NCBI RefSeq assembly: GCF_033962415.1
Contig: NZ_JAVIKH010000002.1
Coordinates: 1-64,000 of the forward strand
Reading direction: 5' to 3'
DNA length: 64,000 nt
Origin: Candidatus Cetobacterium colombiensis
GTDB taxonomy: Bacteria > Fusobacteriota > Fusobacteriia > Fusobacteriales > Fusobacteriaceae
In this document: one piece after another, positions 1-64,000 of the stretch
Layout of the letters: each line of letters starts with the position of its first letter
Numbering within the stretch: the stretch's first letter is position 1
The notes under the pieces: model-generated
Seen by the model: the letters and a program-made list of their open reading frames with translations, nothing else
Told to the model about the DNA's origin: nothing
The model's database searches: none
Position numbers and translations under genes: made by a program

Positions 1-123
1 TGCTCCTAGTGGAAATGTACCATCTGTTGATAAATCTGGAAAATCTAAAACTCTATATGTTATATAAATTCCTAATACCATTATTCCTAATATTAAACTT
101 TGTTCAAGTATGCTTACTATCAT
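1..123 (-). CDS. ABC transporter permease, 5' end only
   Basis: The first 41 codons of a membrane protein read leftward out of the window, starting MIVSILEQSLILGIMVLG. The text contains LSTDGTFPLGA, the form seen after the first membrane helix in permeases paired with TrpX/ABC_sub_bind proteins. A purine-rich ribosome site (AAGGTG) lies about 7 bases before the ATG at 123. It follows the substrate-binding gene by 20 bases on the same strand, so it should be the membrane subunit of the same importer. The remainder lies outside the window. Confidence 0.75.
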   Translation of the reverse strand, partial: MIVSILEQSLILGIMVLGIYITYRVLDFPDLSTDGTFPLGA

Positions 124-143
124 TTTTTTCACCTTACCTTTTC

Positions 144-1064
144 TTATAGATTATTTTCTAGTAGTTTTTCTGGAATTTTTATTCCTAACTCTTTTGCTAC
201 CGATTCATTTATTAAAAGTGGGTATTGTAATGGCATTGCCACAGGTATATCTGTTATTTTCTCACCATTTACTATTTTTCCAATCATCTCTCCAATTATT
301 ACACCAGACCCTTTATAGTCTACTTTAAATCCTCCAAGTGCTCCCTCTTTTACAATCACTTCACCATCCATTGCTATAACTGGTATTTTTTTAGCTTTTG
401 CCTTTGATAAAATAAGTGGTGATGATGACATTGTTAAATTATCTGTTATTGTGAAAAGTACATCTGATTTATTTAAAACAACATCTAAAGCTGATGGTAG
501 TTCATTAGTTGAAGTTATTCCAACATCCACAAGGTTCATATTATTATTTTTTGTAATCTCTTTTAAAAGTTCTACGTTAACTTCTGAATTTTTTTCACTG
601 GGATTAAATATTATTCCTATTGTTTTTGCTGATGGTAAAATCTCTTTAACTAAATTTACCATTAGTTCTGGTGGAACTCTATCTGAAACTCCTGTAACAT
701 TGATTTTATCAGAAGTTACACCTGCAAGTTCAGGATTTGTTATTGCTCCAAAAAGTATTGGTATTTCATTAGTTGTATTCATAGCACTCTGAAGAGTAGG
801 TGTTGATATAGCAACTATAAAATCTTTTTTATTTTTTTTAAAGTTATTCATTATTAATTGCTGAACAGTCATATCTCCTTGTGCAATTTGAGAATCAAGC
901 TTAAATTCTAATTCGCTTTTTTTCAATCCCTCTTCCACACCGATTCTAACTGCATCTAATGCTGGATGCTCAACTATTTGAGATATTCCTATTTCTAACG
1001 GTTTTCCAAAGCTAACTATATTGATTAATGCCATTCCTAATATAACATTTAAAACTTTTTTCAT
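144..1064 (-). CDS. ABC importer substrate-binding lipoprotein-like protein (ABC_sub_bind/TrpX family)
   Basis: 306 aa with a Sec-type signal peptide (MKKVLNVILGMALINIVSFG), then a two-lobed periplasmic binding fold of the ABC_sub_bind family. Recognisable stretches are GISQIVEHPALDAVRIGVEEGL near the mature N-terminus, ISTPTLQSAMN, PILFGAITNPELAG, TIGIIFNPSEKNSEVN, and DGEVIVKEGALGGFKVDYKGSG near residue 240. The family delivers small solutes, often aromatic amino acids, to a YtrF/TrpY-type permease, and that permease gene follows directly. The ATG at 1064 has a strong AGAGGTGGG ribosome site. The leader carries a six-tyrosine-codon attenuator, so tyrosine is the most likely substrate; that is inference from the leader, not from the binding pocket. 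Confidence 0.85.
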   Translation of the reverse strand: MKKVLNVILGMALINIVSFGKPLEIGISQIVEHPALDAVRIGVEEGLKKSELEFKLDSQIAQGDMTVQQLIMNNFKKNKKDFIVAISTPTLQSAMNTTNEIPILFGAITNPELAGVTSDKINVTGVSDRVPPELMVNLVKEILPSAKTIGIIFNPSEKNSEVNVELLKEITKNNNMNLVDVGITSTNELPSALDVVLNKSDVLFTITDNLTMSSSPLILSKAKAKKIPVIAMDGEVIVKEGALGGFKVDYKGSGVIIGEMIGKIVNGEKITDIPVAMPLQYPLLINESVAKELGIKIPEKLLENNL

Positions 1065-1169
1065 AATTTCCCACCTCTTATTTTATTTTTTATAAAAAAC
1101 ATGATGCTTGTCTTAAATCTCAAAATTTGGATAATAGTCTCCGGATAACTTTATCGTTTATTTTAAAAT

Positions 1170-1204
1170 AAAAAAGACCCTTAGGAATAATATCCTAAAG
1201 GTCT
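1170..1204 (-). terminator. Attenuator terminator in the ABC importer leader
   Basis: On the minus strand AGACC-TTTAGGA pairs with TCCTAAG-GGTCT (one mismatch) around a six-base loop and is followed by a run of T. It sits about 105 bases before the start codon, inside the leader, so it must be read through for the importer to be made. The 5' arm can pair with an upstream TATCCTAAA (1229-1237). Confidence 0.85.
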
Positions 1205-1288
1205 AAATAAAACATTTCTGAATTATGATTTAGGATACAGTCTCTATTTTTACAATTACAAATAGACTCATATCCCAATAGATATAAG
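1191..1288 (-). promoter_or_regulatory. Mutually exclusive attenuator stems of the tyrosine leader
   Basis: Four segments can pair in alternative ways. Segment 1 CTTATATC (1288-1281) pairs with segment 2 GATATGAG (1274-1267). Segment 2 extended, GGATATGAGTCTATTT (1275-1260), also pairs with segment 3, which ends AGACTGTATCC (about 1248-1232). Segment 3 end TATCCTAAA (1237-1229) pairs perfectly with TTTAGGATA (1199-1191), the 5' half of the terminator, forming an antiterminator. A ribosome reaching the stop codon would cover segment 1, free segment 2 to trap segment 3, and allow termination. A ribosome held at the first Tyr codons would leave 1:2 paired and 3 free to antiterminate. The pairings are seen; the kinetic logic is inference. 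Confidence 0.75.
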
Positions 1289-1290
1289 CC

Positions 1291-1341
1291 TTACTCATAG
1301 TAATAGTAATAATAGTTTCTGCTAACTCCTTTTATATTCAT
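1291..1341 (-). CDS. Tyrosine leader peptide
   Basis: A 16-codon reading frame encodes MNIKGVSRNYYYYYYE, with six consecutive Tyr codons (TAT TAT TAC TAT TAC TAT at 1314-1297), one Glu and a TAA stop. A GAGGAG ribosome site lies 11 bases before the ATG. It lies between a consensus-like promoter (1409-1437) and a rho-independent terminator (1170-1204), the classic order of a translation-coupled transcription attenuator. Six identical codons in sixteen is very unlikely by chance in a leader. Function: ribosome stalling when charged tRNA-Tyr is scarce. Confidence 0.85.
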   Translation of the reverse strand: MNIKGVSRNYYYYYYE

Positions 1342-1408
1342 AATTCATCATGCTCCTCATTTTTTATTTAACTTATAAATTGTTTTTGGTCATTTATAAG
1401 TTTAGGTA

Positions 1409-1437
1409 AGTATATACTTAAAAAACTATAATGTCAA
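1409..1437 (-). promoter_or_regulatory. Sigma70-type promoter of the ABC importer leader
   Basis: Minus strand TTGACA (1437-1432), a 17-base spacer, then TATACT (1414-1409). Transcription should begin near 1402, about 60 bases before the leader peptide. The -35 and part of the spacer overlap the 3' end of the preceding small gene. Confidence 0.85.
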
Positions 1438-1645
1438 CATTTTTTTGAAAATTTTTTTTTATTAAATCCCCTTTTGAATTATCTAACTTATAACTAAGTA
1501 TGTCTTCGTCAGATATTTTTTGTATTTTTATTTTTGTAGGTTTTACTATATTCAATTTTGTATTAATATCAACTGTTGATCCTTTAGAACTAAATGTTAC
1601 CATAAAATTTAATACAAAAAAAAGAAATAAATACAACTTCTTCAT
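1418..1645 (-). CDS. Small secreted protein, possible minor pilin or pilin remnant, c-di-GMP riboswitch-controlled
   Basis: 75 aa with a clear signal peptide (MKKLYLFLFFVLNFMVTFSS) and a ~55-residue mature part. The stretch STVDINTKLNIVKPTKIKIQ loosely resembles the mature N-terminus of the pilin at 9957-10547 (ASIQIDTKATVINSGLIITG), so it may be a very short or decayed pilin; this is weak similarity by eye. An AAGGAGG ribosome site precedes the ATG. The gene lies directly behind its own c-di-GMP-I riboswitch and promoter, apart from the main pilus operon. Its last codons overlap the promoter of the next unit. No known family recognised. Confidence 0.65.
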   Translation of the reverse strand: MKKLYLFLFFVLNFMVTFSSKGSTVDINTKLNIVKPTKIKIQKISDEDILSYKLDNSKGDLIKKNFQKNVDIIVF

Positions 1646-1685
1646 TTTAATCCTCCTTAAAATTCAATAAATAAAATTTTAATTA

Positions 1686-1711
1686 AAATAAAGTAGTATC
1701 TACTTCTTTTT
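1686..1711 (-). terminator. Possible riboswitch expression platform hairpin
   Basis: Minus strand AAGTAGATACTACTT can fold as a six-base-pair stem with a three-base loop and is followed by an AT-rich TATTTTAATT. It lies between the c-di-GMP aptamer and the small secreted gene, where an expression platform belongs. The stem is weak, so control could instead act at translation. Confidence 0.4.
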
Positions 1712-1784
1712 ATACTGCAACTGGCTGCCATTTTAAAGGCCCTATAGCTTTGCGTCACACAGTTTCCCATGCTTTGCCTTTATT
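1712..1784 (-). ncRNA. Cyclic di-GMP-I riboswitch (GEMM-I), copy 1
   Basis: Read on the minus strand, the aptamer shows the GEMM-I landmarks in order: GGCAAAGC, a short hairpin with GGGAAAC, the hallmark GACGCAAAGC, then GGGCCTTTAAAATGGCAGCC. GACGCAAAGC and the tetraloop/receptor-like GAAA are the core of the class. A 39-base segment ending GGCAGCCAGTTG is almost identical to the second copy at 13.83-13.89 kb. It lies upstream of the 75-aa secreted protein gene. Confidence 0.88.
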
Positions 1785-1803
1785 TTAATTGTTTATAATT
1801 TAA

Positions 1804-1832
1804 TATATATACTAAATATGTACCATTTTCAA
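1804..1832 (-). promoter_or_regulatory. Promoter for riboswitch copy 1
   Basis: Minus strand TTGAAA (1832-1827), a 17-base spacer, TATATA (1809-1804). The predicted start near 1797 leaves about a dozen bases before the aptamer. A second TTGACA (1845-1840) is an alternative -35 element. Confidence 0.6.
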
Positions 1833-1848
1833 AAAAAATTGTCAAGAA

Positions 1849-2289
1849 CTATTTACTATTTTGTCCTATTATTCCTACTCCTATTTCATTCAATATTATT
1901 GTATCTTCATTTTGAATAGACTTGGAGTCTGTTGGTAATTCTTTAAAGATTATATAACTTTTATAATCTTCATTTTTTTTAAATTCTAATTTTTCATTTC
2001 TTTTAAACTCTAACTTCACTATTTTTTGCTCTTTTGGTTTTAATATTATAAATTTTGGAAAACATTGTAGCATTGGTTCTAAACTCCTATTTTGAAACTC
2101 TATTGGAGTTTCAAAATAGGGTAAAAGCTTTATTGTTTTATCACCATTATTTATCAAGTAAATATCTGTTACAGAATTCTTTTTTAAATCCAACTCTATT
2201 TTTGTAGGATTTATTAATAAATTAAAATCCCTTGATAAGATAACACTAAAACAAAATAAATAAATTAGTAATAACTTTATATAAAACAC
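1849..2289 (-). CDS. Short PapD-like pilus chaperone (single Ig domain)
   Basis: 146 aa with a signal peptide ending near LSRDF. The mature part matches the first immunoglobulin-like domain of PapD-type chaperones: INPTKIELDLKKNSVTDIYLINNGDKTIKLLPYF, then FPKFIILKPKEQKIVKLEFKRNE near residue 85 and YKSYIIFKE. The second chaperone domain is absent, and the two larger chaperones of the locus are about 240 aa. It is the last gene of the pilus operon, 26 bases after the tip-protein gene. It may be a dedicated helper for the large protein or a structural subunit using an Ig fold. Function is inferred from fold and context. Confidence 0.6.
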   Translation of the reverse strand: MFYIKLLLIYLFCFSVILSRDFNLLINPTKIELDLKKNSVTDIYLINNGDKTIKLLPYFETPIEFQNRSLEPMLQCFPKFIILKPKEQKIVKLEFKRNEKLEFKKNEDYKSYIIFKELPTDSKSIQNEDTIILNEIGVGIIGQNSK

Positions 2290-2315
2290 ACTCCTTATCT
2301 TTATAATTTAAATTT

Positions 2316-5300
2316 TCAACTATCAGATAGGGTAACATTCAAATAAAATTGTCCATTGTGTTGCCCTTCTAAGGTGCTATTTTCAGTTTCTAAAAGAGTT
2401 CCATTTAAAATAAAATAACTATTTCCATTGTCGCTTTCTTTTTGCTCTGAACTTACTGAAAAATTCCCAGCCTTAACTTCAGAATCTCCATTTCTTAAAC
2501 TTACTTTCCCTTCAGAATCTGTAATTGGAGTTAAAGTCAACTCCATTCCTGATAAATTCTTTAGAACTATTTTAGAATTTGCAGTTTTTGTATTATCTCC
2601 TTTTAAAACTGTTCCAAAGTCTAGAGTATCCTTAGATACTATTTCAAAAGTTGGTCCTGGTGTTCTTAGCGTAACCGTATACTCTCTTCTTACCAAACCT
2701 GATTTTTCTTTATGAATAATTTTAAGAACATGGGAATTTCCTACCCAATTTTTAAGAGATATTGAAGCTAATCCTTGATTATTATAAATTATATCCATTC
2801 CTAAATTAAATTTTTGAATTGCCACAGTAGTATCACCTGAAGGATTCATCTCTTTAGAAGCTAATAGGGTCGTTCCATCTAACACTTCTAACTTTCCATC
2901 ATTTAATTCTAATCCATTGATAAACTGCCCTGAGTTTAGATTTACTTCTACACTTTGATTATTTGGATTTCCTGCAACATCAAAGTTTATTATATCACCT
3001 TTTGTATAGCTATTTGTAAATTTTATTTCTATATTGTTATTAATTATTAAATCTTTTTTTATCGTTAAATTAGGGTAATCCCTTTCAACAATTCTTGAAG
3101 GATCTGAATCTATTGGAAATTTATATTTATTACTTGAATAACTTCCTTGAACAAAGGCTATTTTTTCATCAGTTTGAAGAGAAACATTCATTTCAGAAAC
3201 ACTTCTTGTATAAGATAAAATCTCTTTTTTATCTGTATTTTTAATTTTTATAGCTAATTTTGCAAAAACTTCCTCTCTACTATTATTTGAATAAACCCAA
3301 ATACCTAAATTGGAATTTTCACCACTTTTTTGTGCTCCTCCTTGAATCAATGAATTCCCCTCTAATACTCCACCTCTTAATTCTTTAAAATATGGATAAG
3401 TTTTAAATTTTGCATTATAATTAGCAGTATAAGTAGTTCTATTAACTAAATTTGTATTTTCTTGGAATAAATAACCATTTGCAGCACTTTCCTTTTTACC
3501 TAAAGCTATCATTGGAATCTGATTATCATTTGAAATCATACTTTTCTGTTGAAAATATACAAATCCTGATTCTTTTTCTAAATCGTTATTTTCTATTAAC
3601 TCTTTTTCACCAATCTCTAAATTATTAAGTTTATAATCATACTCAAAATTTCCTGTAGAACTCTGATTTCCACTATTTTTCTTAAATTTTATTTTTGGAT
3701 AAATAATCTCTCTAATCTCCCCCAAAGCGGTATTTGGAATATATATTTGTGTATTTCCATTATTTGCCGAACTTGGGATTAAAGATATTTTATAATTATC
3801 ATCATATGGTATTTCAACAATATCTTCATTTTTTGTATATGCATATTTTTGGATTGATTCTAATATATCCCTTGAAAGTGCTATTTTTATTTCTGCATCT
3901 AACGTAGCTTGTGATGATTTTTTTTCATAAGTTGCTAACGTTACAGATCTGTTTCCAGAATCAATACCAATTTCCCCTTTTAATTTTTTTTGAAATAAAA
4001 GGGCATTATCACCTACACTTATTTTTTTTAAATATGGATAAATAGATTTTCTCTCTCCTATATTTAGAAAAACATTAGGTACTTCATTAAAGCCTGCCAT
4101 ACTCGTTGTATTACTCCACTTATCGATACCCCCAACATATTCCCAACTTGATTGAGTCCCTAAACCTAATGCTGGAGATAAATCTATTCCACTTTGTGAT
4201 GTTTTTCTCCATACAGAAACTCTACCTAAAGATATAATATAAAAATTGTCTGAAAATTTTTCAATTTCATTTTCATCTATTATATGATCTCTTAATCCAT
4301 TTATATTGTAACTGAAATAATTATTATATTTATCTGGATTTTTTCTTATATATATTTTAGGGTAAGGAAGAGTTATCTTATTATTACTCAAATTTTTATT
4401 AGGAATATCATAAAACCCATTTCCACTAGAACTTCCTATAACTAGAGATATTTGATTTGAATCTCCAAGATTTTTATAAGGTATCTCCACAAGTCCATTT
4501 ACACCAGACACATTACTTGCATAACTTTTAATCTCCTCTATTGTCAATGCATCTATTTTAATGCTTAAATCAGCTTCTACAAACTCATTTTTACTTGTTT
4601 CATATGCTCCTATAGCTATTTTATTAGAGGAATCCTCTTTTATATTATGAAAATATATTTTTCTACTCTGACCTATATTTCCTGATGGATTTGAATTTTT
4701 ATACTTTAATTGAGGTTTCATTTTTCCTGTTATAGAACTATTATTAAATTCAACCTTGATACTTTCTTCAGAACCTTCAACTGGTAGTCCACCATTATGA
4801 TTTTCCTTTCTCCAAATACTCTCATTTCCTAAAGCAATTATAGGAAAAAATTCAGAGCCACTATTTAATCTTTGCTCAAATCTAATGTTTATAGGAGATG
4901 AAATAAAATCTCCAGTATGATTTGATTCTATTATTATATTTCCATCATTGTTTACAACATAACTAAAATCTGATATTGAACCAACAGCAAAATTCTCTTT
5001 AGGTAAAGTAAACTCAGCCTTATAAATATTTTCAACCATACCAGATTTATTATTTAAAACAGCTAGATAAAGTGTTTCTGGTTTCATCTCATAAGAAACT
5101 TCTAAAACTTTATTAACACTATTCCCCGTTAGGCTATAACTTATATTTTTAAGTTTTATTTTTTCTCCATTTTTTAACTTAACTCCCTGCTCTAAAACTT
5201 TATTCATTTTAGATTTTTCATTTTTTTTCATATAAGTTCCAGCATTGTCTAAACTTTCTAAAATAAAAATATCGTAGTTATTAGTATCTCTTACAATTCT

Positions 5301-5534
5301 CTTTTTTTCTGCAGCTTTTTTTAGATCTTTAAAATCAAAAATAATTTTCTTTTCCTTTTCGTATATCACTCCAGTTATTTTATCTGTTTTTATCTTTAAA
5401 ACTTCAATATCTAAATTTGCTTTCTCCCTTTTAGGTAAGGCCTCTACCGTTGTAACTTTAGTTTCAGAAAAACTAGTTAAGAAAATACAAATAAATAATC
5501 CCATATTTATCAAAAATCTATTTATTTTTCTCAC
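2316..5534 (-). CDS. Large secreted repeat protein, putative pilus tip adhesin
   Basis: 1072 aa with a signal peptide (FLINMGLFICIFLTSFS). After an N-terminal region of ~185 residues there are three diverged tandem modules of roughly 200 residues. Each holds a segment of the kind PIIALGNESIWRK / ALGLGTQSSWEY / PMIALGKKESAANG, a PYLKKI/PYFKELRGG stretch, and a helix-like segment such as ALTIEEIKSYASN / LSRDILESIQKYAY / TDKKEILSYTRSV followed by EIPY. The C-terminal ~220 residues are beta-rich and end in LNVTLSDS. It is encoded with the usher and chaperones and overlaps the end of the 148-aa gene by 17 bases. An adhesive tip role is inference from size, secretion and operon position. Confidence 0.6.
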   Translation of the reverse strand: MRKINRFLINMGLFICIFLTSFSETKVTTVEALPKREKANLDIEVLKIKTDKITGVIYEKEKKIIFDFKDLKKAAEKKRIVRDTNNYDIFILESLDNAGTYMKKNEKSKMNKVLEQGVKLKNGEKIKLKNISYSLTGNSVNKVLEVSYEMKPETLYLAVLNNKSGMVENIYKAEFTLPKENFAVGSISDFSYVVNNDGNIIIESNHTGDFISSPINIRFEQRLNSGSEFFPIIALGNESIWRKENHNGGLPVEGSEESIKVEFNNSSITGKMKPQLKYKNSNPSGNIGQSRKIYFHNIKEDSSNKIAIGAYETSKNEFVEADLSIKIDALTIEEIKSYASNVSGVNGLVEIPYKNLGDSNQISLVIGSSSGNGFYDIPNKNLSNNKITLPYPKIYIRKNPDKYNNYFSYNINGLRDHIIDENEIEKFSDNFYIISLGRVSVWRKTSQSGIDLSPALGLGTQSSWEYVGGIDKWSNTTSMAGFNEVPNVFLNIGERKSIYPYLKKISVGDNALLFQKKLKGEIGIDSGNRSVTLATYEKKSSQATLDAEIKIALSRDILESIQKYAYTKNEDIVEIPYDDNYKISLIPSSANNGNTQIYIPNTALGEIREIIYPKIKFKKNSGNQSSTGNFEYDYKLNNLEIGEKELIENNDLEKESGFVYFQQKSMISNDNQIPMIALGKKESAANGYLFQENTNLVNRTTYTANYNAKFKTYPYFKELRGGVLEGNSLIQGGAQKSGENSNLGIWVYSNNSREEVFAKLAIKIKNTDKKEILSYTRSVSEMNVSLQTDEKIAFVQGSYSSNKYKFPIDSDPSRIVERDYPNLTIKKDLIINNNIEIKFTNSYTKGDIINFDVAGNPNNQSVEVNLNSGQFINGLELNDGKLEVLDGTTLLASKEMNPSGDTTVAIQKFNLGMDIIYNNQGLASISLKNWVGNSHVLKIIHKEKSGLVRREYTVTLRTPGPTFEIVSKDTLDFGTVLKGDNTKTANSKIVLKNLSGMELTLTPITDSEGKVSLRNGDSEVKAGNFSVSSEQKESDNGNSYFILNGTLLETENSTLEGQHNGQFYLNVTLSDS

Positions 5535-5964
5535 TCCCCTTTTTCACATATTGAGAAACTACTATTGGAATATATCCCACATACTCCCCTTCCACATCAA
5601 TAACTTCTCCATCATTAATATTTTTTCGATCTAAAACAGCATAAAAAGGAATATGTTCCCTCTCCTTAGTAACAATCATCTCTTTTTTAGACGATTCCAT
5701 TCCCAATTTCTCAACTTTTAACCATTTTCTACGATTTGTCATAAGGTTGTATTCTGGAAATTCAAACATTATTTTTTTTCCAATATCTTCCTCTTTATTG
5801 TCTGTAAAAACTTCTATAATACCTTTTCCCAAAACTTTATCTTTATCTAAGTGAGTGGTATTGATATTTGTAAATCTCATGGGTTCTACTATTTTAACTT
5901 TTATTTCAGAAAAAGTTACATTTCCAATGCTAGCTAATAAAAATATTAAAATTGTTTTTTTCAT
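5518..5964 (-). CDS. Secreted pilus-operon protein, unknown family
   Basis: 148 aa with a signal peptide (MKKTILIFLLASIGNVTFSE). The mature part is beta-rich: IKVKIVEPMRFTNINTTHL, GIIEVFTDNKEEDIGKKIMFEFPE, and a lysine-rich C-terminus. The N-terminal wording EIKVKIVEPMRFTNI fits minor pilins of the alternative chaperone-usher type, but I cannot name the family. It is separated by 2 bases from the 183-aa gene upstream and overlaps the tip-protein gene downstream, so it is translated from the same message. Minor subunit or adaptor is the likeliest role. Confidence 0.55.
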   Translation of the reverse strand: MKKTILIFLLASIGNVTFSEIKVKIVEPMRFTNINTTHLDKDKVLGKGIIEVFTDNKEEDIGKKIMFEFPEYNLMTNRRKWLKVEKLGMESSKKEMIVTKEREHIPFYAVLDRKNINDGEVIDVEGEYVGYIPIVVSQYVKKGSEKNK

Positions 5965-5966
5965 AT

Positions 5967-6518
5967 TTACTTCCCATCCTTAACTTCAACTGTTATATAA
6001 ACTCTTTTTCTATGTAATCCCTCTTTTGTAATATTAGAACCGTCAATGCTTAAAATATTGTCATCTACAATTTTTTTATTAATATATTTAGGTGAATATA
6101 TTTTCGTATCAATTTTCCCATCATTATCTAAATCTAACTCTTTTTCAGAGTATTTTAAAACATAGTAGTCCTTTTTTTCAGGCTCTTTATTCATCTCTAT
6201 TTCAAATGGAATATCAAGTTTTTGATTGTCAATAATCATAGCTTTTATCTCTACATCTGATATTATTTCTAAAGGTACTATAACTTTAACTTTACTTTCC
6301 ATCATAATTGTAGACATTTTTTCCAAAACCCAAACATCTTCATTTTCATCTACTGTCTCGTTAGGAACAGCTGGTATCATAGGTATAATTGGAATTGATG
6401 TTCCTAAATCAGCCACTGGTGGCCCCATAGTTTCATCAGAAGGAAGTGTCATTATTCCATTTGATGAAAAAACTGATATCTGTGTTAACATATAAAAAAG
6501 TATTAATAAACCCTTCAC
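5967..6518 (-). CDS. Secreted pilus-operon protein with DxDNDGxxD motif
   Basis: 183 aa with a short signal peptide, a proline-rich linker (VADLGTSIPIIPMIPAVP, residues ~35-55), then a beta-rich domain. The segment ELDLDNDGKIDTKIYS near residue 130 matches the DxDNDGxxD calcium-binding loop used in many secreted proteins. It lies 15 bases after the usher gene and 2 bases before the next gene. The family is not recognised; a minor subunit stabilised by calcium is a reasonable guess. Confidence 0.55.
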   Translation of the reverse strand: MKGLLILFYMLTQISVFSSNGIMTLPSDETMGPPVADLGTSIPIIPMIPAVPNETVDENEDVWVLEKMSTIMMESKVKVIVPLEIISDVEIKAMIIDNQKLDIPFEIEMNKEPEKKDYYVLKYSEKELDLDNDGKIDTKIYSPKYINKKIVDDNILSIDGSNITKEGLHRKRVYITVEVKDGK

Positions 6519-6533
6519 ATTTTTACCCCTATC

Positions 6534-9140
6534 TTAATTTTTTAAAAGTATTATTCCCTTTTCTTTAAATTCTAAAACAATCTCATTATCTTTATCTTCT
6601 ATATATTTTAAATCTATTTTTTGTTTTAATGGTGGTATATCTAATTTATCTCCATAATAATTTATCTCAATATTATAACTTCCAGTAAATAGTTCACTAA
6701 CATAAAAAACTCCTGTCTCATCTGGAATAGTATTTTCTAAAACTTTTCCATTTTCATCTTTTATCTTTATTATTATATTGTCATAAATCTCTTTTATATC
6801 ATTTTCACTTAAATTTAATTTGTCATCCACTACAAATATCCCTGATAAAGTTACCATAGCTTTTAAAGGAATATAAGCTTCAATAGTTCCTGTATTTGTT
6901 CCACGAACTGCTATTTTATTATTACCTAGAGAGTAAGATGGTTTTCTAACTTTAGGATTTAAGTTATATAAAACACCATTTGGAACTCCAAAGAAGTATG
7001 CTTCCCCCTCCTCTGTTGTCACCTCTGTTTGTGAACCAATTTTAATTTCTACATTATCAACTAATTTCTCTCCTTTATCATAAATGTCATTACCATTTTC
7101 ATCTATAAAGGCTGTAACTTTAACTCTGCTGGAATCCATACTTTCTATATTTCTAGTTATGTTCTTTAAGTCTACAACTTTATCCACTCCAAGTCTATAG
7201 TTTTGTTGACCATTTTTTCCAGCAAACATTCCTGCCCTAAACCAGTTGTCGTAGTTTAAATCAAATCTAAATGTAAATTTCGATTCATCTCTATTTGAAT
7301 AACTAAACTCTATGGAAAAATCAAAAGTATCCCATATATTTTTATTCATAAGAGTTAAAACACTTTCATAATCTTTTCCATTTTCGCTCCATCTATTATT
7401 TAATCTAGTATTTAAATAGTGTAGTCCTGTATAATAAAGATTTAAAGAATATTGATCATTTTGATTATTTCCTTTTCTATATTCAGTTGTAACAAGAAGG
7501 TCTCTCATTAAGTTTTTATAAATTGAAACTCCTGCATCATAATTTTTTTCAGTTTTTTCCTCATAGTAATCATTTATATAGTAGTTTACATCAATTAAAT
7601 ATCCATTATTAGAGTTATATTCCACTGTATACGTTCTTACAGTTTCAAGGTCATAATATAATCCAAAGTTTTGATGCTCTGTTATAAATTTAAAATTATT
7701 TACTTGAATTTGAGTTTCTAGATATTCTTTCGTTCTTTTATCCTTAGCTTTTTCAGTACCTAGTACTAAAGTATAAGGCATTCTATAAATAGAGTTAGAA
7801 TAGACAGCTTCTGCATTAAAAATATCTAAATATTCCACTTTATTATCTGATGTTTCAATACTTCTTATATATCCAGTTCCTAAAGTTAAATTTTCCGTAA
7901 GACCATAGTAAATATTTCCTTCACTTGAATATTTCCCAGTGTCATGATCCTCTCTTACTCTAAAATCATACTCTAGTTCACCTTTATTTTGTTGTCTAAA
8001 ATCAACTGCTGTATTTATATCTATAGTATAAATTTTCCCACTTGGATCATAAACTCTTAAAGTGTATTCTCTATCACTTTTTATCTCTTCATTTTCAAAC
8101 TCTACAATACCATTTTCAGCATACTGAACAGCAATTGGAAATCCTAAATAAAGTAGCTCAACTCTACTACCAATAGGAACATTTTCTCTAATTACAATAT
8201 TTTTTCCTTGATAAAAGTATCCCTTTTCTTTTCGTAAACTAAGTCCTAGTTCTCTTTGTGTTGTCCCATAACTTCCAAATTCAAGTGAATGATTTTTATA
8301 AATCTCAGGATAATAAAAATATGTATCACCAATTGTTTCATCTTTTAAATCGTAAGCTGTGGTAAATTCACCATAAAGTAAGTTCCCTTGATACTCTAAA
8401 TCTCCTGTCCAACCAGTTTCATAATTTTCACCTTTATTTTTAGATAGCTCTCCTTGGACATTTACTCTCATATATCCAACATCAAATAGCTTATTTTCAT
8501 TTGTATAAACAAACTCATTTTTACTTTCTTTTCTTTGTTCATTGTCTAGCTTATTATCTAGAGATATATCAATTTCAATTGGAGTTATAAATGTCAGCTG
8601 AGTTTTAAAAGTCAACTTCTTTGTATCTATCTCCAATGAGTTTGTAAAAATACTTTTAAATAGTTCTACCTCTAAATAAATTTCATTGTCCTCTTTTATT
8701 ATTTGAGTTTCATTAAACTCTATTTTTCTATTTGGATTATTTAAAATTACCGTATGTTTCGTCCAATCAATATCTATATTATTAAGTTCTTTTCCAACTT
8801 TCATGGAAATTCCATTTTTTTCTAATTCGTAGTTTTTAAATCTGATTATGTTTAAAAATTCCATCAATGGGATATAGTCTGCTCCATCTTTCTTTAAAAG
8901 TTTTAAATTATTTGATCTAACTCTTCCGTTTATTAAAACTGAATAAAGCATTTCATCATTTAAAGATGATGTTCCCTCTATCTCTGCTTTTAAAATTTCA
9001 TACTCCTCTTCTGTTATAAGATTTTGAGCTTTAAAAACCTCTAAATCTTCCAATGAGTAATCTGATGAATATGTTGTTGTGAATAGAATTAATCCAATCC
9101 CTAGGAGATTTTTTAAAAACTGACTATTTCTTTTTTTCAT
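6534..9140 (-). CDS. Outer-membrane usher of a divergent chaperone-usher pathway
   Basis: 868 aa with a signal peptide. Residues ~27-55 (YSLEDLEVFKAQNLITEEEYEILKAEI) resemble a SHOCT-like helical hairpin, which is unusual for an usher. A plug/N-domain region follows, with VLINGRVRSNNLKLL. The middle (~210-690) is a series of amphipathic strands typical of a 24-strand barrel (GEFTTAYDLKDE, YRMPYTLVLG, FTFRFDLNYD). IGSRVELLYLGFPIAVQ and YTLRVYDPSGKIYT match the usher plug surroundings. The C-terminal ~170 residues hold two small beta-sandwiches, the first with DENGNDIYDKGEKLVDNVEI, a carboxypeptidase-regulatory/SdrB-like signature. This resembles the alternative (class 5-like) ushers more than FimD. 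It lies between the second chaperone and the minor subunits. Confidence 0.75.
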   Translation of the reverse strand: MKKRNSQFLKNLLGIGLILFTTTYSSDYSLEDLEVFKAQNLITEEEYEILKAEIEGTSSLNDEMLYSVLINGRVRSNNLKLLKKDGADYIPLMEFLNIIRFKNYELEKNGISMKVGKELNNIDIDWTKHTVILNNPNRKIEFNETQIIKEDNEIYLEVELFKSIFTNSLEIDTKKLTFKTQLTFITPIEIDISLDNKLDNEQRKESKNEFVYTNENKLFDVGYMRVNVQGELSKNKGENYETGWTGDLEYQGNLLYGEFTTAYDLKDETIGDTYFYYPEIYKNHSLEFGSYGTTQRELGLSLRKEKGYFYQGKNIVIRENVPIGSRVELLYLGFPIAVQYAENGIVEFENEEIKSDREYTLRVYDPSGKIYTIDINTAVDFRQQNKGELEYDFRVREDHDTGKYSSEGNIYYGLTENLTLGTGYIRSIETSDNKVEYLDIFNAEAVYSNSIYRMPYTLVLGTEKAKDKRTKEYLETQIQVNNFKFITEHQNFGLYYDLETVRTYTVEYNSNNGYLIDVNYYINDYYEEKTEKNYDAGVSIYKNLMRDLLVTTEYRKGNNQNDQYSLNLYYTGLHYLNTRLNNRWSENGKDYESVLTLMNKNIWDTFDFSIEFSYSNRDESKFTFRFDLNYDNWFRAGMFAGKNGQQNYRLGVDKVVDLKNITRNIESMDSSRVKVTAFIDENGNDIYDKGEKLVDNVEIKIGSQTEVTTEEGEAYFFGVPNGVLYNLNPKVRKPSYSLGNNKIAVRGTNTGTIEAYIPLKAMVTLSGIFVVDDKLNLSENDIKEIYDNIIIKIKDENGKVLENTIPDETGVFYVSELFTGSYNIEINYYGDKLDIPPLKQKIDLKYIEDKDNEIVLEFKEKGIILLKN

Positions 9141-9162
9141 CTTAATCCCCCCTAAAATAGAT

Positions 9163-9885
9163 TTAAATTTTAACTTTCATAACAACATCATCATTCTCTT
9201 TTATCAATAAAGTGTTGTATCTTTTTATATTTTTAAAAACAACTTCATCTTTTATCTCTTGGTTAAATTCTTTTAAGTCTAAATCTTCATCCTTTAAAAT
9301 TCTCTTATTCCCCAATAAAAAGCTATTTTGATTTCTTGAGTCACTTAAATAAAATGAAAACGTTCCTCTTCTGTTTCCAGTGTTTTTTATTTTTCCAGAA
9401 AAACTTAATTTATTGTTTTCTTTTGTTACCTGTAAATTTTTTGCATTTAAATTAGTTTTTAATTCTCCCACATATCCTACAATTTCAATTTTTAAGTTTG
9501 TTAATACCTTTAAGCTTGAACCTTTACTTTTTAAATCTTTCTCTTTTACAACTGGCATCTCTTTAACTCCCAATACCGTTGTGTATTCTCCATTTTCTGT
9601 TCCTACAGGAGCTTTTATAAAAACTTTTAGTATTCCCTCTTGTCCAGGTTTTAAATTAAGAACCTTTGGATAGTATTCAACCCAGCTAGTCATATCTTTT
9701 TTGTCTTTACTTTTTTCCACTGAAAAAAGATATTTAATTCCAGTGTTTGTTCCATTGTAAAGATAATACTCTTGGACCTCTCCAGCTCCACCTATATTTT
9801 TATCAAAAGTTACTGGATGAATATTTACATATGGATATACTTTAGAAAATAGAATCATAAGTATAATAAAAATGTTTTTTTTCAT
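9163..9885 (-). CDS. Periplasmic pilus chaperone (PapD-like), intact copy
   Basis: 240 aa with a signal peptide (KNIFIILMILFSKVYPYV). The first Ig domain holds YYLYNGTNTGIKYLFSVEK, WVEYYPKVLNLKPGQEGILKVFIKAP, the F1-G1-like edge region used for donor-strand complementation, and GEYTTVLGVKE. The second domain begins near NAKNLQVTKENNKLSFSG. It is a paralogue of the disrupted chaperone at 10569-13769, which has the same 240-residue length and conserved WVEFYPKVLTVKPGETGLLKVF. It lies immediately before the usher gene and behind a hairpin that separates it from the pilin gene. It folds and escorts subunits to the usher. Confidence 0.78.
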   Translation of the reverse strand: MKKNIFIILMILFSKVYPYVNIHPVTFDKNIGGAGEVQEYYLYNGTNTGIKYLFSVEKSKDKKDMTSWVEYYPKVLNLKPGQEGILKVFIKAPVGTENGEYTTVLGVKEMPVVKEKDLKSKGSSLKVLTNLKIEIVGYVGELKTNLNAKNLQVTKENNKLSFSGKIKNTGNRRGTFSFYLSDSRNQNSFLLGNKRILKDEDLDLKEFNQEIKDEVVFKNIKRYNTLLIKENDDVVMKVKI

Positions 9886-9900
9886 TATCTTTCCCCTTTA

Positions 9901-9930
9901 AAAAAGCCTCTAAAAACTTAGAGGCTTTTA
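9901..9930 (-). terminator. Intra-operon terminator hairpin between pilin and assembly genes
   Basis: Minus strand AAAGCCTCTAA pairs with TTAGAGGCTTT around a four-base loop and runs into TTTTTT. Only 16 bases separate it from the chaperone start codon at 9885, so assembly genes downstream depend on readthrough unless a hidden promoter exists. The expected effect is far more pilin message than chaperone/usher message. Confidence 0.85.
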
Positions 9931-9956
9931 CATTTATAATTATCTTGATGGTATTG

Positions 9957-10547
9957 TTATAGCTGTATTTTACTAATTTTTACTGTTAATGTTGATACAT
10001 TTGTATAATCTCCATCAACTAACTCTTGATCTAAAGCTCCTGCTAAAGCTCCTGCTGCTATCTTTGATTCAAGATTTATTTTTACATTGTTTTTATTTTC
10101 TAAAACAGCAAATTCATTTGTAGCAGTAGTTGTTGCTCCTGTTAATGCAATACTTCCTCCTGTTGTTGAGTTTGAGTCTACTGCTGCTGTTAATGTATGA
10201 GCAATTGCGTTATCTCCATTTTTTAAGTTATTACCTGCTGCCGCATTTAATTTTACTTCTAAAACTGTCCCCTCTGGGAAAGTTCCTTCGTTAGCTCTTT
10301 TTACAAAAACATCTTTATTTACAGTTGATGTAGCTTCTGCTGTTGCTAATATAACTCCGTGATCTAAATCTAATTGAGATATTGCTCCTGTTCCGTTCTC
10401 TTGTCCTGTTATAATTAATCCTGAATTAATTACAGTAGCCTTTGTATCTATTTGGATTGAAGCTTTTCCAGTATCCCCTGTATTCTCAAGAGACTGTGCC
10501 ATAAGTGTTGTTGATAATGCTAATAACCCTAGTAAAATTTTTTTCAT
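9957..10547 (-). CDS. Major pilin subunit (putative)
   Basis: 196 aa with a signal peptide (MKKILLGLLALSTTLMAQ). The mature protein is small-residue rich and beta-prone: TGKASIQIDTKATVINSG at the N-terminus, then alternating Ala/Thr/Gly/Asn segments, and it ends in a regular strand VSTLTVKISKIQL. This composition and layout match structural subunits of class 5/alternative chaperone-usher fimbriae. It is followed by a strong hairpin and preceded by the riboswitch-led, now broken, chaperone gene. Codon use is simpler and more uniform than in neighbours (many GCT/ACT/GTT), suggesting high expression. It has no cysteines. Confidence 0.7.
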   Translation of the reverse strand: MKKILLGLLALSTTLMAQSLENTGDTGKASIQIDTKATVINSGLIITGQENGTGAISQLDLDHGVILATAEATSTVNKDVFVKRANEGTFPEGTVLEVKLNAAAGNNLKNGDNAIAHTLTAAVDSNSTTGGSIALTGATTTATNEFAVLENKNNVKINLESKIAAGALAGALDQELVDGDYTNVSTLTVKISKIQL

Positions 10548-10682
10548 TTTTTTCCTCCCAATATTTATCTATATTTTTAGTTTGTTAATTGTTCTGTAAT
10601 TTATATCCTCGTATATTTCAATTTCGTAAGGGTCGTTTTTTTTCATACCATTTAACTCTAAAGTAATTTTTTTACTTTCCCC

Positions 10683-10740
10683 TGTGACTGATATAATAGA
10701 TTGTAAGATTTTGTTAGAGAACCCTGCAAATTTTCGTGAG
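10683..10740 (+). repeat. IS21 left inverted end
   Basis: 58 bases beginning TGTGACTGATATAATAG and ending TTTTCGTGAG. It aligns end-to-end with the reverse complement of 13099-13156, with matches concentrated in four blocks. Confidence 0.8.
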
Positions 10741-10827
10741 AGGAGAATGCTTGATTTTTTCTAAAAAATATTGTAATAAAAGTAGTCATTAAATAACAAG
10801 GAGATGGCTGCTTTGAAAGGACTGTAT

Positions 10828-12339
10828 ATGTTTGAAGAAATAAAAAAATTAAAGGCATTACCTCTAAAATTAAAAGAATCTCAAGTTGCTAAACAATTGA
10901 ATATTGATACTAGAACAGTTAAAAAATATTGGAATATGACTGAACAAGATTTTTTAAATCTTGTAAAAAAACTTAATGAAAGTAAATCAAAATCAGTATT
11001 AGATCAATATAAAGATGAAATATTAGGATTCTTAACAACTTACAAAAGTTTTACTGCTGCTCAGGTTTATGACCGTTTAAAAGAACAACATATTAATTTT
11101 AATTTATGCGAAAGCAGTGTTAGAAATTACGTTGCTAAATTAAGAGAACAACATAATCTTAATAAAAAAATTAAAGAACGTGAATATGTTGCTGTGGAAG
11201 AACTTCCTATGGGAAAGCAAGCGCAAGTAGACTTTGGAGAAATTATTCTTTACGATATTGAAAATAAACCTGTAAAAGTGTGGACTTTTGCCATGGTATT
11301 ATCTCATTCAAGATATAAATATGGTTATTGGCAAGATAAGCCATTTAATGCTCAAGATTTTGTAGATGTACATAATAAAGCCTTTCGGTATTTTGGTGGA
11401 ATTCCAGAAGAAATTGTATATGATAGAACAAAGGTTGCACTGATAAATGAAAATGAAGATGGAACTTTTAAATTATGTAAAACTTTTGAAGAATATGTTG
11501 AGAAAGTTAAGTTTAAACCGGTGTTTTGTAAACCTTACGATCCAGAAAGTAAAGGGAAAATAGAAGCTGTTGTTAAATATTTTAAGTTCAATTTTGCTAA
11601 TCATAGAACATACAAAGGGATTGATAATCTAAATGCAGCTTTTCATAGATGGCTAGAACGAACTGGAAATACAAAAATTCATCAGACAACAAAAAAAGTG
11701 CCATCAGAAGTATTTTCCCTGGAAAGACAATACCTTTCTGATAAGCACCTATCTAAAGACATCCAAATTATACAACATAGAGTTAAAAAAGACAATACGA
11801 TTTCTTATGAAGGCAATAGATATTCCTTACCTAAGGGAACATATAGCGCTCATAAAAATGTGGCTCTAAATATTGTTGGTGATTTACTGGAAATTAAAAC
11901 GTTAGATTTAAACTTAATAATTTCATATAAAATAACTAGTGGTAAAGGTAGACTAATTCAGAAAGAACCATATCATAGACAAGTAGATAAAGGAATTTCA
12001 GAGCTTAAAGCTGAAATATTTGAACAATTTAAATATAATGAGAAATTAGTGGAGTATATTGAAAAGTTGATAGTTTCTGATCCTAAAAATGTTAGAAGAA
12101 ACCTAGTTAAGTTGCAAACTTTAGGGAATGAGTTTTCTTTAAACTTTTTAATTGGAGGTGTGGAATACGCTATTTTAAAAGGTGATTTATCATTAGCAAC
12201 TTTAACTTTAAAAGTTAAGCAATATGCATTACCTGTAAAAAAAGAAGAATCTTCACAAAATGATTTGATTCCTAAAATTTGTGATGTAAATACACGTAGT
12301 ATTTTAGAATACCAAAATATTCAGGAGGAAGGACTATGA
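10828..12339 (+). CDS. istA: IS21-family transposase IstA
   Basis: 503 aa from the ATG at 10828, chosen because GAAAGG lies 7 bases upstream; an in-frame ATG at 10804 has no usable spacing. An N-terminal helix-turn-helix is visible (SQVAKQLNIDTRTVKKYW, residues ~20-37). The rve-type catalytic core has the three acidic positions in QAQVDFGEI, VYDRTKVAL and DPESKGKIEAVVKYFK. The basic C-terminal part is typical of IstA. Length is normal for the family (about 400-510). The stop overlaps the istB start (ATGA), indicating translational coupling. It catalyses strand transfer of the element. Confidence 0.93.
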   Translation: MFEEIKKLKALPLKLKESQVAKQLNIDTRTVKKYWNMTEQDFLNLVKKLNESKSKSVLDQYKDEILGFLTTYKSFTAAQVYDRLKEQHINFNLCESSVRNYVAKLREQHNLNKKIKEREYVAVEELPMGKQAQVDFGEIILYDIENKPVKVWTFAMVLSHSRYKYGYWQDKPFNAQDFVDVHNKAFRYFGGIPEEIVYDRTKVALINENEDGTFKLCKTFEEYVEKVKFKPVFCKPYDPESKGKIEAVVKYFKFNFANHRTYKGIDNLNAAFHRWLERTGNTKIHQTTKKVPSEVFSLERQYLSDKHLSKDIQIIQHRVKKDNTISYEGNRYSLPKGTYSAHKNVALNIVGDLLEIKTLDLNLIISYKITSGKGRLIQKEPYHRQVDKGISELKAEIFEQFKYNEKLVEYIEKLIVSDPKNVRRNLVKLQTLGNEFSLNFLIGGVEYAILKGDLSLATLTLKVKQYALPVKKEESSQNDLIPKICDVNTRSILEYQNIQEEGL

Positions 12340-13082
12340 ATGATTTAGACATATTAAGAAATATGGCAAACCAACTAAAACTTTCTACTTTAAAAACTAG
12401 CATTATGAAATTTATTGAAGAAGCAGAACAAGGAAGTGAAACATACAAAGAATTTCTTTTTAAGATACTGAAAGCTGAAGTTGAGCGAAAAGAAAAGGAT
12501 GCTTTAAGAAATCGAATTAAAAGAGCAAGGTTTCCTTATCCAAAAGAGATAGAAACTTTTGATACTACTTTTCAGAAATCTATTGATAAAACTAAAATAA
12601 ATATTTTAAAAGAAATGAAATGGATTGATAATATGTACAACTTAATTTTCTTGGGGCCACCTGGAGTAGGAAAGTCTCATTTGATGATAGGCTTAGGATA
12701 TCGCGCTGCAGAATTAGGATATCATGTTCTCTTTCTTACTATGAGTGAATTAATATATTTTTTAAAGAATAAGGCTGATTGTAGGAAATCGAGAGAGGTA
12801 ATAAATCGCTTAAATAAATGTGATTTACTAATGATAGATGAGGTCGGATATATTCCATTAACTAAGGAAGATGCTAACTTGTTCTTTGAAATAGTAAGTG
12901 GTCTTCATGAAAAAACATCAATTTGTATAACATCAAATAAAGATTTTAGTCAATGGACAGAGCTTCTTCAAGATGAAGCTCTAGCCACCGCGATATTAGA
13001 TCGTTTGGTTTACAGATGTCAGGTATTCAATCTAAAAGGTAACAGCTATCGACTAGAAAATAGAGAAACTATCTTCAAGTAA
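12336..13082 (+). CDS. istB: IS21-family helper ATPase IstB
   Basis: 248 aa AAA+ ATPase related to DnaA/DnaC. Walker A is FLGPPGVGKSHL near residue 105 and Walker B LLMIDEVGYIP near residue 166; sensor-like TSNKDFSQW and an arginine-finger region ATAILDRLVYRCQ follow. It has normal IstB length. It overlaps istA by four bases. It organises target DNA and activates IstA. Both motifs are intact, so the pair is likely functional. Confidence 0.93.
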   Translation: MNDLDILRNMANQLKLSTLKTSIMKFIEEAEQGSETYKEFLFKILKAEVERKEKDALRNRIKRARFPYPKEIETFDTTFQKSIDKTKINILKEMKWIDNMYNLIFLGPPGVGKSHLMIGLGYRAAELGYHVLFLTMSELIYFLKNKADCRKSREVINRLNKCDLLMIDEVGYIPLTKEDANLFFEIVSGLHEKTSICITSNKDFSQWTELLQDEALATAILDRLVYRCQVFNLKGNSYRLENRETIFK

Positions 13083-13098
13083 AAACTTGCAAATGCCA

Positions 13099-13156
13099 CT
13101 CACGAAATTTTGCAAACTCTTATCATTTTTTTTTACAAATATGATTGACGTTCACA
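13099..13156 (-). repeat. IS21 right inverted end
   Basis: Reverse complement of the left end in block pattern: read outward-in from 13156 it begins TGTGAACG and ends TTTCGTGAG. It is immediately followed by the CCCC target duplication. Confidence 0.8.
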
Positions 13157-13777
13157 CCCCTTCGTATATACGCCCTAACGTATTTCTAACTAAACTATTT
13201 TTTTTCCCTTTAACTTGAATCCCAAATTCCACTCCTCTTTTATCAGAAGGATTTTTTATAGAAATATCTAACTTCGTTTTTCCATTTTCCTCATAAACTC
13301 TGTACTTTTCTATTTTTATTTCAGGCTCTAAATTTCCAACATATCCTATCATCTCTAAAGAGGTGTTTATTTTAATTCCTACATTAGACTTTATTCCACT
13401 TCCATCTTTTTTCATGTTTGGAATTGATATAAGCGAACTGTCTAAGTGGAAACCATACTCCCCTTCTTTAGCTTGTTTTGGTGCTTTAGCAAAAACTTTT
13501 AAAAGCCCAGTTTCTCCTGGTTTAACTGTTAAAACTTTCGGATAAAATTCCACCCATTGACTCATATCTCCTCTTATATCGCTTCCTGGAGATGCTGAGA
13601 ATTTATATCTCAAAGTTTCTAATCCATTATTTGGAAAATAAAACTCTTGATACCCTTGACCATTGTCTATTCTTTTTTCAAATCCATCTGGCATAATATG
13701 AAAACTATAAGAAATAAGATTAAAAATTGTAAAAAAAAGTGTGATTAGTTTTTTCATTTTCCTCCCCAATAATTCAA

Positions 13778-13828
13778 AAATTTTACAAAAAAAAAATTAC
13801 ACTTATTGTATATGACCATACAACTTGT
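13778..13828 (-). terminator. Possible expression platform of riboswitch copy 2
   Basis: Minus strand GTTGTAT...ATACAAT forms a short stem just after the aptamer and is followed within ten bases by a run of ten T. This is consistent with a weak intrinsic terminator before the chaperone ribosome site GGGGAGG. Confidence 0.5.
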
Positions 13829-13892
13829 CCAACTGGCTGCCATTTTAAAGGCCCTATAGCTTTGCGTCCCTAAATTTCTCCAGGTTTGCGAT
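13829..13892 (-). ncRNA. Cyclic di-GMP-I riboswitch (GEMM-I), copy 2
   Basis: Minus strand order: CGCAAACC, a hairpin closed around GGAGAAATTT, the hallmark GGACGCAAAGC, then TATAGGGCCTTTAAAATGGC and AGCCAGTTG. The second half is nearly identical to copy 1 at 1712-1784, while the first hairpin differs with compensating changes, as expected for a conserved RNA. It heads the pilus operon (chaperone, pilin, assembly genes). A TATAAT at 13917-13912 is a plausible -10 box for its promoter. Confidence 0.88.
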
Positions 13893-14171
13893 ATTTTTTC
13901 TTTAGAACTTTATTATAAACTATTTTATACAAAAAAACTATTAGAAATTTTTTTATTTAAAAAAATTTTTTCTTCTAGAATAAAAATACGAACATTTTAT
14001 ACATTTTGTATTTTTTTTTAACTTATCAATTTGACAAAGAAAAAAATAAATTTCTGATATAATCAATTTGAGTCATTGTTAACATCCTTTCTATTATCCC
14101 CCTGTAGTTTAGTAGTGTTTATTACAAGGGTTATAATATCAAATTAAGGATTTATCTGTATTACCATATAC

Positions 14172-14237
14172 ATATTATCAAACGAAATAATATCCGAAAA
14201 AACTGGCCTATCTTTAGAGGAAATTAAAAGTCTTTAA
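14172..14237 (+). pseudogene. C-terminal remnant of an Rpn-type nuclease/transposase
   Basis: A 21-codon open stretch ends in SEKTGLSLEEIKSL and a stop. This matches the C-terminal signature (GLS-EEI-L) of PD-(D/E)XK Rpn/ISNCY-type proteins. No upstream part of the gene remains in frame. Evidence is one short motif only. Confidence 0.35.
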
Positions 14238-14260
14238 ACAACTAGAGATCCTAACATAAT

Positions 14261-14288
14261 GAAAGCCTCTATCCCCTCAGAGGCTTTC
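14261..14288. other. Isolated perfect hairpin
   Basis: GAAAGCCTCT pairs with AGAGGCTTTC around an eight-base loop. It looks like a terminator stem, but neither strand has a good T run next to it, and no gene ends here. It may be debris from a lost gene. Confidence 0.4.
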
Positions 14289-14407
14289 TCCCATTTTTTG
14301 GTAATTCTTATCCTAAAGAAGTCGCTTCGACATTTCATTATACCACTTTTACAAACTTTTGAAATTAAAATACCAAATAATAGGTCATTTTTATCTTTTT
14401 TTATGAG

Positions 14408-14627
14408 AAATACCCATTTTTACTATTTTTTTGACAAAAGTCCATTTTTTTGACTCTCTTATTTCAATTTTAAGCCTCTTATTTCATTTTGGACTCATAA
14501 ATACAAACACCGCTGCAAAATCCATTTAAACTGCACTAAATGTCTCACAGAGGTGTCTAAAACTAGTGTATTACAATGTATTACGTTTATATTACATATC
14601 TTTTAAGTTCTCTAATAATATTAATCT
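14408..14627. repeat. ~220-bp direct repeat, copy A (right of pilus locus, left edge of Zorya segment)
   Basis: Nearly the same sequence as 23450-23671, from AAATACCCATTTTTAC through ACAGAGGTGTCTAAAACTAG to CTAATAATATT, with scattered single-base differences. On the minus strand its end can be read as RLILLENLKDM plus stop, which parallels KSILLEILKDM, the true C-terminus of the large ATPase gene at 23636-27034. It therefore carries a 3' scrap of such a gene. Confidence 0.85.
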
Positions 14628-14673
14628 GTTGAAATTCTTTATATTATAATTTATATTTTACCATATTGTTTAA

Positions 14674-15138
14674 CTATAATCTTTTCAAATACCCGGAACT
14701 TAAAGTAACTCCCAATCCACAAGTACTATCTATATCACAAAGATCTGTAAAGTCTTCAAAATAAAGCATGTCGTTAACAAACTTTAAACTTCCCACAATT
14801 TGATTACTAAGAGATTTTACAAAATAATCATTATTAAAAAAACCTAATTTTTTACCATCTTTATCTACTAAAAATGATTTTTGATTTGTATATATAACTT
14901 CACCTTGGAATTCTCCAGTTCTCCCAGACTTATTCACATTTATAAATTCAATATTATACATTGTTGGATTTTCTTCAGATTTAGATATAATTACTGTTAA
15001 ATCATTTTCATCAATTCCAGTCCATTTGCCAGCTACCTTTTGTAGCATAATTGAAGGAGACGATTCTTTTTGAGAATAGATATTTATTGAAAATATTACC
15101 ATCAAAATAACATAAATTAATTTCATCATAACCTCCAC
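14674..15138 (-). CDS. Small periplasmic lipocalin-like protein linked to Zorya
   Basis: 154 aa; the preferred start may be the ATG at 15126 (MKLIYVILMVIFSINIYSQ), which gives a clean signal peptide. The mature part begins with VAGKWTGIDENDLTVIIS; the GKW-G pattern followed by alternating beta strands is typical of small lipocalin-like or DUF2147-like barrels. Two cysteines near the C-terminus (LCDIDSTCGLG) could form a disulfide in the periplasm. It starts 8 bases after the zorD stop, has no own promoter that I can see, and lies inside the same repeat-bounded segment. I do not recognise it as a described Zorya component. Confidence 0.65.
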   Translation of the reverse strand: MEVMMKLIYVILMVIFSINIYSQKESSPSIMLQKVAGKWTGIDENDLTVIISKSEENPTMYNIEFINVNKSGRTGEFQGEVIYTNQKSFLVDKDGKKLGFFNNDYFVKSLSNQIVGSLKFVNDMLYFEDFTDLCDIDSTCGLGVTLSSGYLKRL

Positions 15139-15145
15139 AAGAATT

Positions 15146-18100
15146 TTATTTCTTTCTAAAGTTTTCTATCATATCTAAAGTTATATTGTATTTTTGTAGT
15201 AGTAAGCTTAATCTTTTTCTATCGATAATATCTATATTTTCTAAATTGCACTCATTTAAAGAATTCGTAGTTTCTGAATTAGTTATTACAACTACCTTTT
15301 TTATTCTTAAATTAAGTTCTCTTTCGTAGATTTTTCTACCACATAGAACTTCCTCTAACGCCTCTTTTCCCACTTTATTTTTACTTTTTTTCACTTGAAT
15401 AGCAATAGCTTCATTACTTCCTACTTCAATTAAGCCATCCACTCCAAAATCTCCACTTCTTTTAGTCAAATACCCATTTCCTTTGTACTCTTTTTCCATC
15501 AGAAGTATTGCTATAATTTCCAAATAAGACCAATCTAATAAATCTACATGCTCAATATTTAAAATAGTATTATCTTTAACTTCTGTTTCCTTAAATTCAT
15601 CAAAATCGTCACTGTCTACATCTATTGGAGCAGCTAAAAAGAAATCCCTTAATAACTTCTTTTTCTTTAATATAATTCTATTCAACTTTTCTTCTGGCGA
15701 ACTACCTTTAGAAAAGTTAAATTTTGTTGATTCAATCCACTCATCCGCTGTATTAAATTCTAATCTTCCATAACATTCATCTTGAGAAACTAACGGATAA
15801 TAAACATATACATCTTTTTTCTGTCCAATTCTATATGCTCTATCTGTTGCCTGTTCCTCTTTTGCAGGGTTCCAATGTCTTGTATAATGAATAACATGGT
15901 TGGCTTCTACAATATTCAATCCCACTCCAGCTGCTTCTGGAGATAGAATAATCACATTAAATCCAGAACTATTTCTATATTCATCCAATATTTTTCTTCT
16001 AATATCAGAAGTGTCATCTCCATTAACAATATTTGGATTAAATCCAAACCATTCTTTCACTAGAATAGACAGTATCTTTTGCATTTTTCTATATTTTGTA
16101 AATATAATAGCTTTTTCATTTTTTTCTTTTACCAGTTCTAATACTTTTTTTACATTAAATAGTTTTAAACTATCAGTTTCTAACTTCACTAAGTCTGATC
16201 CTATCTCATCATCTTTTTCTATAAGCTTAGGGTGACTACAAGTCATTATCATACTTCCTATTAGAGGAAGAACACTTGCTCCATCCAATTTCATTTGGTT
16301 AAGCATATTCAATTTTTCTTTTTGCTCCTCTGAATATTTTAAATGTTCATAAATAACAATTTTTTTAGGAAACTCTTTTCCCTGAGAGTTCAAAACATCC
16401 TTTGTTCTTCTTATAAAGCTTTTATTTAGCTTACTTTTTAACTCATCATTAATTTTTTCTAAAGTATCATCATCTGCATCTTTAACAGAATATTTCTTTT
16501 TAAAATCTTTTAAACTTCCCAACAATCCAGGTTTTACAAAATCTACTAAACACCATAAGTCCAGTATAGTATTTTCTATTGGAGTAGCACTACAAGCTAT
16601 TTTAAATTTAACATTTTGAGCCTTTATAGCTGTAGTTAATAAAGTTGTTGGATTTTTAATTTTTTGAGCTTCATCACAAACCATTACATCCCACTCTATT
16701 TTTCCAAACTCTATTTGATTTATTCTTAAAGTTTCATAAGAAAGTATTAATATATTACTTTCTTTTATTCTATCTAAAATTTCATTACTCAATTTTCCTT
16801 TTAATATTTCAACTTTAAATGTTTTTTCTTTAAAAAACTTTTGAATTTCACCTTGATTTTTTTTATTATTGTCCTCGTTATACCAGTTTGTAATCAGTGA
16901 TGTTGGAACTACAATAATTGATCTAAAATCTGATTTTTTTTCTTTTAACCAAGCTAAAAAGGTTAAAATTTGAAGTGTTTTTCCAAGTCCCATATCATCA
17001 GAAAGCAAAACTCCGTTTATTACACTTTGAGTATAAAGACCTTGCATCATGGCAACTCCATCTCTTTGATAAGGAAGTAAATTGATCTCTTCTCTTAATG
17101 AGTCTGGCTTTTCATATTTATATTCTATATTTACTTTGCTACTATCTTCTGTATGCTCTAACTCTTCTATATTGTCCTTTAATAGTAAAACTTTTTCTTT
17201 TTCACTTTCATTATCTACTTTTTGATTTTCTTCAGTTTCTTTATCTTCTATCAATTTCAGTAACGACTCTCTTGATTCAGGAGGAGTTATATAACACCCC
17301 TTATACTCTGCATATCCCTCCCAATTATTCTCATCTAAAAGATTCAATATATTCTTTAAATCCTTTGATTTTTTAAAATCTAATACCTCTTTAAAAGAAT
17401 TTTTAAGCTTTAGAATTTCATTTTGTAGATCTCTTTGCTTTAAAAATAAACTTCTTTCTCCCTCCTCTGTTTCTAGTTGAACTAAAATCTCCTCTTCTGA
17501 ATTTAAATTTGTGTTAGATAGACCTTCTAAATAATCTAAATTTTCTGGTTTTAATCTAATTTGCTCTCCATCTGTTGTATCTATATATGGAAATTCAAAA
17601 GAGAACCATTCAGTATCTGAGTTATTTAAAGCTGGTGTTGCTCTATAATTTAGATAACCAAGTCCTTTTACTCTAGGACCATAATTATAATCTAAGTTTT
17701 CAATATTCATCCTTTCATCAGAAAATATAGGTCCCTCTTTTTTTATAAACTTTTCTTTTGATATTATACCTTCACTTTCCTTTACAACTTGTAAAGCTTT
17801 TAAAAGTTCATTATTTAAGACTACTTCATGCTCTTCTCCATCTATTTTTAAAGTATAAATCTTTTGTAACCTCTTATTTTTAAACTCTTTCTTAAATGCA
17901 TCTATTATTTTTTCTTTTTCTGGAGAGTTTTCAACATCCTTTAATATTGGAAATATCTCCATATTTTTTTCATCTTTTTCTTCAAAATCTAACTCTAAAT
18001 TTTGAACTATATCTATATCTCCAATTTTTTGAATATCACTTCCCAATAAAATCTCTTTTTTTTCTTTTAATTTTCTAATTTTTTCGACTATTTTATATTG

Positions 18101-18610
18101 CTCTGTAGGAACTATATTTTTCTCACCGTCATTATTGTATAAATATATATCCTGTACTAAATAAAAATCTTTCTCTTTTAAAAAAAATCTTCTTCCATCT
18201 CTTTCTCTAATAATCAAATTTTTAAATTTATACTGGTATCTATTTTCAGTATCTACAAACTCTATTTTAAATTTAACTCCAGATCTATTCAGGAAATTTG
18301 TATCATTTTCTATTCTTAAAGTTCCTAAAAAATATTTTGGTAAATTAAAAAACTCTATTGTTTCATCATCTAAAACATATATATTTTCATATGGAAGCTC
18401 TAAAATATTTTTTTCTTCATTCATTTGAAAAATATCAGTTTTTAAAAGATATTCATACTCTTTTTGATTAAATTCAGTTAAATAAATTTTCTTTTCATCT
18501 TTATAAATCTCAATTTCAATAATATTATCTCTATATGAGTTTTTAAATTCATATTTCTCTTCTAAATTTTGGGTTTTAAAGATTTTAGAAATTAAATTAA
18601 AAAGTGCCAT
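15146..18610 (-). CDS. zorD: Zorya helicase-nuclease ZorD
   Basis: 1154 aa. The N-terminal ~500 residues are a family-specific region. A SNF2-type helicase follows: LLPYQRDGVAMMQ (~512), Walker A DDMGLGKTLQ (~540), DEAQKIKNP (~646), SATPIENTILDLW, and the C-lobe motif ATDRAYRIGQ (~920). The end is an Mrr-like nuclease domain with GDFGVDGL (~1058) and AIAIQVKKSK (~1075), giving the D-QxK catalytic pattern. The helicase-plus-Mrr architecture is that of type I ZorD. It follows zorC by 15 bases. In type I Zorya it degrades phage DNA in the cytoplasm when the ZorAB motor signals. All motifs look intact. Confidence 0.9.
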   Translation of the reverse strand: MALFNLISKIFKTQNLEEKYEFKNSYRDNIIEIEIYKDEKKIYLTEFNQKEYEYLLKTDIFQMNEEKNILELPYENIYVLDDETIEFFNLPKYFLGTLRIENDTNFLNRSGVKFKIEFVDTENRYQYKFKNLIIRERDGRRFFLKEKDFYLVQDIYLYNNDGEKNIVPTEQYKIVEKIRKLKEKKEILLGSDIQKIGDIDIVQNLELDFEEKDEKNMEIFPILKDVENSPEKEKIIDAFKKEFKNKRLQKIYTLKIDGEEHEVVLNNELLKALQVVKESEGIISKEKFIKKEGPIFSDERMNIENLDYNYGPRVKGLGYLNYRATPALNNSDTEWFSFEFPYIDTTDGEQIRLKPENLDYLEGLSNTNLNSEEEILVQLETEEGERSLFLKQRDLQNEILKLKNSFKEVLDFKKSKDLKNILNLLDENNWEGYAEYKGCYITPPESRESLLKLIEDKETEENQKVDNESEKEKVLLLKDNIEELEHTEDSSKVNIEYKYEKPDSLREEINLLPYQRDGVAMMQGLYTQSVINGVLLSDDMGLGKTLQILTFLAWLKEKKSDFRSIIVVPTSLITNWYNEDNNKKNQGEIQKFFKEKTFKVEILKGKLSNEILDRIKESNILILSYETLRINQIEFGKIEWDVMVCDEAQKIKNPTTLLTTAIKAQNVKFKIACSATPIENTILDLWCLVDFVKPGLLGSLKDFKKKYSVKDADDDTLEKINDELKSKLNKSFIRRTKDVLNSQGKEFPKKIVIYEHLKYSEEQKEKLNMLNQMKLDGASVLPLIGSMIMTCSHPKLIEKDDEIGSDLVKLETDSLKLFNVKKVLELVKEKNEKAIIFTKYRKMQKILSILVKEWFGFNPNIVNGDDTSDIRRKILDEYRNSSGFNVIILSPEAAGVGLNIVEANHVIHYTRHWNPAKEEQATDRAYRIGQKKDVYVYYPLVSQDECYGRLEFNTADEWIESTKFNFSKGSSPEEKLNRIILKKKKLLRDFFLAAPIDVDSDDFDEFKETEVKDNTILNIEHVDLLDWSYLEIIAILLMEKEYKGNGYLTKRSGDFGVDGLIEVGSNEAIAIQVKKSKNKVGKEALEEVLCGRKIYERELNLRIKKVVVITNSETTNSLNECNLENIDIIDRKRLSLLLQKYNITLDMIENFRKK

Positions 18611-18625
18611 TTTAAATCTCCCCTT

Positions 18626-19885
18626 TTATCTATATCCAAGTTCGCTAAGTTTATATCTAAATGTTTGCTGCCAATTTCCTGGATGATTCCACCCAGATAT
18701 TGAATTTGATTGTTTCAATGGAATAGCTGCTGATTTATCCTTCAGTTTTACATCTTTTATTGTTGTATTGCTATAGTGACCAAAGAAACCATTAACTTTT
18801 TCTACACTTAAAATATGTCTAGGATAAACATAGGCAGCATTTCCTACTTTTCCAAACTCTACAACTGTATGATTTTCAAATTCCATAACAATTGCTTGAG
18901 CTACCTTCTCATACATTTTAAAATCAACTATGCAATGTGCATAACTTTTCCAAAACTCTCCTCTTTCAGGATCATTAACATTTTTAAATGCATCATATAT
19001 CTTTTTACCGAAGAACCATTTTTTAAATATTTTTTTCTCTTCAATTGTAAATAATTCCCATTCTTTATTAGAGGATTTAATCTCTCCTAATTGATCTAAA
19101 ATATCATAAAACCAAAGATCCGCTTTTAAGTCAAATCTAATGTTATCTGAGTATATATTTATAATTTTTTTATATATTTCTATTTTTTCACTTAAGTTAT
19201 TTATATTTTCTTTCATTAATTTTAAAAATTTTCTATTAATATCTAAGTCTTGTTCTCTAACTATCCATCTAATATGAGAGTAAAATATACTTTTTATAAT
19301 ATCAAAAAATAATTCTGTTGATTTTCCAATATAAAAATCCATTTCAAAATCAAATAAATTAATTAGATAACTTCTCTGTTTAAGCAAAAATTTTTCCACA
19401 AAAAACTCTACTATATTTTTTTTACTTTCTCTCATTTCAAATATAATTTGAGTCTTTTTAGATACATTCTTATCTAAATTTAGTTTTGAACTTAAAAGCT
19501 TGTTTACAATAAGATTCGTTGATTTTATTGCAATTTTATTATTATAAAAAACTAAAATTGTATCATAAAAAATATCTAAATTTCTAATTCTTTCAGATTC
19601 TAAATTACCATTAAAAGAGTTTTCTAATTTAATAAAAAACTCTTCTAAACTTCCTATTTTTTCTTTTGCTAAAATAGTTTTTACTTCTAAGATATTACAT
19701 AATAATTTACTTAAATCTTTATCTTTAAGTTTATTTTTACTAAATAAATTCATTAATATATTTTTTAGTTGAACAGAAGATAAAGTTAAGATTTTAGCAT
19801 CCCATTGCATATCTATATTTTCAGTTAGTATTTTTAACTTTTTACATTTATATATATCTAAATTTAATTTTTTCAAATCCATCAT
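18626..19885 (-). CDS. zorC: Zorya cytosolic effector ZorC (EH-signature protein)
   Basis: 419 aa, helical and lysine-rich. The C-terminal part holds the EH-signature region: GEFWKSYAHCIVDFKMYEKV followed by TVVEFGKVGNAAYVY (residues ~305-350), then SGWNHPGNWQQTFR. These are the marks of type I ZorC. The start overlaps the zorB stop by four bases (ATGA). ZorC works with ZorD downstream of the ZorAB motor; DNA binding has been reported for the family. Assignment rests on the signature plus synteny with zorA, zorB and zorD. Confidence 0.85.
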   Translation of the reverse strand: MMDLKKLNLDIYKCKKLKILTENIDMQWDAKILTLSSVQLKNILMNLFSKNKLKDKDLSKLLCNILEVKTILAKEKIGSLEEFFIKLENSFNGNLESERIRNLDIFYDTILVFYNNKIAIKSTNLIVNKLLSSKLNLDKNVSKKTQIIFEMRESKKNIVEFFVEKFLLKQRSYLINLFDFEMDFYIGKSTELFFDIIKSIFYSHIRWIVREQDLDINRKFLKLMKENINNLSEKIEIYKKIINIYSDNIRFDLKADLWFYDILDQLGEIKSSNKEWELFTIEEKKIFKKWFFGKKIYDAFKNVNDPERGEFWKSYAHCIVDFKMYEKVAQAIVMEFENHTVVEFGKVGNAAYVYPRHILSVEKVNGFFGHYSNTTIKDVKLKDKSAAIPLKQSNSISGWNHPGNWQQTFRYKLSELGYR

Positions 19886-20637
19886 CTTACACCATTACTT
19901 AATATTTTTTTTATCTCTTCATTAGCTTTTTCATCATCTAACTTAAATTGAAATTCAACTCTTCTACTTTTTGCAGCATTTAGGTTTCCATTTTTATCTT
20001 TTATCAATAAGATATTACTTCTTCCATTTGCAGTTATAATTTGCTTTAAATCCTCTTTCCATTTAAAATAAGGCATCTCTTCACCAAATATAAACTTAAC
20101 TACGCTAAGTGCTCTTCTTTGAGATAGATCAAGATTAGACAAATAACTTCCCACGTTATCAGTATGTCCCTCTATTACAATTTGGGTAATATATGGTCTT
20201 ACGTTATTATCACCAAAAAATACTTCTACATATTTGGGTACAAACTCCTTTAAAAATTCTTTTCCTTCTGGTTTAAGTTCTGCACTTCCAAAACTAAATA
20301 GTATACTATCATCTAATTTTATATTTCCTGTTTTTGCATCTATATCTATTTTTAAATTCTCTTTTTTAAATTTACCAATAATAATAGATACAATAGTTTG
20401 CTTCATTCCTACAATATTTTCTAGGCGATTTCCTTTTTCTGTAAGTCGTTTTACTTTATCTTCCAAATCTCCAAGATTTCCTAATAACTCCTCTTTTTCT
20501 GCTAACTTTTTATTCACATTTAAAATCTGTAAAACAAATAAAAGAATAAAAATTATTAGAGCTCCTGCCATTAAATCTCCAATAGATAACCAATAATTTG
20601 ATTCTTCCTCTTCATTTTTTCTATATCTACGAATCAT
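19882..20637 (-). CDS. zorB: Zorya motor subunit ZorB (MotB/OmpA-like)
   Basis: 251 aa. A short cytoplasmic N-terminus precedes one membrane helix starting SIGDLMAGALIIFILLF; Asp21 in GDLMAG is at the position of the essential ion-carrying Asp of MotB/ZorB. A linker helix follows, then an OmpA-type peptidoglycan-binding domain with ILFSFGSAELKPEG (~125), IVIEGHTDNVGSYLSNLDLSQRRA (~165-187) and AAKSRRVEFQF. It pairs with ZorA to make an ion-driven motor spanning the inner membrane and cell wall. It ends in an ATGA overlap with zorC and starts 6 bases after zorA. Confidence 0.92.
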   Translation of the reverse strand: MIRRYRKNEEEESNYWLSIGDLMAGALIIFILLFVLQILNVNKKLAEKEELLGNLGDLEDKVKRLTEKGNRLENIVGMKQTIVSIIIGKFKKENLKIDIDAKTGNIKLDDSILFSFGSAELKPEGKEFLKEFVPKYVEVFFGDNNVRPYITQIVIEGHTDNVGSYLSNLDLSQRRALSVVKFIFGEEMPYFKWKEDLKQIITANGRSNILLIKDKNGNLNAAKSRRVEFQFKLDDEKANEEIKKILSNGVR

Positions 20638-20642
20638 TTAAA

Positions 20643-23327
20643 TTAGTTTTCCTTTCTTTCAGTTTTTATACTTTCTATTTTTTCCTCTAAAACCTCTATT
20701 TTTTCTGATATAGTTTCTGTACTTATTTGAGTTGAATCTGTAAATTCATTCATTTTCTCACTAAAGTCAAGAAGAACTCCATTAAATTTACTTACTGCTG
20801 TTGTTAAATTTTGATCATAATCAGTAAATAGCATAACAATTCCTTTTTTCATCTCATTTATATAATCTACCGTTTGACTTTTTATAAATGTATTGTATTC
20901 ATTTGAATTTTCTTTTAAAATCTCTCTTAGTTTTGTTGTTGTATTTTCTAAGCTAATTTTATAAGTATCCAAATTTTCTGATAGATTATTATTAATCTCT
21001 TTAAATGTATCCTCATATGAATTCCATAACTCTTGTACACTCTTCTCAGCGTCCAAAATATTCTTAGAATTTTCTAATAGTGTTGTTGCTACTTTCATCA
21101 CATTTTTATTCTCCTCTAACAACTGGATACTATTATCTTGTGATGTAACTATAGATTCTAAAATGTTTCCTAAATTTGAAGATATTTCTTTATATTTTTC
21201 TGATACACCATCTACTTCTGTAGATATTGTCTGTAGGTTAGAATTTATACTTTCCATTGTTTCATTAAATTCTAATTTTAAGCTTGATGTTTCTTTTAAT
21301 ACATCTACGTAAGAATCTTTTAATCCTGACAGTTGATCTATTGAATTTTGAACTTCATCTTTAAATTCAACCATTTTTTTAGAGTTTTCTAAAAATACTT
21401 CTGAAATTTGATTTAAAGAAAGATTTAAATTAGTAATAAAGTTTTCATTAAAAATTTTATCCAATGAAGTTGTTAGGTTTTCTCTAAAATCTGCTCCAAA
21501 GCTTTCAGAAATTCCACTTATACTAGTTTTTATATTTTCTGACATAATTCCTATTTGACTACTTAAATTTTTAGCCATATCGTTATTTGAGCTTTTTATT
21601 CCATCTAAAGCATCTATTATTTTGTCCATAGGATTTTTTTCTGGACTTTTACTTATAAAATCTATTGATTTATTTTTAATTTTAACAATCATTTTCTCTA
21701 TTGAACTAAAATACAAACCATAAAAAAATGAAAGAAGTAATGAAAACACTAATCCGAATAAACTTGTATAAAATGCTGTCTTAACACCACTCAAAAGCTC
21801 TCCTACACCATCTTGAATGGAATTCATAGTACTTAAATCTAAACTCGATAATCCTAGTGATAAACCATAAAATGTTCCAAGCATCCCTGCTCCTAAAAGT
21901 ATTTGAGGAATATATGAAAATAATCTATAGCTTATTTCATCTCTATATAAAATATCAAAATTAAAAAAGAAATCTGGATCTATCATTCTATATTTTTCAG
22001 CCAAACTATCTCTAAAGTTTTTCCATTGTCTCTTTATTGGAGAATCTTCGAGATTTTCATCTACCCATTGATTTAAATTAGAATAATCTTTTTCTGTCTC
22101 TAGTTCTTCTCTAAAGTTTTTTAAATTTGATATATTTTTATAATCTCTTCCTACTCTTACGAATAATGTTAACATAAACAACGCAGACATGAAGATAAAA
22201 AATTTCTCATTAGATGAAGTCATTTTTTCTTTATATATTATAGAATTAACCTCTTCTTTTAAAATGTTATCTTTTAGAAGTTCCTGATAGTCTACTTCAA
22301 AATTTTTATTTAAATACATATTTTTAAATTGCTCTTCTGTTAAAAAACCATCTTGATTTTGATACAATATTGAAATCACTTTTTTCTCTGAATCTTTCAG
22401 AGAATTGTATTTTAAAATATCACCTAATTTTATTACTTGTTTACTTACTTCTTGTATATTACTATTAAAATTTAAATAATTTTTTAAATTTAGCTTTTTC
22501 TTTAATTGCTCTTTTGTATAACTTTTTTCTGAATTATTTTTTAGAAAATTTATTACTGGATTCTCTTCACTTGATTCCTCTTGATCTAAACTTTTTTCTT
22601 TTTTTATTTCTGATTTCTCTATAATATTTTTTTCTTTTAAAGTTTTTAAAGCTTCTTGAAAATTTTTATATGATTGAGTCTTAACCATATATTGGTTTTT
22701 CAATTCTGTTTCATTTAGATTATTTCCACCATTAGAATTTTCTTTGAAAGTTGTTATTATAGCTCTTTCATTAGGTGTTAAGTATAAAAAAGAAGTTTCT
22801 ACGCTACTATCTAACACTACCTCTCCAGAAATATCAGTTCTTATATATCCTGACTTTTGCAATCCTATAAAAGCTTCTAAATATTTTTTCATTGAAAATG
22901 AATTTTCTAAAAATTGATTTTTTAGTTCTTCTAATGGCAAGCTTTTATTTTTTAAAATATCCACAATAATTTTTTCTACTGCAGTTAAATTTGAAGTGCT
23001 ACCTTCTTTTAACGATAACATTTCAGGATCTTGTGGTATCCCTTCATTTGGAGAGTTTTCTTCATTAATTACCTCTAAAACATCTTCATTTTCAATCTTA
23101 ATCTTGTTCTCATTTTTTAACTTTTCTAAAATTTCATTAAAATTTATATTTTCTAAATAATTTTCTTTTAATTGAAGTTTGTCCTGTTCTCCATTCATTG
23201 AAGAGAGTATTACTCCTTTACTTGAGTTTCTTAGAGCGTTCCAACCTTCCATTGTTACTAGTAGCCATGCCACTGCAAATATAACCACATATAATAGTGG
23301 GTTATTTAATTTTCCTATCCTTTTCAT
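20643..23327 (-). CDS. zorA: Zorya motor subunit ZorA with large N-terminal insert
   Basis: 894 aa. A first hydrophobic helix at ~11-27 is followed by a soluble ~345-residue region, then the MotA/ExbB-type core: helix at ~374-392, helix ~469-492 with QILLGAGMLGTFYGLSLGL, and helix ~516-541 with FGLVFSLLLSFFYGLYF. The last ~350 residues form the long helical ZorA tail. The insert contains four diverged ~70-residue units of winged-helix type, recognised by LTAVEKIIVDILKN, LTPNERAIITTFKE, VINFLKNNSEKSYT and DSEKKVISILYQNQ, each followed by two helices. I know no standard ZorA with such a domain. Upstream lie 308 non-coding bases with repeat copy B. Confidence 0.88.
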   Translation of the reverse strand: MKRIGKLNNPLLYVVIFAVAWLLVTMEGWNALRNSSKGVILSSMNGEQDKLQLKENYLENINFNEILEKLKNENKIKIENEDVLEVINEENSPNEGIPQDPEMLSLKEGSTSNLTAVEKIIVDILKNKSLPLEELKNQFLENSFSMKKYLEAFIGLQKSGYIRTDISGEVVLDSSVETSFLYLTPNERAIITTFKENSNGGNNLNETELKNQYMVKTQSYKNFQEALKTLKEKNIIEKSEIKKEKSLDQEESSEENPVINFLKNNSEKSYTKEQLKKKLNLKNYLNFNSNIQEVSKQVIKLGDILKYNSLKDSEKKVISILYQNQDGFLTEEQFKNMYLNKNFEVDYQELLKDNILKEEVNSIIYKEKMTSSNEKFFIFMSALFMLTLFVRVGRDYKNISNLKNFREELETEKDYSNLNQWVDENLEDSPIKRQWKNFRDSLAEKYRMIDPDFFFNFDILYRDEISYRLFSYIPQILLGAGMLGTFYGLSLGLSSLDLSTMNSIQDGVGELLSGVKTAFYTSLFGLVFSLLLSFFYGLYFSSIEKMIVKIKNKSIDFISKSPEKNPMDKIIDALDGIKSSNNDMAKNLSSQIGIMSENIKTSISGISESFGADFRENLTTSLDKIFNENFITNLNLSLNQISEVFLENSKKMVEFKDEVQNSIDQLSGLKDSYVDVLKETSSLKLEFNETMESINSNLQTISTEVDGVSEKYKEISSNLGNILESIVTSQDNSIQLLEENKNVMKVATTLLENSKNILDAEKSVQELWNSYEDTFKEINNNLSENLDTYKISLENTTTKLREILKENSNEYNTFIKSQTVDYINEMKKGIVMLFTDYDQNLTTAVSKFNGVLLDFSEKMNEFTDSTQISTETISEKIEVLEEKIESIKTERKEN

Positions 23328-23449
23328 TATCTCTATTCCCCTTATTTTTGCTTAATTCTATATGAATAACAATTATATTTTGTCTTTTTTTAACTTCTTT
23401 TAACCAAAAAAATACTATTTAAAAAACACTTTTGTTGCAATTTCATCAA
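23328..23449 (-). promoter_or_regulatory. Likely zorA promoter region
   Basis: The gap between repeat copy B and zorA. Minus strand TTGCAA, a 17-base spacer and TAGTAT (about 23442-23414) form a moderate promoter; a TATAAT nearer the gene has no good -35. The ribosome site AAGGGGAATAG precedes the start. No operator or hairpin is evident. Confidence 0.4.
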
Positions 23450-23671
23450 AAATACCCATTTTTACTATTTTTTTTGACAAAAGTCCATTTTTTTGACTCT
23501 CTTATTTCAATTTTAAGAGTCTTATTTCATTTTGGACTCATAAGTACAAACACCCCTGCAAAATCCATTTAAACTGCACTAAATGTCTCACAGAGGTGTC
23601 TAAAACTAGTGTATTACAATGTAATTGCGTTTACATTACATATCTTTTAAAATCTCTAATAATATTGATTT
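23450..23671. repeat. ~220-bp direct repeat, copy B (right edge of Zorya segment)
   Basis: Matches 14408-14627 almost throughout. Its last ~36 bases are the true 3' end of the large ATPase gene. An internal inverted pair ATGTAAT...ATTACAT flanks that gene's stop codon. Several short repeated words (AAATAAGA, GGACT/GAGTC) occur on the minus strand, giving it an iteron-like look. Confidence 0.85.
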
Positions 23672-26600
23672 CTTTTCTTCTTCTTTAACTGATAATCCCA
23701 TAGCCTTTATAGTAGCTTCTAATTTTATCTTTAACATTTTTCCCATTTGACTATGAGTTTCTACTAACGGTATAATTAAACTTTCTCCATTTGATATCAC
23801 TTCAATTACTTCGCTTGTATTTTCTCTCTCCAATTCTTTTACAACTAAAAACTTCTCTAATCTTTGTTTAAAATCTTCTATATCATCTAAATTTGACCAA
23901 TTGTCAAAACTAAATCCTTTTATTTTAGCAGTTAAATCTAACAAAAATACTCTATCATTTTTATAAATATATCTCTTTAACCAAGTTTTTATACCATTAT
24001 CAAAAACTTTAGTAGCTTCTTGCCATTTTCCTAAAGCTTCTTCTACAGTTTCTCCTGTTTTTAAAACATCTAAAATTATTTTCTGAATTTGTAATTCAAT
24101 TTTTATTTTTTCATCCTCTAAATACTTCATATCTTCTGAAATAACTTTTATAACTTCTTTTAAATCCTTTGTTTTTACTCTTTTTGGCAAGTCCTCAAAT
24201 AAAAATTCATATGCATTTTTTTCTTGGAATAAACCATTAAATATTTTAGATAAAACTTTACAATTTTTTAATGGTAAATTATTTAAAAATCTATTTAATG
24301 AATAAAAATATGTTTTAAATCCTTCTATAATTCCAATTTCTATCTCTGAATTTTCAGAATAATAAACTCCTAATAACTCTTTTAAATTTTCTAAATATTC
24401 CTCTTCAGCAGCATTTTTTTCAACATAACTTAAGTAATAGTTTTCTGGATTTTTTTCTAAATTTTCAATTAGGTCATTAGCTAATAATTGTTTTCTTTTT
24501 GTTGTTTCATCTATTATAGCTATATTTTTCTTATTTTTTATTAATACAATTCCTAAAAATAAAGTAAAAATACCTGATCTTAATCCATACCCTTTTACTT
24601 TAGTTATATAATCTTTATATAGACTCTCTATTGAACAACTTCCTAATTTTATTTTTTCTAAAATTTCCTTCTCTAAAATTTCCCATTTAGAATCTAAAAC
24701 TATTTCTCCTGAACTTAAATAGCAAATTTTTTTTAAAACTGTTCTTGCTACAGAGTTAATAGCTCCTGTATTTTCATAGAAATTTTCTTCTTCTAAATTT
24801 TGATCATTTTTTATTAACATATCTAATAATGTTGATCTCACTTTTTTCATAGGAGTACTTATTTTTTCTTTGTTCATTAACTCATAATTTATTTCAATAT
24901 AGTTTTTATACTCATCAATTAAATAATCATAAGTTACATCTATCAGTTTTTTATTAATAAATAGTTTTTCTTTAGAAATAATTTCAATTTCATTTATAGA
25001 AAAATATTCTTTTAATTCTACATTTATAATTGAAATCAGTTCATTTTTATACAATAAATATTCCTCTTTAAGAGATAGATTTGTATTGCATTTCTCATCC
25101 AAGATTAAACAATCTATTGCTTCTAACTCTTTTAATAAATAACCTATTTTAAGTTTTTTATCATTTTTATTAACAACTAAAATAATATCTTTATTTCTTA
25201 AAAGATTTTTAATAGAATCAAAGTTTAAGGCTTTCGTTACATTTGTTAAATAAACTATAATTCCATCTGAATACTCTTTTATTTTATCTAAATAGTCTAC
25301 TTGAGCCACATCTAAATAAATCTGTTTAAAGTATCTTGTTATATCTTTTTCGTAATTGTACTTTACTGGATAGTAATAATCTAATTCTAAATATTTATTT
25401 AAAGATGTTGTATAACTTATAGAATGTAATTTATTTTGAATATATTCTTTAATTTCATTTTCTATATTTACTTCAGCATCTTCAACTATCTTGTAATAAT
25501 TCTTGTTTCTTTTATAAGAAATAATATTTTTTTCTTGAAGGTTTTTTAATAATAAATCCATTTCACTTTCATTTAAATCAAGAGCTAATTTCAGCATCTC
25601 TTTATTCGGTTGTATATCAGAGAATCTATTATATATTTCTATAACTCCCAAAGTTTTTACAAATCTTATTTCATCAATATTGTTAATTAAATTTAATGCT
25701 CTTTTTGTATTAAAAAAACTTTTGTACTCTATACTTTCATGATTTAAAAACTTAAAGTTTTCTTCAAAATAATCATAAATTTTATCTAGCCCTATTAAAA
25801 ATCTATCTTCTAATATGCTTTCTAAACTTTTTTCATCATTTGAACTTAAAAAAGCAAACATTGTTCTTTCGTTTTGAGCAACTTTTTGTGATAATTCTGG
25901 CAATATGTATGCCGATAAATAGTTTAAAGGATAAAATTCATCTATCGTTTTATCTATATCTTGAAATATGAATTTACTTTCTGATAAATTAGCTTTATAG
26001 TTATCAAACTTATCTTTATTCAAGTCTCTATAATCTTTAAATTTATCATTTTTATATATAACTTGAGATAAAATGCTTAAAGATGTAACTTTATCATAAA
26101 ATAGATGCTCCTTTTTAAATCTTCCAGAGACTTTTTCCCATTCATGTATATTATCTTGTTTATTTAATTTATTTGTATATTGGAATATATCCTTATGAGT
26201 TATTAAAAACATAATAGAGTTATTGTCACTGTTACAGTATTCCGCCATATCTTGAATCTCTTTAACATCAACTTTATTTATATTAGTTTCTAAATATCTT
26301 CCAAACTCATCAAATACATATACTACTCCTGAGTAGTTTGTTTTTTCCAACACTTCTTTTTCAAAGTTTTGAATCAATTTGACTATATCAAAACTAGATT
26401 CATAATTGATAAACTCTTCCCCATAAAAAATCTCTTTATATACTTGTTTGAAAAGTTCTATATAAGATAATTTATTTTTTTCCAATTCATTTTTAAATTC
26501 TTCTAAACCTATATTTTTTTCTGATAAAATTTGAGAAAGTTTCTCTATTATATTAGGGTACTCTTTATCCCAATCTTGTATTTTTTTTAGAATTATTTCA

Positions 26601-27034
26601 CTTTCTAAATTTAAATTTATATCTAATTTTTCTTTTTTTATAGAATCAAGAATTCCGTGTAGAATTGCCTTTTCATAACTTTTAAATCTATCCCTTGCAA
26701 AAACTACTAAATATTTTTTATCTTTTAGTTTTTCATATGTTTTCTTTAATTGAAACCTTTTTTCGGCTCTATTTAGAAAAACGTCAATTTCTCCTTGATT
26801 TTCAACTGATAATAAATTTAATAAAACTGATATAAAAAATGACTTTCCACTTCCATATGCTCCAGATAAAATATATGATCCATTTTTTTTACCTAATATT
26901 GACTCTCCTATTTTTGCTAATAGTTTTATATTTTTTTCTGTAGGTATATATGCATTTATTTTTTCATTTTTTTTGTAATCATTTTCAATATTTACTGAAA
27001 ATCCAACTTTTGTTACTTGTATTCCCTTGTTCAT
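23636..27034 (-). CDS. Large P-loop ATPase of the phosphorothioation-like system (SspC-like candidate)
   Basis: 1132 aa. Walker A SGAYGSGKS at residues 57-65 and a Walker B-type VVYVFDEFGRYLE near 238; then MFLITHKD as sensor-like text. The remaining ~800 residues are helical, with a winged-helix-like stretch (LALDLNESEMDLLLKNLQEKNIISYKRNKNYY) near 480. Such DEFGRYLE ATPases accompany DUF4007 and PAPS-reductase-like genes in Ssp-type single-strand phosphorothioation clusters, and both are the two genes just upstream. It resembles BrxC/PglY ATPases only in general plan. It overlaps the DUF4007 gene by four bases (ATGA). It is the last gene of the ten-gene operon, and its 3' end lies in repeat copy B. 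Confidence 0.65.
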   Translation of the reverse strand: MNKGIQVTKVGFSVNIENDYKKNEKINAYIPTEKNIKLLAKIGESILGKKNGSYILSGAYGSGKSFFISVLLNLLSVENQGEIDVFLNRAEKRFQLKKTYEKLKDKKYLVVFARDRFKSYEKAILHGILDSIKKEKLDINLNLESEIILKKIQDWDKEYPNIIEKLSQILSEKNIGLEEFKNELEKNKLSYIELFKQVYKEIFYGEEFINYESSFDIVKLIQNFEKEVLEKTNYSGVVYVFDEFGRYLETNINKVDVKEIQDMAEYCNSDNNSIMFLITHKDIFQYTNKLNKQDNIHEWEKVSGRFKKEHLFYDKVTSLSILSQVIYKNDKFKDYRDLNKDKFDNYKANLSESKFIFQDIDKTIDEFYPLNYLSAYILPELSQKVAQNERTMFAFLSSNDEKSLESILEDRFLIGLDKIYDYFEENFKFLNHESIEYKSFFNTKRALNLINNIDEIRFVKTLGVIEIYNRFSDIQPNKEMLKLALDLNESEMDLLLKNLQEKNIISYKRNKNYYKIVEDAEVNIENEIKEYIQNKLHSISYTTSLNKYLELDYYYPVKYNYEKDITRYFKQIYLDVAQVDYLDKIKEYSDGIIVYLTNVTKALNFDSIKNLLRNKDIILVVNKNDKKLKIGYLLKELEAIDCLILDEKCNTNLSLKEEYLLYKNELISIINVELKEYFSINEIEIISKEKLFINKKLIDVTYDYLIDEYKNYIEINYELMNKEKISTPMKKVRSTLLDMLIKNDQNLEEENFYENTGAINSVARTVLKKICYLSSGEIVLDSKWEILEKEILEKIKLGSCSIESLYKDYITKVKGYGLRSGIFTLFLGIVLIKNKKNIAIIDETTKRKQLLANDLIENLEKNPENYYLSYVEKNAAEEEYLENLKELLGVYYSENSEIEIGIIEGFKTYFYSLNRFLNNLPLKNCKVLSKIFNGLFQEKNAYEFLFEDLPKRVKTKDLKEVIKVISEDMKYLEDEKIKIELQIQKIILDVLKTGETVEEALGKWQEATKVFDNGIKTWLKRYIYKNDRVFLLDLTAKIKGFSFDNWSNLDDIEDFKQRLEKFLVVKELERENTSEVIEVISNGESLIIPLVETHSQMGKMLKIKLEATIKAMGLSVKEEEKKSILLEILKDM

Positions 27035-27921
27035 TGAACTAACTCACTTTCTAAAATTTTTTTAATTATGTCTTTTTCTAAATATTTTTTTGTATCAAGA
27101 GTTATATTTTGCAACCCTGCTGCTCTATCCACATGAATTTCATCTTGTAATTCTAACTCTTGAACTACTTTTTCAAAATCTAAATAGCTAATTCTTATAA
27201 TTTTATTTATATAGTCATATGCATCCATTACTGAAAGTTGATTTATTAGACCTTGATTTTTGATTTTTTTAAAAAGTAAGTAATAAATTAAATAATCAGA
27301 GATACTTTCTCTATTCACATTTACAAACTTATAAACTCCACCAGTTTCTTTTAAATAATTTAGTTTCACAAAAGGAGAAATCATATTTTCTTCAGGATTA
27401 TTTAAAGCTTTTTCGTCTTTTAAATAAGTTTTAATAAAAACATTTATTGTATCTTCTAAAGTTTTTTTAGAATATTTTATTCTATTTTCAATACAAAAAA
27501 GCTCTGCTTTTTTTTCTAAACTTTCTTTTGAAAAATTGCTGTTTTCTTGATTATTAAAAACTAAATCCCAAATTAATACTTTTTCATTTTTCTTAGTTAA
27601 AATATTCGAATGCAATAACCATAAACTATTTAAATTCTCTAAATATGGATCTAATTGAAATACAATCTTTGCATTTTCACTTAATTCTAAATTATCTCCA
27701 TTTTTTTCTATAATTCCTAAAATATCTATCCAATATTTTATTGATTCAACCATTTTACTTCCAACACCTAAAGTATCTATCGCTGTTGATAAATTATTTT
27801 TTGAAAAAAATGACTTATCTATTTTTTTATTTATATCTTTTTCGTAAACCTTATAAAATAATTTATTTATCCAATTTTCTCTTATATAAAAAGAACTGTG
27901 ACCACTTATTATAATTTTCAT
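27031..27921 (-). CDS. DUF4007-type protein (SspB-like candidate)
   Basis: 296 aa from the ATG at 27921, preferred over one 42 bases upstream because AAAGAGGTAAAA precedes it directly. The N-terminus IISGHSSFYIRENWINKLFY is the DUF4007 signature (GH-SF--R--W). LSTAIDTLGVGSKMVESIKYW and ILGIIEKNGDNLELSENA form a winged-helix region, then WLLHSNIL and ISPFVKLNYLKETGG. From memory of the family, DUF4007 proteins sit beside PAPS-reductase-like sulfurtransferases, and SspB, a DNA nickase, is of this type. It starts 2 bases after the sulfurtransferase gene and overlaps the ATPase gene. Role: probably DNA recognition or nicking during modification. Confidence 0.75.
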   Translation of the reverse strand: MKIIISGHSSFYIRENWINKLFYKVYEKDINKKIDKSFFSKNNLSTAIDTLGVGSKMVESIKYWIDILGIIEKNGDNLELSENAKIVFQLDPYLENLNSLWLLHSNILTKKNEKVLIWDLVFNNQENSNFSKESLEKKAELFCIENRIKYSKKTLEDTINVFIKTYLKDEKALNNPEENMISPFVKLNYLKETGGVYKFVNVNRESISDYLIYYLLFKKIKNQGLINQLSVMDAYDYINKIIRISYLDFEKVVQELELQDEIHVDRAAGLQNITLDTKKYLEKDIIKKILESELVQ

Positions 27922-27923
27922 TT

Positions 27924-29561
27924 TTACCTCTTTTTTATCTTTAATGCTGACGCAATTAAACACCCTGAATCAAATTTATCTATACATTTTAAACAATTTA
28001 CACATTTCTTTTCATCAATTATGTATTTTCCATTACTCACATAAATAGCTCCTGTTGGACAAGCGGAATTACATCCTTGACAATATAAACAACTATTAAA
28101 TTTATTAAATTGCTTTTGAATTTTATTAAATATATATTTGTCTTCACTTTTCATTATAGTTACTTTAACTTCATTATCATCATCTTTATACATTATTTTA
28201 AATAAAGGATTACTTTTTCTATCTAAAATAATAAGTTCAGATATTCTATTTTTTCCCATGATTTTTAAAGTTCCAAATGGTTTAAAAAGTTGTACAAAAT
28301 CTTCATTAACTGATTTATTAAGAATAAATGTTTTTGAATTTTTTTCATTTACACATTCTTTAGATTCAACTAATATATCTGTACTTTTTTCTAATCCCTC
28401 TCCACCTTGTCTAGCTTTCCATTTTCCATCTTTTACATAATCTTCATAATCAACTTTTCCTATTTTTTTAGAAAAATCAACTAAAAATCCATACCATTTA
28501 TCATACTCTTCTGAATTATAAATTGATGATAATAGCTCTGACCAAGTTCCATTATTTGGACAAACCCAACAACCTACTCTTGCAAACCCTTGTCTATAAG
28601 AATCATTAAAGTCTAAATTTTCAGATAATATATATAACCAAACATCTAAATCAGTCCAATCAATAATTGGAGATGCTACCATCTGTTTTAAAATTTTTGG
28701 ACTTTGAGATACTTTTTTATATTTTGATCTTGAAGCTGATTCTCCTCTTCTTAATCCTAAAAACGTCAATATATTTTCATCAAAATTTGCCAATGTTGTT
28801 CCCATAGGTCCTGTTTTAAAAATTGAACAGCACCATGTTTTCACTCTACTTGGAGGTCCAATTTCTTCACACATTTCAAAGAAATTATTTTCTTCATTTC
28901 TTTCTTCAAAAAAAGGCGTAAAAGGATTATCTTCTTGAAACCTTTTTACATATTCATATGATTTTGGTAACTCTAAAGTTGTATCTCCAAATATATGTAA
29001 AATACTTGGATTATTTAATGCTAACCTCACTAAATGAGAAACTACTGTGGAATCTTTTCCTCCAGAAAAAGAAACTAAAGTTATTCTATCTTCATATTTT
29101 TTAAAAGTTTCAACTATAAAAGGTATTGCACCTATAAATTGCTCTTCATCGTCTTTTGCTTCACTTTTTACAAGATAATTAAATCTATTTTTATTAGCTA
29201 TTATAAAAGCTTCAAATATTTCTTTTTCTTTTTTTATATGCTCTTCAGTTATTGAAAATTCTAAAATGTTTTTTCTAACATTCTCTAATTCATCTTGTTT
29301 CATGCTCTTAAATTTAGATGTAGGAATTACATCAATCATTTTCCCATCTACAATATATCTATTTTGTTTTGTTGCCCATACAGATTTTTCTAAAAAATTA
29401 TTATCTAACTTTTGTGGAAATAAATTTATCAAAAGCCATTTTTCTTGTAAAAATACTGGTCTTAAATCTTTTGCCACTTCTAAGAAATCACTATTTTCTT
29501 CTAATATTAGTGGAACATTTTTTTCAAAGTCCCAATACATTTTTAAATCTTCATTTTTCAT
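27924..29561 (-). CDS. DndC/SspD-like sulfurtransferase (PAPS reductase fold) with C-terminal ferredoxin domain
   Basis: 545 aa from the ATG at 29561 (ribosome site AGAGGAAAG). The PP-loop SFSGGKDSTVVSHL lies near residue 167, followed by FGDTTLELPKSYEYV and WCCSIFKTGPM, then RRGESASRSKY and GCWVCPNNGTWSELL, all typical of PAPS-reductase/DndC proteins with an iron-sulfur cysteine set. The C-terminal 55 residues add a bacterial ferredoxin fold: CLYCQGCNSACPTGAIYV and CVNCLKCIDKFDSGC, enough cysteines for two clusters. The enzyme would activate DNA by adenylation and transfer sulfur supplied by the cysteine desulfurase. The ferredoxin tail suggests built-in electron delivery. Confidence 0.85.
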   Translation of the reverse strand: MKNEDLKMYWDFEKNVPLILEENSDFLEVAKDLRPVFLQEKWLLINLFPQKLDNNFLEKSVWATKQNRYIVDGKMIDVIPTSKFKSMKQDELENVRKNILEFSITEEHIKKEKEIFEAFIIANKNRFNYLVKSEAKDDEEQFIGAIPFIVETFKKYEDRITLVSFSGGKDSTVVSHLVRLALNNPSILHIFGDTTLELPKSYEYVKRFQEDNPFTPFFEERNEENNFFEMCEEIGPPSRVKTWCCSIFKTGPMGTTLANFDENILTFLGLRRGESASRSKYKKVSQSPKILKQMVASPIIDWTDLDVWLYILSENLDFNDSYRQGFARVGCWVCPNNGTWSELLSSIYNSEEYDKWYGFLVDFSKKIGKVDYEDYVKDGKWKARQGGEGLEKSTDILVESKECVNEKNSKTFILNKSVNEDFVQLFKPFGTLKIMGKNRISELIILDRKSNPLFKIMYKDDDNEVKVTIMKSEDKYIFNKIQKQFNKFNSCLYCQGCNSACPTGAIYVSNGKYIIDEKKCVNCLKCIDKFDSGCLIASALKIKKR

Positions 29562-29577
29562 TTTCTTTCCTCTATTT

Positions 29578-31701
29578 CTATCTATCACTTAATTGATGAA
29601 GCTCTCTTAATAAGGTATCTTTTATTGTATTGTACCTTTCCTCTAAAACTCTTCTATAATATTCATCTAAATTCTCATTATGCTTTTTATCTAAATTTCT
29701 ATTTATCATTTGTCCTATTCTAGACATATCTTGAACATCACTCATATATCTATCAAATCCCATGTCTCTTATTTTTCTATTAGCTTCTTTACTTATTAAA
29801 GTTCTATTTAAAATACTATTCAATATATGTGTTTTATCATTTCTTATTTTAGAACTTAGTTCTCCATATTTAGTTTCTGTTCCTAGAGGAATTAAATGAT
29901 GTTCTTCTAGTTCTTTTGAACTTTCAGTTATTTCAAATGTTTTTAGTTTTTCTGAATGATTTCCAGGTAATAAATCATAAGGCTCTAAACTTAATATATA
30001 TCCTAATAGATTTCTACTAACAGGACTTGGAGTTTTTGAATCATTTAATAAAGTTTCTAAATCAGAATAACTTTCAACATTTAAAACTTTATCTATATTA
30101 TCTTCTACTAATTCTTTTACTCTTTGGTCATCTAATTTATTTAAGTTTATCCATTTGTGAAGAGTTTTTAAATCTTCTACAGATCTTATATTTTGTCTTT
30201 CTCTAAATCTTCCTATAAATATTGATGTCCAATACCAATACTCGATTTTATCCCAAGCCCTTTTATCTTTCCAATTATTATCATCAGATAAAATATATGC
30301 AATTGGTGAAAGCATTAATTCAAAAGATAAATCTCCTAATTTTATAACTCCAAGTCTATAGTTTGCAAATGCCAAAGCTCTTAATAAAGATTTGATTGTC
30401 TTGGGAGTTAAATCATTAATTTGCTCCGTTGTCATTTCAAACATTTTATCTCTTTTTATATGATATAAATTCAGATTCAATGGATCTTCCACATGAGAAA
30501 AAATTGATATTAAACGCAAGTATTGATTTTTAAATCTTTTATTTAGTTCATCTTGACCTTCTATTACTCCAATATTTAATCCATTCCAAATATCATTTTC
30601 ACGAGGTAAGATGTTCTTAGGAATATTAATTCCTTCTTCTACAAGTTTTTTTATTCTTTGAGTTAAAGATTCTAATTTTGAATCCTTAGCAGCTTTCGCT
30701 ACAATCAAATCATAATTATCTAGAGGTGTTCCACCTTTATTAATTGTTTCAAAAATTGCTATTCCTCTACTTATCTCATTTTTTTCTATTTCAATTACTG
30801 AAATCTCCTGTTCTATCAATTTATCTAAAAAATTAGTAATTTTTGTTTTCCATTCAGCTGCTAGTGCTGACTTTAGATTGCTTTTTCTCTCTTCAAATTC
30901 ATCTAAAGCTTCTTCATCATTTAATTCTGAGTCTATATCCTTGAAATAATATTTTATTTGTTTTATTTTTTCTTCTTCTTCATATTCATCAATTTCATCC
31001 ACTATCTCATCAGCTCTTTTATTTGCTATTTTTTCTACAACTTTATTCTGTAAATTTTTCCCTTCATTTAAACCAAATAAAGGTATTAATTTTTCTTCAC
31101 TACATAGATTTGCAAATTCATTAACTTTTGCTGCTTCACTTGTTTTTTGAAAACTATATTTTGGATGGTACCAACAATTGGTATTTGTTGTTTTATATAT
31201 TTTTATCTCGTGTATAAAATCAATGATTTCACTTGGAGTATATTTTCTTAAATTTTCACAACTAAAATCTAAATTTTCATATCCAAAAATATCTTGATTT
31301 TCAGAATCTCCACTCTGCACCTTTAAAAACCATCTATTTCTTATTTTTCCATAAGTACTTGAGTATTTCTTTTCCCATTCTCCTTTATTTTCTTCATTAA
31401 ATTTGAAAAGGTCTGTAAATATAGCCTTTAAAGTTGACATTCTTTGTTGTCCATCTAATAAATATAAACATTCATCCTTAGCTTCTTCTACTTCATCTGA
31501 ATAACATAATTTTCTATAGTTAAAATCACTAGAAGTTCCTTTTAATAGCAAAATACTACTTATTGGTAATTCTACTAAAAATGTTGCTAATAATTCTTTT
31601 TGCTGTTTAGAATCCCATACAAATTCTCTTTGGAAATTTGGAAGAATAAGCTTCTTTTCCTCTTCTTCTTGAAATATTTCCCTTAGTTTTTTTACTTTCA
31701 A
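29578..31701 (-). CDS. SspE-like restriction effector (DUF262 + HNH)
   Basis: 707 aa. The N-terminal DUF262/ParB-like domain holds LPNFQREFVWDSKQQKELL (~20-38) and the nucleotide-handling motif LLDGQQRMSTLKAIF (~79). ETINKGGTPLDNYDLIVAK near 318 is also typical of DUF262. The C-terminal third is a DUF1524-type HNH nuclease: LEEHHLIPLG near 606 and NSILNRTLISKEANRKI near 640. This two-domain plan matches SspE, which senses phosphorothioated host DNA and nicks unmodified phage DNA, and more broadly GmrSD type IV enzymes. Its place next to the sulfurtransferase favours SspE. Catalytic His residues are present. Confidence 0.8.
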   Translation of the reverse strand: MKVKKLREIFQEEEEKKLILPNFQREFVWDSKQQKELLATFLVELPISSILLLKGTSSDFNYRKLCYSDEVEEAKDECLYLLDGQQRMSTLKAIFTDLFKFNEENKGEWEKKYSSTYGKIRNRWFLKVQSGDSENQDIFGYENLDFSCENLRKYTPSEIIDFIHEIKIYKTTNTNCWYHPKYSFQKTSEAAKVNEFANLCSEEKLIPLFGLNEGKNLQNKVVEKIANKRADEIVDEIDEYEEEEKIKQIKYYFKDIDSELNDEEALDEFEERKSNLKSALAAEWKTKITNFLDKLIEQEISVIEIEKNEISRGIAIFETINKGGTPLDNYDLIVAKAAKDSKLESLTQRIKKLVEEGINIPKNILPRENDIWNGLNIGVIEGQDELNKRFKNQYLRLISIFSHVEDPLNLNLYHIKRDKMFEMTTEQINDLTPKTIKSLLRALAFANYRLGVIKLGDLSFELMLSPIAYILSDDNNWKDKRAWDKIEYWYWTSIFIGRFRERQNIRSVEDLKTLHKWINLNKLDDQRVKELVEDNIDKVLNVESYSDLETLLNDSKTPSPVSRNLLGYILSLEPYDLLPGNHSEKLKTFEITESSKELEEHHLIPLGTETKYGELSSKIRNDKTHILNSILNRTLISKEANRKIRDMGFDRYMSDVQDMSRIGQMINRNLDKKHNENLDEYYRRVLEERYNTIKDTLLRELHQLSDR

Positions 31702-31718
31702 TTACTTATCCCCCTAAA

Positions 31719-32249
31719 TTAAACTAATATTCCTATAGCCTCGTTTATTTCTCTTTCTTCTCTTTTCTCATCAAACATATCTTCCAAAAATTCTTCTGGA
31801 CTTTCTAAAAAGTCTTCAAAATTTCTTACATATCCATCTCCATCTTTTTTTAATATTTCAAATAACTTATCTATTCCTAAGCTAGCACAATTATTAAATA
31901 TATCAACAACTCTTTTATTATCTAATATATCTTCGATATTATTATTTAAAGATAATGCAACTGAGTATATCAAATGATAATATTCACTAAAATCAACTGG
32001 AGATAATTGTCTAAATTCAGTTCTTTCTAATTTATGATTTTCTATTTTTTTTGATTTACTTGAAAAAAGATTAAATCCTATCATTCCAGCTAAAACTAAA
32101 ACATCTTTTTTAGTCTCAAAAAAACCATATCCCATCTGTTTTGTTAACTCATTATATATCTCATCGTATTTTTTTTCATATCCAAATCCTGATATTTCAC
32201 TAAGTTTTTTTCTTCTTTGTCTTATTTCTTCTTGAAAAACTTCACCCAT
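31719..32249 (-). CDS. Dnd-associated small helical protein
   Basis: 176 aa, mostly helical and charged. FFETKKDVLVLAGMIGFNLF near residues 43-62 and the following FRQLSPVDFSEYYHLIYSVAL resemble the core of the Dnd system-associated protein 4 family. The acidic C-terminus (FLESPEEFLEDMFDEKREE) may hold a partner. It starts one base after the SMC-like ATPase gene, so the two products are likely made together and may form a complex. No catalytic motif is visible. Confidence 0.55.
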   Translation of the reverse strand: MGEVFQEEIRQRRKKLSEISGFGYEKKYDEIYNELTKQMGYGFFETKKDVLVLAGMIGFNLFSSKSKKIENHKLERTEFRQLSPVDFSEYYHLIYSVALSLNNNIEDILDNKRVVDIFNNCASLGIDKLFEILKKDGDGYVRNFEDFLESPEEFLEDMFDEKREEREINEAIGILV

Positions 32250-32250
32250 A

Positions 32251-34296
32251 TTAAATCTCCTCTATTGCATTTGTTATATCAAATCTTTTATCCATTCCTG
32301 TTCTTCTTTTATTTTCTAAAATATATTTTTTTCCAATTTTATCTTTAATAACATCTTCTATCGCTTTACTCCATTGCCCAGAAGAAACCATAACAATTAT
32401 TTGCTCTGATAAAAGTGGCAGCATTTTTGTAAAATCCATTCTATATTCATTATCTAAATCTCCATATGGAGCATCCAACACTAAAGGATATATTCCACCA
32501 TTAGAATCTAAAGCAGATTTATTTTTTTCTCTATTTAATTCCTTTGCATAATAAACTAGTCCACCTATAAAAGCTAAAGCTTTATTTTTAGTTTCTCCTC
32601 CGCCGGTTCCCGCCTCTTTTCCATCATTATCAAATATTTTAAATTCAAAATCATCTGTTAATTCAGCTTTATAACCTTTTTTATTTATTCTAGAATAAAC
32701 TTCTTCTATTTTTTCTCTTAATCCTTCTCTTCCTTGAGCTTCTTTATATTTTTTTAAAGTTTCCAGATTTAATAAAATTTTTTTTGAAAAATCTCTATTT
32801 ATTCTCTCTTTTTTAAACTTTACATTTTTCTTATCCGCTTCTGTTTTTTCTTTTACAAAAGAGTTTAATTGTTTTTCAATATTTTCTATTTCTAAATCTA
32901 AAGCTCCTATACTTCTATGTAAAGTAATTTTTTCTTCTTCTTTTTCAAGTAATAATTTCTTATACTCCTGCAAAACAACTAATGAATTATAATCATCATT
33001 TTCTAATAAAACTTTTATTTCATCATCAATATCTGCAATTTTATTTTCAATTTTATAAATCTCTGATTTTATATTTTTTAAATTTTCTAAAAAATCTATT
33101 TTTTCTATATCTTTTAAAAGAAAATAGACTTCATTTACTTTTTCTTTATTTTCTCTTGATGTAGAATTTTTTAATTTTTCTATTATTTTTAAATAATTAT
33201 TTGTATCTTTTTCTAATGATGCTCCGCATATGCACTCTTTTAGATCTAACAACTCTTCTAAAAACTCTTTTTCATATCTTGAAGGAATCTCTCCCTTATC
33301 TTTTTTTTCTTTTATTACTTGAAACCCGTTAGCTAATATTTTTGAAGAAATTATTTCCATACCCTTTACAGATAAGCATATTTCATACTTCTTTTGACTA
33401 CTCTCCAATATTTTTTCCAATTTTTTTTGTTCTATTCTTAAATAATCTACTCTATCTCTATCTTTTTCATCACTCTTTATTTTTTCCAAAATTTCATCAA
33501 TTTTATTATTAATTTTTTCTTTTTCATAATTTAATGATTCTATCTCTTCAGTTTTTTCATATTTTTCTTTCAATTTACTTTGCTTTTGATACTGAATTTT
33601 CTTTAATTTTTCTTCTAATTCTATAATACTTTTATTTGAGTTATTGCTTTCTAAATATATTTTTTCAAATTGACTACATACTTTTGAAGTGTCTAAAATA
33701 GCATTTTCTAAACTCTTTATTCCCAAAACTCTATTAACTGATTCCTTTATTGCTTCAACATTTTCTTTTTTTAATTTTTTTTGATTTATTTTTTCTGGAG
33801 CTATTTTATTAAGTCTCTCTCCATCTATAAAGAAATTAATTTCTTTTGGCAATAAACGATTTATTAGCTCTTGGCAGTGAGCTTCTGATTTGTCACTTGT
33901 TACCTTTCCATCTTTTGACTCTAAAGCTAATTTTACTCCTGCATAAATATCATTCTCAAAAGCAATCTCTCTTGTTATCTTATATTCTTGCTCTTCTTTA
34001 TCTTCAGAAACTTTCCCAACAATATTTAGAATTACTCTTGCTGAAGCTTTTCTTTTATTTTCTTCTAAATACTTCTTATTTATAAAACTAGCTGCTCCGA
34101 ACTCTTTTGGATCTCCAGATGTCAAATCAAGTTTTCCTCCATATAATCCCCATCTTATAGCTTCTAAAAGTGTTGTTTTCCCTGAACCATTTTCAGCCTT
34201 TAAAAGTGTTATATTCTTGTCACCATTACAAAATTCTAACTTAACTTTCCCAAAATATGGTCTAAAATTTTCTAATATTATACTTTTAAATATCAT
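32251..34296 (-). CDS. DndD-like SMC-type ATPase
   Basis: 681 aa. The N-terminal ATPase half starts FKSIILENFRPYFGKVKLEF with Walker A KAENGSGKTTLLEA (33-46), WGLYGGK, and EINFFIDGERLNKIA near 155, the DndD-type FFDGE motif. Residues ~190-530 form long coiled coils with a central CICGAS element like a zinc-hook or hinge; only one CxC pair is seen. The C-terminal half has the signature-like GTGGGETKNKALAFIGGL and Walker B-type PLVLDAPYGDLDNEYR (~610). DndD proteins provide ATPase activity in phosphorothioation or, in some clusters, in restriction. The start overlaps the stop of the 60-aa gene by one base. Confidence 0.8.
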   Translation of the reverse strand: MIFKSIILENFRPYFGKVKLEFCNGDKNITLLKAENGSGKTTLLEAIRWGLYGGKLDLTSGDPKEFGAASFINKKYLEENKRKASARVILNIVGKVSEDKEEQEYKITREIAFENDIYAGVKLALESKDGKVTSDKSEAHCQELINRLLPKEINFFIDGERLNKIAPEKINQKKLKKENVEAIKESVNRVLGIKSLENAILDTSKVCSQFEKIYLESNNSNKSIIELEEKLKKIQYQKQSKLKEKYEKTEEIESLNYEKEKINNKIDEILEKIKSDEKDRDRVDYLRIEQKKLEKILESSQKKYEICLSVKGMEIISSKILANGFQVIKEKKDKGEIPSRYEKEFLEELLDLKECICGASLEKDTNNYLKIIEKLKNSTSRENKEKVNEVYFLLKDIEKIDFLENLKNIKSEIYKIENKIADIDDEIKVLLENDDYNSLVVLQEYKKLLLEKEEEKITLHRSIGALDLEIENIEKQLNSFVKEKTEADKKNVKFKKERINRDFSKKILLNLETLKKYKEAQGREGLREKIEEVYSRINKKGYKAELTDDFEFKIFDNDGKEAGTGGGETKNKALAFIGGLVYYAKELNREKNKSALDSNGGIYPLVLDAPYGDLDNEYRMDFTKMLPLLSEQIIVMVSSGQWSKAIEDVIKDKIGKKYILENKRRTGMDKRFDITNAIEEI

Positions 34297-34478
34297 TAAT
34301 CACTCAACTCCACTGAATTTTTTATAATTAATTCCTTTATTTGTCTTTCTAAAACAATACTATTTATTTTGTCCAATCTCTCGGGATTATTCTCTAACTG
34401 GATTATTTTTATAATTGTATCTCTCTCTACTTCACTTAAATTATCAAAAAATTCTTTTCCCTTTTTTTTTGAATTCAT
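34296..34478 (-). CDS. Small protein within the phosphorothioation-like operon, unknown
   Basis: 60 aa, helical, with no cysteine, signal or membrane segment: KKKGKEFFDNLSEVERDTIIKI then LENNPERLDKINSIVLERQI. It lies between the PLD-helicase and the SMC ATPase with 11 and -1 base spacing and a good AGGGGAGGC ribosome site, so it is almost certainly translated. I know of no family. A small adaptor or inhibitor of either neighbour is possible; this is a guess from position. Confidence 0.6.
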   Translation of the reverse strand: MNSKKKGKEFFDNLSEVERDTIIKIIQLENNPERLDKINSIVLERQIKELIIKNSVELSD

Positions 34479-34489
34479 CTTAGCCTCCC

Positions 34490-36595
34490 CTATATTCCAT
34501 AAAATTCTTTTATTTTTTTTAATTCGCTTTCATTTCTATATTTATTTAAAGCTAACGAATTATATTCTTGAAGTCTTTTTAATTCACCTTCAATTAATTT
34601 TTTTTCATAGTTAAAATTTGAGTCTTGTATAGGTTCATAATTTTCATAACTTCTAGGAATAATTAAAAAATCATGTATTTCTGCTATATCTTTACCTTCT
34701 GCTTTTCTTAATATTCTTCCTCTTCTTTGAACATACTCCCTATAATTCCCCGTACTTCCCAAAATATAAGCTCTTTCTATTGATGGAATATTTATTCCTT
34801 CATCTAAACATTTTATAGCTACAACAGCATTTATATCTTTTTTAACAAATTTTCCAATTACCTCTTCTCTCTCCTCTTTCGATTCCTGAGATGTAAATTT
34901 CATAAGTTTAAAATTTAATTTTTCCGATATAATATCTATTGTTTTATCTATAAATTTTTGTTCGTTATCCTCATACTCACTTCTACTTTTTCCAGCTCCA
35001 ACATATATTAAATTATTAAAACTATCTTCATCAATAATTTCTAATAATTTATCTACTTTATTATTTGTTAAATTTAACAATCTAGCTCTTTTAAATAAAA
35101 GCATCTCTAAAGGAGTTGATTCTTTTTTTCTATCCTTTATATTTGAGGGTTTAGAAAAACTCATTGAGGATATTTTTTTGCTCAATTCTATATATTCTTC
35201 CTCTTCTTCTTCTGTTAAAGTAACAAAATAAGGATAGTATTTATAATTTGTTAAAAATCCACCTTTTATAGCATCTTCTAAAGAAAATTGAAAAACAACA
35301 TTTCCTAAATATTTTTCTATAATTTCATTTCCTTTTTGATCTCCTTGTCTATCTGGTGTTGCTGATAATCCCAGTCTCATAGATATTTTTTTTAATTCTT
35401 CTTTTTCTAAAAAATCTTCAAAACTAGAACTTCCAATATTATGACATTCGTCAACTACTATCATAATCTCCTTTTTTATTCTTCTTATTGCTCTTAAAAA
35501 AGATATATTTTGTAATGTCTTATTTGTCACAACTGCAACTACAGCATCTTCTTGATTTTCATTTAATAAAAATAGTTTTCTATTTATTTCATCTTTCCAA
35601 TTTTTATTTTCTGAATTACAGATTACAGATTTTATCCCAAATTCTTTAATTTCCTCTGACCACTGTCTTACCAAATATGTTTGAGGACAAACTACTATAA
35701 AAAACATTCTTTTTTCTTTAGATACTTCTCTCATTATATTTAAAGCTGTTAATGTTTTTCCACTTCCAGTTGCCATCTCTAATATTCCTTTAAAGTTGTT
35801 GTTTTTCCAACTTTTAAAAGCTTCACTTTGATACTCTCTAACCATTAACCACTCAGGTTTAGATAAACCTTTTAATAAATTTTTTTTATGTTTTTTATTT
35901 AAAATTACTTTTATTTCTTCATCTGTTGGAGCTTTTGAAATTATATTTTTTTTTATTGCTTCACTTAAATCAATTACTTCAATTTTATTTGTTTCATTAG
36001 ACCAAAGTTTTTCAAAATCCTTCTCTTTATTTTCTATTCTTTCTAGATCCTTTTTTCCATCTGCTGATGAATAAACATCTATCGATTCAAAGTTTCTACT
36101 CATTCCTCCAATAGTTTCATTAACTGACCCTGAGAAAGCTATCTTATTATTTTTTACATCTCTAAATATCCCAAACTTCTCATGATATATTCCAAAATGA
36201 TTTTTTTGATAAGCTATCTTTAATTGAAGTATATTTTTACTAAGTAACCAAGAAAATATCTTTGTAATATCTTCTTCTTTTCCAGAATAAAATTTTTCTA
36301 ATTCTTTTTCTATTTTTAAATTAATTACTTCTATATCATCTATTTTTTTAATAATTTCCAAATCTTTTTCGGATAATTTAGGAGATGTCACAACTCTCAT
36401 TAAACCATTATTTTTTATAAGATTTTCGATTCCCTCTAATAACAAACACAAACTATCACTTGTAAAATATCCTACAGCTCTATCATAAGAAATTGAATTT
36501 TTTAAACATTTTTCAAAAAAATCACAATAAATATCATCATTATCACTTCTATACGACGTTTTTAAATCTAATATTTCAAATGAATTCATCTTCAT
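34490..36595 (-). CDS. PLD-nuclease/SF2 helicase, Dnd-type restriction factor
   Basis: 701 aa. The N-terminal ~200 residues form a phospholipase-D-like nuclease with RAVGYFTSDSL and the HxK motif GIYHEKFGIF (~137), followed by AFSGSVNETIGG. An SF2 helicase follows: REYQSEAFKSW, Walker A EMATGSGKTLTAL (~277), DECHNIG (~385), GLSATPDR, GAGKSRSEY, and motif VI YVQRRGRILRKA (~626). Proteins of this plan are annotated as restriction enzymes of DNA phosphorothioation systems. It lies 9 bases after the coiled-coil gene. It would unwind and cut DNA lacking the sulfur mark. All core motifs are intact. Confidence 0.8.
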   Translation of the reverse strand: MKMNSFEILDLKTSYRSDNDDIYCDFFEKCLKNSISYDRAVGYFTSDSLCLLLEGIENLIKNNGLMRVVTSPKLSEKDLEIIKKIDDIEVINLKIEKELEKFYSGKEEDITKIFSWLLSKNILQLKIAYQKNHFGIYHEKFGIFRDVKNNKIAFSGSVNETIGGMSRNFESIDVYSSADGKKDLERIENKEKDFEKLWSNETNKIEVIDLSEAIKKNIISKAPTDEEIKVILNKKHKKNLLKGLSKPEWLMVREYQSEAFKSWKNNNFKGILEMATGSGKTLTALNIMREVSKEKRMFFIVVCPQTYLVRQWSEEIKEFGIKSVICNSENKNWKDEINRKLFLLNENQEDAVVAVVTNKTLQNISFLRAIRRIKKEIMIVVDECHNIGSSSFEDFLEKEELKKISMRLGLSATPDRQGDQKGNEIIEKYLGNVVFQFSLEDAIKGGFLTNYKYYPYFVTLTEEEEEEYIELSKKISSMSFSKPSNIKDRKKESTPLEMLLFKRARLLNLTNNKVDKLLEIIDEDSFNNLIYVGAGKSRSEYEDNEQKFIDKTIDIISEKLNFKLMKFTSQESKEEREEVIGKFVKKDINAVVAIKCLDEGINIPSIERAYILGSTGNYREYVQRRGRILRKAEGKDIAEIHDFLIIPRSYENYEPIQDSNFNYEKKLIEGELKRLQEYNSLALNKYRNESELKKIKEFYGI

Positions 36596-36604
36596 CCTTT
36601 CCTT

Positions 36605-37927
36605 TTAAAATAATATATCTGCTACACTTTTATCTATTAATAATTCTTTTTCTTCTTTGAAAGTATTTTTTTCAAATTTGATTGTATTTAGATTATTAAT
36701 ATTTTTATTTTTATGTATTTCATTCATAAGTTTTTTATAAAAAAGTTCAATTTTTTTTAAATCAATTTCATTAATTGATAATTTTAAATGAAATCTTGCT
36801 AATAAATTTGTAAATTCTTTTTCGTAAGATGAATTCATTATTTTTCTTTTTTTACCCTCTAGATAAATCTCTTTAAAATCTTTATGTGTAAATTTTTTCA
36901 ATAGATTTATTAAATTATTTTTATTTTTCATATATTCTTCATAACTAATCCAATTTCCAACTAATACAAGCCTATTTTTATCATCTTTTTTTTCCTTTGG
37001 TAGTATAGAATCTTTTTTTAAATCATTTAATTCAATAGTTTGTTGTTTAAATGATATTTTCATTTCTTTCTTATTTTTTAATTCATTTTCTAATTCTTTC
37101 TTTTCTTTAATAGCTTCAAATAATTTTTGTTCTAATTCAACTACCTTATCTTCTAAATCAAATATTGCTTCAGTATTTTCAAATTCTTTTATATAGTCAT
37201 TATAATAGGCTATTATTTTTTTATTTTTTAGTAAATTCTCGTTTAAAAATTTATTTTCATTCAATATTTTTTCATTTTTTTTATCAAAGTAATTTTCTAA
37301 ATCAAAATTTAACTTTTCCAATTTTATTATATTTTTTTCCAAATTTACTTTTTCTTTACTTAAAATTCTTATTTTTTCAAAACTATTTTCTAATTCATCT
37401 ACTTTTTTATTAAAATCTTCTAATATTCTCTGTTTCTCTATTTTCTCTTCACTACATTCTTTATTCAGGCTTTCTACCGCTATTTCTAATTCTTTATTCT
37501 TTAATTCCAAAGTTTCTTTATTTAAAACTTCTTTTTTAAAACTTTCTTTCAAATTATTTAACTCTTTTAAGATTATTTCTTGCTCTTTTTTTTCTTCATA
37601 ATATTTTTCTTCTAACTCTTCTGCTGCTAATTTTAATTTTTGAGCATTTTCTCTTAATTTGTCTTCTTTTATAAATTCATTTCTTAATTCTATCTCTTTT
37701 CTTAAAGATTTTTCTTTCAATTCATCCTTTTCTTTAGATAATATTCTTATTTCTTTTGAAAATTTTTCTTGATTTTTTTCTAATTCAGTTCTTAAATTAT
37801 TTTCAGATTTTAATAGCTTAGTGAATTCTATTTTTAAAAATTCATATTTCTCTTTTGTCTCTTTTAGTTCTTGCTTTAATTCTTCTTCCAACTTTTTATC
37901 TCGAAACAATTCTTTCAATATTTTCAT
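36605..37927 (-). CDS. Coiled-coil protein of unknown family in the phosphorothioation-like operon
   Basis: 440 aa. Residues 1-300 are almost continuous coiled coil rich in Glu, Lys and Leu (heptads such as KELEELKQELKE and LENELKNKKEMK). The last ~115 residues form a small globular domain: NRLVLVGNWISYEEYM, FTHKDFKEIYLEGKKRKIM and FTNLLARFHLKLSINEIDL. It lies between the desulfurase and the PLD-helicase, 8 and 9 bases away. I do not recognise it from described Dnd or Ssp sets. It may tether the modification or restriction complex, like a sensor arm. Confidence 0.65.
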   Translation of the reverse strand: MKILKELFRDKKLEEELKQELKETKEKYEFLKIEFTKLLKSENNLRTELEKNQEKFSKEIRILSKEKDELKEKSLRKEIELRNEFIKEDKLRENAQKLKLAAEELEEKYYEEKKEQEIILKELNNLKESFKKEVLNKETLELKNKELEIAVESLNKECSEEKIEKQRILEDFNKKVDELENSFEKIRILSKEKVNLEKNIIKLEKLNFDLENYFDKKNEKILNENKFLNENLLKNKKIIAYYNDYIKEFENTEAIFDLEDKVVELEQKLFEAIKEKKELENELKNKKEMKISFKQQTIELNDLKKDSILPKEKKDDKNRLVLVGNWISYEEYMKNKNNLINLLKKFTHKDFKEIYLEGKKRKIMNSSYEKEFTNLLARFHLKLSINEIDLKKIELFYKKLMNEIHKNKNINNLNTIKFEKNTFKEEKELLIDKSVADILF

Positions 37928-37935
37928 AGCCTCTC

Positions 37936-39072
37936 CTAAAATATGCTTTCTAAAACCTCTGTTAGTTTGTTTAAATCCTGTTCATCATTAAAATATCCAA
38001 CTGACAATCTTAAAGTTCCATTTTTATCTGTCCCCATGTGCTTATGAGCTAAAGGAGCACAGTGAAGACCTCTTCTGGTTATTATTCCCTCGTCATTAAA
38101 AAGATTTTCTAGCTCTTGAGGAGAATAGTCATTAGCTTCAATTGATATTACTCCTGCATTGTTTTCTCTATCTGATACAATCTTTAAGTCATAAGAATAT
38201 TCATCTAAAAGATCATATAATTTTTTTAAATTCTCTTGTTTTTTATTTTTTATATTCTCTATTCCAATTTTTAAAAGCTCATCTGTGCTTAGTTTAAGTC
38301 CAATTATTCCCAAAATATTTGGACTTCCTGCCTCAAATCTTTCTGGAAGTTCTTCTGGCATATCTTCATCTTCAGAATTGATTCCTGTACCACCATATAG
38401 TAGAGGAATTAGTGGAACTTTTTTATTATAGATATATCCTCCTATTCCTGAAGGTCCATATAAATTTTTATGTCCCGCAAAAACGATAAAATCTGAAGAA
38501 ATAGAGATTTCTGAAAAATCTAAAACTCCTCCAGTTTGAGTTGCATCTAAAATTGTTACTGCATTGTATTTTTTTCCTTCTCCAAATATTTTTTCCACAG
38601 GTAAAATATTTCCAAAAACATTTGAAGCATGATTGCAAATGATTAGATCAGGTTTTTGTGACATAAATTGTAGTTGCATATTTTCAAAATCTAAATTAAA
38701 TTCATTAAATTTTAAGATTTTTAAATCTATATTTTTCTCTTTTACAATTTTTTTTATCACTCTATAGACAGAATTGTGTTCAAAAGGGGATATATAAATA
38801 GTTTTAATATTAGAGTAATCTAACCCTAATATTATTTCATTTAAAGAAAATGTAGCAGATGAATTAAGTATCACTTCATTTTTTGTACTAAATATTTTTT
38901 TTATATTTTTTATTAAACTTTCTTTTATAAATCTAGCATCTTTACTTTTATCTGAACTGTTTCTAGAAAAATTAATTCCGCACTCTTTATATAAAGACAT
39001 TGTTTCATTATAAAAACTTTCAAATTTAGGATAAGATGTTGATGCGTTATCGTAATAAACAGTACTTTTCAT
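37936..39072 (-). CDS. Cysteine desulfurase (DndA/SspA-like)
   Basis: 378 aa class-V aminotransferase. The N-terminal YYDNASTSYPK is the family's phosphate-binding start; FEHNSVYRV, DATQTGGVLDF and the PLP lysine in VFAGHKNLYGPSGIGG (~200) follow. The catalytic cysteine is in IITRRGLHCAPLAHKHMGT, followed by TLRLSVGYFN. It supplies persulfide sulfur from cysteine. It is the first gene of the operon, behind an attenuator-like hairpin, so its dedicated role is sulfur for DNA modification (DndA/SspA). General IscS duty is less likely because no iscU or tRNA-thiolation gene is nearby. Confidence 0.85.
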   Translation of the reverse strand: MKSTVYYDNASTSYPKFESFYNETMSLYKECGINFSRNSSDKSKDARFIKESLIKNIKKIFSTKNEVILNSSATFSLNEIILGLDYSNIKTIYISPFEHNSVYRVIKKIVKEKNIDLKILKFNEFNLDFENMQLQFMSQKPDLIICNHASNVFGNILPVEKIFGEGKKYNAVTILDATQTGGVLDFSEISISSDFIVFAGHKNLYGPSGIGGYIYNKKVPLIPLLYGGTGINSEDEDMPEELPERFEAGSPNILGIIGLKLSTDELLKIGIENIKNKKQENLKKLYDLLDEYSYDLKIVSDRENNAGVISIEANDYSPQELENLFNDEGIITRRGLHCAPLAHKHMGTDKNGTLRLSVGYFNDEQDLNKLTEVLESIF

Positions 39073-39097
39073 AACTTTCTCCTTAAAAAAGACAAAA

Positions 39098-39127
39098 AGA
39101 GGCTAATTTTGATAGAAATTAGCCTCT
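39098..39127 (-). terminator. Leader hairpin/attenuator before the phosphorothioation-like operon
   Basis: Minus strand AGAGGCTAATTT pairs with AAATTAGCCTCT around a short loop and is followed by TTTTT-GTC-TTTTTT. Only 14 bases separate it from the AAGGAG ribosome site of the desulfurase gene. An upstream TAGAAATTA (39177-39169) is complementary to TAATTTCTA in its 5' arm and loop (39121-39113), a possible antiterminator. Confidence 0.75.
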
Positions 39128-39205
39128 TACTTAATCTTTTATATAATATTTTCTCTAACTTTTGTAATTAATTTCTACCAATAAAAAAACAATATTTTTG
39201 GCACT

Positions 39206-39211
39206 ATTATA
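39206..39211 (-). promoter_or_regulatory. -10 element of the phosphorothioation-like operon
   Basis: TATAAT on the minus strand, with no strong -35 at 17 bases (TATTAA). It gives a leader of about 125 bases ending in the hairpin at 39098-39127. It is the only convincing -10 box between the yhhQ stop and the desulfurase gene. Confidence 0.5.
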
Positions 39212-39278
39212 ACACTTTTTGCTGAGAATTAATACTTGAAATTTTTTTAATTTTTTTTAGAAAAGTTGCAAGAACTTT

Positions 39279-39980
39279 TTAACACAAACTTTTCTTAGAA
39301 TCCATCTTAGTTGCTAAGTATAAAAACGGTGTATCCATGGCAGCTACTATCCATTTTAATATATATGTGCTTAAAAATATTTCAAACATAACCTCAAAAG
39401 AAAAAATTCCTGTAAAGGCTAAAGTTGTAAATAAAACATTATCCACAAGTTGACTTACCATTGTACTTCCGTTATTTCTAATCCAAAGATGCTTTGGAAA
39501 CTTTTCTTTTAAAATTTTATATAAATATATATCTATATGTTGAGAAATTGCATAAGATATTAAACCAACAATCATAAATCTTGGGAATAATCCAAAAATT
39601 GATTTTAAATTACTGTGCATCTCTGCTCCATCAGCTTCTGGAACGAATAATAATGCAAAATTTATCATAAACGCTATAACTATATTTGTAAAAAATCCTA
39701 TCCATATAGCTTTTTTAGCTTCTTTCTCTCCATACTTTTCTGAAAGTATATCTGTCACTAAAAATGCACTTGCATAAGGGATATTTCCCAAAGAGGCGTG
39801 AAGTCCAAAAAGTTTAACTAAAACCATAACCTCAACACTTGCTATAAACATTGATATTGGAATCCAAATAAATAACCCCGTTTTACCAAAGCACTTATAA
39901 GCACCTAAAACTATTATAAAACTAATAACTAACTTTATTAACCATAACATCTCATTTTGTAATAACATTCCATTCATCAT
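39279..39980 (-). CDS. yhhQ: YhhQ-family queuosine precursor transporter
   Basis: 233 aa with six to seven membrane segments. Family-typical stretches are SLGNIPYASAFLVTDILSEKYGEKEAKKAIWIGF (~70-105) and RNNGSTMVSQLVDNVLFTTLAF (~165-187). YhhQ/COG1738 proteins import queuosine precursors. It follows the nucleoside hydrolase gene by 2 bases and shares its preQ1-like riboswitch. Together they suggest uptake and hydrolysis of queuosine or precursor to feed tRNA modification. Confidence 0.85.
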   Translation of the reverse strand: MMNGMLLQNEMLWLIKLVISFIIVLGAYKCFGKTGLFIWIPISMFIASVEVMVLVKLFGLHASLGNIPYASAFLVTDILSEKYGEKEAKKAIWIGFFTNIVIAFMINFALLFVPEADGAEMHSNLKSIFGLFPRFMIVGLISYAISQHIDIYLYKILKEKFPKHLWIRNNGSTMVSQLVDNVLFTTLAFTGIFSFEVMFEIFLSTYILKWIVAAMDTPFLYLATKMDSKKSLC

Positions 39981-39982
39981 TT

Positions 39983-40948
39983 TTAATACCCCTTTAACAC
40001 TAGTTCATTGTCTTTTTTATTTTCTGGAAATATCTTATTGAAGAAAAGTTCAAAGAACTTCTTTTCATCCACCTCTGTATTAATAAATACATTTGGTGTT
40101 TTTCTATAGAAATCTCCTATATCTATAAGAGTTTGTCCCATAGCTCTTCCTGTTTCAACACATTCTAAATGAGTTAAAATACCACTACATAAGCTAGGCT
40201 CTATAAAATAAGCTACTGCTAAAGGATCATTTATAACACAACCTAAAGTTCTTTCTTGCATCCAATGGAAATCTACATAAAATCCTGTTATATCATACAT
40301 AAATTGTGCAACATCATTTTTCATCTGCTTTAAATACTCACGGTAATTTGGTGTTAAAACTATTTTTCTAGTTACATCTAAAGGTATTAACTCTATTGGT
40401 CTGTCTACATTTTCAAAAACAATATTCACAGACTCTGGGTCTACCCAATAGTTAAATTCTCCTACTTGAGAACAGTTTCCATTAGTTCTAAAAGCTCCAC
40501 CCATAGATACAATTCTTTCAGCTTTTTTTAAAATATCTCTTTCTCTCTCCACTGCCTTTGCCAAATTTGTCATAGGCCCTAAAGCTATAATAGAAACATT
40601 TTCCTTCTCTTTCAAAGTGTCTAAAAGATAATCTACAGCTCCTAATTTTATGGCATCTTTCGGTATTTCCACTTTAGGTAAAATATCTCCTACTCCATCA
40701 TCTCCATGAGTGTCTTGAGCTGTAACTAAATCTCTTCTCATTGGATTGTTGTCTCCTAAATAAATTGGTATGTCCTCTCTATTTAGCATTTTTAAAACTC
40801 TGTAGGCGTTTATGCCTCCAATTTCCACTGGAACATTTCCAGCACATATTGTAATTCCAATTACATCTAGTTCTGACGATTTTAGTGCTAAAAGCAACGC
40901 CAATGAATCATCAATCCCTGGATCACAATCAATAATTACTTTTTTCAT
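39983..40948 (-). CDS. Nucleoside hydrolase, probably queuosine/precursor hydrolase
   Basis: 321 aa from the ATG at 40948 (MKKVIIDCDPGIDDSLALLLAL), chosen for its GGGAGG ribosome site. The DxDPGxDD calcium/ribose-binding motif is at residues 7-15. ALGPMTNLAKA, MGGAFRTNGNCSQVGEFNYWVDPES and HTHGDD-like DTHGDDGVGD are all typical of IunH. Normally this fold hydrolyses inosine/uridine. Here a preQ1-type riboswitch and yhhQ in the same operon favour queuosine salvage, as described for QueK-type hydrolases. Specificity cannot be read from the sequence. Confidence 0.85.
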   Translation of the reverse strand: MKKVIIDCDPGIDDSLALLLALKSSELDVIGITICAGNVPVEIGGINAYRVLKMLNREDIPIYLGDNNPMRRDLVTAQDTHGDDGVGDILPKVEIPKDAIKLGAVDYLLDTLKEKENVSIIALGPMTNLAKAVERERDILKKAERIVSMGGAFRTNGNCSQVGEFNYWVDPESVNIVFENVDRPIELIPLDVTRKIVLTPNYREYLKQMKNDVAQFMYDITGFYVDFHWMQERTLGCVINDPLAVAYFIEPSLCSGILTHLECVETGRAMGQTLIDIGDFYRKTPNVFINTEVDEKKFFELFFNKIFPENKKDNELVLKGY

Positions 40949-40976
40949 TTTTCCTCCCTTGTGGGCTCCATGCAAA

Positions 40977-41003
40977 CAAAAAAGGCTAGAATAAACCTAG
41001 CCC
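40977..41003 (-). terminator. Riboswitch terminator
   Basis: Minus strand GGCTAG pairs with CTAGCC around a seven-base loop, followed by TTTTTT. It lies directly after the preQ1-like aptamer and 28 bases before the hydrolase start codon. Confidence 0.85.
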
Positions 41004-41005
41004 TT

Positions 41006-41043
41006 GCTTGGTTTTTTTTACAGATGGATCTCCCAAACATCTT
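41006..41043 (-). ncRNA. PreQ1-I-like riboswitch
   Basis: Minus strand AGATG pairs with CATCT; the loop holds TTTGGGAGATC, and an A-rich strand of eight As leads to CCAA, which can pair with TTGG of the loop. This gives the compact H-type pseudoknot with a C just before the 3' P1 strand that defines preQ1-I aptamers. A terminator follows immediately. Downstream genes (nucleoside hydrolase, YhhQ) fit queuosine salvage. The loop differs from the Bacillus consensus, so confidence is moderate. Confidence 0.7.
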
Positions 41044-41066
41044 TTTGTAAATTCAGTTAGAATAAA

Positions 41067-41095
41067 ATTATATCATTTTTTTCTTATCTTTTCAA
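41067..41095 (-). promoter_or_regulatory. Promoter of the queuosine salvage operon
   Basis: TTGAAA (41095-41090), a 17-base spacer and TATAAT (41072-41067) on the minus strand. The predicted start is near 41060, about 17 bases before the aptamer. Confidence 0.8.
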
Positions 41096-41100
41096 ACAAA

Positions 41101-41412
41101 CTATAATTTTATAATGTAAAACTTTACTCCATTTATTACAATACTATCCTCTTTTTTCTTATGTATCTTATCAAACTTACTGTGAGTGTATCTTCTAACT
41201 AATTTAGCTGGATAATCTCTTGCAGTTTTCATTCCTATAAGTTCTATTGTACTTAGTAGCTCTACTCTGTCACTTGATACTAAATAGTCATCTATTCCAT
41301 GTGAAAATAAAACTCCCTTATAATAACCATCTGGTTTTATCATTTTAAAATTGAAATTCTTTCCTGTTTGTTTTACTAAGTACTGCCCTAAAGCAGATAT
41401 TTTTTCTTTCAT
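41101..41412 (-). CDS. Conserved-looking small cytoplasmic protein, unknown
   Basis: 103 aa, basic, no signal or membrane helix. Text such as FKMIKPDGYYKGVLFSHGIDDYLVSSDRVELLSTIELIG and RYTHSKFDKIHKKKEDSIVINGVKFYIIKL suggests a small alpha/beta fold, but I cannot assign it. It follows the cupredoxin gene by 16 bases with an AGAGGTAAG ribosome site and may share its message. Confidence 0.6.
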   Translation of the reverse strand: MKEKISALGQYLVKQTGKNFNFKMIKPDGYYKGVLFSHGIDDYLVSSDRVELLSTIELIGMKTARDYPAKLVRRYTHSKFDKIHKKKEDSIVINGVKFYIIKL

Positions 41413-41428
41413 TACTTACCTCTTTCAT

Positions 41429-41755
41429 TTATTCTACTTTTATTTTAAGATGCATATCTCTATGACCTGAACCACATCTTACTGTACATTTTGCTTCATA
41501 TTCTCCAACTTTAGTCGGTGTTATTTCAACTGATTCTGGCTTTCCTGGAGATGCTTCTAAATTAAATTTTAATTCCTTTGATCCCAATCCATGATCTCCA
41601 TCTTTACTAACTAATGTCAATTTAACAGTCTCATCTTTTTTTAACACAATCTCTTTAGGTTCATATCCCCAATCGTATGATGTTATTTCAATATCTTTTG
41701 CCAATAATGATGTTGATAAAAGTGCACATAAACTTAAAAATTTAAAAATTTTCAT
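41429..41755 (-). CDS. Periplasmic cupredoxin with CuA-like ligand motif
   Basis: 108 aa with a signal peptide (MKIFKFLSLCALLSTSLLA). The mature ~89 residues form a cupredoxin barrel: IEITSYDWGYEPKEIVLKKDE, SKDGDHGLGSKELKF with the first His, and CTVRCGSGHRDMHL, which fits C-x3-C-G-x2-H-x2-M, the ligand set of the binuclear CuA centre of cytochrome oxidase subunit II and nitrous-oxide reductase. No oxidase or reductase gene is nearby. It may be a copper chaperone, an electron carrier or a copper-buffering protein of an anaerobe. The copper set is seen; the role is open. Confidence 0.75.
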   Translation of the reverse strand: MKIFKFLSLCALLSTSLLAKDIEITSYDWGYEPKEIVLKKDETVKLTLVSKDGDHGLGSKELKFNLEASPGKPESVEITPTKVGEYEAKCTVRCGSGHRDMHLKIKVE

Positions 41756-41796
41756 AACTACCTCCTAAATTAAAATAACTTAAAAGGTAATACCGC

Positions 41797-41985
41797 CTAT
41801 AACTCTCTTTTCATTTTTTCACAGAACTTTTTTGTTTTTAAAGAGCACTCATTAACTTCTAGCTCTATCTTTTTTATACCTTCATCCTCTTCATTTAAGT
41901 GAGTTAGTAAAAAATAACCTAATCCTCTATTTTGATATTTTGGACAAATAAACATCTTCTCAACTTTAAAAGTTCCTTTTTCTTT
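41797..41985 (-). pseudogene. 3' remnant of a GNAT acetyltransferase gene
   Basis: An open stretch with no start codon encodes EKMFICPKYQNRGLGYFLL, the acetyl-CoA-binding R/Q-x-x-G-x-G/A motif, then ELEVNECSLKTKKFCEKM and a stop. It is the C-terminal half of an RimI-like acetyltransferase. Its 5' edge runs into the 3' end of the GGDEF/EAL gene in another frame, so a deletion has fused the two. It lacks a start and half the fold, so it is not functional. Confidence 0.75.
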
Positions 41986-44764
41986 TTCTGTTAAAAAAAT
42001 TGCTCCTTATATCTCTTTCAGGTTTTCCAAAATAATAACCTTGTCCATAACTTACTCCAATGTCAGTTAAAAATTCAAATTGATTCCTCGTTTCTATTCC
42101 TTCAGCTATAACCTTAAATTTTAAACTCTTTATCATATTAGTTAGTCCTATGTAAATATTTTTTCCTGACTCTAAATCATCATTCATACTACAAATCAAT
42201 GATTTATCGAATTTTATTATATCCACTGGAAGAGTTGTTAAAAGTCCTACTGTTGAGTACCCTGCAGTAAAATCATCTATTGAAAGATAAATTCCTCTTT
42301 CTTTTAATATATTTAATTTCTTAATTACATCATCTGGATTTTTTAAAAAAGTACTCTCTGTTATTTCAATTTCAATATTTTTTCCATCTACTGAATATCT
42401 ATCTAAAAGATTTAAAATATACTCAACTATATCATCTCTTTTAAATGTTTCTACTGAAATATTAAATGAAATTCTAAAATTTTTCTCAACTTTTTTATTT
42501 TCAAGAAGTTCTTTTACCTTTTTTATAGATTCTTCTGCAATTTTATAATCAATTTTATAAATAAGACCCAACTCTTCTGCCACAGGAATAAACTCTAATG
42601 GTGAAATATCTCCTAATTCTTGATTTTTCCATCTAGCTAGTGCTTCTACACCCATTCTTTTTTTAGTCTTTAAATCATACTTTCCTTGAAAAACAGGATA
42701 AAAATCTTCTGTCTTAAAGTTTTTCAAAAGATGTTCTATTGTTTTTTTTCTTTGATTTTTAACTATAAAACTTCGTGTAGCTTCTTCATACCAACCTTTT
42801 TTTTCTTTTTTAGATTTATACATAGCCATATCTGCATATTTAAATGCTCTTCTCATTGAAGCACTATCTGTTTTATAATAATATCCTAAACTAAATGATA
42901 TCTTATACTTTTCCATTAATTCTGATTTTTTAAATAATCTTTCTAGTTTCATCAATTTTAATTCTACATTCGTCTTATAACATGAAAATATATAAAATTC
43001 ATCCCCTGATATTCTAAATACATAATCACTTTTAAATACTTCTTTTAAATATCTTCCAGTTTCAATAAGGATTTCATCTCCATAATCATGTCCATAGCTA
43101 TCATTAACATTTTTAAAATTATTTAAATCTAAAAGTATTGCACAACCTTCAAGTTTGTCATTATTTTTACAAAACTCATTATAAACTCTTCGGCTATAAA
43201 GTCCTGTTAATTCATCTTGTAAAAGTTCTTCATTTTTCTTTTTCTGTTTTAAACTTTTTAGAGCCTGGTAACCTGATAAAAAAAGTAAAATTAAACAACT
43301 TGAAGCAATTAAGCTTATTAAACTTTTATGTTTTTCTTGTTCTAGTAAAAGTTCTTTTCTCATATTTAAATCAGAAATTTTCATAAATTCATTTAAATTA
43401 ACCATTCCTAAAATAGCTTTATCTAAAATGTTTCTTAAAAGTACATCGTCTTTATTTAAACCTAAATTTACAGGAACATTTTCAAAGATATCTATATCGT
43501 ATCTTTTTTTATCATAAACATCTGAGTTTAAAGACAATATTGTTGTGAGCTTATTATTTTTTAAATCTGCTATCATATTATTTTTATTTATATAAGTTCT
43601 TATATTTTTTCGTAAAAAATGTTCTTTCGCCAAACTTTCTTCTATACTATTTCTAATAACTCCCACTTTTTTAACTTTTGATGAATTTTTTAAATTTTCA
43701 ATTTGAAAAACATTTATATCATATATTTTTTTTGTAAATATAAAGTCTTTTTCTCTTTCAGCAGTTTTAGAAAGAGTTAAGACATCAATTTCTTTGTTTT
43801 TAAATTTTTCAAAAAGTTCCGACCATTCTCTTTTTCCTAATTGCTCTTCCTCTATCACCTTAATGTCTATTTTTTTCAGTAGACAATTTAATAAGCTTGG
43901 AATTAAGCCATGGAATTTGTTATCTTTAAAGGAAAAATTACTCATTTTTTCTATATCTGCATAGCCAATCTTAATTCTTGGTTGAGATTTTAAATATTCT
44001 TTCTCCTCTTCTGTTAAAGAGTTGTAAAATTTTTCTTTAAAAAAATTATTTCTTCTCTTTTTCAGCCACTCTTCAATTTCATTATTGTATTTTTCATCAA
44101 GAGCATTATTTATTATAGTTTTTAGATTTCTATACTCTTGTTTTAATCCAATTGAAGGATCTGGTAGCCTTCCCACATTTATTTTATTAACTTCTTCCAA
44201 AGTATTCACATTTGTATCTGCAAAATATGGATACTTTTTTAAATCTACATCATCAACTTCTTTTATTTCAATATCTAAATCATTTCTTTTCTTAAAACGT
44301 TCTAAAAAGTTTTTATCTATACTATCTCTTGTAACACTAACTTTTAAACCTTTTAAATCATATGGGTCATTTAAAGTTCTTTTTTTAGATACAACAACTA
44401 AATTTTCCTCTAATAATTTATTTGAAAATATTGCAAAACTCTCACGTTCATTTGTTTTAGTTAAAAAACTGACCATATCTATTTTCCCATTTTCAAATTC
44501 CTCATAAATCTTTTCCCAGCCTTCTCTTTTTTCCTCTATGTTTAATCCTAAGTAACTTATTAACATATCTTCTATTATATCATTTAAAGATTTCCCATCT
44601 ATCTTTTCATTTGCAAAATAATCTTTTCTTACTCCTAAAGTTAATTTTTTTTGCCTTATTTTATTAAGATATTCTCGTTCTCCCTTACTTCTAGGAACGT
44701 ACTGATCCATAGAACTTAAAAAAGTAAAACACAAAAAGAAGACTATTAGTATTCTTTTAATCAT
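41966..44764 (-). CDS. Dual periplasmic-sensor GGDEF/EAL protein (c-di-GMP phosphodiesterase)
   Basis: 932 aa. Signal peptide/helix at 1-18, then two PBPb-type solute-binding domains (~25-245 and ~260-470; LTLGVRKDYFANEK and RIKIGYADIEKMSNFSF start them), a membrane helix near 483-500, a GGDEF domain with VFRISGDEFYIF (~586; SGDEF, so degenerate at the first Gly), and an EAL domain. The EAL catalytic set is complete: GVEALARW (~706), FNIS, EITES, SIDDFTAGYS, DIIKFDKS, VIAEGIE and GYYFGKP. It should hydrolyse c-di-GMP in response to an extracellular ligand. It lies in the same window as two c-di-GMP riboswitches. The last ten residues (FFNRKRKRNF) overlap the GNAT remnant and may be altered. 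Confidence 0.88.
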   Translation of the reverse strand: MIKRILIVFFLCFTFLSSMDQYVPRSKGEREYLNKIRQKKLTLGVRKDYFANEKIDGKSLNDIIEDMLISYLGLNIEEKREGWEKIYEEFENGKIDMVSFLTKTNERESFAIFSNKLLEENLVVVSKKRTLNDPYDLKGLKVSVTRDSIDKNFLERFKKRNDLDIEIKEVDDVDLKKYPYFADTNVNTLEEVNKINVGRLPDPSIGLKQEYRNLKTIINNALDEKYNNEIEEWLKKRRNNFFKEKFYNSLTEEEKEYLKSQPRIKIGYADIEKMSNFSFKDNKFHGLIPSLLNCLLKKIDIKVIEEEQLGKREWSELFEKFKNKEIDVLTLSKTAEREKDFIFTKKIYDINVFQIENLKNSSKVKKVGVIRNSIEESLAKEHFLRKNIRTYINKNNMIADLKNNKLTTILSLNSDVYDKKRYDIDIFENVPVNLGLNKDDVLLRNILDKAILGMVNLNEFMKISDLNMRKELLLEQEKHKSLISLIASSCLILLFLSGYQALKSLKQKKKNEELLQDELTGLYSRRVYNEFCKNNDKLEGCAILLDLNNFKNVNDSYGHDYGDEILIETGRYLKEVFKSDYVFRISGDEFYIFSCYKTNVELKLMKLERLFKKSELMEKYKISFSLGYYYKTDSASMRRAFKYADMAMYKSKKEKKGWYEEATRSFIVKNQRKKTIEHLLKNFKTEDFYPVFQGKYDLKTKKRMGVEALARWKNQELGDISPLEFIPVAEELGLIYKIDYKIAEESIKKVKELLENKKVEKNFRISFNISVETFKRDDIVEYILNLLDRYSVDGKNIEIEITESTFLKNPDDVIKKLNILKERGIYLSIDDFTAGYSTVGLLTTLPVDIIKFDKSLICSMNDDLESGKNIYIGLTNMIKSLKFKVIAEGIETRNQFEFLTDIGVSYGQGYYFGKPERDIRSNFFNRKRKRNF

Positions 44765-44778
44765 TAATCCCCCTCACT

Positions 44779-45081
44779 TTAAAGCTTTTTCAAAAATTTT
44801 TCTAACTCCTTTTCTATTTCTAAAATAGAAAAAAATCTTATTTTTTTTAAAATCTCCATTCCATCATAGTAAACAATTAAAACTGGAGTTACAAAGACCA
44901 TAAACTCTCCCGTCACTTCAGGATTCTTTTTTATATCAATTGGAAAAAATTTTGAATTTTCAAACTTTTTAGAAAGCTCCTCTAACCTAGGGAGCATACT
45001 ACCATCTACTCAACATTTCTTCTGACTATCATAGATGTATATAAATCCAAATTTTTCATATTTAAAAATTTCATAATTCAT
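44779..45081 (-). CDS. Thioredoxin-fold protein with in-frame UGA, candidate selenoprotein
   Basis: 100 codons from the ATG at 45081 (GGGAG ribosome site 8 bases upstream) to the stop at 44779. Codon 24 is TGA (45012-45010), directly after a Cys, giving FIYIYDSQKKC-U-VDGSMLPRLEE. The rest is a thioredoxin fold: FENSKFFPIDIKKNPEVTG, then the cis-Pro region FVTPVLIVYYDGMEIL. Related thioredoxins have CxVC at this point; here the second Cys is Asp and the residue after the first Cys is the UGA. A hairpin with a GGU loop follows at bacterial SECIS distance. The only downstream ATG (44997) has no ribosome site. A plain nonsense mutation is the alternative. Confidence 0.6.
44976..44995 (-). promoter_or_regulatory. 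bSECIS-like hairpin
   Basis: Minus strand GCTCC-CTA pairs with TAG-(A)-GGAGC: eight base pairs, one bulged A, and a GGT apical loop. The loop begins 22 bases after the UGA, within the range known for bacterial SECIS elements, and loops with GG/GU are the SelB-binding signature. Confidence 0.55.
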
Positions 45082-45139
45082 ATTAGTTTCTCCCTTCAAA
45101 TTTTAGTTTCCTTTAAATTATATCTCGAATTCTGTTTTT

Positions 45140-45260
45140 TTTCTGTGAACTACCACTGCCCTAAATAGAGGGCAGGGCTTCGTGGGAAGTACAGAACCAA
45201 TGTTCCGAATATTAATCACGCTCTACGGGTAGTTCCTACCCTGATATATATATTAATAGG
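45140..45260 (-). ncRNA. Probable omega/reRNA at the tnpB 3' end
   Basis: The ~110 bases after the tnpB stop are structured and more GC-rich than the surroundings, with paired GTAGGAACTACCCGTAG and GGTTCTGTACTTCCCAC segments and the right-end hairpin. TnpB guides are made from this position, with the guide lying past the element's right end. Predicted from family knowledge only. Confidence 0.45.
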
Positions 45261-46368
45261 CTAGTAAACTTCTACCAACCTCACGAATATTTATACTTGC
45301 GTTTAAATCTCTATCTATCTCTGAGTTACATTCATCACATTTGTAAACTCTTGTAGACAGTGACAACTCAGTTTTTATAGCACCACAAAACGAACAAGTT
45401 TTTGATGATGGAAACCACTTGTCAATTTTAATTACTTGTTTTCCTAAAAACATTGATTTGTATTGAAGCATAGTCGCAAACATTCCCCACCCGTTATCAG
45501 AGACAGATTTACCAAAGTTTAGTGCTCCACTCATACCTTTCATATTGAGATCTTCAATGATGATTGCGTTATACTTAGTTACAAGTTCATTTGATAATTT
45601 GTGTAAAAAATCTTTTCTACTGTTTTTGATTGTTTGGTGGATTTTAGCCACTTTTAATTTAGCCTTATTCCAATTTTGGGAAAACTTAATTTTTCTTGAT
45701 AATTCTCTTTGAGCTTTAGCTAATTTAGTTTCTAACTTTCTAAAAAATCTAGGATAGTCAGCTCTTTGGTTTTCAGAGCTAACAAATAATTCTGACATAG
45801 AAAAATCAAGCCCAACAATATTATTATCGCTTGGAGCTTCTTTAATATCCTTTTCAAACTCAGTTAGTAAAGAAACGTAGTAAGCACCATTAGGCTCTTG
45901 GCTAATAGTAGCTGATTTAATTACATAATTTTGAGGTATCTGTCTATGAAGCTTAATTCTAACTAAACCTAGCTTTGGGAGTTTTAAATAACTACCTTCA
46001 ACTCTAATATTATTACTTGTAGATACTGTATTATATGATTTTCTATTCGACCTTTTAGATTTGAACTTAGGAAAACTGGTTCTCTTTTGAAAGAAATTCT
46101 TATATGCAGTTTCTAAATTTTTAAGTGCTTGTTGTAACGCTATTGAATCAACCTCTTTTAAGAATGGTAATTCATTTTTAAGTAGAGGGAGTTCTTTAGC
46201 TTGAGTATTGTAAGTTACAGATTTTTTTTCTGTCTCATACAATTCTTTTCTCTGAGCTAAGAATCTATTATATACAAGTCTAACACAACCAAAAGTTGCA
46301 TTAATCGTATTCACTTGAATTTCATTAGGATAGATTCTATATTTAAAAGCTAAGTTATATGTCTTCAT
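45253..46368 (-). CDS. tnpB: RNA-guided nuclease TnpB
   Basis: 371 aa. The N-terminal region is typical (YRIYPNEIQVNTINATFGCVRLVYN). The split RuvC triad is intact: Asp in NNIVGLDFSMS (~189), Glu in IIIEDLNMKGM (~270) and Asp in EIDRDLNASINI (~353). The zinc finger CSFCG...CDEC is present (~325-345). Length is normal for TnpB (about 370-400). It should be an active omega-RNA-guided DNA nuclease that helps the element persist. Confidence 0.92.
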   Translation of the reverse strand: MKTYNLAFKYRIYPNEIQVNTINATFGCVRLVYNRFLAQRKELYETEKKSVTYNTQAKELPLLKNELPFLKEVDSIALQQALKNLETAYKNFFQKRTSFPKFKSKRSNRKSYNTVSTSNNIRVEGSYLKLPKLGLVRIKLHRQIPQNYVIKSATISQEPNGAYYVSLLTEFEKDIKEAPSDNNIVGLDFSMSELFVSSENQRADYPRFFRKLETKLAKAQRELSRKIKFSQNWNKAKLKVAKIHQTIKNSRKDFLHKLSNELVTKYNAIIIEDLNMKGMSGALNFGKSVSDNGWGMFATMLQYKSMFLGKQVIKIDKWFPSSKTCSFCGAIKTELSLSTRVYKCDECNSEIDRDLNASINIREVGRSLLAY

Positions 46369-46494
46369 AGTTTTTCACCTCCGTTTTTTAAATTTTATTA
46401 CTATTATAGTATACCATAATTTCTAAATATTTTAATCTAAAAAACCAAAAAGATTGCCCTCATCTAATAGAGGAAGAGGTTTTTTCGGGGCGTT

Positions 46495-46523
46495 TTGATA
46501 AAACTCTTTTAATGTGTTATAAT
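46495..46523 (+). promoter_or_regulatory. Promoter for the redox/ankyrin pair
   Basis: TTGATA (46495-46500), a 17-base spacer, TATAAT (46518-46523), with GGAGG about 20 bases further on before the ATG at 46556. The -35 lies at the edge of the IS605-type element. Confidence 0.75.
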
Positions 46524-46555
46524 TTTTTTAATAACATGTATTGGAGGTAAATATT

Positions 46556-46828
46556 ATGAAAAAGACACTATTTTTATTGCCTAACTGTGATGAATCTATC
46601 AAAGCTAAAGCCCTTTTTGAAAATAGAAATGATTTAACTATTTTTTATTTAAATGAAGCTAGCGAAGAAGCTAAAAAACTCCATGTTACTTCTGCTCCAA
46701 CTTTAGTTACTGAAGATTGGGAAAGTATCTCTAGATTTGTTGGTTTAGAAAAAATAAAAGAATATTTAAGTAGTGAAACAACACCTAAATATGCTTGTGC
46801 TTGTTCAGATGTAGATTATTTAAAATAA
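46556..46828 (+). CDS. Small thioredoxin/glutaredoxin-like protein
   Basis: 90 aa from the ATG at 46556, preferred for its GGAGG ribosome site. The fold is suggested by TLFLLPNCDESIKAKALFENR, with a single Cys at the glutaredoxin position, then VTSAPTLVTEDWESISRFVGLEKIKEYL with the cis-Pro SAPTL. The tail CACSDVD adds two cysteines. The usual CxxC is replaced by C-x-x-S (NCDES), so a monothiol mechanism or metal binding is likely. It lies 10 bases before the ankyrin gene. Confidence 0.65.
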   Translation: MKKTLFLLPNCDESIKAKALFENRNDLTIFYLNEASEEAKKLHVTSAPTLVTEDWESISRFVGLEKIKEYLSSETTPKYACACSDVDYLK

Positions 46829-46838
46829 GGGGAGAGAA

Positions 46839-47222
46839 ATGATTGAGTTTAAAAATGCATTAAAAAGTGAAGATTTAGAAAAATTAAAAATTAAATTAAA
46901 CGATGGAATTGATGTAAATGATAGAAGTGGAGAATATAGGTATCCTATTCATAAGGCAGTTTTACTTAAAAATTTAGATATTGTTAATCTTTTTTTAGAG
47001 TATAATGCTAACATTGATATTCAAGAACCTCTTCAAGGAAATACACCTATAAATCTTGCTATTTTTAACAAAGATTTAAATATGGTAACTTTTCTAAAAA
47101 ATCATGGGGCTAATTTAGAAATAAAAAATAGCTGGGGTATGAACTCTTTAGACTATGCTTTATATTTAAAAAATAATATGAATTTTGATGATCTTGATAA
47201 TATCATTGAAATCTTAAAATAA
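46839..47222 (+). CDS. Ankyrin-repeat protein
   Basis: 127 aa with about three ankyrin repeats: YRYPIHKAVLLKNLDIVNLFLEYNANI, GNTPINLAIFNKDLNMVTFLKNHGANL and WGMNSLDYALYLKNN. There is no signal peptide, so it is cytoplasmic. Ankyrin repeats mediate protein binding; the partner may be the co-transcribed redox protein. A strong terminator follows. Confidence 0.85.
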   Translation: MIEFKNALKSEDLEKLKIKLNDGIDVNDRSGEYRYPIHKAVLLKNLDIVNLFLEYNANIDIQEPLQGNTPINLAIFNKDLNMVTFLKNHGANLEIKNSWGMNSLDYALYLKNNMNFDDLDNIIEILK

Positions 47223-47223
47223 G

Positions 47224-47252
47224 AAAGGAACACCACAAAGGTGTTCCTTTTC
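47224..47252. terminator. Bidirectional terminator
   Basis: AAAGGAACACC pairs with GGTGTTCCTTT around a five-base loop, with T runs usable in both directions. It separates the ankyrin gene (plus) from amt (minus) and reaches within a few bases of both stops. Confidence 0.88.
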
Positions 47253-47254
47253 AT

Positions 47255-48463
47255 TTATTCATCACTATATGTTTCACTAAATAAACTTTCATCTAATCCT
47301 TTTTCTATCTGTTCTTTTGTTACTCTTATATTTGATGTTTTATCTAAGAATTTCATTATTAAATATGAAACTACCACAGAATAAACAGCTACTAAACTTG
47401 CACCAAATAGTTGAATCCATAGTTGATTAGATCCTGCTGATACGCCATTTACCATTCCATTAGCTAAAAGTCCTATCATTACAGTTCCTATAAATCCTCC
47501 TACTCCATGAACACCCCATACATCTAAAACATCATCCCATTTTAATGCTCTTGGAATTTTAATTGCATAGAAACATACAATTCCAGCTACGGCTCCTATT
47601 AATACTGCTGATGGTGGTGTTACATATCCTGATGCTGGTGTTATTGTTGCAAGCCCTGCAACTGCACCAATTAATGGATCTAAAAATGAAAATCTTTTCT
47701 TCTCTATGTATGACATTATTCCCCATACAATCATTCCTGCAGCTCCTGCTACTCCAGTATTTGTAAATACAATTGCTGTAGTTCCCGCTGCTGCTAGAGT
47801 TCCACCTGCGTTAAATCCAAACCAACCAAACATTAAAATTCCAGCTCCTACTGCTACAAGTCCCATATTAAATGGTCCTTTATTAGTTAATACTTTTCTT
47901 CTTCCTAAAACAAGTAGTGCTCCTAATCCTGAAAATGCAGCTGAAACATGGATAACTGTTCCTCCTGCAAAATCAACAAATCCCATTGCTCCTAAAAAAC
48001 CTTTTCCCCAAATCCAGTGAGCTACAGGGAAATAAACTAAAATCATCCAAATTATTAAATATTTTATCCAAGCTCCAATTGTTATTCTATTAACTATTGT
48101 TCCTGTCATTAGTGGTAAAGTTATTATAGCAAACATTAGTTGATACATAAAGAACATTAAAAACGGAATTGTTAATCCATATTTAGTATTTACTTGAAAA
48201 ATTACATCTTTAAAATTCATAAACTGGAATGGATCACCTATAACTCCACCTATTGTATCTCCAAATACTAAACTAAACCCTCCAAATATCCACATCAAAG
48301 TCACTACTCCAATTGATATAAATATCTGTAACATCAATGTTAATGCATGCTTTTTCTCAACTAACCCTCCATAAAAAAAAGCTAATCCAGGTGTCATAAA
48401 AAACACTAACACTGTAGCTACAACCATAAAGGCTACGTTACCATGTACTACTCCTTCAAACAT
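47255..48463 (-). CDS. amt: Ammonium transporter Amt
   Basis: 402 aa with eleven membrane helices. Family motifs: FFMTPGLAFFYGGLVEKKHALTL at the N-terminus, VYFPVAHWIWGKGFLGAMGFVDFAGGTVIHVSAAFSGL (Amt signature, ~140-178), GWFGFNAGGTLAAAG, and VWGVHGVGGFIGTVMIGLLANG with the second pore His. It conducts ammonia/ammonium across the inner membrane. No glnK lies beside it. Its neighbours are nickel uptake and urease, so it may recover or release ammonia produced by urea hydrolysis. Confidence 0.95.
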   Translation of the reverse strand: MFEGVVHGNVAFMVVATVLVFFMTPGLAFFYGGLVEKKHALTLMLQIFISIGVVTLMWIFGGFSLVFGDTIGGVIGDPFQFMNFKDVIFQVNTKYGLTIPFLMFFMYQLMFAIITLPLMTGTIVNRITIGAWIKYLIIWMILVYFPVAHWIWGKGFLGAMGFVDFAGGTVIHVSAAFSGLGALLVLGRRKVLTNKGPFNMGLVAVGAGILMFGWFGFNAGGTLAAAGTTAIVFTNTGVAGAAGMIVWGIMSYIEKKRFSFLDPLIGAVAGLATITPASGYVTPPSAVLIGAVAGIVCFYAIKIPRALKWDDVLDVWGVHGVGGFIGTVMIGLLANGMVNGVSAGSNQLWIQLFGASLVAVYSVVVSYLIMKFLDKTSNIRVTKEQIEKGLDESLFSETYSDE

Positions 48464-48636
48464 ATTTAACCCTCCTTATCATAGATTATTTTATTTAATA
48501 TTCTTTCTATATTATTAAATTCCTCTTATTTTATTTTTTTATAATTTTTATAAAGGATTTTTAGAAAGTATTTTGTATACTTCGTATGAAATTTAACTAT
48601 TTTGCAAAAATATTTTATTTGGGGAGGTTTAATATC
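48464..48636 (+). promoter_or_regulatory. Control region between amt and nikA with imperfect palindrome
   Basis: Divergent intergenic region. At 48573-48593 TTGTATAC-TTC-GTATGAAA forms an imperfect inverted repeat overlapping a TATACT -10-like box (48576-48581) without a good -35. That arrangement suits a metal-dependent regulator. ATTTTGTATA (48570-48579) recurs upstream of ureI at 59284-59293 on the other strand. The remainder is AT-rich with no clear signal. Confidence 0.4.
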
Positions 48637-50190
48637 ATGCTAAAACGTTCATTTATTAACATCTTGACTATTTCCACTTTTTTAATTGGAGTTTCAAGTT
48701 TTGCAAACACTGAAAAACCAAAAGATACAGTTGTAGTTGCAATGGGAAACACTTCTGAACCAGAAGGTGGATTTGATCCTGCATTTGGTTGGGGAGCTGG
48801 AGAACATGTTCATGAACCTCTTATTCAAAGTACTTTAACTACTACAACTAAGGATTTAAAAATAGCATATGATTTAGCTACAGATATAAAATCTTCAGAT
48901 GATGGACTTCAGTGGATTGTAACAATTAGAGATGATGTTTTTTTTACTGATGGAAAACCTTTAACTGCTGAAGACGTTGCTTTTACTTATAACAAAGTTA
49001 AAGAGCTTAGTACTGTTAACGATTTTACAATGCTTGATAAAGCAGAGGCAAAAGATAATAAAACTGTTGTTTTTTATATGAATAGACCTTACTCAATATG
49101 GCCTTATAGTATGGCTAATGTAGGAATTATTCCTAAACATGCATATAATGAAAATTATGGACAAAACCCTATTGGTTCTGGTAGATATGTTTTACACCAG
49201 TGGGATAAAGGTCAACAAGTTATATTAAAAGCTAATCCTAACTATTATGGTAAAGCTCCAAATATTGAAAATGTTGTTGTTTTATTCATGAGTGAAGATG
49301 CTGCTTTTGCTGCTGCTAAGGCAAAAAAAGTTGATGTAGCATATACAACACCTTCTCTTTCTCAAGAAAATGTTAAAGATTATCATGTTCTTGCTGCTCA
49401 TTCAGTTGATAACCGTACTTTCAATCTTCCAACAACACCTAAAGAAGGGAATATTGGAAATGATGTAACCAGTGATTTAGCTATTAGACAAGCTATAAAT
49501 ATAGGTTTAGATAGAGAGCGTTTAATAAAATATATTTTAAAAGGTCATGGAACACCTGCTTATAGTGTGGCTGATAAAATGCCTTGGTTTAACAATGAAA
49601 CTATTGTTGCTTATGACCCTGATAAAGCTCGTGAAATTTTAGATAAAGCTGGCTGGAAAATGGGAAAAAATGGTATTAGAGAAAAAGATGGTATTCCTGC
49701 TAAGTTTAATCTTTTATATCCTGCTAACGATTCTGTTAGGCAAGCTTTAGCTGCTGAAACTTCAAACCAACTTAAAGATTTAGGAATTGCAGTTACTTTT
49801 GAAGGTGTTGGATGGGATACAGCTTACTCTAGAGCACAATCTGAACCTTTAATTTGGGGATGGGGAGCTCATACTCCTATGGAAATGTATAATATATATC
49901 ACACAGCACCAAATAGCACTTTGGCTACATATTCACCTTATAGTAATAAAGAAGTCGATGAGTTAATGGATAAAGCACTCGCTACTAACGATTTACCAAA
50001 ATCTTTTGAACTTTGGAAAGAATCTCAAAATAAAGTTTCTAAAGATGTGCCTTGGATTTGGTTAGTTAATATTGATCACCTATATTGGGTTAAAAATGGA
50101 CTTAAAGTTGCCGATCAAAAAATACATCCTCATGGACATGGTTGGTCTATTGTTAACAATGTAGATGAGTGGTCTTGGAGCAATAATTAA
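48637..50190 (+). CDS. nikA: Nickel ABC transporter substrate-binding protein
   Basis: 517 aa from the ATG at 48637 (ribosome site GGGGAGG), with a signal peptide. It belongs to the SBP_bac_5 family: VVVAMGNTSEPEGGFDPAFGWG, TIRDDVFFTDGKPLTAEDVAFTYNKV, NPIGSGRYVLHQWDKGQQVIL, RQAINIGLDRERLI. Dipeptide carriers share the fold, but the order nikABCDE next to a urease operon and the histidine-rich KIHPHGHGWSI near the C-terminus support nickel. It delivers metal, probably as a His or other chelate, to NikBC. Confidence 0.85.
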   Translation: MLKRSFINILTISTFLIGVSSFANTEKPKDTVVVAMGNTSEPEGGFDPAFGWGAGEHVHEPLIQSTLTTTTKDLKIAYDLATDIKSSDDGLQWIVTIRDDVFFTDGKPLTAEDVAFTYNKVKELSTVNDFTMLDKAEAKDNKTVVFYMNRPYSIWPYSMANVGIIPKHAYNENYGQNPIGSGRYVLHQWDKGQQVILKANPNYYGKAPNIENVVVLFMSEDAAFAAAKAKKVDVAYTTPSLSQENVKDYHVLAAHSVDNRTFNLPTTPKEGNIGNDVTSDLAIRQAINIGLDRERLIKYILKGHGTPAYSVADKMPWFNNETIVAYDPDKAREILDKAGWKMGKNGIREKDGIPAKFNLLYPANDSVRQALAAETSNQLKDLGIAVTFEGVGWDTAYSRAQSEPLIWGWGAHTPMEMYNIYHTAPNSTLATYSPYSNKEVDELMDKALATNDLPKSFELWKESQNKVSKDVPWIWLVNIDHLYWVKNGLKVADQKIHPHGHGWSIVNNVDEWSWSNN

Positions 50191-51179
50191 TGAATACTTC
50201 TAACTCTATTATTAAACAAATAATTAGAGCTATATTTTTAATCTTTTGTGTGAGTGTTGTATCTTTTACCTTAGTATCTTTGTCTCCACTTGATCCTATT
50301 GAAATGAATTTAGGCCAAACTGTTAAAGGATCAATGTCTCCTGAACAATTAAAAAAAGTTCAAGATTATTGGGGAGTTAATACTCCCCTTATTGAACGTT
50401 ACCTATCTTGGTTTAAAGATTTTTTAAGAGGAGATATGAACATTTCACTTTTATATAGAAGGCCTGTTGTTCAAATTATAGGCGAAAGATTATCTAGCTC
50501 TTTATGGTTAATGGGAACAGCTTGGATTTTATCTGGATTTTTAGGATTCTTTTTAGGAGTTATAGCTGGATTTAAAAGAAATAAAATTATTGATCATATT
50601 ATTCATAAATATGCTTTAATATCAGCAAGCATTCCTTCTTTTTGGTTTGCTCTTCTTTTACTAATAGTCTTCTCTGTATGGTTAGATATTTTTCCTATTG
50701 GAATGAGTATCCCCATTGGAGTTGATTTTTCTAACGTAACTTTCAAAGATAGAATACACCATGCTATCCTTCCTATTATAACCCTTATTTTTATAAATTC
50801 ATCGGCGATTATTCTCCACACAAGAGAAAAAATGATTGAGGTATTAGATAGTGACTATGTTTTGTTTGCCAAGGCACGTGGTGAAAATACTTTTAGTATT
50901 ATTTTTAGACATAGTATTAGAAATATTCTATTACCTGCTATCACTTTACAATTTGTTTCTATAAGTGAAATTTTTGGTGGATCAGTTTTAATTGAATCTG
51001 TATTTTCATATCCTGGACTTGGGCAAGCTACTGTTAAAGCTGGTCTTGGAGGAGATGTTCCTCTTTTACTAGCGATAACTGTAGTTACTGCTACAATTGT
51101 TTTCTTAGGTAATTTAATTGCAAATATATTGTATGGAATAGTTGATCCTAGAATAGGAATAAAAAAGAAAAAGGAGTGA
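50190..51179 (+). CDS. nikB: Nickel ABC transporter permease NikB
   Basis: 329 aa, six membrane helices, DppB/NikB type: LVSLSPLDPIEMNLGQ early, LSSSLWLMGTAWILSGFLGFFLGVIAGF, the EAA loop DYVLFAKARGENTFSIIFRHSIRNILLPAIT and EIFGGSVLIESVFSYPGLGQATVKA. It overlaps nikA by one base and pairs with NikC to form the channel. Confidence 0.88.
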   Translation: MNTSNSIIKQIIRAIFLIFCVSVVSFTLVSLSPLDPIEMNLGQTVKGSMSPEQLKKVQDYWGVNTPLIERYLSWFKDFLRGDMNISLLYRRPVVQIIGERLSSSLWLMGTAWILSGFLGFFLGVIAGFKRNKIIDHIIHKYALISASIPSFWFALLLLIVFSVWLDIFPIGMSIPIGVDFSNVTFKDRIHHAILPIITLIFINSSAIILHTREKMIEVLDSDYVLFAKARGENTFSIIFRHSIRNILLPAITLQFVSISEIFGGSVLIESVFSYPGLGQATVKAGLGGDVPLLLAITVVTATIVFLGNLIANILYGIVDPRIGIKKKKE

Positions 51180-51183
51180 CTCT

Positions 51184-52011
51184 ATGATTAAAGAATTAAA
51201 CAATAAGCAAAAAAATATTTATATGCTTAGTTCTACATTTGTTTTTTTAATTGGAATCACTCTTTCTGGATGGTTTCTTTCTGAAAAATCCTTGAACGTT
51301 GATTTTACACAAACAAATATCTCTCCAGAAATAAATCATATTTTTGGAACTGATTGGATGGGAAGAGATATGTTTACTAGAACTCTTTCAGGACTTTCTA
51401 TGAGTATTCGAATAGGCATAATAACAGCCGGTATTAGTTCTATTATAGCTTTAACTTTAGGAACTCTTGCTGCTTTTGGTGGTAAAACCGCCGATAGTTT
51501 CATTACCTGGTTAATAGATTTAATCATGGGTGTACCTCATATATTACTTTTAATTTTAATATCTTTTGCTTGTGGGAAAGGATTTTTAGGAGTTATTACT
51601 GGTGTTACTTTAACTCACTGGCCAGGTCTTGCAAGAGTTATTCGAAGTGAAGTTTTATCTCTTAAAAACAGTGATTATATTATGGTTTCAGAAAAACTTG
51701 GAGTGAGTAAATTTCAAATTGTTAAAAATCATATGATTCCACATTTATTACCTCAATTTTTATTGGGGCTTATTTTATTATTTCCTCATGCTATTTTACA
51801 TGAGGCTAGTATTACTTTTTTAGGCTTTGGTCTCTCTCCTGAACAACCTGCAATAGGAATAATTCTATCTGAAAGTATGCGTTATCTTTCAACAGGAAAA
51901 TGGTGGTTAGGACTTTTCCCTGGATTTTTTTTAGTTCTAACAGTTGTTCTATTCGATTATGCAGGACATAATTTAAGTAAAATTTTTAATGTTAATCAAA
52001 TTCATAAATAG
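51184..52011 (+). CDS. nikC: Nickel ABC transporter permease NikC
   Basis: 275 aa, DppC/NikC type with HIFGTDWMGRDMFTRTLSGLSMSIRIG near residue 50, the EAA motif SDYIMVSEKLGVSKFQIVKNHMIPHLLPQ, and ITFLGFGLSPEQPAIGIILSES at the end. It starts 5 bases after nikB with a GGAGTG ribosome site. It is the second half of the membrane channel. Confidence 0.88.
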   Translation: MIKELNNKQKNIYMLSSTFVFLIGITLSGWFLSEKSLNVDFTQTNISPEINHIFGTDWMGRDMFTRTLSGLSMSIRIGIITAGISSIIALTLGTLAAFGGKTADSFITWLIDLIMGVPHILLLILISFACGKGFLGVITGVTLTHWPGLARVIRSEVLSLKNSDYIMVSEKLGVSKFQIVKNHMIPHLLPQFLLGLILLFPHAILHEASITFLGFGLSPEQPAIGIILSESMRYLSTGKWWLGLFPGFFLVLTVVLFDYAGHNLSKIFNVNQIHK

Positions 52012-52019
52012 GAGGCTAT

Positions 52020-52979
52020 ATGGACTATAGTACAAATAAAGAGATTCTTAGAGTTAAAGATTTATCAATCTCTTTTACACAATATAATGGCTTAAAAAAA
52101 GAGAAAGTCCAAACTATTCACAGTTTAAACCTTTCTGTTAATGAAGGAGAAATTGTTGCTGTTGTAGGAGCTAGTGGTTCTGGAAAGAGTTTATTGGCTC
52201 ATAGTATTTTAGGAATACTTCCCTACAATGCTTCTATGAATGGAGAAATCTATTTTTATGATAATCTTTTAACAGAAGAAAAAAAGAAAGAGTATCGTGG
52301 TAAAGATATTGTTTTAATTCCTCAAAGCGTTTCCTATTTAAATCCCTTAATTAAAATTGGGTCTCAAATTAGAAAAGGGGATAATAGTCAGTCTGCTAAA
52401 AATAGATGCTTAGAGATTTTAAAAAAGTATAAGTTAGATGAAAAAGTAGCGAACATGTATCCATTTCAATTATCTGGAGGTATGACTAGAAGAGTATTAA
52501 TCTCCACTGCTGTTTATAGTTCTCCTAAATTAATTTTAGCTGATGAACCTACTCCAGGACTAGACCCTAGAACTTTAAATCATATTGCAGAACACTTTCA
52601 AGAACTTGCAAACGAAGGAATGGGAATACTTATAATTACACATGATTTGGATGTTGCTTTAAAAATAGCCAATAGAATAGTTGTGTTTTATGATGGAGTG
52701 ACTATTGAAGATCTTTGTACTGATGACTTTTGTTCTTTAGAAAATTTGAATCATCCTTACACAAAAGCTTTATTTCATGCTATGCCACAAAATGGATTTC
52801 ACTCTTTTTCTTTAGATACCTCTTCTAAAAAATCTAATAAAAAAGGATGTTCTTTTTACAATAATTGTTCCCATGCCAGTTCAAGCTGTCTTGGAGAGAT
52901 TCCGTGGAAAAAAACAAAATCTGGTTTTGTCAGATGTATTCTAGAAAAGGAGGAAAAAAATGCAATTACGAGCGAATAA
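52020..52979 (+). CDS. nikD: Nickel ABC transporter ATPase NikD
   Basis: 319 aa. Walker A VGASGSGKSLLAHS (~50), signature PFQLSGGMTRRVLIS, Walker B LILADEPTPGLDPRT. The C-terminal 40 residues carry an oligopeptide/nickel ATPase extension with cysteines (GCSFYNNCSHASSSCLG), which in related ATPases can hold an iron-sulfur cluster. The end overlaps nikE by 20 bases. It powers import with NikE. Confidence 0.88.
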   Translation: MDYSTNKEILRVKDLSISFTQYNGLKKEKVQTIHSLNLSVNEGEIVAVVGASGSGKSLLAHSILGILPYNASMNGEIYFYDNLLTEEKKKEYRGKDIVLIPQSVSYLNPLIKIGSQIRKGDNSQSAKNRCLEILKKYKLDEKVANMYPFQLSGGMTRRVLISTAVYSSPKLILADEPTPGLDPRTLNHIAEHFQELANEGMGILIITHDLDVALKIANRIVVFYDGVTIEDLCTDDFCSLENLNHPYTKALFHAMPQNGFHSFSLDTSSKKSNKKGCSFYNNCSHASSSCLGEIPWKKTKSGFVRCILEKEEKNAITSE

Positions 52980-53586
52980 TATATCCTACAGTCATATTCC
53001 TAATGGAAAAAATATATTTGAAAATTTAAGTTTTACTATAAATAGTGGAGAACGAATTGCAATCACAGCTCCTAGTGGATATGGAAAAACTACTCTTTGC
53101 AAAATACTATCTGGTTACGAAAAACCTAAAAGCGGTGAAGTTTTTTTAGATAATACTTATCTTTATAAATATAGAGGATATTGTCCTGTTCAAATGATTT
53201 GGCAACATCCTGAGCAAGTTTTAAATCCTAGACTTCGAATGAAACAAATCCTCAAAGAAGCTGGTGAAATAGATGAAGACCTTTTAAAATCTTTAGGTAT
53301 TCAAGAAAAATGGTTAAATCGTTTTCCAAGAGAACTGTCTGGAGGGGAACTTCAAAGATTTTGTATCGCTAGAGTTTTAAATAAAAAAACAAAATTTTTA
53401 TTAGCTGATGAAATTACAACTATGTTTGATTTAATTACTCAAAGTCAAATGTGGAAAGTTATTTTAGAGTTCTGTGAAAAAGAAAATATTGGAATTATAA
53501 TCATTAGTCACTCTCAACCGTTAATAGACTTAGTCTGTACGAAACAAATTTTTTTAAAAGATTTAGTACAAATAGAGCATAAATAA
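52960..53586 (+). CDS. nikE: Nickel ABC transporter ATPase NikE
   Basis: 208 aa, shorter than usual and without the C-terminal Cys extension. Walker A TAPSGYGKTTLCKI (~38), signature RELSGGELQRFCIAR, Walker B FLLADEITTMFD. The catalytic Glu is present. It is the last gene of the nickel operon and is followed by a strong terminator shared with the urease operon. Confidence 0.87.
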   Translation: MQLRANNISYSHIPNGKNIFENLSFTINSGERIAITAPSGYGKTTLCKILSGYEKPKSGEVFLDNTYLYKYRGYCPVQMIWQHPEQVLNPRLRMKQILKEAGEIDEDLLKSLGIQEKWLNRFPRELSGGELQRFCIARVLNKKTKFLLADEITTMFDLITQSQMWKVILEFCEKENIGIIIISHSQPLIDLVCTKQIFLKDLVQIEHK

Positions 53587-53613
53587 AAGCCATGTTTTTA
53601 AACATGGCTTTTT
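53585..53613. terminator. Bidirectional terminator between nikE and ureD
   Basis: AAAAGCCATGTTT pairs with AACATGGCTTTT around a three-base loop, with T runs in both directions. It ends both convergent operons. Confidence 0.9.
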
Positions 53614-53616
53614 GCT

Positions 53617-54450
53617 TTATTGCTTTCTTAAATCTAATTTTTCTGATCCTAGTAACTCTTTTCTTGCATAATTTGTTGCTCCATATACTATCTTTTGTAT
53701 ATCTTGAGTTAAATTTCCTAATACTCTCACTACAAGCCCAGAAATTTCTAATTTTGATACACCATACTTTACATCTACTTCATATTTTTGTAAGTACTCT
53801 CTCATTTTCTCTATAAACTCTAAATCTATTTTAGAATCTATTATTATTGCTGTACCATAATTTAAATACTCTTCAAAATGTCCTAAAGAAAATAAATCAT
53901 TTTTTTCTGGTGACAATAAAAGTTTATCTAATAAAACTAACTTATTATCTAAATATATTCTATTTTTCATTTTAGCTAATTTATACTGAAATGGTTGCCC
54001 ATCAGATGACCATCCTGCAGTTATTCCTTCAGCTAATATTAAAGTTGACGTTGAATCTAAATATATATCTGTTTCTTGTTCATAGTTAGCATCTTTAAAT
54101 AATATTGTATTATCCATAATATATTCCAATACACTATTTTTTTCTAAATGTATTTTTGAAAATTGTTTAGCTGGAATATTGTTTACACATTTATAAATTA
54201 TTGTTGGAGTTTGAGTTGTAATTATTGATCTTGTATTCTCTTTTAAATGTATATCATTGTAACAATGTTCCCCTTCTAAGTAACCTCCACCCATATGCAT
54301 AAGAAAATAACATGGAATTTTTTCTGTATCTAGATGAATAGTTGGAGAAACTTTAAAAACACCTTCATGATATATTTTTTTTATAATTGTTTCATTTCTT
54401 GGAATGTGATTTTCCAATATAATTTCAATTTTCCCGTCGCATCTTTCCAT
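53617..54450 (-). CDS. ureD: Urease accessory protein UreD (UreH)
   Basis: 277 aa. UreD-typical stretches: LMHMGGGYLEGEHCYNDIHL (~50-70), TTQTPTIIYKC, LEYIMDNTILFKDANYEQETDIYLD and AEGITAGWSSDGQPFQY. It scaffolds UreF and UreG on apo-urease during nickel loading. It is last in the operon, 2 bases after ureG. Confidence 0.9.
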   Translation of the reverse strand: MERCDGKIEIILENHIPRNETIIKKIYHEGVFKVSPTIHLDTEKIPCYFLMHMGGGYLEGEHCYNDIHLKENTRSIITTQTPTIIYKCVNNIPAKQFSKIHLEKNSVLEYIMDNTILFKDANYEQETDIYLDSTSTLILAEGITAGWSSDGQPFQYKLAKMKNRIYLDNKLVLLDKLLLSPEKNDLFSLGHFEEYLNYGTAIIIDSKIDLEFIEKMREYLQKYEVDVKYGVSKLEISGLVVRVLGNLTQDIQKIVYGATNYARKELLGSEKLDLRKQ

Positions 54451-54452
54451 AA

Positions 54453-55067
54453 CTATCTTAGTCCTTCTAATAAACAGTTTTTCTTAATCCATCTTATTAC
54501 TTCTTCTACTCCTTCATCAGTTTTTAAATTTGTAAAAATAAAAGTTCCTTTATCTCTAAAATGAAGAGTATCTTGTTCCATTACTTTTAAATTTGCTCCA
54601 ACATAAGGTGCTAAATCTATTTTATTTATAATAAATAAATCGCTTTTTATCATACCTTGACCTGCTTTTCTTGGAATTTTCTCTCCTTGAGCAACGTCAA
54701 TTATATAAATTGAAAAATCAACTAAATCTGGACTAAATGTCGCCGCTAAGTTATCTCCTCCACTTTCTAAGAAAATTATATCTAAATCTGGAAAATCTTT
54801 TCTCATTTTATCAAGAGCAGCAAAGTTCATTGATGCATCTTCCCTTATTGCCGTATGAGGACATCCTCCAGTTTCAACACCTATTATTCTATTTTTATCT
54901 AAAACTGAATTTTCAGCCATAAATTTTGCATCTTCTTTTGTATATATGTCATTTGTTATAACACCTAACTCATAATCATCATTTAATCTTCTTGTAACCC
55001 TTTCAACTAATAATGTTTTCCCTGCTCCAACAGGTCCTCCAACTCCAATTACAACCGGCTTCTTCAT
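54453..55067 (-). CDS. ureG: Urease accessory GTPase UreG
   Basis: 204 aa SIMIBI GTPase. P-loop [15 protein letters not shown] (residues 7-21), [12 protein letters not shown], the nickel-binding [18 protein letters not shown] (Cys-Pro-His, ~66), [17 protein letters not shown], and guanine motif [12 protein letters not shown]. It hydrolyses GTP while delivering nickel to UreC. All motifs are intact. Confidence 0.95.
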
Positions 55068-55091
55068 CTATAATCACTCTCCTATTTTTTA

Positions 55092-55811
55092 CTATGACAT
55101 GAATAATCTAAATGTTAATACTTCGTGATTCATTTGAGATATTTCAAATCCAGGAATATTATATCCTAAATCATCTATTGATAGTTTCTCTATCTCTTCT
55201 CTAATATCTTCTAATGTTGAAAGAGAATTTTGTAAAACTCTTTGACCATCTTTTTGACCTAGAGGAATTGCTCTAACAGCACTTTGAACTAATGTTGAAG
55301 AAACACTATATCCATAAGCCACAATAGCTACATCTTTTTTTATTTTTAAATAATGCATTAAAATTGCAAAAGCAACTGCTGGATTTCCATAACTTAAATT
55401 TTCTTCTATTCTTTTTTTATATTCTTTTAATAAATCTATATCAAAAAGTTCTAAAACAATATCTAATTTTCTAAATGCTATTAATTTTGCTCCTTCTCTA
55501 CTTTCCATTGCAACATTTTGAACAGTTAAAAGTTGATCTATATTCCAAACTTCATTTTTTTCATTTTTATCTAACATTTCATAAACTAACTTTATCGCTA
55601 AACCTTCATTATATAAATACTGATTTTCAAAAAACATTGTTAGCCACTTGTTAAATGTGTGAGCATCACATATAACATTTTCTCTTAAATAAGTTTCCAT
55701 TCCATAAGAATGATTAAAAGACCCAATAGGAAAAGCAGAATCACAAACTTGCAATATGTTTAACAATTGCCAAGTTGAAACTGACTTTTCATTTTCTATA
55801 TTATCAATCAT
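55092..55811 (-). CDS. ureF: Urease accessory protein UreF
   Basis: 239 aa from the ATG at 55811, which overlaps the ureE stop; longer in-frame starts lie inside ureE and lack a ribosome site. LLNILQVCDSAFPIGSFNHSYGMETYL is the UreF signature (~13-40), then RAIPLGQKDGQRVLQN. It bridges UreG and UreD and controls GTP use. Confidence 0.9.
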   Translation of the reverse strand: MIDNIENEKSVSTWQLLNILQVCDSAFPIGSFNHSYGMETYLRENVICDAHTFNKWLTMFFENQYLYNEGLAIKLVYEMLDKNEKNEVWNIDQLLTVQNVAMESREGAKLIAFRKLDIVLELFDIDLLKEYKKRIEENLSYGNPAVAFAILMHYLKIKKDVAIVAYGYSVSSTLVQSAVRAIPLGQKDGQRVLQNSLSTLEDIREEIEKLSIDDLGYNIPGFEISQMNHEVLTFRLFMS

Positions 55812-56277
55812 GGCTATGTCCGTGATGCCCATGACTATGCTCAATATGTCTCAAGGCTTTTTTAAACTTTATATATTCAACTTCAAAAGGACACTTTTTC
55901 TCTTTTAAAGTATTATCTAAATATTTATCATAATGAAGATATATTTTTCCATTTTCTATTTTTACTGGTGTATGCATATTTCCTAAAAAATGAGCTATTT
56001 CTCCCATTTGATTCATATCTTTTGGTGAAATTACCAAAACTTTCTCTAAATCTGTTTCAACTATTACAACCTTTTTTCCATCATTATATAAAATTGAACC
56101 ATTTTCTAATTTCATTCCACTTTCTTTTAAACTAATACCATACTCATTATCATCTTCTGAATGAACTCTTAAAATTCTTTTTTCTAAATCATCACTTTTT
56201 ATTATGATTCTTTCTATTTCAAAATCCTCTTTATTTTTTATATCTTTTATGTTTCCCAAAATTTTTTCAAATAGCAT
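55804..56277 (-). CDS. ureE: Urease nickel metallochaperone UreE
   Basis: 157 aa from the ATG at 56277 (TAGGAGGGAAC ribosome site). An N-terminal peptide-binding domain is followed by the metal-binding domain with VLVISPKDMNQMGEIAHFLGNMHTPV (interface His) and a C-terminal His tail EHSHGHHGHSHD. It stores and hands nickel to UreG. It starts about 70 bases after ureC, beyond a strong hairpin. Confidence 0.92.
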   Translation of the reverse strand: MLFEKILGNIKDIKNKEDFEIERIIIKSDDLEKRILRVHSEDDNEYGISLKESGMKLENGSILYNDGKKVVIVETDLEKVLVISPKDMNQMGEIAHFLGNMHTPVKIENGKIYLHYDKYLDNTLKEKKCPFEVEYIKFKKALRHIEHSHGHHGHSHD

Positions 56278-56311
56278 GTTCCCTCCTAAGTATGATTTAT
56301 TTATGATATTT

Positions 56312-56340
56312 TCAGACGAGAGAATAAATCTCTCGTCTGA
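56312..56340. other. Intercistronic hairpin between ureC and ureE
   Basis: TCAGACGAGAGA pairs perfectly with TCTCTCGTCTGA around a five-base loop, 8 bases after the ureC stop. On the plus strand it is followed by eight T, so as an intrinsic terminator it would work against antisense transcription. On the operon strand there is no T run, so it may protect or process the ureABC message. Confidence 0.75.
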
Positions 56341-56347
56341 ATTTTTT

Positions 56348-58066
56348 TTAATATAAATAATATCTTTGTGCCAATGCAAATTCTTCTAGCGGATCACAAG
56401 TTATTAATTTTCCATCTATTGTTACTTCATATGTTTGTGGATCTATTTTTATATCTGGTAACTCTGCATTAAATTTCATATCTTTCTTAGTAAGATTTCT
56501 TAAATTTTCAACTGGTAAAACTATTTTTTCCAATCCTAATTTTTCTTTTACTCCATGCTCATAAGCATATTTTGACACGAAAGTTATATGAGAGTGATGT
56601 AATGCTTTTCCTTTTGCTCCATATAATTCACGAACTAATCTTGGCTCTGTAGTTGGTAAACTTGAACTTGCATCTCCCATTACTCCATAAGATATTGTTC
56701 CACATTTTAAAATCATCATAGGTTTTGTACCAAACATTTTTGGTTCCCATAAAACTAAATCTGCATATTTTCCTACTTCTACTGATCCAATATGAGTACT
56801 TATTCCTGAAACGATAGCTGGATTTATTGTATATTTAGCCACAAATCTTTTTATTCTATTGTTATCTGAATATTCGCTGTCCCCTTCTAAAGGTCCACGT
56901 TGTTTTTTCATTTTGTCAGCTAATTGCCATGTTTTCATATTTACTTCTCCAATTCTTCCCATGGCCATAGTATCTGAACTCATCATACTTATAACACCCA
57001 TATCGTGTAAAACATCCTCAGCTGCTATTGTTTGTTTTCTTATTCTTGAATCTGCAAATGCCACGTCTTCTGGTATTTTTGGATCTAAGTGGTGACAAAC
57101 CATTAACATATCAAGTTCTTCTGGAACACTATTTTTTCCATAAGGATTTGTTGGACTTGTAGATGATGGTAATACATTTAAGTGACTTGCCATTACCATT
57201 ATATCTGGAGCATGTCCTCCTCCAGCACCTTCAGTGTGATATGTGTGAATTGTTCTTCCTGCAATTGCATTTAATGTATGCTCAACAAATCCACCTTCAT
57301 TTAATGAATCTGTATGGATTGCAACTTGAACATCATATTTATCTGCAGCTCTTAATGTATAATCTATACCAGCTTGTGTTGCTCCCCAGTCCTCATGTAT
57401 TTTTAAACCTACAGCTCCTGCTTCTATTTGCTCCGCTATAACTCTTTCATTATCTCCAGCTCCTTTACCTAAAATACCAATATTTATAGGTAAATCATCA
57501 TGTGATTGTAACAATCTTTCTATATGCCAAGCACCTGGAGTTGCTGTTGCAGAACGCGTACCATCTGCAGGTCCTGTTCCTCCTGCTATTATCGTTGTAA
57601 TTCCATTATCTAAAGCAGCATGAACTATATCTGGTGTAATTAAGTGAACATGTGTATCTATTCCACCGGCAGTTACTATAAGTCCCTCTCCTGCTATCGA
57701 TTCTGTACTTGCTCCTACAACAAAATCTATATTATCCATTAAATCTGGATTTCCACCTTTTCCTATAGCAATTATTCTTCCATCTCTTATTCCTATATCT
57801 GCTTTATATACTCCAGTGTAATCTATTATTACTACACTATTTATTATTGTGTCAACAACTAAAGGATTTCCTTCTCTAGTTTCTATAGGATTTAATCCCA
57901 TACCATCTCTTAGAGTTTTTCCTCCTCCAAATTTTGATTCCTCTCCATATACTGTTAAATCTTTCTCTACTCTTGCAAATAAATTGGTATCTCCTAGTCT
58001 TATACTATCTCCTGTTGTAGGACCAAACATATCCGAATATTTTTTTCTATCCATCTCAAAACTCAT
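56348..58066 (-). CDS. ureC: Urease alpha subunit UreC
   Basis: 572 aa, full length. Nickel ligands are in [12 protein letters not shown] (~133-144), the carbamylated Lys in [12 protein letters not shown] (~220), HTDSLNEGG and [18 protein letters not shown], and Asp in [12 protein letters not shown]. The flap region [22 protein letters not shown] is present. It hydrolyses urea to ammonia and carbamate in the cytoplasm. It follows ureB by 12 bases. Confidence 0.97.
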
Positions 58067-58078
58067 AATCTGAACCTC

Positions 58079-58387
58079 CTAGTCTAAATATCCCTCAACT
58101 TTATTATTAAATCCGAAAACTCTTCTTCTTCCACTAAAATCGATTAATTTTACAACTTTTTTATCTCCTGGTTCAAATCTTACAGCAGTTCCAGAAGGTA
58201 TATCTAATCTCTTTCCTCTAGCCAACTCTCTATCAAATTCCAAACCGCAATTAGCCTCATAAAAATGGAAATGTGATCCAACTTGAACTGCTCTATCTCC
58301 TTTATTTACCACTTCTATCTCTATAGCTTCATGACCTTTATTACAAAGTATTTTATCTTTTCCTAATATATATTCACCTGGAATCAT
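58079..58387 (-). CDS. ureB: Urease beta subunit UreB
   Basis: 102 aa, normal length. [28 protein letters not shown] at the start, [23 protein letters not shown] and [18 protein letters not shown] are family hallmarks. It forms the trimeric enzyme with UreA and UreC. An AGGAGG ribosome site precedes it. Confidence 0.96.
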
Positions 58388-58415
58388 AAATGTCTCCTCC
58401 TAATTTTAATTTAAC

Positions 58416-58718
58416 CTATTGTATTGGGTTATGTACAGTTACAAGTTTTGTTCCATCTCTAAACGTCGCTTCTACCTGAATTATTGGAATCATTTCAGCA
58501 ATTCCTTCCATAACATCCTCTTTCTTTAATAAAGTTTGACCATAAGACATTAACTCTTCAACACTTTTTCCGTCTCTTGCTCCCTCTATTATTTCATCAG
58601 AAATATATGCTATTGTTTCAGGATAATTTAATTTAACACCTCTGTTTTTTCTTTTTCTTGCAACTTCTGCTGCAACGCTTATCATTAACTTTTCTTTTTC
58701 TCTCGTTGTCAAATACAT
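58416..58718 (-). CDS. ureA: Urease gamma subunit UreA
   Basis: 100 aa, normal length. [76 protein letters not shown] are typical throughout. Separate ureA and ureB genes (not fused as in Helicobacter) follow the common bacterial plan. Confidence 0.96.
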
Positions 58719-58749
58719 ATAACTACCACCTCGTCTAATAAATTAAAAT

Positions 58750-59229
58750 TTACCACATACCGATCAACATTAGAAATCCTGGAATCCAAGCTGTTACAAT
58801 CCCTTCAAAGATTGCTAATACAGGTGTAAATTTTCCCAAATTTTTCTTAGGAACTGTTTCTATCCAACCTGTTAGCCACAGAATTCCCCAAAGCCACCAA
58901 ATGACACTCATTCTCCAATCTGACTTTAGAGATAAATACCCCGCTGGTAATGTATTTATGGCTACAAACAGACTGAACCATCCATAAGGAATAGGATTTA
59001 AATCAAATATTCCATTTATAGCTACGTACAAGTACGTAAATGTAAATAGTAATCCTGTTGCACCACTATAATAATCTCCTCTTGTTATAGAAACCACATT
59101 TAATATAAGGGTTATTCCACCAGTGAATATATTCATTACAGATTGAGCCTTACCATCCACATTATAAAGTCTACATAAACCATTACTTATTAATACTATT
59201 CCTACAAATAACAGAGCTACACCTAACAT
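58750..59229 (-). CDS. ureI: UreI/AmiS-type urea channel
   Basis: 159 aa from the ATG at 59229 (AGGAGGTGAAAAT). Six membrane helices with ALLFVGIVLISNGLCRLYNVDGKAQSVMNIFTGG, LLFTFTYLYVAINGIFDLNPIPYGWFSLFVAINTLPAGY and WWLWGILWLTGWIE, matching UreI/AmiS hexamers. It admits urea to the cytoplasm. The long periplasmic His-rich loop of Helicobacter UreI is missing, so acid gating is unlikely or different. It is the first gene of the urease operon. Confidence 0.9.
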   Translation of the reverse strand: MLGVALLFVGIVLISNGLCRLYNVDGKAQSVMNIFTGGITLILNVVSITRGDYYSGATGLLFTFTYLYVAINGIFDLNPIPYGWFSLFVAINTLPAGYLSLKSDWRMSVIWWLWGILWLTGWIETVPKKNLGKFTPVLAIFEGIVTAWIPGFLMLIGMW

Positions 59230-59283
59230 ATTTTCACCTCCTTTTACTTTTTCCATTTAAGCAGATTCTTGTGTCTCAGACGT

Positions 59284-59293
59284 TATACAAAAT
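59284..59293 (-). promoter_or_regulatory. Candidate urease operon control element
   Basis: Minus strand ATTTTGTATA followed by AC resembles a -10 box (TATAAC) without a good -35 and is identical over ten bases to a site upstream of nikA (48570-48579). This may be a shared regulator site. The evidence is limited to this one word. Confidence 0.3.
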
Positions 59294-59317
59294 CAAGTTT
59301 TATTTTCTTTTATTTTT

Positions 59318-60538
59318 TTATATTTTCATATGATCTTTTTTCTGCCCTTCATATATACTAATTTCTCCACTAAAAAGATAAGCTATTGCACAAGCTACAA
59401 ATAAATATCCCGCCATATTATAACCAAAAATTTCAATTCCTATTAAAAATGAAGCTAAAAAAGTATTTGTTGAAGAAGCAAAAACTGAACAATATCCTAT
59501 TGCTGCTAAAAATTCAATTGGAATATTAAACCAAACTCCTAGAACTGCTCCTAAGCTTGCACCTATAGAAAATATTGGTGTAACTTCTCCCCCTTGAAAT
59601 CCAATTCCCAAAGTAAATATTGTAAAAAATAGTTTTAGCAACCAATCGTAAGAATTTAACTCTCCACTTCCAAAAGAGATATCAATTAAATTTGTTCCTA
59701 ACCCACTATACCTACCTTTAAAAGTAAGCCATAGTAAAATAGCTAATATTATTCCTCCAAAAAATATTTTTTTTACAGGTTCTATTTTAGTTATATATTT
59801 ATTACTTTTAAACTTTTTTAGGAAAAAAGCAAAACAATATCCTACAAAAGCAAAAATAAAAGTTGCTATAAAAAACATCATTATATTTTTTATATTTTTT
59901 TCTGGCATATTTTTTACAATAAAATGGAAATGATTTATTTCAAAAAAGTTTGAAACACTATAAGCTACATACGCAGAAATAAATGATGGAAATAGTGATC
60001 TATATTCCACTACTCCCATATTTAAAATTTCTAAAGAAAAAATTGTTGCTGCAAAAGGAGTTCCAAAAAGTCCTGCAAATCCCGCTGAAATTCCAGTTGA
60101 AATTAAAATCTTTTTTAAATCTTTTACATTTAGATTAAATATTTTTTGCATACGAATTGCCAAAGTATTAGCTACAGTAGCCCCAATTTGTACTGCTACT
60201 CCCTCTCTTCCTGCAGATCCTCCAAAAAGATGAGTGGCCCACGTTGAAACAATAGAAAATGGTATCAGCCTTTTAGGAATAATTACATTCTCCATATGTG
60301 CAGCTTCAAAAACATATCCCATACCTTTTAAAGAACCCTTTCCATATTTTTTATATAAAATTATCATTAAAGCTCCTACTAGCGGTAAAAAAAATATTAC
60401 TTTATCAAAATTCTGAACTCTATAATTAGAAACCAACGTCAAACCTTTTGAAAAAAATACATCTATTACTCCCACGGCTAATCCTGTTATGACAGAAAAA
60501 ATAAGATAAAATACTCCTCTTAGCAATCGCTCTCTCAC
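59318..60538 (-). CDS. CLC-family channel/antiporter, CLC-F-like
   Basis: 406 aa with ten or more membrane helices. The gating-Glu motif is HLFGGSAGREGVAVQIGA (~108), GTPFAATIFSLEIL follows, and FQGGEVTPIFSIGASLG (~310) replaces the chloride-type GxFxP. GREG-VAVQ and the missing GSGIP are more like the CLC-F fluoride/proton exchangers than EriC chloride exchangers. No fluoride riboswitch is visible upstream. It ends 12 bases downstream of the MscS gene's stop, so the two may be co-transcribed. Confidence 0.8.
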   Translation of the reverse strand: MRERLLRGVFYLIFSVITGLAVGVIDVFFSKGLTLVSNYRVQNFDKVIFFLPLVGALMIILYKKYGKGSLKGMGYVFEAAHMENVIIPKRLIPFSIVSTWATHLFGGSAGREGVAVQIGATVANTLAIRMQKIFNLNVKDLKKILISTGISAGFAGLFGTPFAATIFSLEILNMGVVEYRSLFPSFISAYVAYSVSNFFEINHFHFIVKNMPEKNIKNIMMFFIATFIFAFVGYCFAFFLKKFKSNKYITKIEPVKKIFFGGIILAILLWLTFKGRYSGLGTNLIDISFGSGELNSYDWLLKLFFTIFTLGIGFQGGEVTPIFSIGASLGAVLGVWFNIPIEFLAAIGYCSVFASSTNTFLASFLIGIEIFGYNMAGYLFVACAIAYLFSGEISIYEGQKKDHMKI

Positions 60539-60550
60539 ATTCTCTCTCCT

Positions 60551-61399
60551 TTATTTGTTTTCAGTTACATTTACGTCTAAAATATTAAATGGAACATTAA
60601 CTCCTTCTTTATTAAATACTTCTAAAATATAAGCCATTAACTCTCCTCTCACTTTATAATATCCTTTTGTTGGAGTCCAAACCATAAATAAAATATTTAT
60701 ACTCGAATCCCCATATTCCATTGTATTTATAAAGTTTTCTTTATCTTTAGCTAACCCTTCATAAGTATTTGCTATATTTTCTAAAATACTTATTACTTTT
60801 TTCATATCTGAATCATAAGAAACTGATAACATTAGTTTTATACGTCTAAATGGATCTGCATCATAATTTATAATATTTCCACTAATCATTACATTGTTTG
60901 GTACAATTATTCTTCTTCCATCTAAACTTGTTATATATGTTGAAAAAACTTCAATTTTACAAACCTCTCCCATAACACCGTTTATTTTTATAAAGTTACC
61001 TATACTAAATGGTCTTGTAAAAAATAAAACCATTCCACCTGCTAAATTTGATAGAAATTCTTTTAAAGAGATACCCACTCCTAACCCTATAGCACTGATC
61101 ATTGTAGCAATAGATGACTCACTAAAACCAAAAGCTAATAGTCCTATTAGAAAAAACATTACATTTAACCCTAATTTTGTTACAGATTTAGTAAACTGTT
61201 TTGTATCTGCACTTTGATTTACAACAGGAATCTTATCAATATATTTATCTACCTTTTTAGCAAAATAAGATCCTAAATATAAGATTATTATAAAAATTAT
61301 AGTCCTTATTAAAAACTCAATTGCATCATGTCCTAAGGTCTGTAGCAATGGCTCCCCTGAGCTATTAGTAATTTTTAATAATCCTTTCAAATTCTCCAT
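60551..61399 (-). CDS. mscS: Small-conductance mechanosensitive channel MscS
   Basis: 282 aa. Three helices, the pore helix GLGVGISLKEFLSNLAGGMVLFFTRPFSIGNFIKI (~105-140), beta domain with TYITSLDGRRIIVPNNVMISGNIINY, and cytoplasmic cage. It releases solutes on osmotic downshock. Normal length for E. coli-type MscS (286). Confidence 0.92.
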   Translation of the reverse strand: MENLKGLLKITNSSGEPLLQTLGHDAIEFLIRTIIFIIILYLGSYFAKKVDKYIDKIPVVNQSADTKQFTKSVTKLGLNVMFFLIGLLAFGFSESSIATMISAIGLGVGISLKEFLSNLAGGMVLFFTRPFSIGNFIKINGVMGEVCKIEVFSTYITSLDGRRIIVPNNVMISGNIINYDADPFRRIKLMLSVSYDSDMKKVISILENIANTYEGLAKDKENFINTMEYGDSSINILFMVWTPTKGYYKVRGELMAYILEVFNKEGVNVPFNILDVNVTENK

Positions 61400-61515
61400 A
61401 CAAATGCCTCCTAAAATTCTAGTTTTACATCTATACTATTAAAAATTTTATAAATTTATCCTTTAATTTTTTCTATAATTTTTAATTTATTTAAAAGGAA
61501 AACTATTTTTTCTTT

Positions 61516-61529
61516 TGTAGAAATCTACA
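61516..61529. promoter_or_regulatory. Short inverted repeat upstream of rubredoxin
   Basis: TGTAGA-AA-TCTACA, six-base perfect arms with a two-base spacer, about 30 bases before the rubredoxin start. It is suited to a small dimeric repressor; I cannot name the regulator. Confidence 0.35.
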
Positions 61530-61557
61530 TACACAATACAATATAGGAGGTATTTTT

Positions 61558-61716
61558 ATGGAAAAGTGGAGATGTAAAGTATGTGATTGGATTTATGATC
61601 CTGAAACTGGAGATCCTGACAATGGGGTAGCTCCTGGAACTTCTTGGGAACATGTTCCAGAAGAGTGGGTTTGCCCTATATGTGGAGCAGGAAAAGACGA
61701 ATTTGAAAAAGAATAA
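61558..61716 (+). CDS. Rubredoxin
   Basis: 52 aa, normal rubredoxin length. Two iron-binding knuckles: [20 protein letters not shown] and [16 protein letters not shown] (CxxC at 6-9 and 39-42). TAGGAGG precedes the ATG. It is a one-electron carrier, typically feeding oxygen- or peroxide-reducing enzymes in anaerobes. It stands alone between a control palindrome and a terminator. Confidence 0.97.
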
Positions 61717-61721
61717 TAAAT

Positions 61722-61752
61722 AAAAAAAGCAAACTGTGTGTTTGCTTTTTTT
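61722..61752. terminator. Bidirectional terminator after rubredoxin
   Basis: AAAAGCAAAC pairs with GTTTGCTTTT around a five-base loop with T runs on both sides. It serves rubredoxin (plus) and the convergent DUF305 gene (minus). Confidence 0.88.
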
Positions 61753-62467
61753 ATTTTAATAACTCTTGCATCTCTTTTATTTCTTCCTCTTGGCTTAATA
61801 CAATTTTATGTGCCATCTTTATTAGCTCTTCATTTTTTCCATATTTTAAATATTCTTTAGCCATATCTACAGCACCTAAATGATGAACTACCATATTTTC
61901 TAAATAATTTTTTGTTATACTATCAGCATTATTTATTTTATCATCATAAAGCTTCATTTTATGCATCATACTCATCATAATTTTTTTTATTTTAGGTAAA
62001 AATTTCACATTATCGTTTCCTCTAAGTTCTCCCTCTTGTAAAATTTTCTGCATAAAGGTAACCTCTTTTTCTTGAGCTTTTATTATCCTATTTGCAAGAT
62101 TTTTTACTTTTTGATTTTGTGTGTAATTTAAAACTCCTAAACTTGCTATAATAGCTGCTTCATGGTGTGGTATCATATAAATTACAAAATTATTTCCCAC
62201 ATCTTTTGTTAAAAATGGCTGTGAACTATTAGACATCATTAAGCTATGTGCATATTCATCATATTCTTTATAACCTTTTAAATTTTTAGGAATAACCTCT
62301 TCTAAAGGTGTGAGAACTGTGTAAACTTTATTGTCTGACTTTATAATTTCATAATTATTGGAATTTTTCATTTTATTTTCATTTAAATCACTACTATAAG
62401 AGTTTAATGAAACACTTGAAAAAAGCGCTGCAATTCCTACCATTATATTTATATTTTTAAAATCCAT
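61751..62467 (-). CDS. DUF305 periplasmic protein
   Basis: 238 aa with an N-terminal signal-like helix. The DUF305 four-helix bundle shows NFVIYMIPHHEAAIIASLGVL, VKNLANRIIKAQEKEVTFMQ and YLENMVVHHLGAVDMAKEYL, with paired His in MIPHH and MVVHH and Met-rich MSMMHKMK, suggesting copper or other metal binding. DUF305 proteins are often in metal-resistance loci. The exact function is unknown. Confidence 0.85.
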   Translation of the reverse strand: MDFKNINIMVGIAALFSSVSLNSYSSDLNENKMKNSNNYEIIKSDNKVYTVLTPLEEVIPKNLKGYKEYDEYAHSLMMSNSSQPFLTKDVGNNFVIYMIPHHEAAIIASLGVLNYTQNQKVKNLANRIIKAQEKEVTFMQKILQEGELRGNDNVKFLPKIKKIMMSMMHKMKLYDDKINNADSITKNYLENMVVHHLGAVDMAKEYLKYGKNEELIKMAHKIVLSQEEEIKEMQELLK

Positions 62468-62553
62468 ATTATATGCCTCCTATATCAAAGTGTGTTGTGC
62501 TTTATTATTAAAAGTAATTAATCAACTTCCTTTTATTTTTAGAAGGTTTTTAT

Positions 62554-63195
62554 TTACTCTTCACTTTTATTTCTATTTTTTTCTACTTTCATTATTATTA
62601 CAGTTACTTTATTTGTGTATCTTGATAACTCATTGTAATCTTTTTCTACTTGATCCCAATCTGGTTTTGGTCTTTCAATCTCTGTAGCTATTTTAGAACT
62701 TAAATATTCCATTCTTTCTAAATCTCTATCTGGCATTTCTTTTCTTATGGCATCCATTATTTCTTTTTCTTCTAAAGAATTTGTAGGAATATCTTGGTCT
62801 AAATTCATATCAGACATAAGTTCAGAATTTATCTCTTCTTCTATGTTTGGCTCAGTTTTTTCTACTCCTTCCTCTTTTAACGTTCTCATCATACTTACTG
62901 CCAATTTATTTGTATAAATAGATAATTCGTTATAAAGTTGCTCTACCTTATTCCAATCTGGTTTTGGTTTTTGTACTTCTGCATCAACTAATTCTCCAAT
63001 TTCATCCATTTTAGTTGTTATTTCAGAATCAGTGTCTATGTTTCCCATTACATTTTGAATAAATTGTTCATTAGACAAATTTGTTACTGATATGTTTTCA
63101 ATAGTTGGAGTCTTAGTTTCTGTTTCACTAGCAACTTCTGTTGAAAAAGATGTCACAGATAAAATAAATGATAAAATAATAAAAATCTTCTTCAT
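62554..63195 (-). CDS. Secreted protein with duplicated PKPDW helical repeat
   Basis: 213 aa with a signal peptide (MKKIFIILSFILSVTSFS). Two copies of a ~75-residue unit: PKPDWNKVEQLYNELSIYTNK (~95) and PKPDWDQVEKDYNELSRYTNK (~175), each preceded by a Met/Asp-rich helix (DTDSEITTKMDEIGELVDAE / MPDRDLERMEYLSSKIATE). The same DW-KVE motif occurs in the divergent gene at 63357-63782. The pattern resembles CpxP/Spy-like or zinc-resistance periplasmic helices. Role: probably envelope stress or metal handling. Confidence 0.65.
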   Translation of the reverse strand: MKKIFIILSFILSVTSFSTEVASETETKTPTIENISVTNLSNEQFIQNVMGNIDTDSEITTKMDEIGELVDAEVQKPKPDWNKVEQLYNELSIYTNKLAVSMMRTLKEEGVEKTEPNIEEEINSELMSDMNLDQDIPTNSLEEKEIMDAIRKEMPDRDLERMEYLSSKIATEIERPKPDWDQVEKDYNELSRYTNKVTVIIMKVEKNRNKSEE

Positions 63196-63356
63196 CGTCT
63201 CTTCTCCCTTTAAATTATAATATTTAATTTATTAATACGGTAACCATTTATAATTTCTTTGAATTTTTATAAATAATAATTTTTAAAGGAATTACTTTCT
63301 TTTTTTTTAATAATAAAATATAAATTTGTTATTAATTTATTTTAGGAGGTATTGTA

Positions 63357-63782
63357 ATGAAAAAATATGTTTTAATTTGTTCTTTAATTTTATCTGCCTT
63401 AACTTTTGGTGCAACAAATAGTGATTATGAGGATTCTGTTGATGGAAGTTCAGGAAATAATATGCCTATGATGCAAACACATCACAACAATTCATCACCT
63501 TGTAATATGATGCAGCAAATGCCTGGATGGAAAGCTGACAAGAAAATGATGAAAAGTAGAATGATGTACATGACACCTGAAATGCAAAAAAATATGATTG
63601 ATATTGAACAAAAAGAATTAGATATAAGAAAAGCTATGTTAGATGATAAGGTTGACTGGAATAAAGTTGAAAAACTGAATAAAGAAATTGGAGAAATTAG
63701 AGCTAAAATGCAAACTGACATGATGAAAAAAAATTATGAATCAATGAAAGCTGCTCCTACCGATCCTGCAAATAAACAATAA
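63357..63782 (+). CDS. Met/His-rich Spy/CpxP-like periplasmic protein
   Basis: 141 aa with a signal peptide (MKKYVLICSLILSALTFGA). The mature part is rich in Met and His: NMPMMQTHHNNSSPCNMMQQMPGWKADKKMMK (split across residues ~35-66), then a helical segment with DWNKVEKLNKEIGEIRAKMQ. It is a Spy/CpxP or CnrR-like metal-sensing or chaperone-type helix protein. It is divergent from the related double-repeat protein at 62554-63195 with a shared 160-base control region. AGGAGG precedes the ATG. Confidence 0.7.
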   Translation: MKKYVLICSLILSALTFGATNSDYEDSVDGSSGNNMPMMQTHHNNSSPCNMMQQMPGWKADKKMMKSRMMYMTPEMQKNMIDIEQKELDIRKAMLDDKVDWNKVEKLNKEIGEIRAKMQTDMMKKNYESMKAAPTDPANKQ

Positions 63783-63790
63783 TTTTATAA

Positions 63791-63822
63791 AAAAAGAGAG
63801 CTAAATTTTTTTTAGCTCTCTT
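63791..63822. terminator. Hairpin terminator at the end of the phospholipase gene
   Basis: AGAGAGCTAAA pairs with TTTAGCTCTCT around a short T-rich loop. The minus-strand side ends in TTTTTTT, so it terminates the leftward gene whose stop codon lies in the stem; it may also end the plus-strand gene. Confidence 0.8.
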
Positions 63823-64000
63823 CAATATTTAACCATTCTACTAAACGCTTGTAATTTTGTCTTGCATCCTCTATTCCTAGATTATAAAGTGCTTTTATCT
63901 TACTAAGATCTTTTTCTAATCTATCTACAACTACAACTTTACTTGGTCTAAATACAAAAACATCTCCTTTTTCTTCAAGCATTTTTATATCTTTTAAAGT
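63812..64000 (-). CDS. Patatin-like phospholipase, C-terminal end only
   Basis: The last 62 codons are present: VFRPSKVVVVDRLEKDLSKIKALYNLGIEDARQNYKRLVEWL. The order P-S-K----RLE-D--KI--LY--G--DA is the C-terminal signature of RssA/YlbK-type patatin phospholipases. The catalytic Ser and Asp lie outside the window. The stop is at 63812-63814. Confidence 0.65.
   Translation of the reverse strand, partial: TLKDIKMLEEKGDVFVFRPSKVVVVDRLEKDLSKIKALYNLGIEDARQNYKRLVEWLNIEES

Follow-up and report, generated by a model that had tools for sequence, protein, structure and literature searches.

The DNA analysed here, a window of 64 kb that lies at the very start of contig C2 in a genome of 2.8 Mb and 92 contigs, opens inside the permease gene of an ABC importer, and the locus of interest occupies positions 1437-1064 on its minus strand (Table 1). 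In the direction of transcription, a sigma-70-type promoter is followed by a leader peptide with six consecutive tyrosine codons, by a set of mutually exclusive RNA segments with an intrinsic terminator, and by the genes for a TrpX-like substrate-binding protein (SBP) and the permease. Of the importer's membrane and energising parts, the window contains only the start of the permease gene, the ATPase gene lying outside it. The promoter, the leader, the three alternative stems and the terminator claimed in the original prediction are all present on the minus strand and in the places given there. Transcription of the leader would start at about 1402, and the hairpin located at the 5' end of the transcript perhaps plays a role in mRNA stability. 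A palindrome, AAGTATATACTT, at 1410-1421 overlaps the -10 box of the leader promoter and is a possible operator. A second copy of the SBP gene, 93% identical and having no leader and an unrelated upstream region, was found at L002 1533-2453 (G000:C44). Behind each of the two SBP copies, the assembly is interrupted within the permease gene.

Table 1. Features of the importer locus, in window coordinates
Feature	Position	Strand	Remarks
Promoter, sigma-70-type, TTGACA-17-TATACT	1409..1437	-	11/12 consensus positions; top match in 1-6000
Hairpin at 5' end, AACTTATAAAT...ATTTATAAGTT	1370..1402	-	11 bp
Shine-Dalgarno (SD) GAGGAG of leader peptide	1353..1358	-	11 nt to ATG, rather long
Leader ORF MNIKGVSRNYYYYYYE*	1291..1341	-	six consecutive Tyr codons at 1314-1297
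Segment 1	1281..1291	-	immediately 3' of last leader codon; partner, segment 2
Segment 2, GGGATATGAGTCTATTT	1260..1276	-	partner, segment 1 (stalled) or 3 (translation completed)
Segment 3	1228..1249	-	3' part TATCCTAAAT (1237-1228) is the antiterminator 5' arm
TCATAATTCA	1219..1228	-	perfect 10-bp complement of leader start region TGAATTATGA (1347-1338)
Segment 4, terminator 5' arm	1193..1204	-	TTTAGGATA (1199-1191) pairs with segment 3
Terminator loop, 3' arm (1186-1175) and T tract TTTTTT (1174-1169)	1169..1192	-	hairpin -18.0 kcal/mol
Intrinsic terminator hairpin	1204-1175	-	between leader and structural gene
Stem 1:2	1291-1281 with 1274-1264	-	
Stem 2:3	1276-1260 with 1249-1233	-	
Stem 3:4 (antiterminator)	about 1237-1228 with 1199-1191	-	
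SBP gene, PF04392, TrpX-like	144..1064	-	306 aa
ABC permease gene	1..132	-	start only (GTG start), cut by contig end

Folding was carried out on the emerging window transcript, truncated so that the terminator lacked its 3' arm, for a ribosome standing at each leader codon in turn. An energy-based measure of switching was used, and the probability of pairing of the terminator 5' arm gave no information for the window, as weak alternative pairs are counted too. With the ribosome anywhere up to Tyr5, stem 1:2 forms together with the antiterminator 3:4, which is stabilised by about -7 kcal/mol, while at Tyr6/Glu16 the leading edge enters segment 1 and the antiterminator gain drops; to mask segment 1, a ribosome must have come to the end of the Tyr run or gone past it. 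When the ribosome stands at the stop codon, the stabilisation of the antiterminator is -2.9 kcal/mol, since 2:3 has captured segment 3, and on the untranslated leader, which carries no ribosome, it amounts to -0.6 kcal/mol, since the leader start region pairs perfectly with its complement at 1228-1219 in the antiterminator loop. The outcome was the same for footprints of 10-15 nt, and the size of the switch (-4.2) was attained in 7 of 400 linker shuffles. In this model, the three expected states, namely on when starved, off when fed and off when untranslated, are predicted to emerge from the window sequence.

The sequence elements are in place and thermodynamically compatible with the following mechanism. 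When charged tRNA-Tyr is scarce, the ribosome would stall on the six Tyr codons with its leading edge upstream of segment 1, and stem 1:2 would form, which would leave segment 3 free for the antiterminator 3:4 and allow the polymerase to read into the importer genes. When tyrosine is plentiful, the ribosome would reach the stop codon and cover segment 1, whereupon segment 2 would capture segment 3 and the terminator 4:5 would stop transcription. Without translation, the leader start region would pair into the antiterminator loop, by which the terminator would likewise be favoured.

The his and leu attenuators of enterobacteria are multi-segment devices with a run of codons for the regulated amino acid, in which a stalled ribosome leads to the antiterminator and an untranslated leader to the terminator. 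The window leader resembles them in its codon run, its alternating stems and both of these outcomes, and differs in that it would sense tyrosine, has five segments, precedes an importer gene, belongs to the Fusobacteriaceae and matches no Rfam leader family. A trp-like logic, with segment 1 covered by the stalled ribosome, was discarded: starvation would then lead to termination, and, judging by the codon positions, a ribosome on any of Tyr1-Tyr4 has its edge upstream of segment 1. The likeness to the trp operon leader (Rfam Trp_leader) is thus confined to the general principle, the stalled ribosome in the window freeing segment 1 instead of masking it. Of the attenuator logic first put forward, the ribosome-mediated part stands, whereas a trp-like order of events gives way to a multi-segment one of the his/leu kind, since stem 1:2 stays free during a stall and segment 1 is masked once the ribosome has reached the stop codon.

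The substrate of the importer was approached through its binding protein, which scored 217.8 bits against PF04392 (ABC_sub_bind), over the gathering cut-off of 25.9, and 212.6 bits against the TrpX equivalog model NF041285, far under the curated cut-off of 390. The latter score would fit an importer for a different aromatic amino acid, Trp or Phe, or for more than one, tyrosine being only the signal of the attenuator, and so would the Trp leaders used by relatives in the family, including a candidate one, MKINKVALFWWSWIIT, belonging to the closest family homolog (G046, 43%), the SBP of which has an acidic residue in the same pocket loop all the same. The best solved homolog of the window SBP, 6hni (CD0873), points the other way, as it binds tyrosine through a Glu263 that contacts the tyrosine hydroxyl, whereas Phe- and Trp-binding relatives have Ala at the Glu263 position and Tyr279 is replaced by Gln in the Trp binder (PMC6816091). 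At these selectivity positions the window SBP appears to have an acidic residue and a Tyr rather than Ala and Gln: its Tyr250 aligns with Tyr279 of CD0873, and its Asp233 lies opposite Glu263 in the pairwise HMMER alignment, though in a one-residue insertion, one column off, in that of MAFFT. Glu occupies this pocket position in 11 of the 12 SBPs directly behind Tyr leaders, the twelfth being the window protein with its Asp, and in none of the 20 behind Trp leaders; as these SBPs are often closely related, the p value of the 2x2 table overstates independence and becomes about 0.015 when they are collapsed by hand to lineages. There are exceptions, in that some SBPs with Glu or Asp at the pocket position have no recognisable leader.

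The distribution of transporters within the genus bears on the same question. The genus set comprised 12 genomes, two of which, beyond the present genome and nine others, are incomplete. An AGCS carrier, 79-100% identical, occurs in these nine and is preceded by a YYYYY leader and a terminator in all of them; its ortholog is absent from the present genome, where the best match reaches 52% and has no leader. Conversely, the window-type SBP is absent from the nine genomes with the AGCS leader, and the present genome is the only one to have it. This is explained most simply by DISPLACEMENT within the genus, a tyrosine importer replacing a tyrosine symporter. The presence of the operon where the Tyr-leader symporter is absent also counts against transport of another aromatic amino acid, which we regard as unlikely, and tyrosine is preferred as the transported ligand. 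A DNA search of the genus for an orthologous copy of the window leader returned, apart from that leader, nothing but a chance match of 37 bp within coding sequence. Among the AGCS leaders of the genus, the 1:2, 2:3 and terminator pairs are kept in 97-99% of cells, with hardly any compensatory changes.

Leaders of the same type turned out to be distributed well beyond this importer. The combination of an SD, an ATG and five Tyr codons was matched in 34 of 98 Fusobacteriota genomes, while the reversed control gave no match; some of these matches lie inside ordinary coding sequence, and a filter for short in-frame ORFs was applied. The wider scan as a whole yielded dozens of Tyr-run leaders, mostly followed by a terminator. 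They precede tyrS (TIGR00234), AGCS carriers (TIGR00835), DAHP synthase (NF006421), prephenate dehydrogenase (TyrA), SSS symporters and TrpX-like SBPs, and the notion of a one-off tyrosine device has to be given up, since similar leaders sit before other tyrosine genes. Besides the Fusobacteriaceae, a scan of the collection added Erysipelotrichia, Oscillospiraceae, other Clostridia, Acholeplasmataceae, Bacillales and Synergistaceae; many of its 112 stretches were chance or repeat matches, such as those in Flavobacterium and the repeats of Clostridium psychrophilum, and were left out. Behind nearly all of the Tyr leaders, 20-140 nt past the stop codon, there is a hairpin with a T tract, two Erysipelotrichia picks inside coding sequence having been dropped from this survey. 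A codon-dependent switch was obtained in eight other leaders and attained in 0 of 40 shuffles. Folding gave a weak switch or none in several AGCS and tyrS leaders, and the simple folding model therefore does not explain all leaders. Two Tyr leaders in a row were observed before one AGCS symporter gene (L220 1514-1789 and G054:C37:18764-19014).

The occurrence of these leaders also weighs on a different mechanism, a tnaC-like arrest peptide, by which free tyrosine or another small molecule would arrest the ribosome via the nascent peptide and high tyrosine would turn the importer on. Fusobacteria ferment amino acids, and in the folding model a stalled ribosome gives readthrough whatever stalls it, but no conserved peptide motif exists apart from the Tyr run; the leaders differ outside it between genes and genera, as expected for codon sensing, and the same runs precede tyrS, DAHP synthase and TyrA, which are genes wanted in starvation, so that such an arrest is very improbable.

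In 38.4 Mb of simulated dinucleotide-Markov sequence of the same make-up, an SD and start followed by at least five consecutive in-frame Tyr codons within an ORF no longer than 45 codons was never encountered, and by the same criteria at least four Tyr codons were met about 0.8 times per 2.8 Mb. The RNA from 1402 to 1166 folds at -72.6 kcal/mol, with z = -8.7 against shuffles. A run of six Tyr codons alone, lacking SD and start, is not rare in the AT-rich genomes searched, where control patterns gave similar counts, and the significance of the run therefore lies in the combination of SD, start and run. That run and stems are a chance product of AT-rich DNA, with the terminator that of an ordinary constitutive leader, has a probability close to negligible, for although bare six-Tyr runs and the reversed control have about equal frequencies in many of these genomes and no orthologous leader is available for covariation, the simulated sequence held no comparable ORF, the fold is far from that of shuffles, and the link to tyrosine genes recurs across unrelated lineages.

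The locus is thus very probably a transcription attenuator of the ribosome-mediated kind, with tyrosyl-tRNA as its signal and a tyrosine ABC importer under its control, both the tyrosine response and the binding being predictions. The tyrosine attenuator originally proposed is backed by the position-dependent folding and by the Tyr leaders before other tyrosine genes, and the proposed substrate by the residues of the binding pocket and the apparent displacement of the symporter in the genus. As in other leader-peptide attenuators, an ORF with an SD and cognate codons, a terminator and, in silico, a ribosome-dependent antiterminator are found together, and the regulated gene would serve the sensed amino acid, judging from homology, pocket residues and the similar leaders on tyrS, DAHP synthase and TyrA.

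The original prediction pointed to homologous importers in Firmicutes, usually tied to T-boxes; this does not hold for the relatives of the same family, which use Trp leader peptides instead. WWW leaders stand before TrpX-like SBPs in Ilyobacter (G040), g4, g13 and one g12 genome. In genus g12, all three genomes have six-Tyr runs some 200-300 nt ahead of SBP homologs, with the leader peptides MAHTFAYWRNDYYYYYYGSRIFV, MAHTFAYWWSYYYYYYYSSDFSLNNKQM and MKLSTYWQDYYYYYYYCINNLYNKQVDRF. In the g12 Tyr leader, the 3' part of the ORF contains the antiterminator arm, where AATAATAAGCAG pairs with CTGCTTATT of the terminator; the counterpart in the Trp leader is AATAATAGACAGG, which pairs with CCTGTCTTAT. 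The g12 Tyr leader probably derives from a Trp leader, because the DNA is similar and the changes in both pairing partners match. The two are also alike in the 3' part (AATAATAAGCAGGTGGATAGGTTTTAG versus AATAATAGACAGGTGAATCAGGTTTTG), in contrast with the window leader, whose layout, with a hairpin right after the stop codon and then 2:3, 3:4 and the terminator, resembles the AGCS leaders of its own genus. Although they share the gene family, the leader peptide and the terminator with the window device, the WWW leaders of Fusobacteriaceae would sense tryptophan and have an antiterminator arm inside the leader ORF and two terminators.

Several single loci may be recorded here. At the g12 loci L218, L219 and L069, the Tyr leader is followed by two tandem terminators, for each of which a separate antiterminator arm lies in or close to the ORF, and the first terminator displays a matching change, GATAGGT/ACCTATC versus ACAGG/CCTGT. 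L067 (G049) contains a Trp leader (MTIRFTWWWQSRLHDLSNRQVNQVLPLFAVN) and a Tyr leader in one locus, each before its own SBP gene. At L081, in the importer operon of the closest family homolog of the window SBP, the candidate Trp leader lies 213 nt before the permease gene at 1413.

We lean towards the broader view that Tyr leader peptides are widespread, undescribed attenuators of tyrS, AGCS and SSS carriers, DAHP synthase, TyrA and TrpX-like importers in Fusobacteriaceae and Firmicutes-type lineages, where they would stand in for T-boxes, and that, in the importers, a change between Trp and Tyr codons in the leader went hand in hand with a change of the binding pocket, which would make the leader a predictor of the substrate. 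At the gathering threshold, Rfam yielded no T-box (RF00230) or leader family at the locus, and no T-box was present in the window or in the 12 genomes of the genus. Among described systems, trpX of Streptococcus suis is a homologous importer gene likewise controlled by tRNA charging through a terminator, but by a T-box leader (PMC9382623), which binds uncharged tRNA directly. The uORFC-13-1 motif is a predicted leader-ORF attenuator, again on an aromatic pathway gene, aroF of Acholeplasma (PMC8632094), and differs in its Phe codons, genes and lineage. The His leader peptides on hisS/hisZ in Firmicutes (PMC2965389) likewise replace T-boxes outside Proteobacteria, with histidine as the amino acid. 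In the searchable open-access literature, no report of a tyrosine-specific ribosome-mediated attenuator was found. If the present reading is true, tyrosine would join the amino acids sensed by ribosome-mediated attenuation, several transporter families whose usual annotation is that of alanine, proline or tryptophan carriers would receive a predicted substrate, and tyrosine regulation in fusobacteria, where T-boxes are rare, would gain a mechanism. Moreover, the paired change of leader codon and pocket residue in the importers makes a joint specificity switch of regulator and transporter testable.

Elsewhere in the window, an Rfam 5_ureB_sRNA match at 57616-57913 on the plus strand, antisense to the urease alpha-subunit gene, probably reflects only conserved urease coding sequence. 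Two c-di-GMP-I riboswitches (1713-1788 and 13825-13900, minus strand) lie near chaperone-usher-like pilus genes (1849-13769). The minus strand of 15146-39072 carries Zorya-type defence genes (ZorD, ZorC-like, ZorB and ZorA), which adjoin an SspC/BrxP/PbeC/PbeA-like cluster of the phosphorothioation type with a cysteine desulfurase.

Follow-up and report, generated by a model that had tools for sequence, protein, structure and literature searches.

According to a 2026 inventory, prokaryotes possess 119 selenoprotein families and subfamilies (PMC13188914). In Table 1 of that inventory, the selenocysteine (Sec) thioredoxin (PF00085) carries the motif UxxC, and UXX-star, VPGUxxT and SaoT are thioredoxin- or glutaredoxin-like Sec proteins, some of them with no cysteine in the listed motif. 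The motif CxxU is reported for a Trx-like family (PMC2398784). The same Table 1 also includes proteins in which Cys and Sec are direct neighbours, namely the Csac_0668 type, SaoL, SaoC, SaoB (CUxxT), HgcA, MbdU and KCU-star.

Here we describe a putative thioredoxin-like selenoprotein gene of Candidatus Cetobacterium colombiensis. The gene is located in a stretch of DNA of 64,000 nucleotides, hereafter the window, which belongs to a genome of 2.80 Mb in 92 contigs (G000). The genus Cetobacterium is common in fish guts. Sequence comparisons indicate that the locus is very probably a thioredoxin-fold gene that inserts Sec by means of a bSECIS hairpin, with single-selenol chemistry as its most likely mode of action. 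The features of the gene are as follows.

44779..45081, minus strand: putative coding sequence of the thioredoxin-like selenoprotein, 100 residues including Sec24, stop codon TAA at 44781-44779 (read-through translation, eight homologues, dN/dS, fold)
45010..45012, minus strand: in-frame UGA, codon 24, probably Sec (8/8 close homologues; tRNA-Sec, SelA, SelB and SelD present)
45090..45096, minus strand: Shine-Dalgarno-like AAGGGAG, spacing to the ATG 8 nt (sequence; G-rich sites ahead of most homologues)
44976..44995, minus strand: predicted bSECIS hairpin, 8 bp with a bulged A, loop GGU at 44987-44985 (fold, criteria scan, covariation, synonymous recoding)

The interrupted frame and its conservation

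The frame opens with an ATG (45081-45079, minus strand) and contains a single UGA, 69 nt past the start codon; translation of this TGA as one residue gives a protein of 100 amino acids. Under the standard code the gene is visible only as an ORF of its last 72 codons, which starts mid-fold, and gene-finding pipelines would presumably truncate the gene at the UGA. A first-pass annotation of the window had placed a ribosome site 69 bases before the UGA. The site exists, but the distance of 69 nt is that between the start codon and the UGA, and the site itself lies about 80 nt upstream.

The AlphaFold2 model of the Sec protein adopts a thioredoxin fold (mean pLDDT 77.5, pTM 0.69), the first strand of which precedes the UGA. 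Many thioredoxins match this model (best Foldseek E 1.1e-5), and the best VIA-align superposition reaches a Z of 11.7 over 94 residues at 2.5 A. Hence the thioredoxin-like character initially ascribed to both halves of the frame holds for the whole chain. The scores of the window protein with thioredoxin family models are below the cut-offs: 21.0 versus 23.5 bits for Pfam PF00085 and, among NCBIfam models, 21.9 versus 96.8 for TIGR01068 and 26.9 versus 140 for NF047697.

A six-frame search with the read-through protein as query was performed in 98 genomes of Fusobacteriota, the phylum of the window. Matches at E values up to 0.01 were obtained in 78 genomes and the UGA gene was found in eight: seven of the 12 genomes of the genus (that of the window, G004, G005, G008, G009, G011 and G012) and, from another genus, G002. 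The close homologues are 53-78% identical to the window protein. In each of the eight best homologues the only stop is a TGA, which occupies a common alignment column in all eight. This strongly supports the candidate selenoprotein proposed at 44779-45081, on the minus strand. Sister strains with a sense codon at this position had been named beforehand as evidence that would count against the proposal; in the 98 genomes searched, no homologue of the UGA group has a sense codon in this column. The search did not find the gene in the genus members G006, G007, G010, G013 and G014, where it gave weak thioredoxin-like matches or none. In a tree of 17 proteins, a branch with a support of 99/99 separates the eight UGA proteins from the rest. 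Furthermore, a wider collection of genome contigs contained seven related loci, two from Cetobacterium with the UGA and five with a sense-codon CxxC site, of which one is from an uncultured bacterium and four are titled Bacteroidales, Muribaculaceae or Prevotellaceae.

Comparison of the window gene with its four nearest sisters (L010-L013) gave a dN of 0.21-0.28 and a dS of 0.60-1.00 for the 18 codons that precede the UGA, and a dN of 0.09-0.13 and a dS of 0.62-0.88 for the 76 codons that follow; L014 gave no computable dS for the upstream part. As dN is lower than dS on both flanks, the frame is therefore under protein-level constraint on either side of the UGA. These data bear on the possibility that the UGA is an ordinary stop, which would leave a pseudogene, or a 23-residue peptide together with a fragment of about 72 residues that has its own start. 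The genome uses TGA as a normal stop, as at the end of six of the 37 long ORFs of the window, and an ATG or GTG is present five codons past the UGA in all eight homologues, so that reinitiation of the shorter fragment is conceivable. Yet such a fragment would be devoid of the first strand and no ribosome site is seen before its ATG or GTG; moreover, one nonsense codon is retained in eight species with both flanks in frame and dN below dS, and the codons of the hairpin described below are frozen. We consider an ordinary stop very improbable.

The hairpin and the selenocysteine machinery

The first-pass annotation had pointed to a hairpin with a GGU loop and a bulge 22 bases past the UGA, and folding bears this out. 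The hairpin sequence (44995-44976, minus strand) is GCUCCCUA-GGU-UAG-A-GGAGC, with a loop of 3 nt and one bulged A; its stem starts 14 nt and its loop 22 nt from the UGA. For bSECIS elements, the Fig 2A legend of PMC13188914 gives a loop of 3-9 nt with G in its first two positions, an upper stem of 4-16 bp, a distance of 16-37 nt from the UGA and an energy of at most -7.5 kcal/mol. Measured against these published criteria, the window hairpin lies within the limits in all four respects (a 3-nt GGU loop on a stem of 8 bp, 22 nt from the UGA, with an energy of -8.2 to -9.4 kcal/mol). Among the 2193 UGA triplets of the window, counted on both strands and in any frame, 17 pass the four criteria and 18 are preceded by at least 20 and followed by at least 60 open codons; the UGA at 45012-45010 is the only one in both sets. 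In two homologues the energy of the core falls short of the -7.5 kcal/mol criterion (L014, -7.3; L016, -6.3 kcal/mol). The Rfam search of the window revealed no SECIS family at the gathering threshold.

The folding stability of the hairpin is modest, with z values of -0.77 to -1.22 and 20 to 44 of 200 dinucleotide shuffles folding equally well; the hairpin stands out by its placement, conservation and codon choice, not by raw stability. Codons +6 to +11 past the UGA are identical in six species, third bases included; rare codons are among them, with CTC accounting for 0.7% of the Leu codons and AGG for 6.5% of those for Arg in the long ORFs of the window. When the region was recoded synonymously, with the amino acids kept and the codon usage of the window applied, 0 to 29 of the 2000 recodings per species folded the core at least as stably, depending on the species. 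The apical loop starts with GG in all eight homologues. The two most divergent sequences each form an unbulged helix, CUCUCUA-GGA-UAGAGAG in L015 and CUUUCUA-GGU-UAGAAAG in L016. RNAalifold analysis on the bulged structure showed two pairs with compensated changes on both sides, one pair that fails in two of the eight rows and another that fails in one, the failures arising because the two divergent sequences form the unbulged helix instead. Since the helix is re-paired in these two sequences only, the support from covariation comes from two sequences.

The first-pass annotation recommended a check for selA, selB, selD and tRNA-Sec and regarded absence of the machinery as grounds to reject the proposal. 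All four are present above curated cut-offs in the genome of the window: tRNA-Sec with 68.6 bits versus 47, SelB with 290.4 versus 242.25, SelA with 576.7 versus 267.9 and SelD with 373.1 versus 125. They are clustered within about 8 kb on contig C3. The selD gene itself has a UGA at codon 13 (C-S-I-G-G-U) that needs read-through, with a GGA-loop hairpin 17 nt downstream, and is an internal positive control. tRNA-Sec exceeded the Rfam cut-off in 11 of 14 genomes tested, comprising all eight with the UGA gene and three of six with the Cys form, and SelB exceeded its cut-off in 52 of the 98 Fusobacteriota genomes, including all eight with the UGA gene. Two proteins of 194 and 91 amino acids are encoded between selB and tRNA-Sec (C3:51539-52398); the start of the 194-residue protein (MIKVNATGQTCPIPVI) is presumably YedF-like. 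A search of the same genome for the GrdB family (PF07355) gave no match, but the controls likewise remained without a match.

Without selenium, the UGA could be decoded as another residue, for instance by means of a suppressor tRNA, or be skipped by a frameshift, and read-through of this kind would conserve the frame as well. It is scarcely credible in a genome with the full Sec machinery, where a bSECIS-type hairpin lies at the right distance, the cysteine relatives carry redox residues at the Sec site and TGA terminates other genes. On comparative grounds, the UGA of 45081-44779 is almost certainly read as Sec. We propose that SelB and Sec-tRNA-Sec would bind the hairpin, leading to Sec insertion at residue 24.

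The active site, its possible chemistry and the gene neighbourhood

The motif U-V-D-G is invariant in the eight homologues, in which CxxC, UxxC and CxxU are lacking. Three residues past the Sec, where the UxxC of Sec thioredoxin has its Cys, all eight have Gly. The residue preceding the Sec is Cys in five homologues (the window, G004, G005, G009 and G011) and Thr, Asn and Lys in G008, G012 and G002, respectively; these three proteins have no cysteine elsewhere, Sec aside. The Sec is therefore invariant and its neighbour is not, and only some members of the family have the vicinal pair. The first-pass annotation had taken a vicinal Cys-Sec pair (C-U-V-D) as the defining feature of the active site, which does not hold with Cys in only five of the eight homologues, and had noted no earlier description of such a pair. 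Mammalian thioredoxin reductase, with its GCUG, is a further case of vicinal Cys and Sec. The novelty of the pair is likewise contradicted by the CU motifs of several families in Table 1 of PMC13188914. The occurrence of these neighbours in other families, and of C-U in five of the eight homologues, the window included, would be consistent with the vicinal pair as the working unit, with selenenylsulfide cycling between residues 23 and 24. Nevertheless, since three of the eight have Thr, Asn or Lys before the Sec and no cysteine elsewhere, the pair cannot be required by the family as a whole, and we regard this mode of action as unlikely.

A look for Cys or Sec homologues at the site, also suggested at first reading, yielded the Sec column in all eight homologues and relatives with C-x-V-C, but the register of the Sec to the cysteines differs by alignment. 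In MAFFT alignment A3, which has a 2-residue insertion, the Sec falls on the second Cys, and in MAFFT alignment A5 it falls on the residue next after the first Cys. In the model of the Sec protein, Sec24 is located in the loop just ahead of helix 26-38, with low local confidence (mean pLDDT 65 for residues 21-30). The predicted model of a Cys relative (L059), with a mean pLDDT of only 67.4, has a helix at residues 34-49 and Cys at 33 and 36, and the helix starts of the two models favour no single register. Alignments and models taken together, the Sec may be equivalent to either Cys of C-x-V-C or to the residue that follows the first one.

The product would thus be a thioredoxin-fold protein of 100 residues with the Sec in the loop ahead of the first active-site helix, and the invariant U-V-D-G would stand where the Cys relatives have C-x-V-C. 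A redox role for the Sec is quite likely. The Sec selenol would attack a disulfide or a peroxide, the intermediate would be resolved by an outside thiol or the thioredoxin system, and in the five species with a neighbouring Cys it is perhaps this residue that resolves. As no second Cys is conserved, a single selenol is the most likely chemistry, and we lean slightly towards such chemistry combined with resolution from outside. A more specific history, to which we give somewhat less than even weight, is that of a lone Sec in U-V-D-G, one step off the position of the first Cys and peroxidase- or glutaredoxin-like, with the two-Cys site abandoned and a resolving Cys gained in part of the genus. 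Orthologues with and without the vicinal Cys provide a means to test the selenol chemistry. If the proposed history is true, C-x-V-C, lone Sec and Cys-Sec would make up a natural series in which the contribution of a vicinal thiol to a selenol could be tested in one scaffold.

The genes around the Sec gene are the following.

45253..46368, minus strand: IS200/IS605-type TnpB gene, upstream of the Sec gene and separated from it by 171 nt (45082-45252; Pfam, NCBIfam, upstream alignment)
41966..44764, minus strand: 932-aa protein with SBP_bac_3, GGDEF and EAL domains, 14 nt past the stop codon of the Sec gene (Pfam, neighbourhood comparison)
41429-41755, minus strand: cupredoxin-like protein, accompanying the Sec gene in only five loci (Pfam, neighbourhood comparison)
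41101-41412, minus strand: 103-aa protein with no Pfam match, next after the cupredoxin-like gene and likewise conserved near the Sec gene in just five loci

The SBP/GGDEF/EAL gene, perhaps co-transcribed with the Sec gene in the window, lies downstream of it in only five of the eight loci. The three downstream neighbours were considered as a clue to the substrate and discarded, as the arrangement is confined to five closely related loci and G008, G012 and G002 differ. Upstream, where the window has the TnpB gene, a divergent lipoprotein-like gene is found in four sisters, and the similarity between the window and the sisters fades beyond about 60 nt. Thus the expression of the window copy may have changed, and its transcription may now depend on the TnpB insertion. 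With respect to a conserved promoter, two sigma-70-like matches were found around the Sec gene, no more than in shuffles.

Several other elements of the window were recorded. Two c-di-GMP-I riboswitch aptamers score over the Rfam cut-off (1713-1788 and 13825-13900, both minus strand), in the same window as the SBP/GGDEF/EAL gene, and an RF02514 (5' ureB sRNA) match at 57616-57913, plus strand, has 43.5 bits versus a cut-off of 40. In addition, a small protein encoded at 46541-46828, plus strand, which we call glutaredoxin-like by inference and which has no Pfam or NCBIfam match, carries NCDES near its N-terminus, where the second Cys of the NCDSC of its relatives in G004, G005 and G009 is lost; a C-A-C near the C-terminus is kept.

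Comparison with described thioredoxins and selenoproteins

The C-x-V-C relatives (L017-L022, from G041, G042, G044, G045, G046 and G053) are related at the level of Fusobacteriaceae and resemble the Sec protein in length and fold family. They are 36-42% identical to the window protein and share with it G58, F60, F63, P66 and RFF 82-84. In contrast to the Sec gene, they have sense codons only and a loop before the helix that is two residues shorter; three of the six genomes are without tRNA-Sec and SelB above cut-off. The best sequence-profile matches in the PDB are Bacillus cereus BCE_0499 (4euy, E 1.4e-10) and Thermosipho thioredoxin 1 (6mos, E 2.5e-10), both with C-x-V-C in the alignments and no Sec, unlike the Cetobacterium U-V-D-G.

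No U-V-D-G thioredoxin-like entry appears in the accessible text of PMC13188914, the families of Haft and co-authors being covered as listed in its Table 1 and in NCBIfam. None of the selenoprotein models of NCBIfam 20.0 matched any of the eight proteins up to E = 1 with HMMER filters on, and this includes the models for UXX-star, VPGUxxT and SaoT (NF041114, NF041211, NF041383 and NF040730). The accessible text of PMC1794560, PMC5029168 and PMC12013277 names no Cetobacterium case. Literature searches for Cetobacterium with selenocysteine revealed, judging by the listing, no Cetobacterium selenoprotein, and those for Cetobacterium with selB returned nothing. Methods based on Cys/Sec pairs need the UGA to be aligned to a Cys in relatives (PMC13188914). 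Owing to the loop change, one of the two alignments does not place the UGA on the Cys column, which may explain why the gene is absent from the inventories consulted. It would likely add a selenoprotein subfamily to the genus Cetobacterium.

With the Sec thioredoxin (UxxC) and the Trx-like family with CxxU, as they are described in the sources cited above, the Cetobacterium protein has in common the thioredoxin fold and a Sec at the active-site loop, and it differs from them in its U-V-D-G without a second Cys. With the vicinal CU selenoproteins of Table 1 (SaoL, SaoC, SaoB, HgcA, MbdU, KCU-star and the Csac_0668 type), five of the eight homologues share the C-U. Those proteins, however, have other domains, and in the Cetobacterium family the Cys is not conserved. 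Judged by its sequence against the families listed so far, the Cetobacterium protein thus appears to represent a new thioredoxin-like selenoprotein subfamily with a changed active site, within a general kind that is already known.
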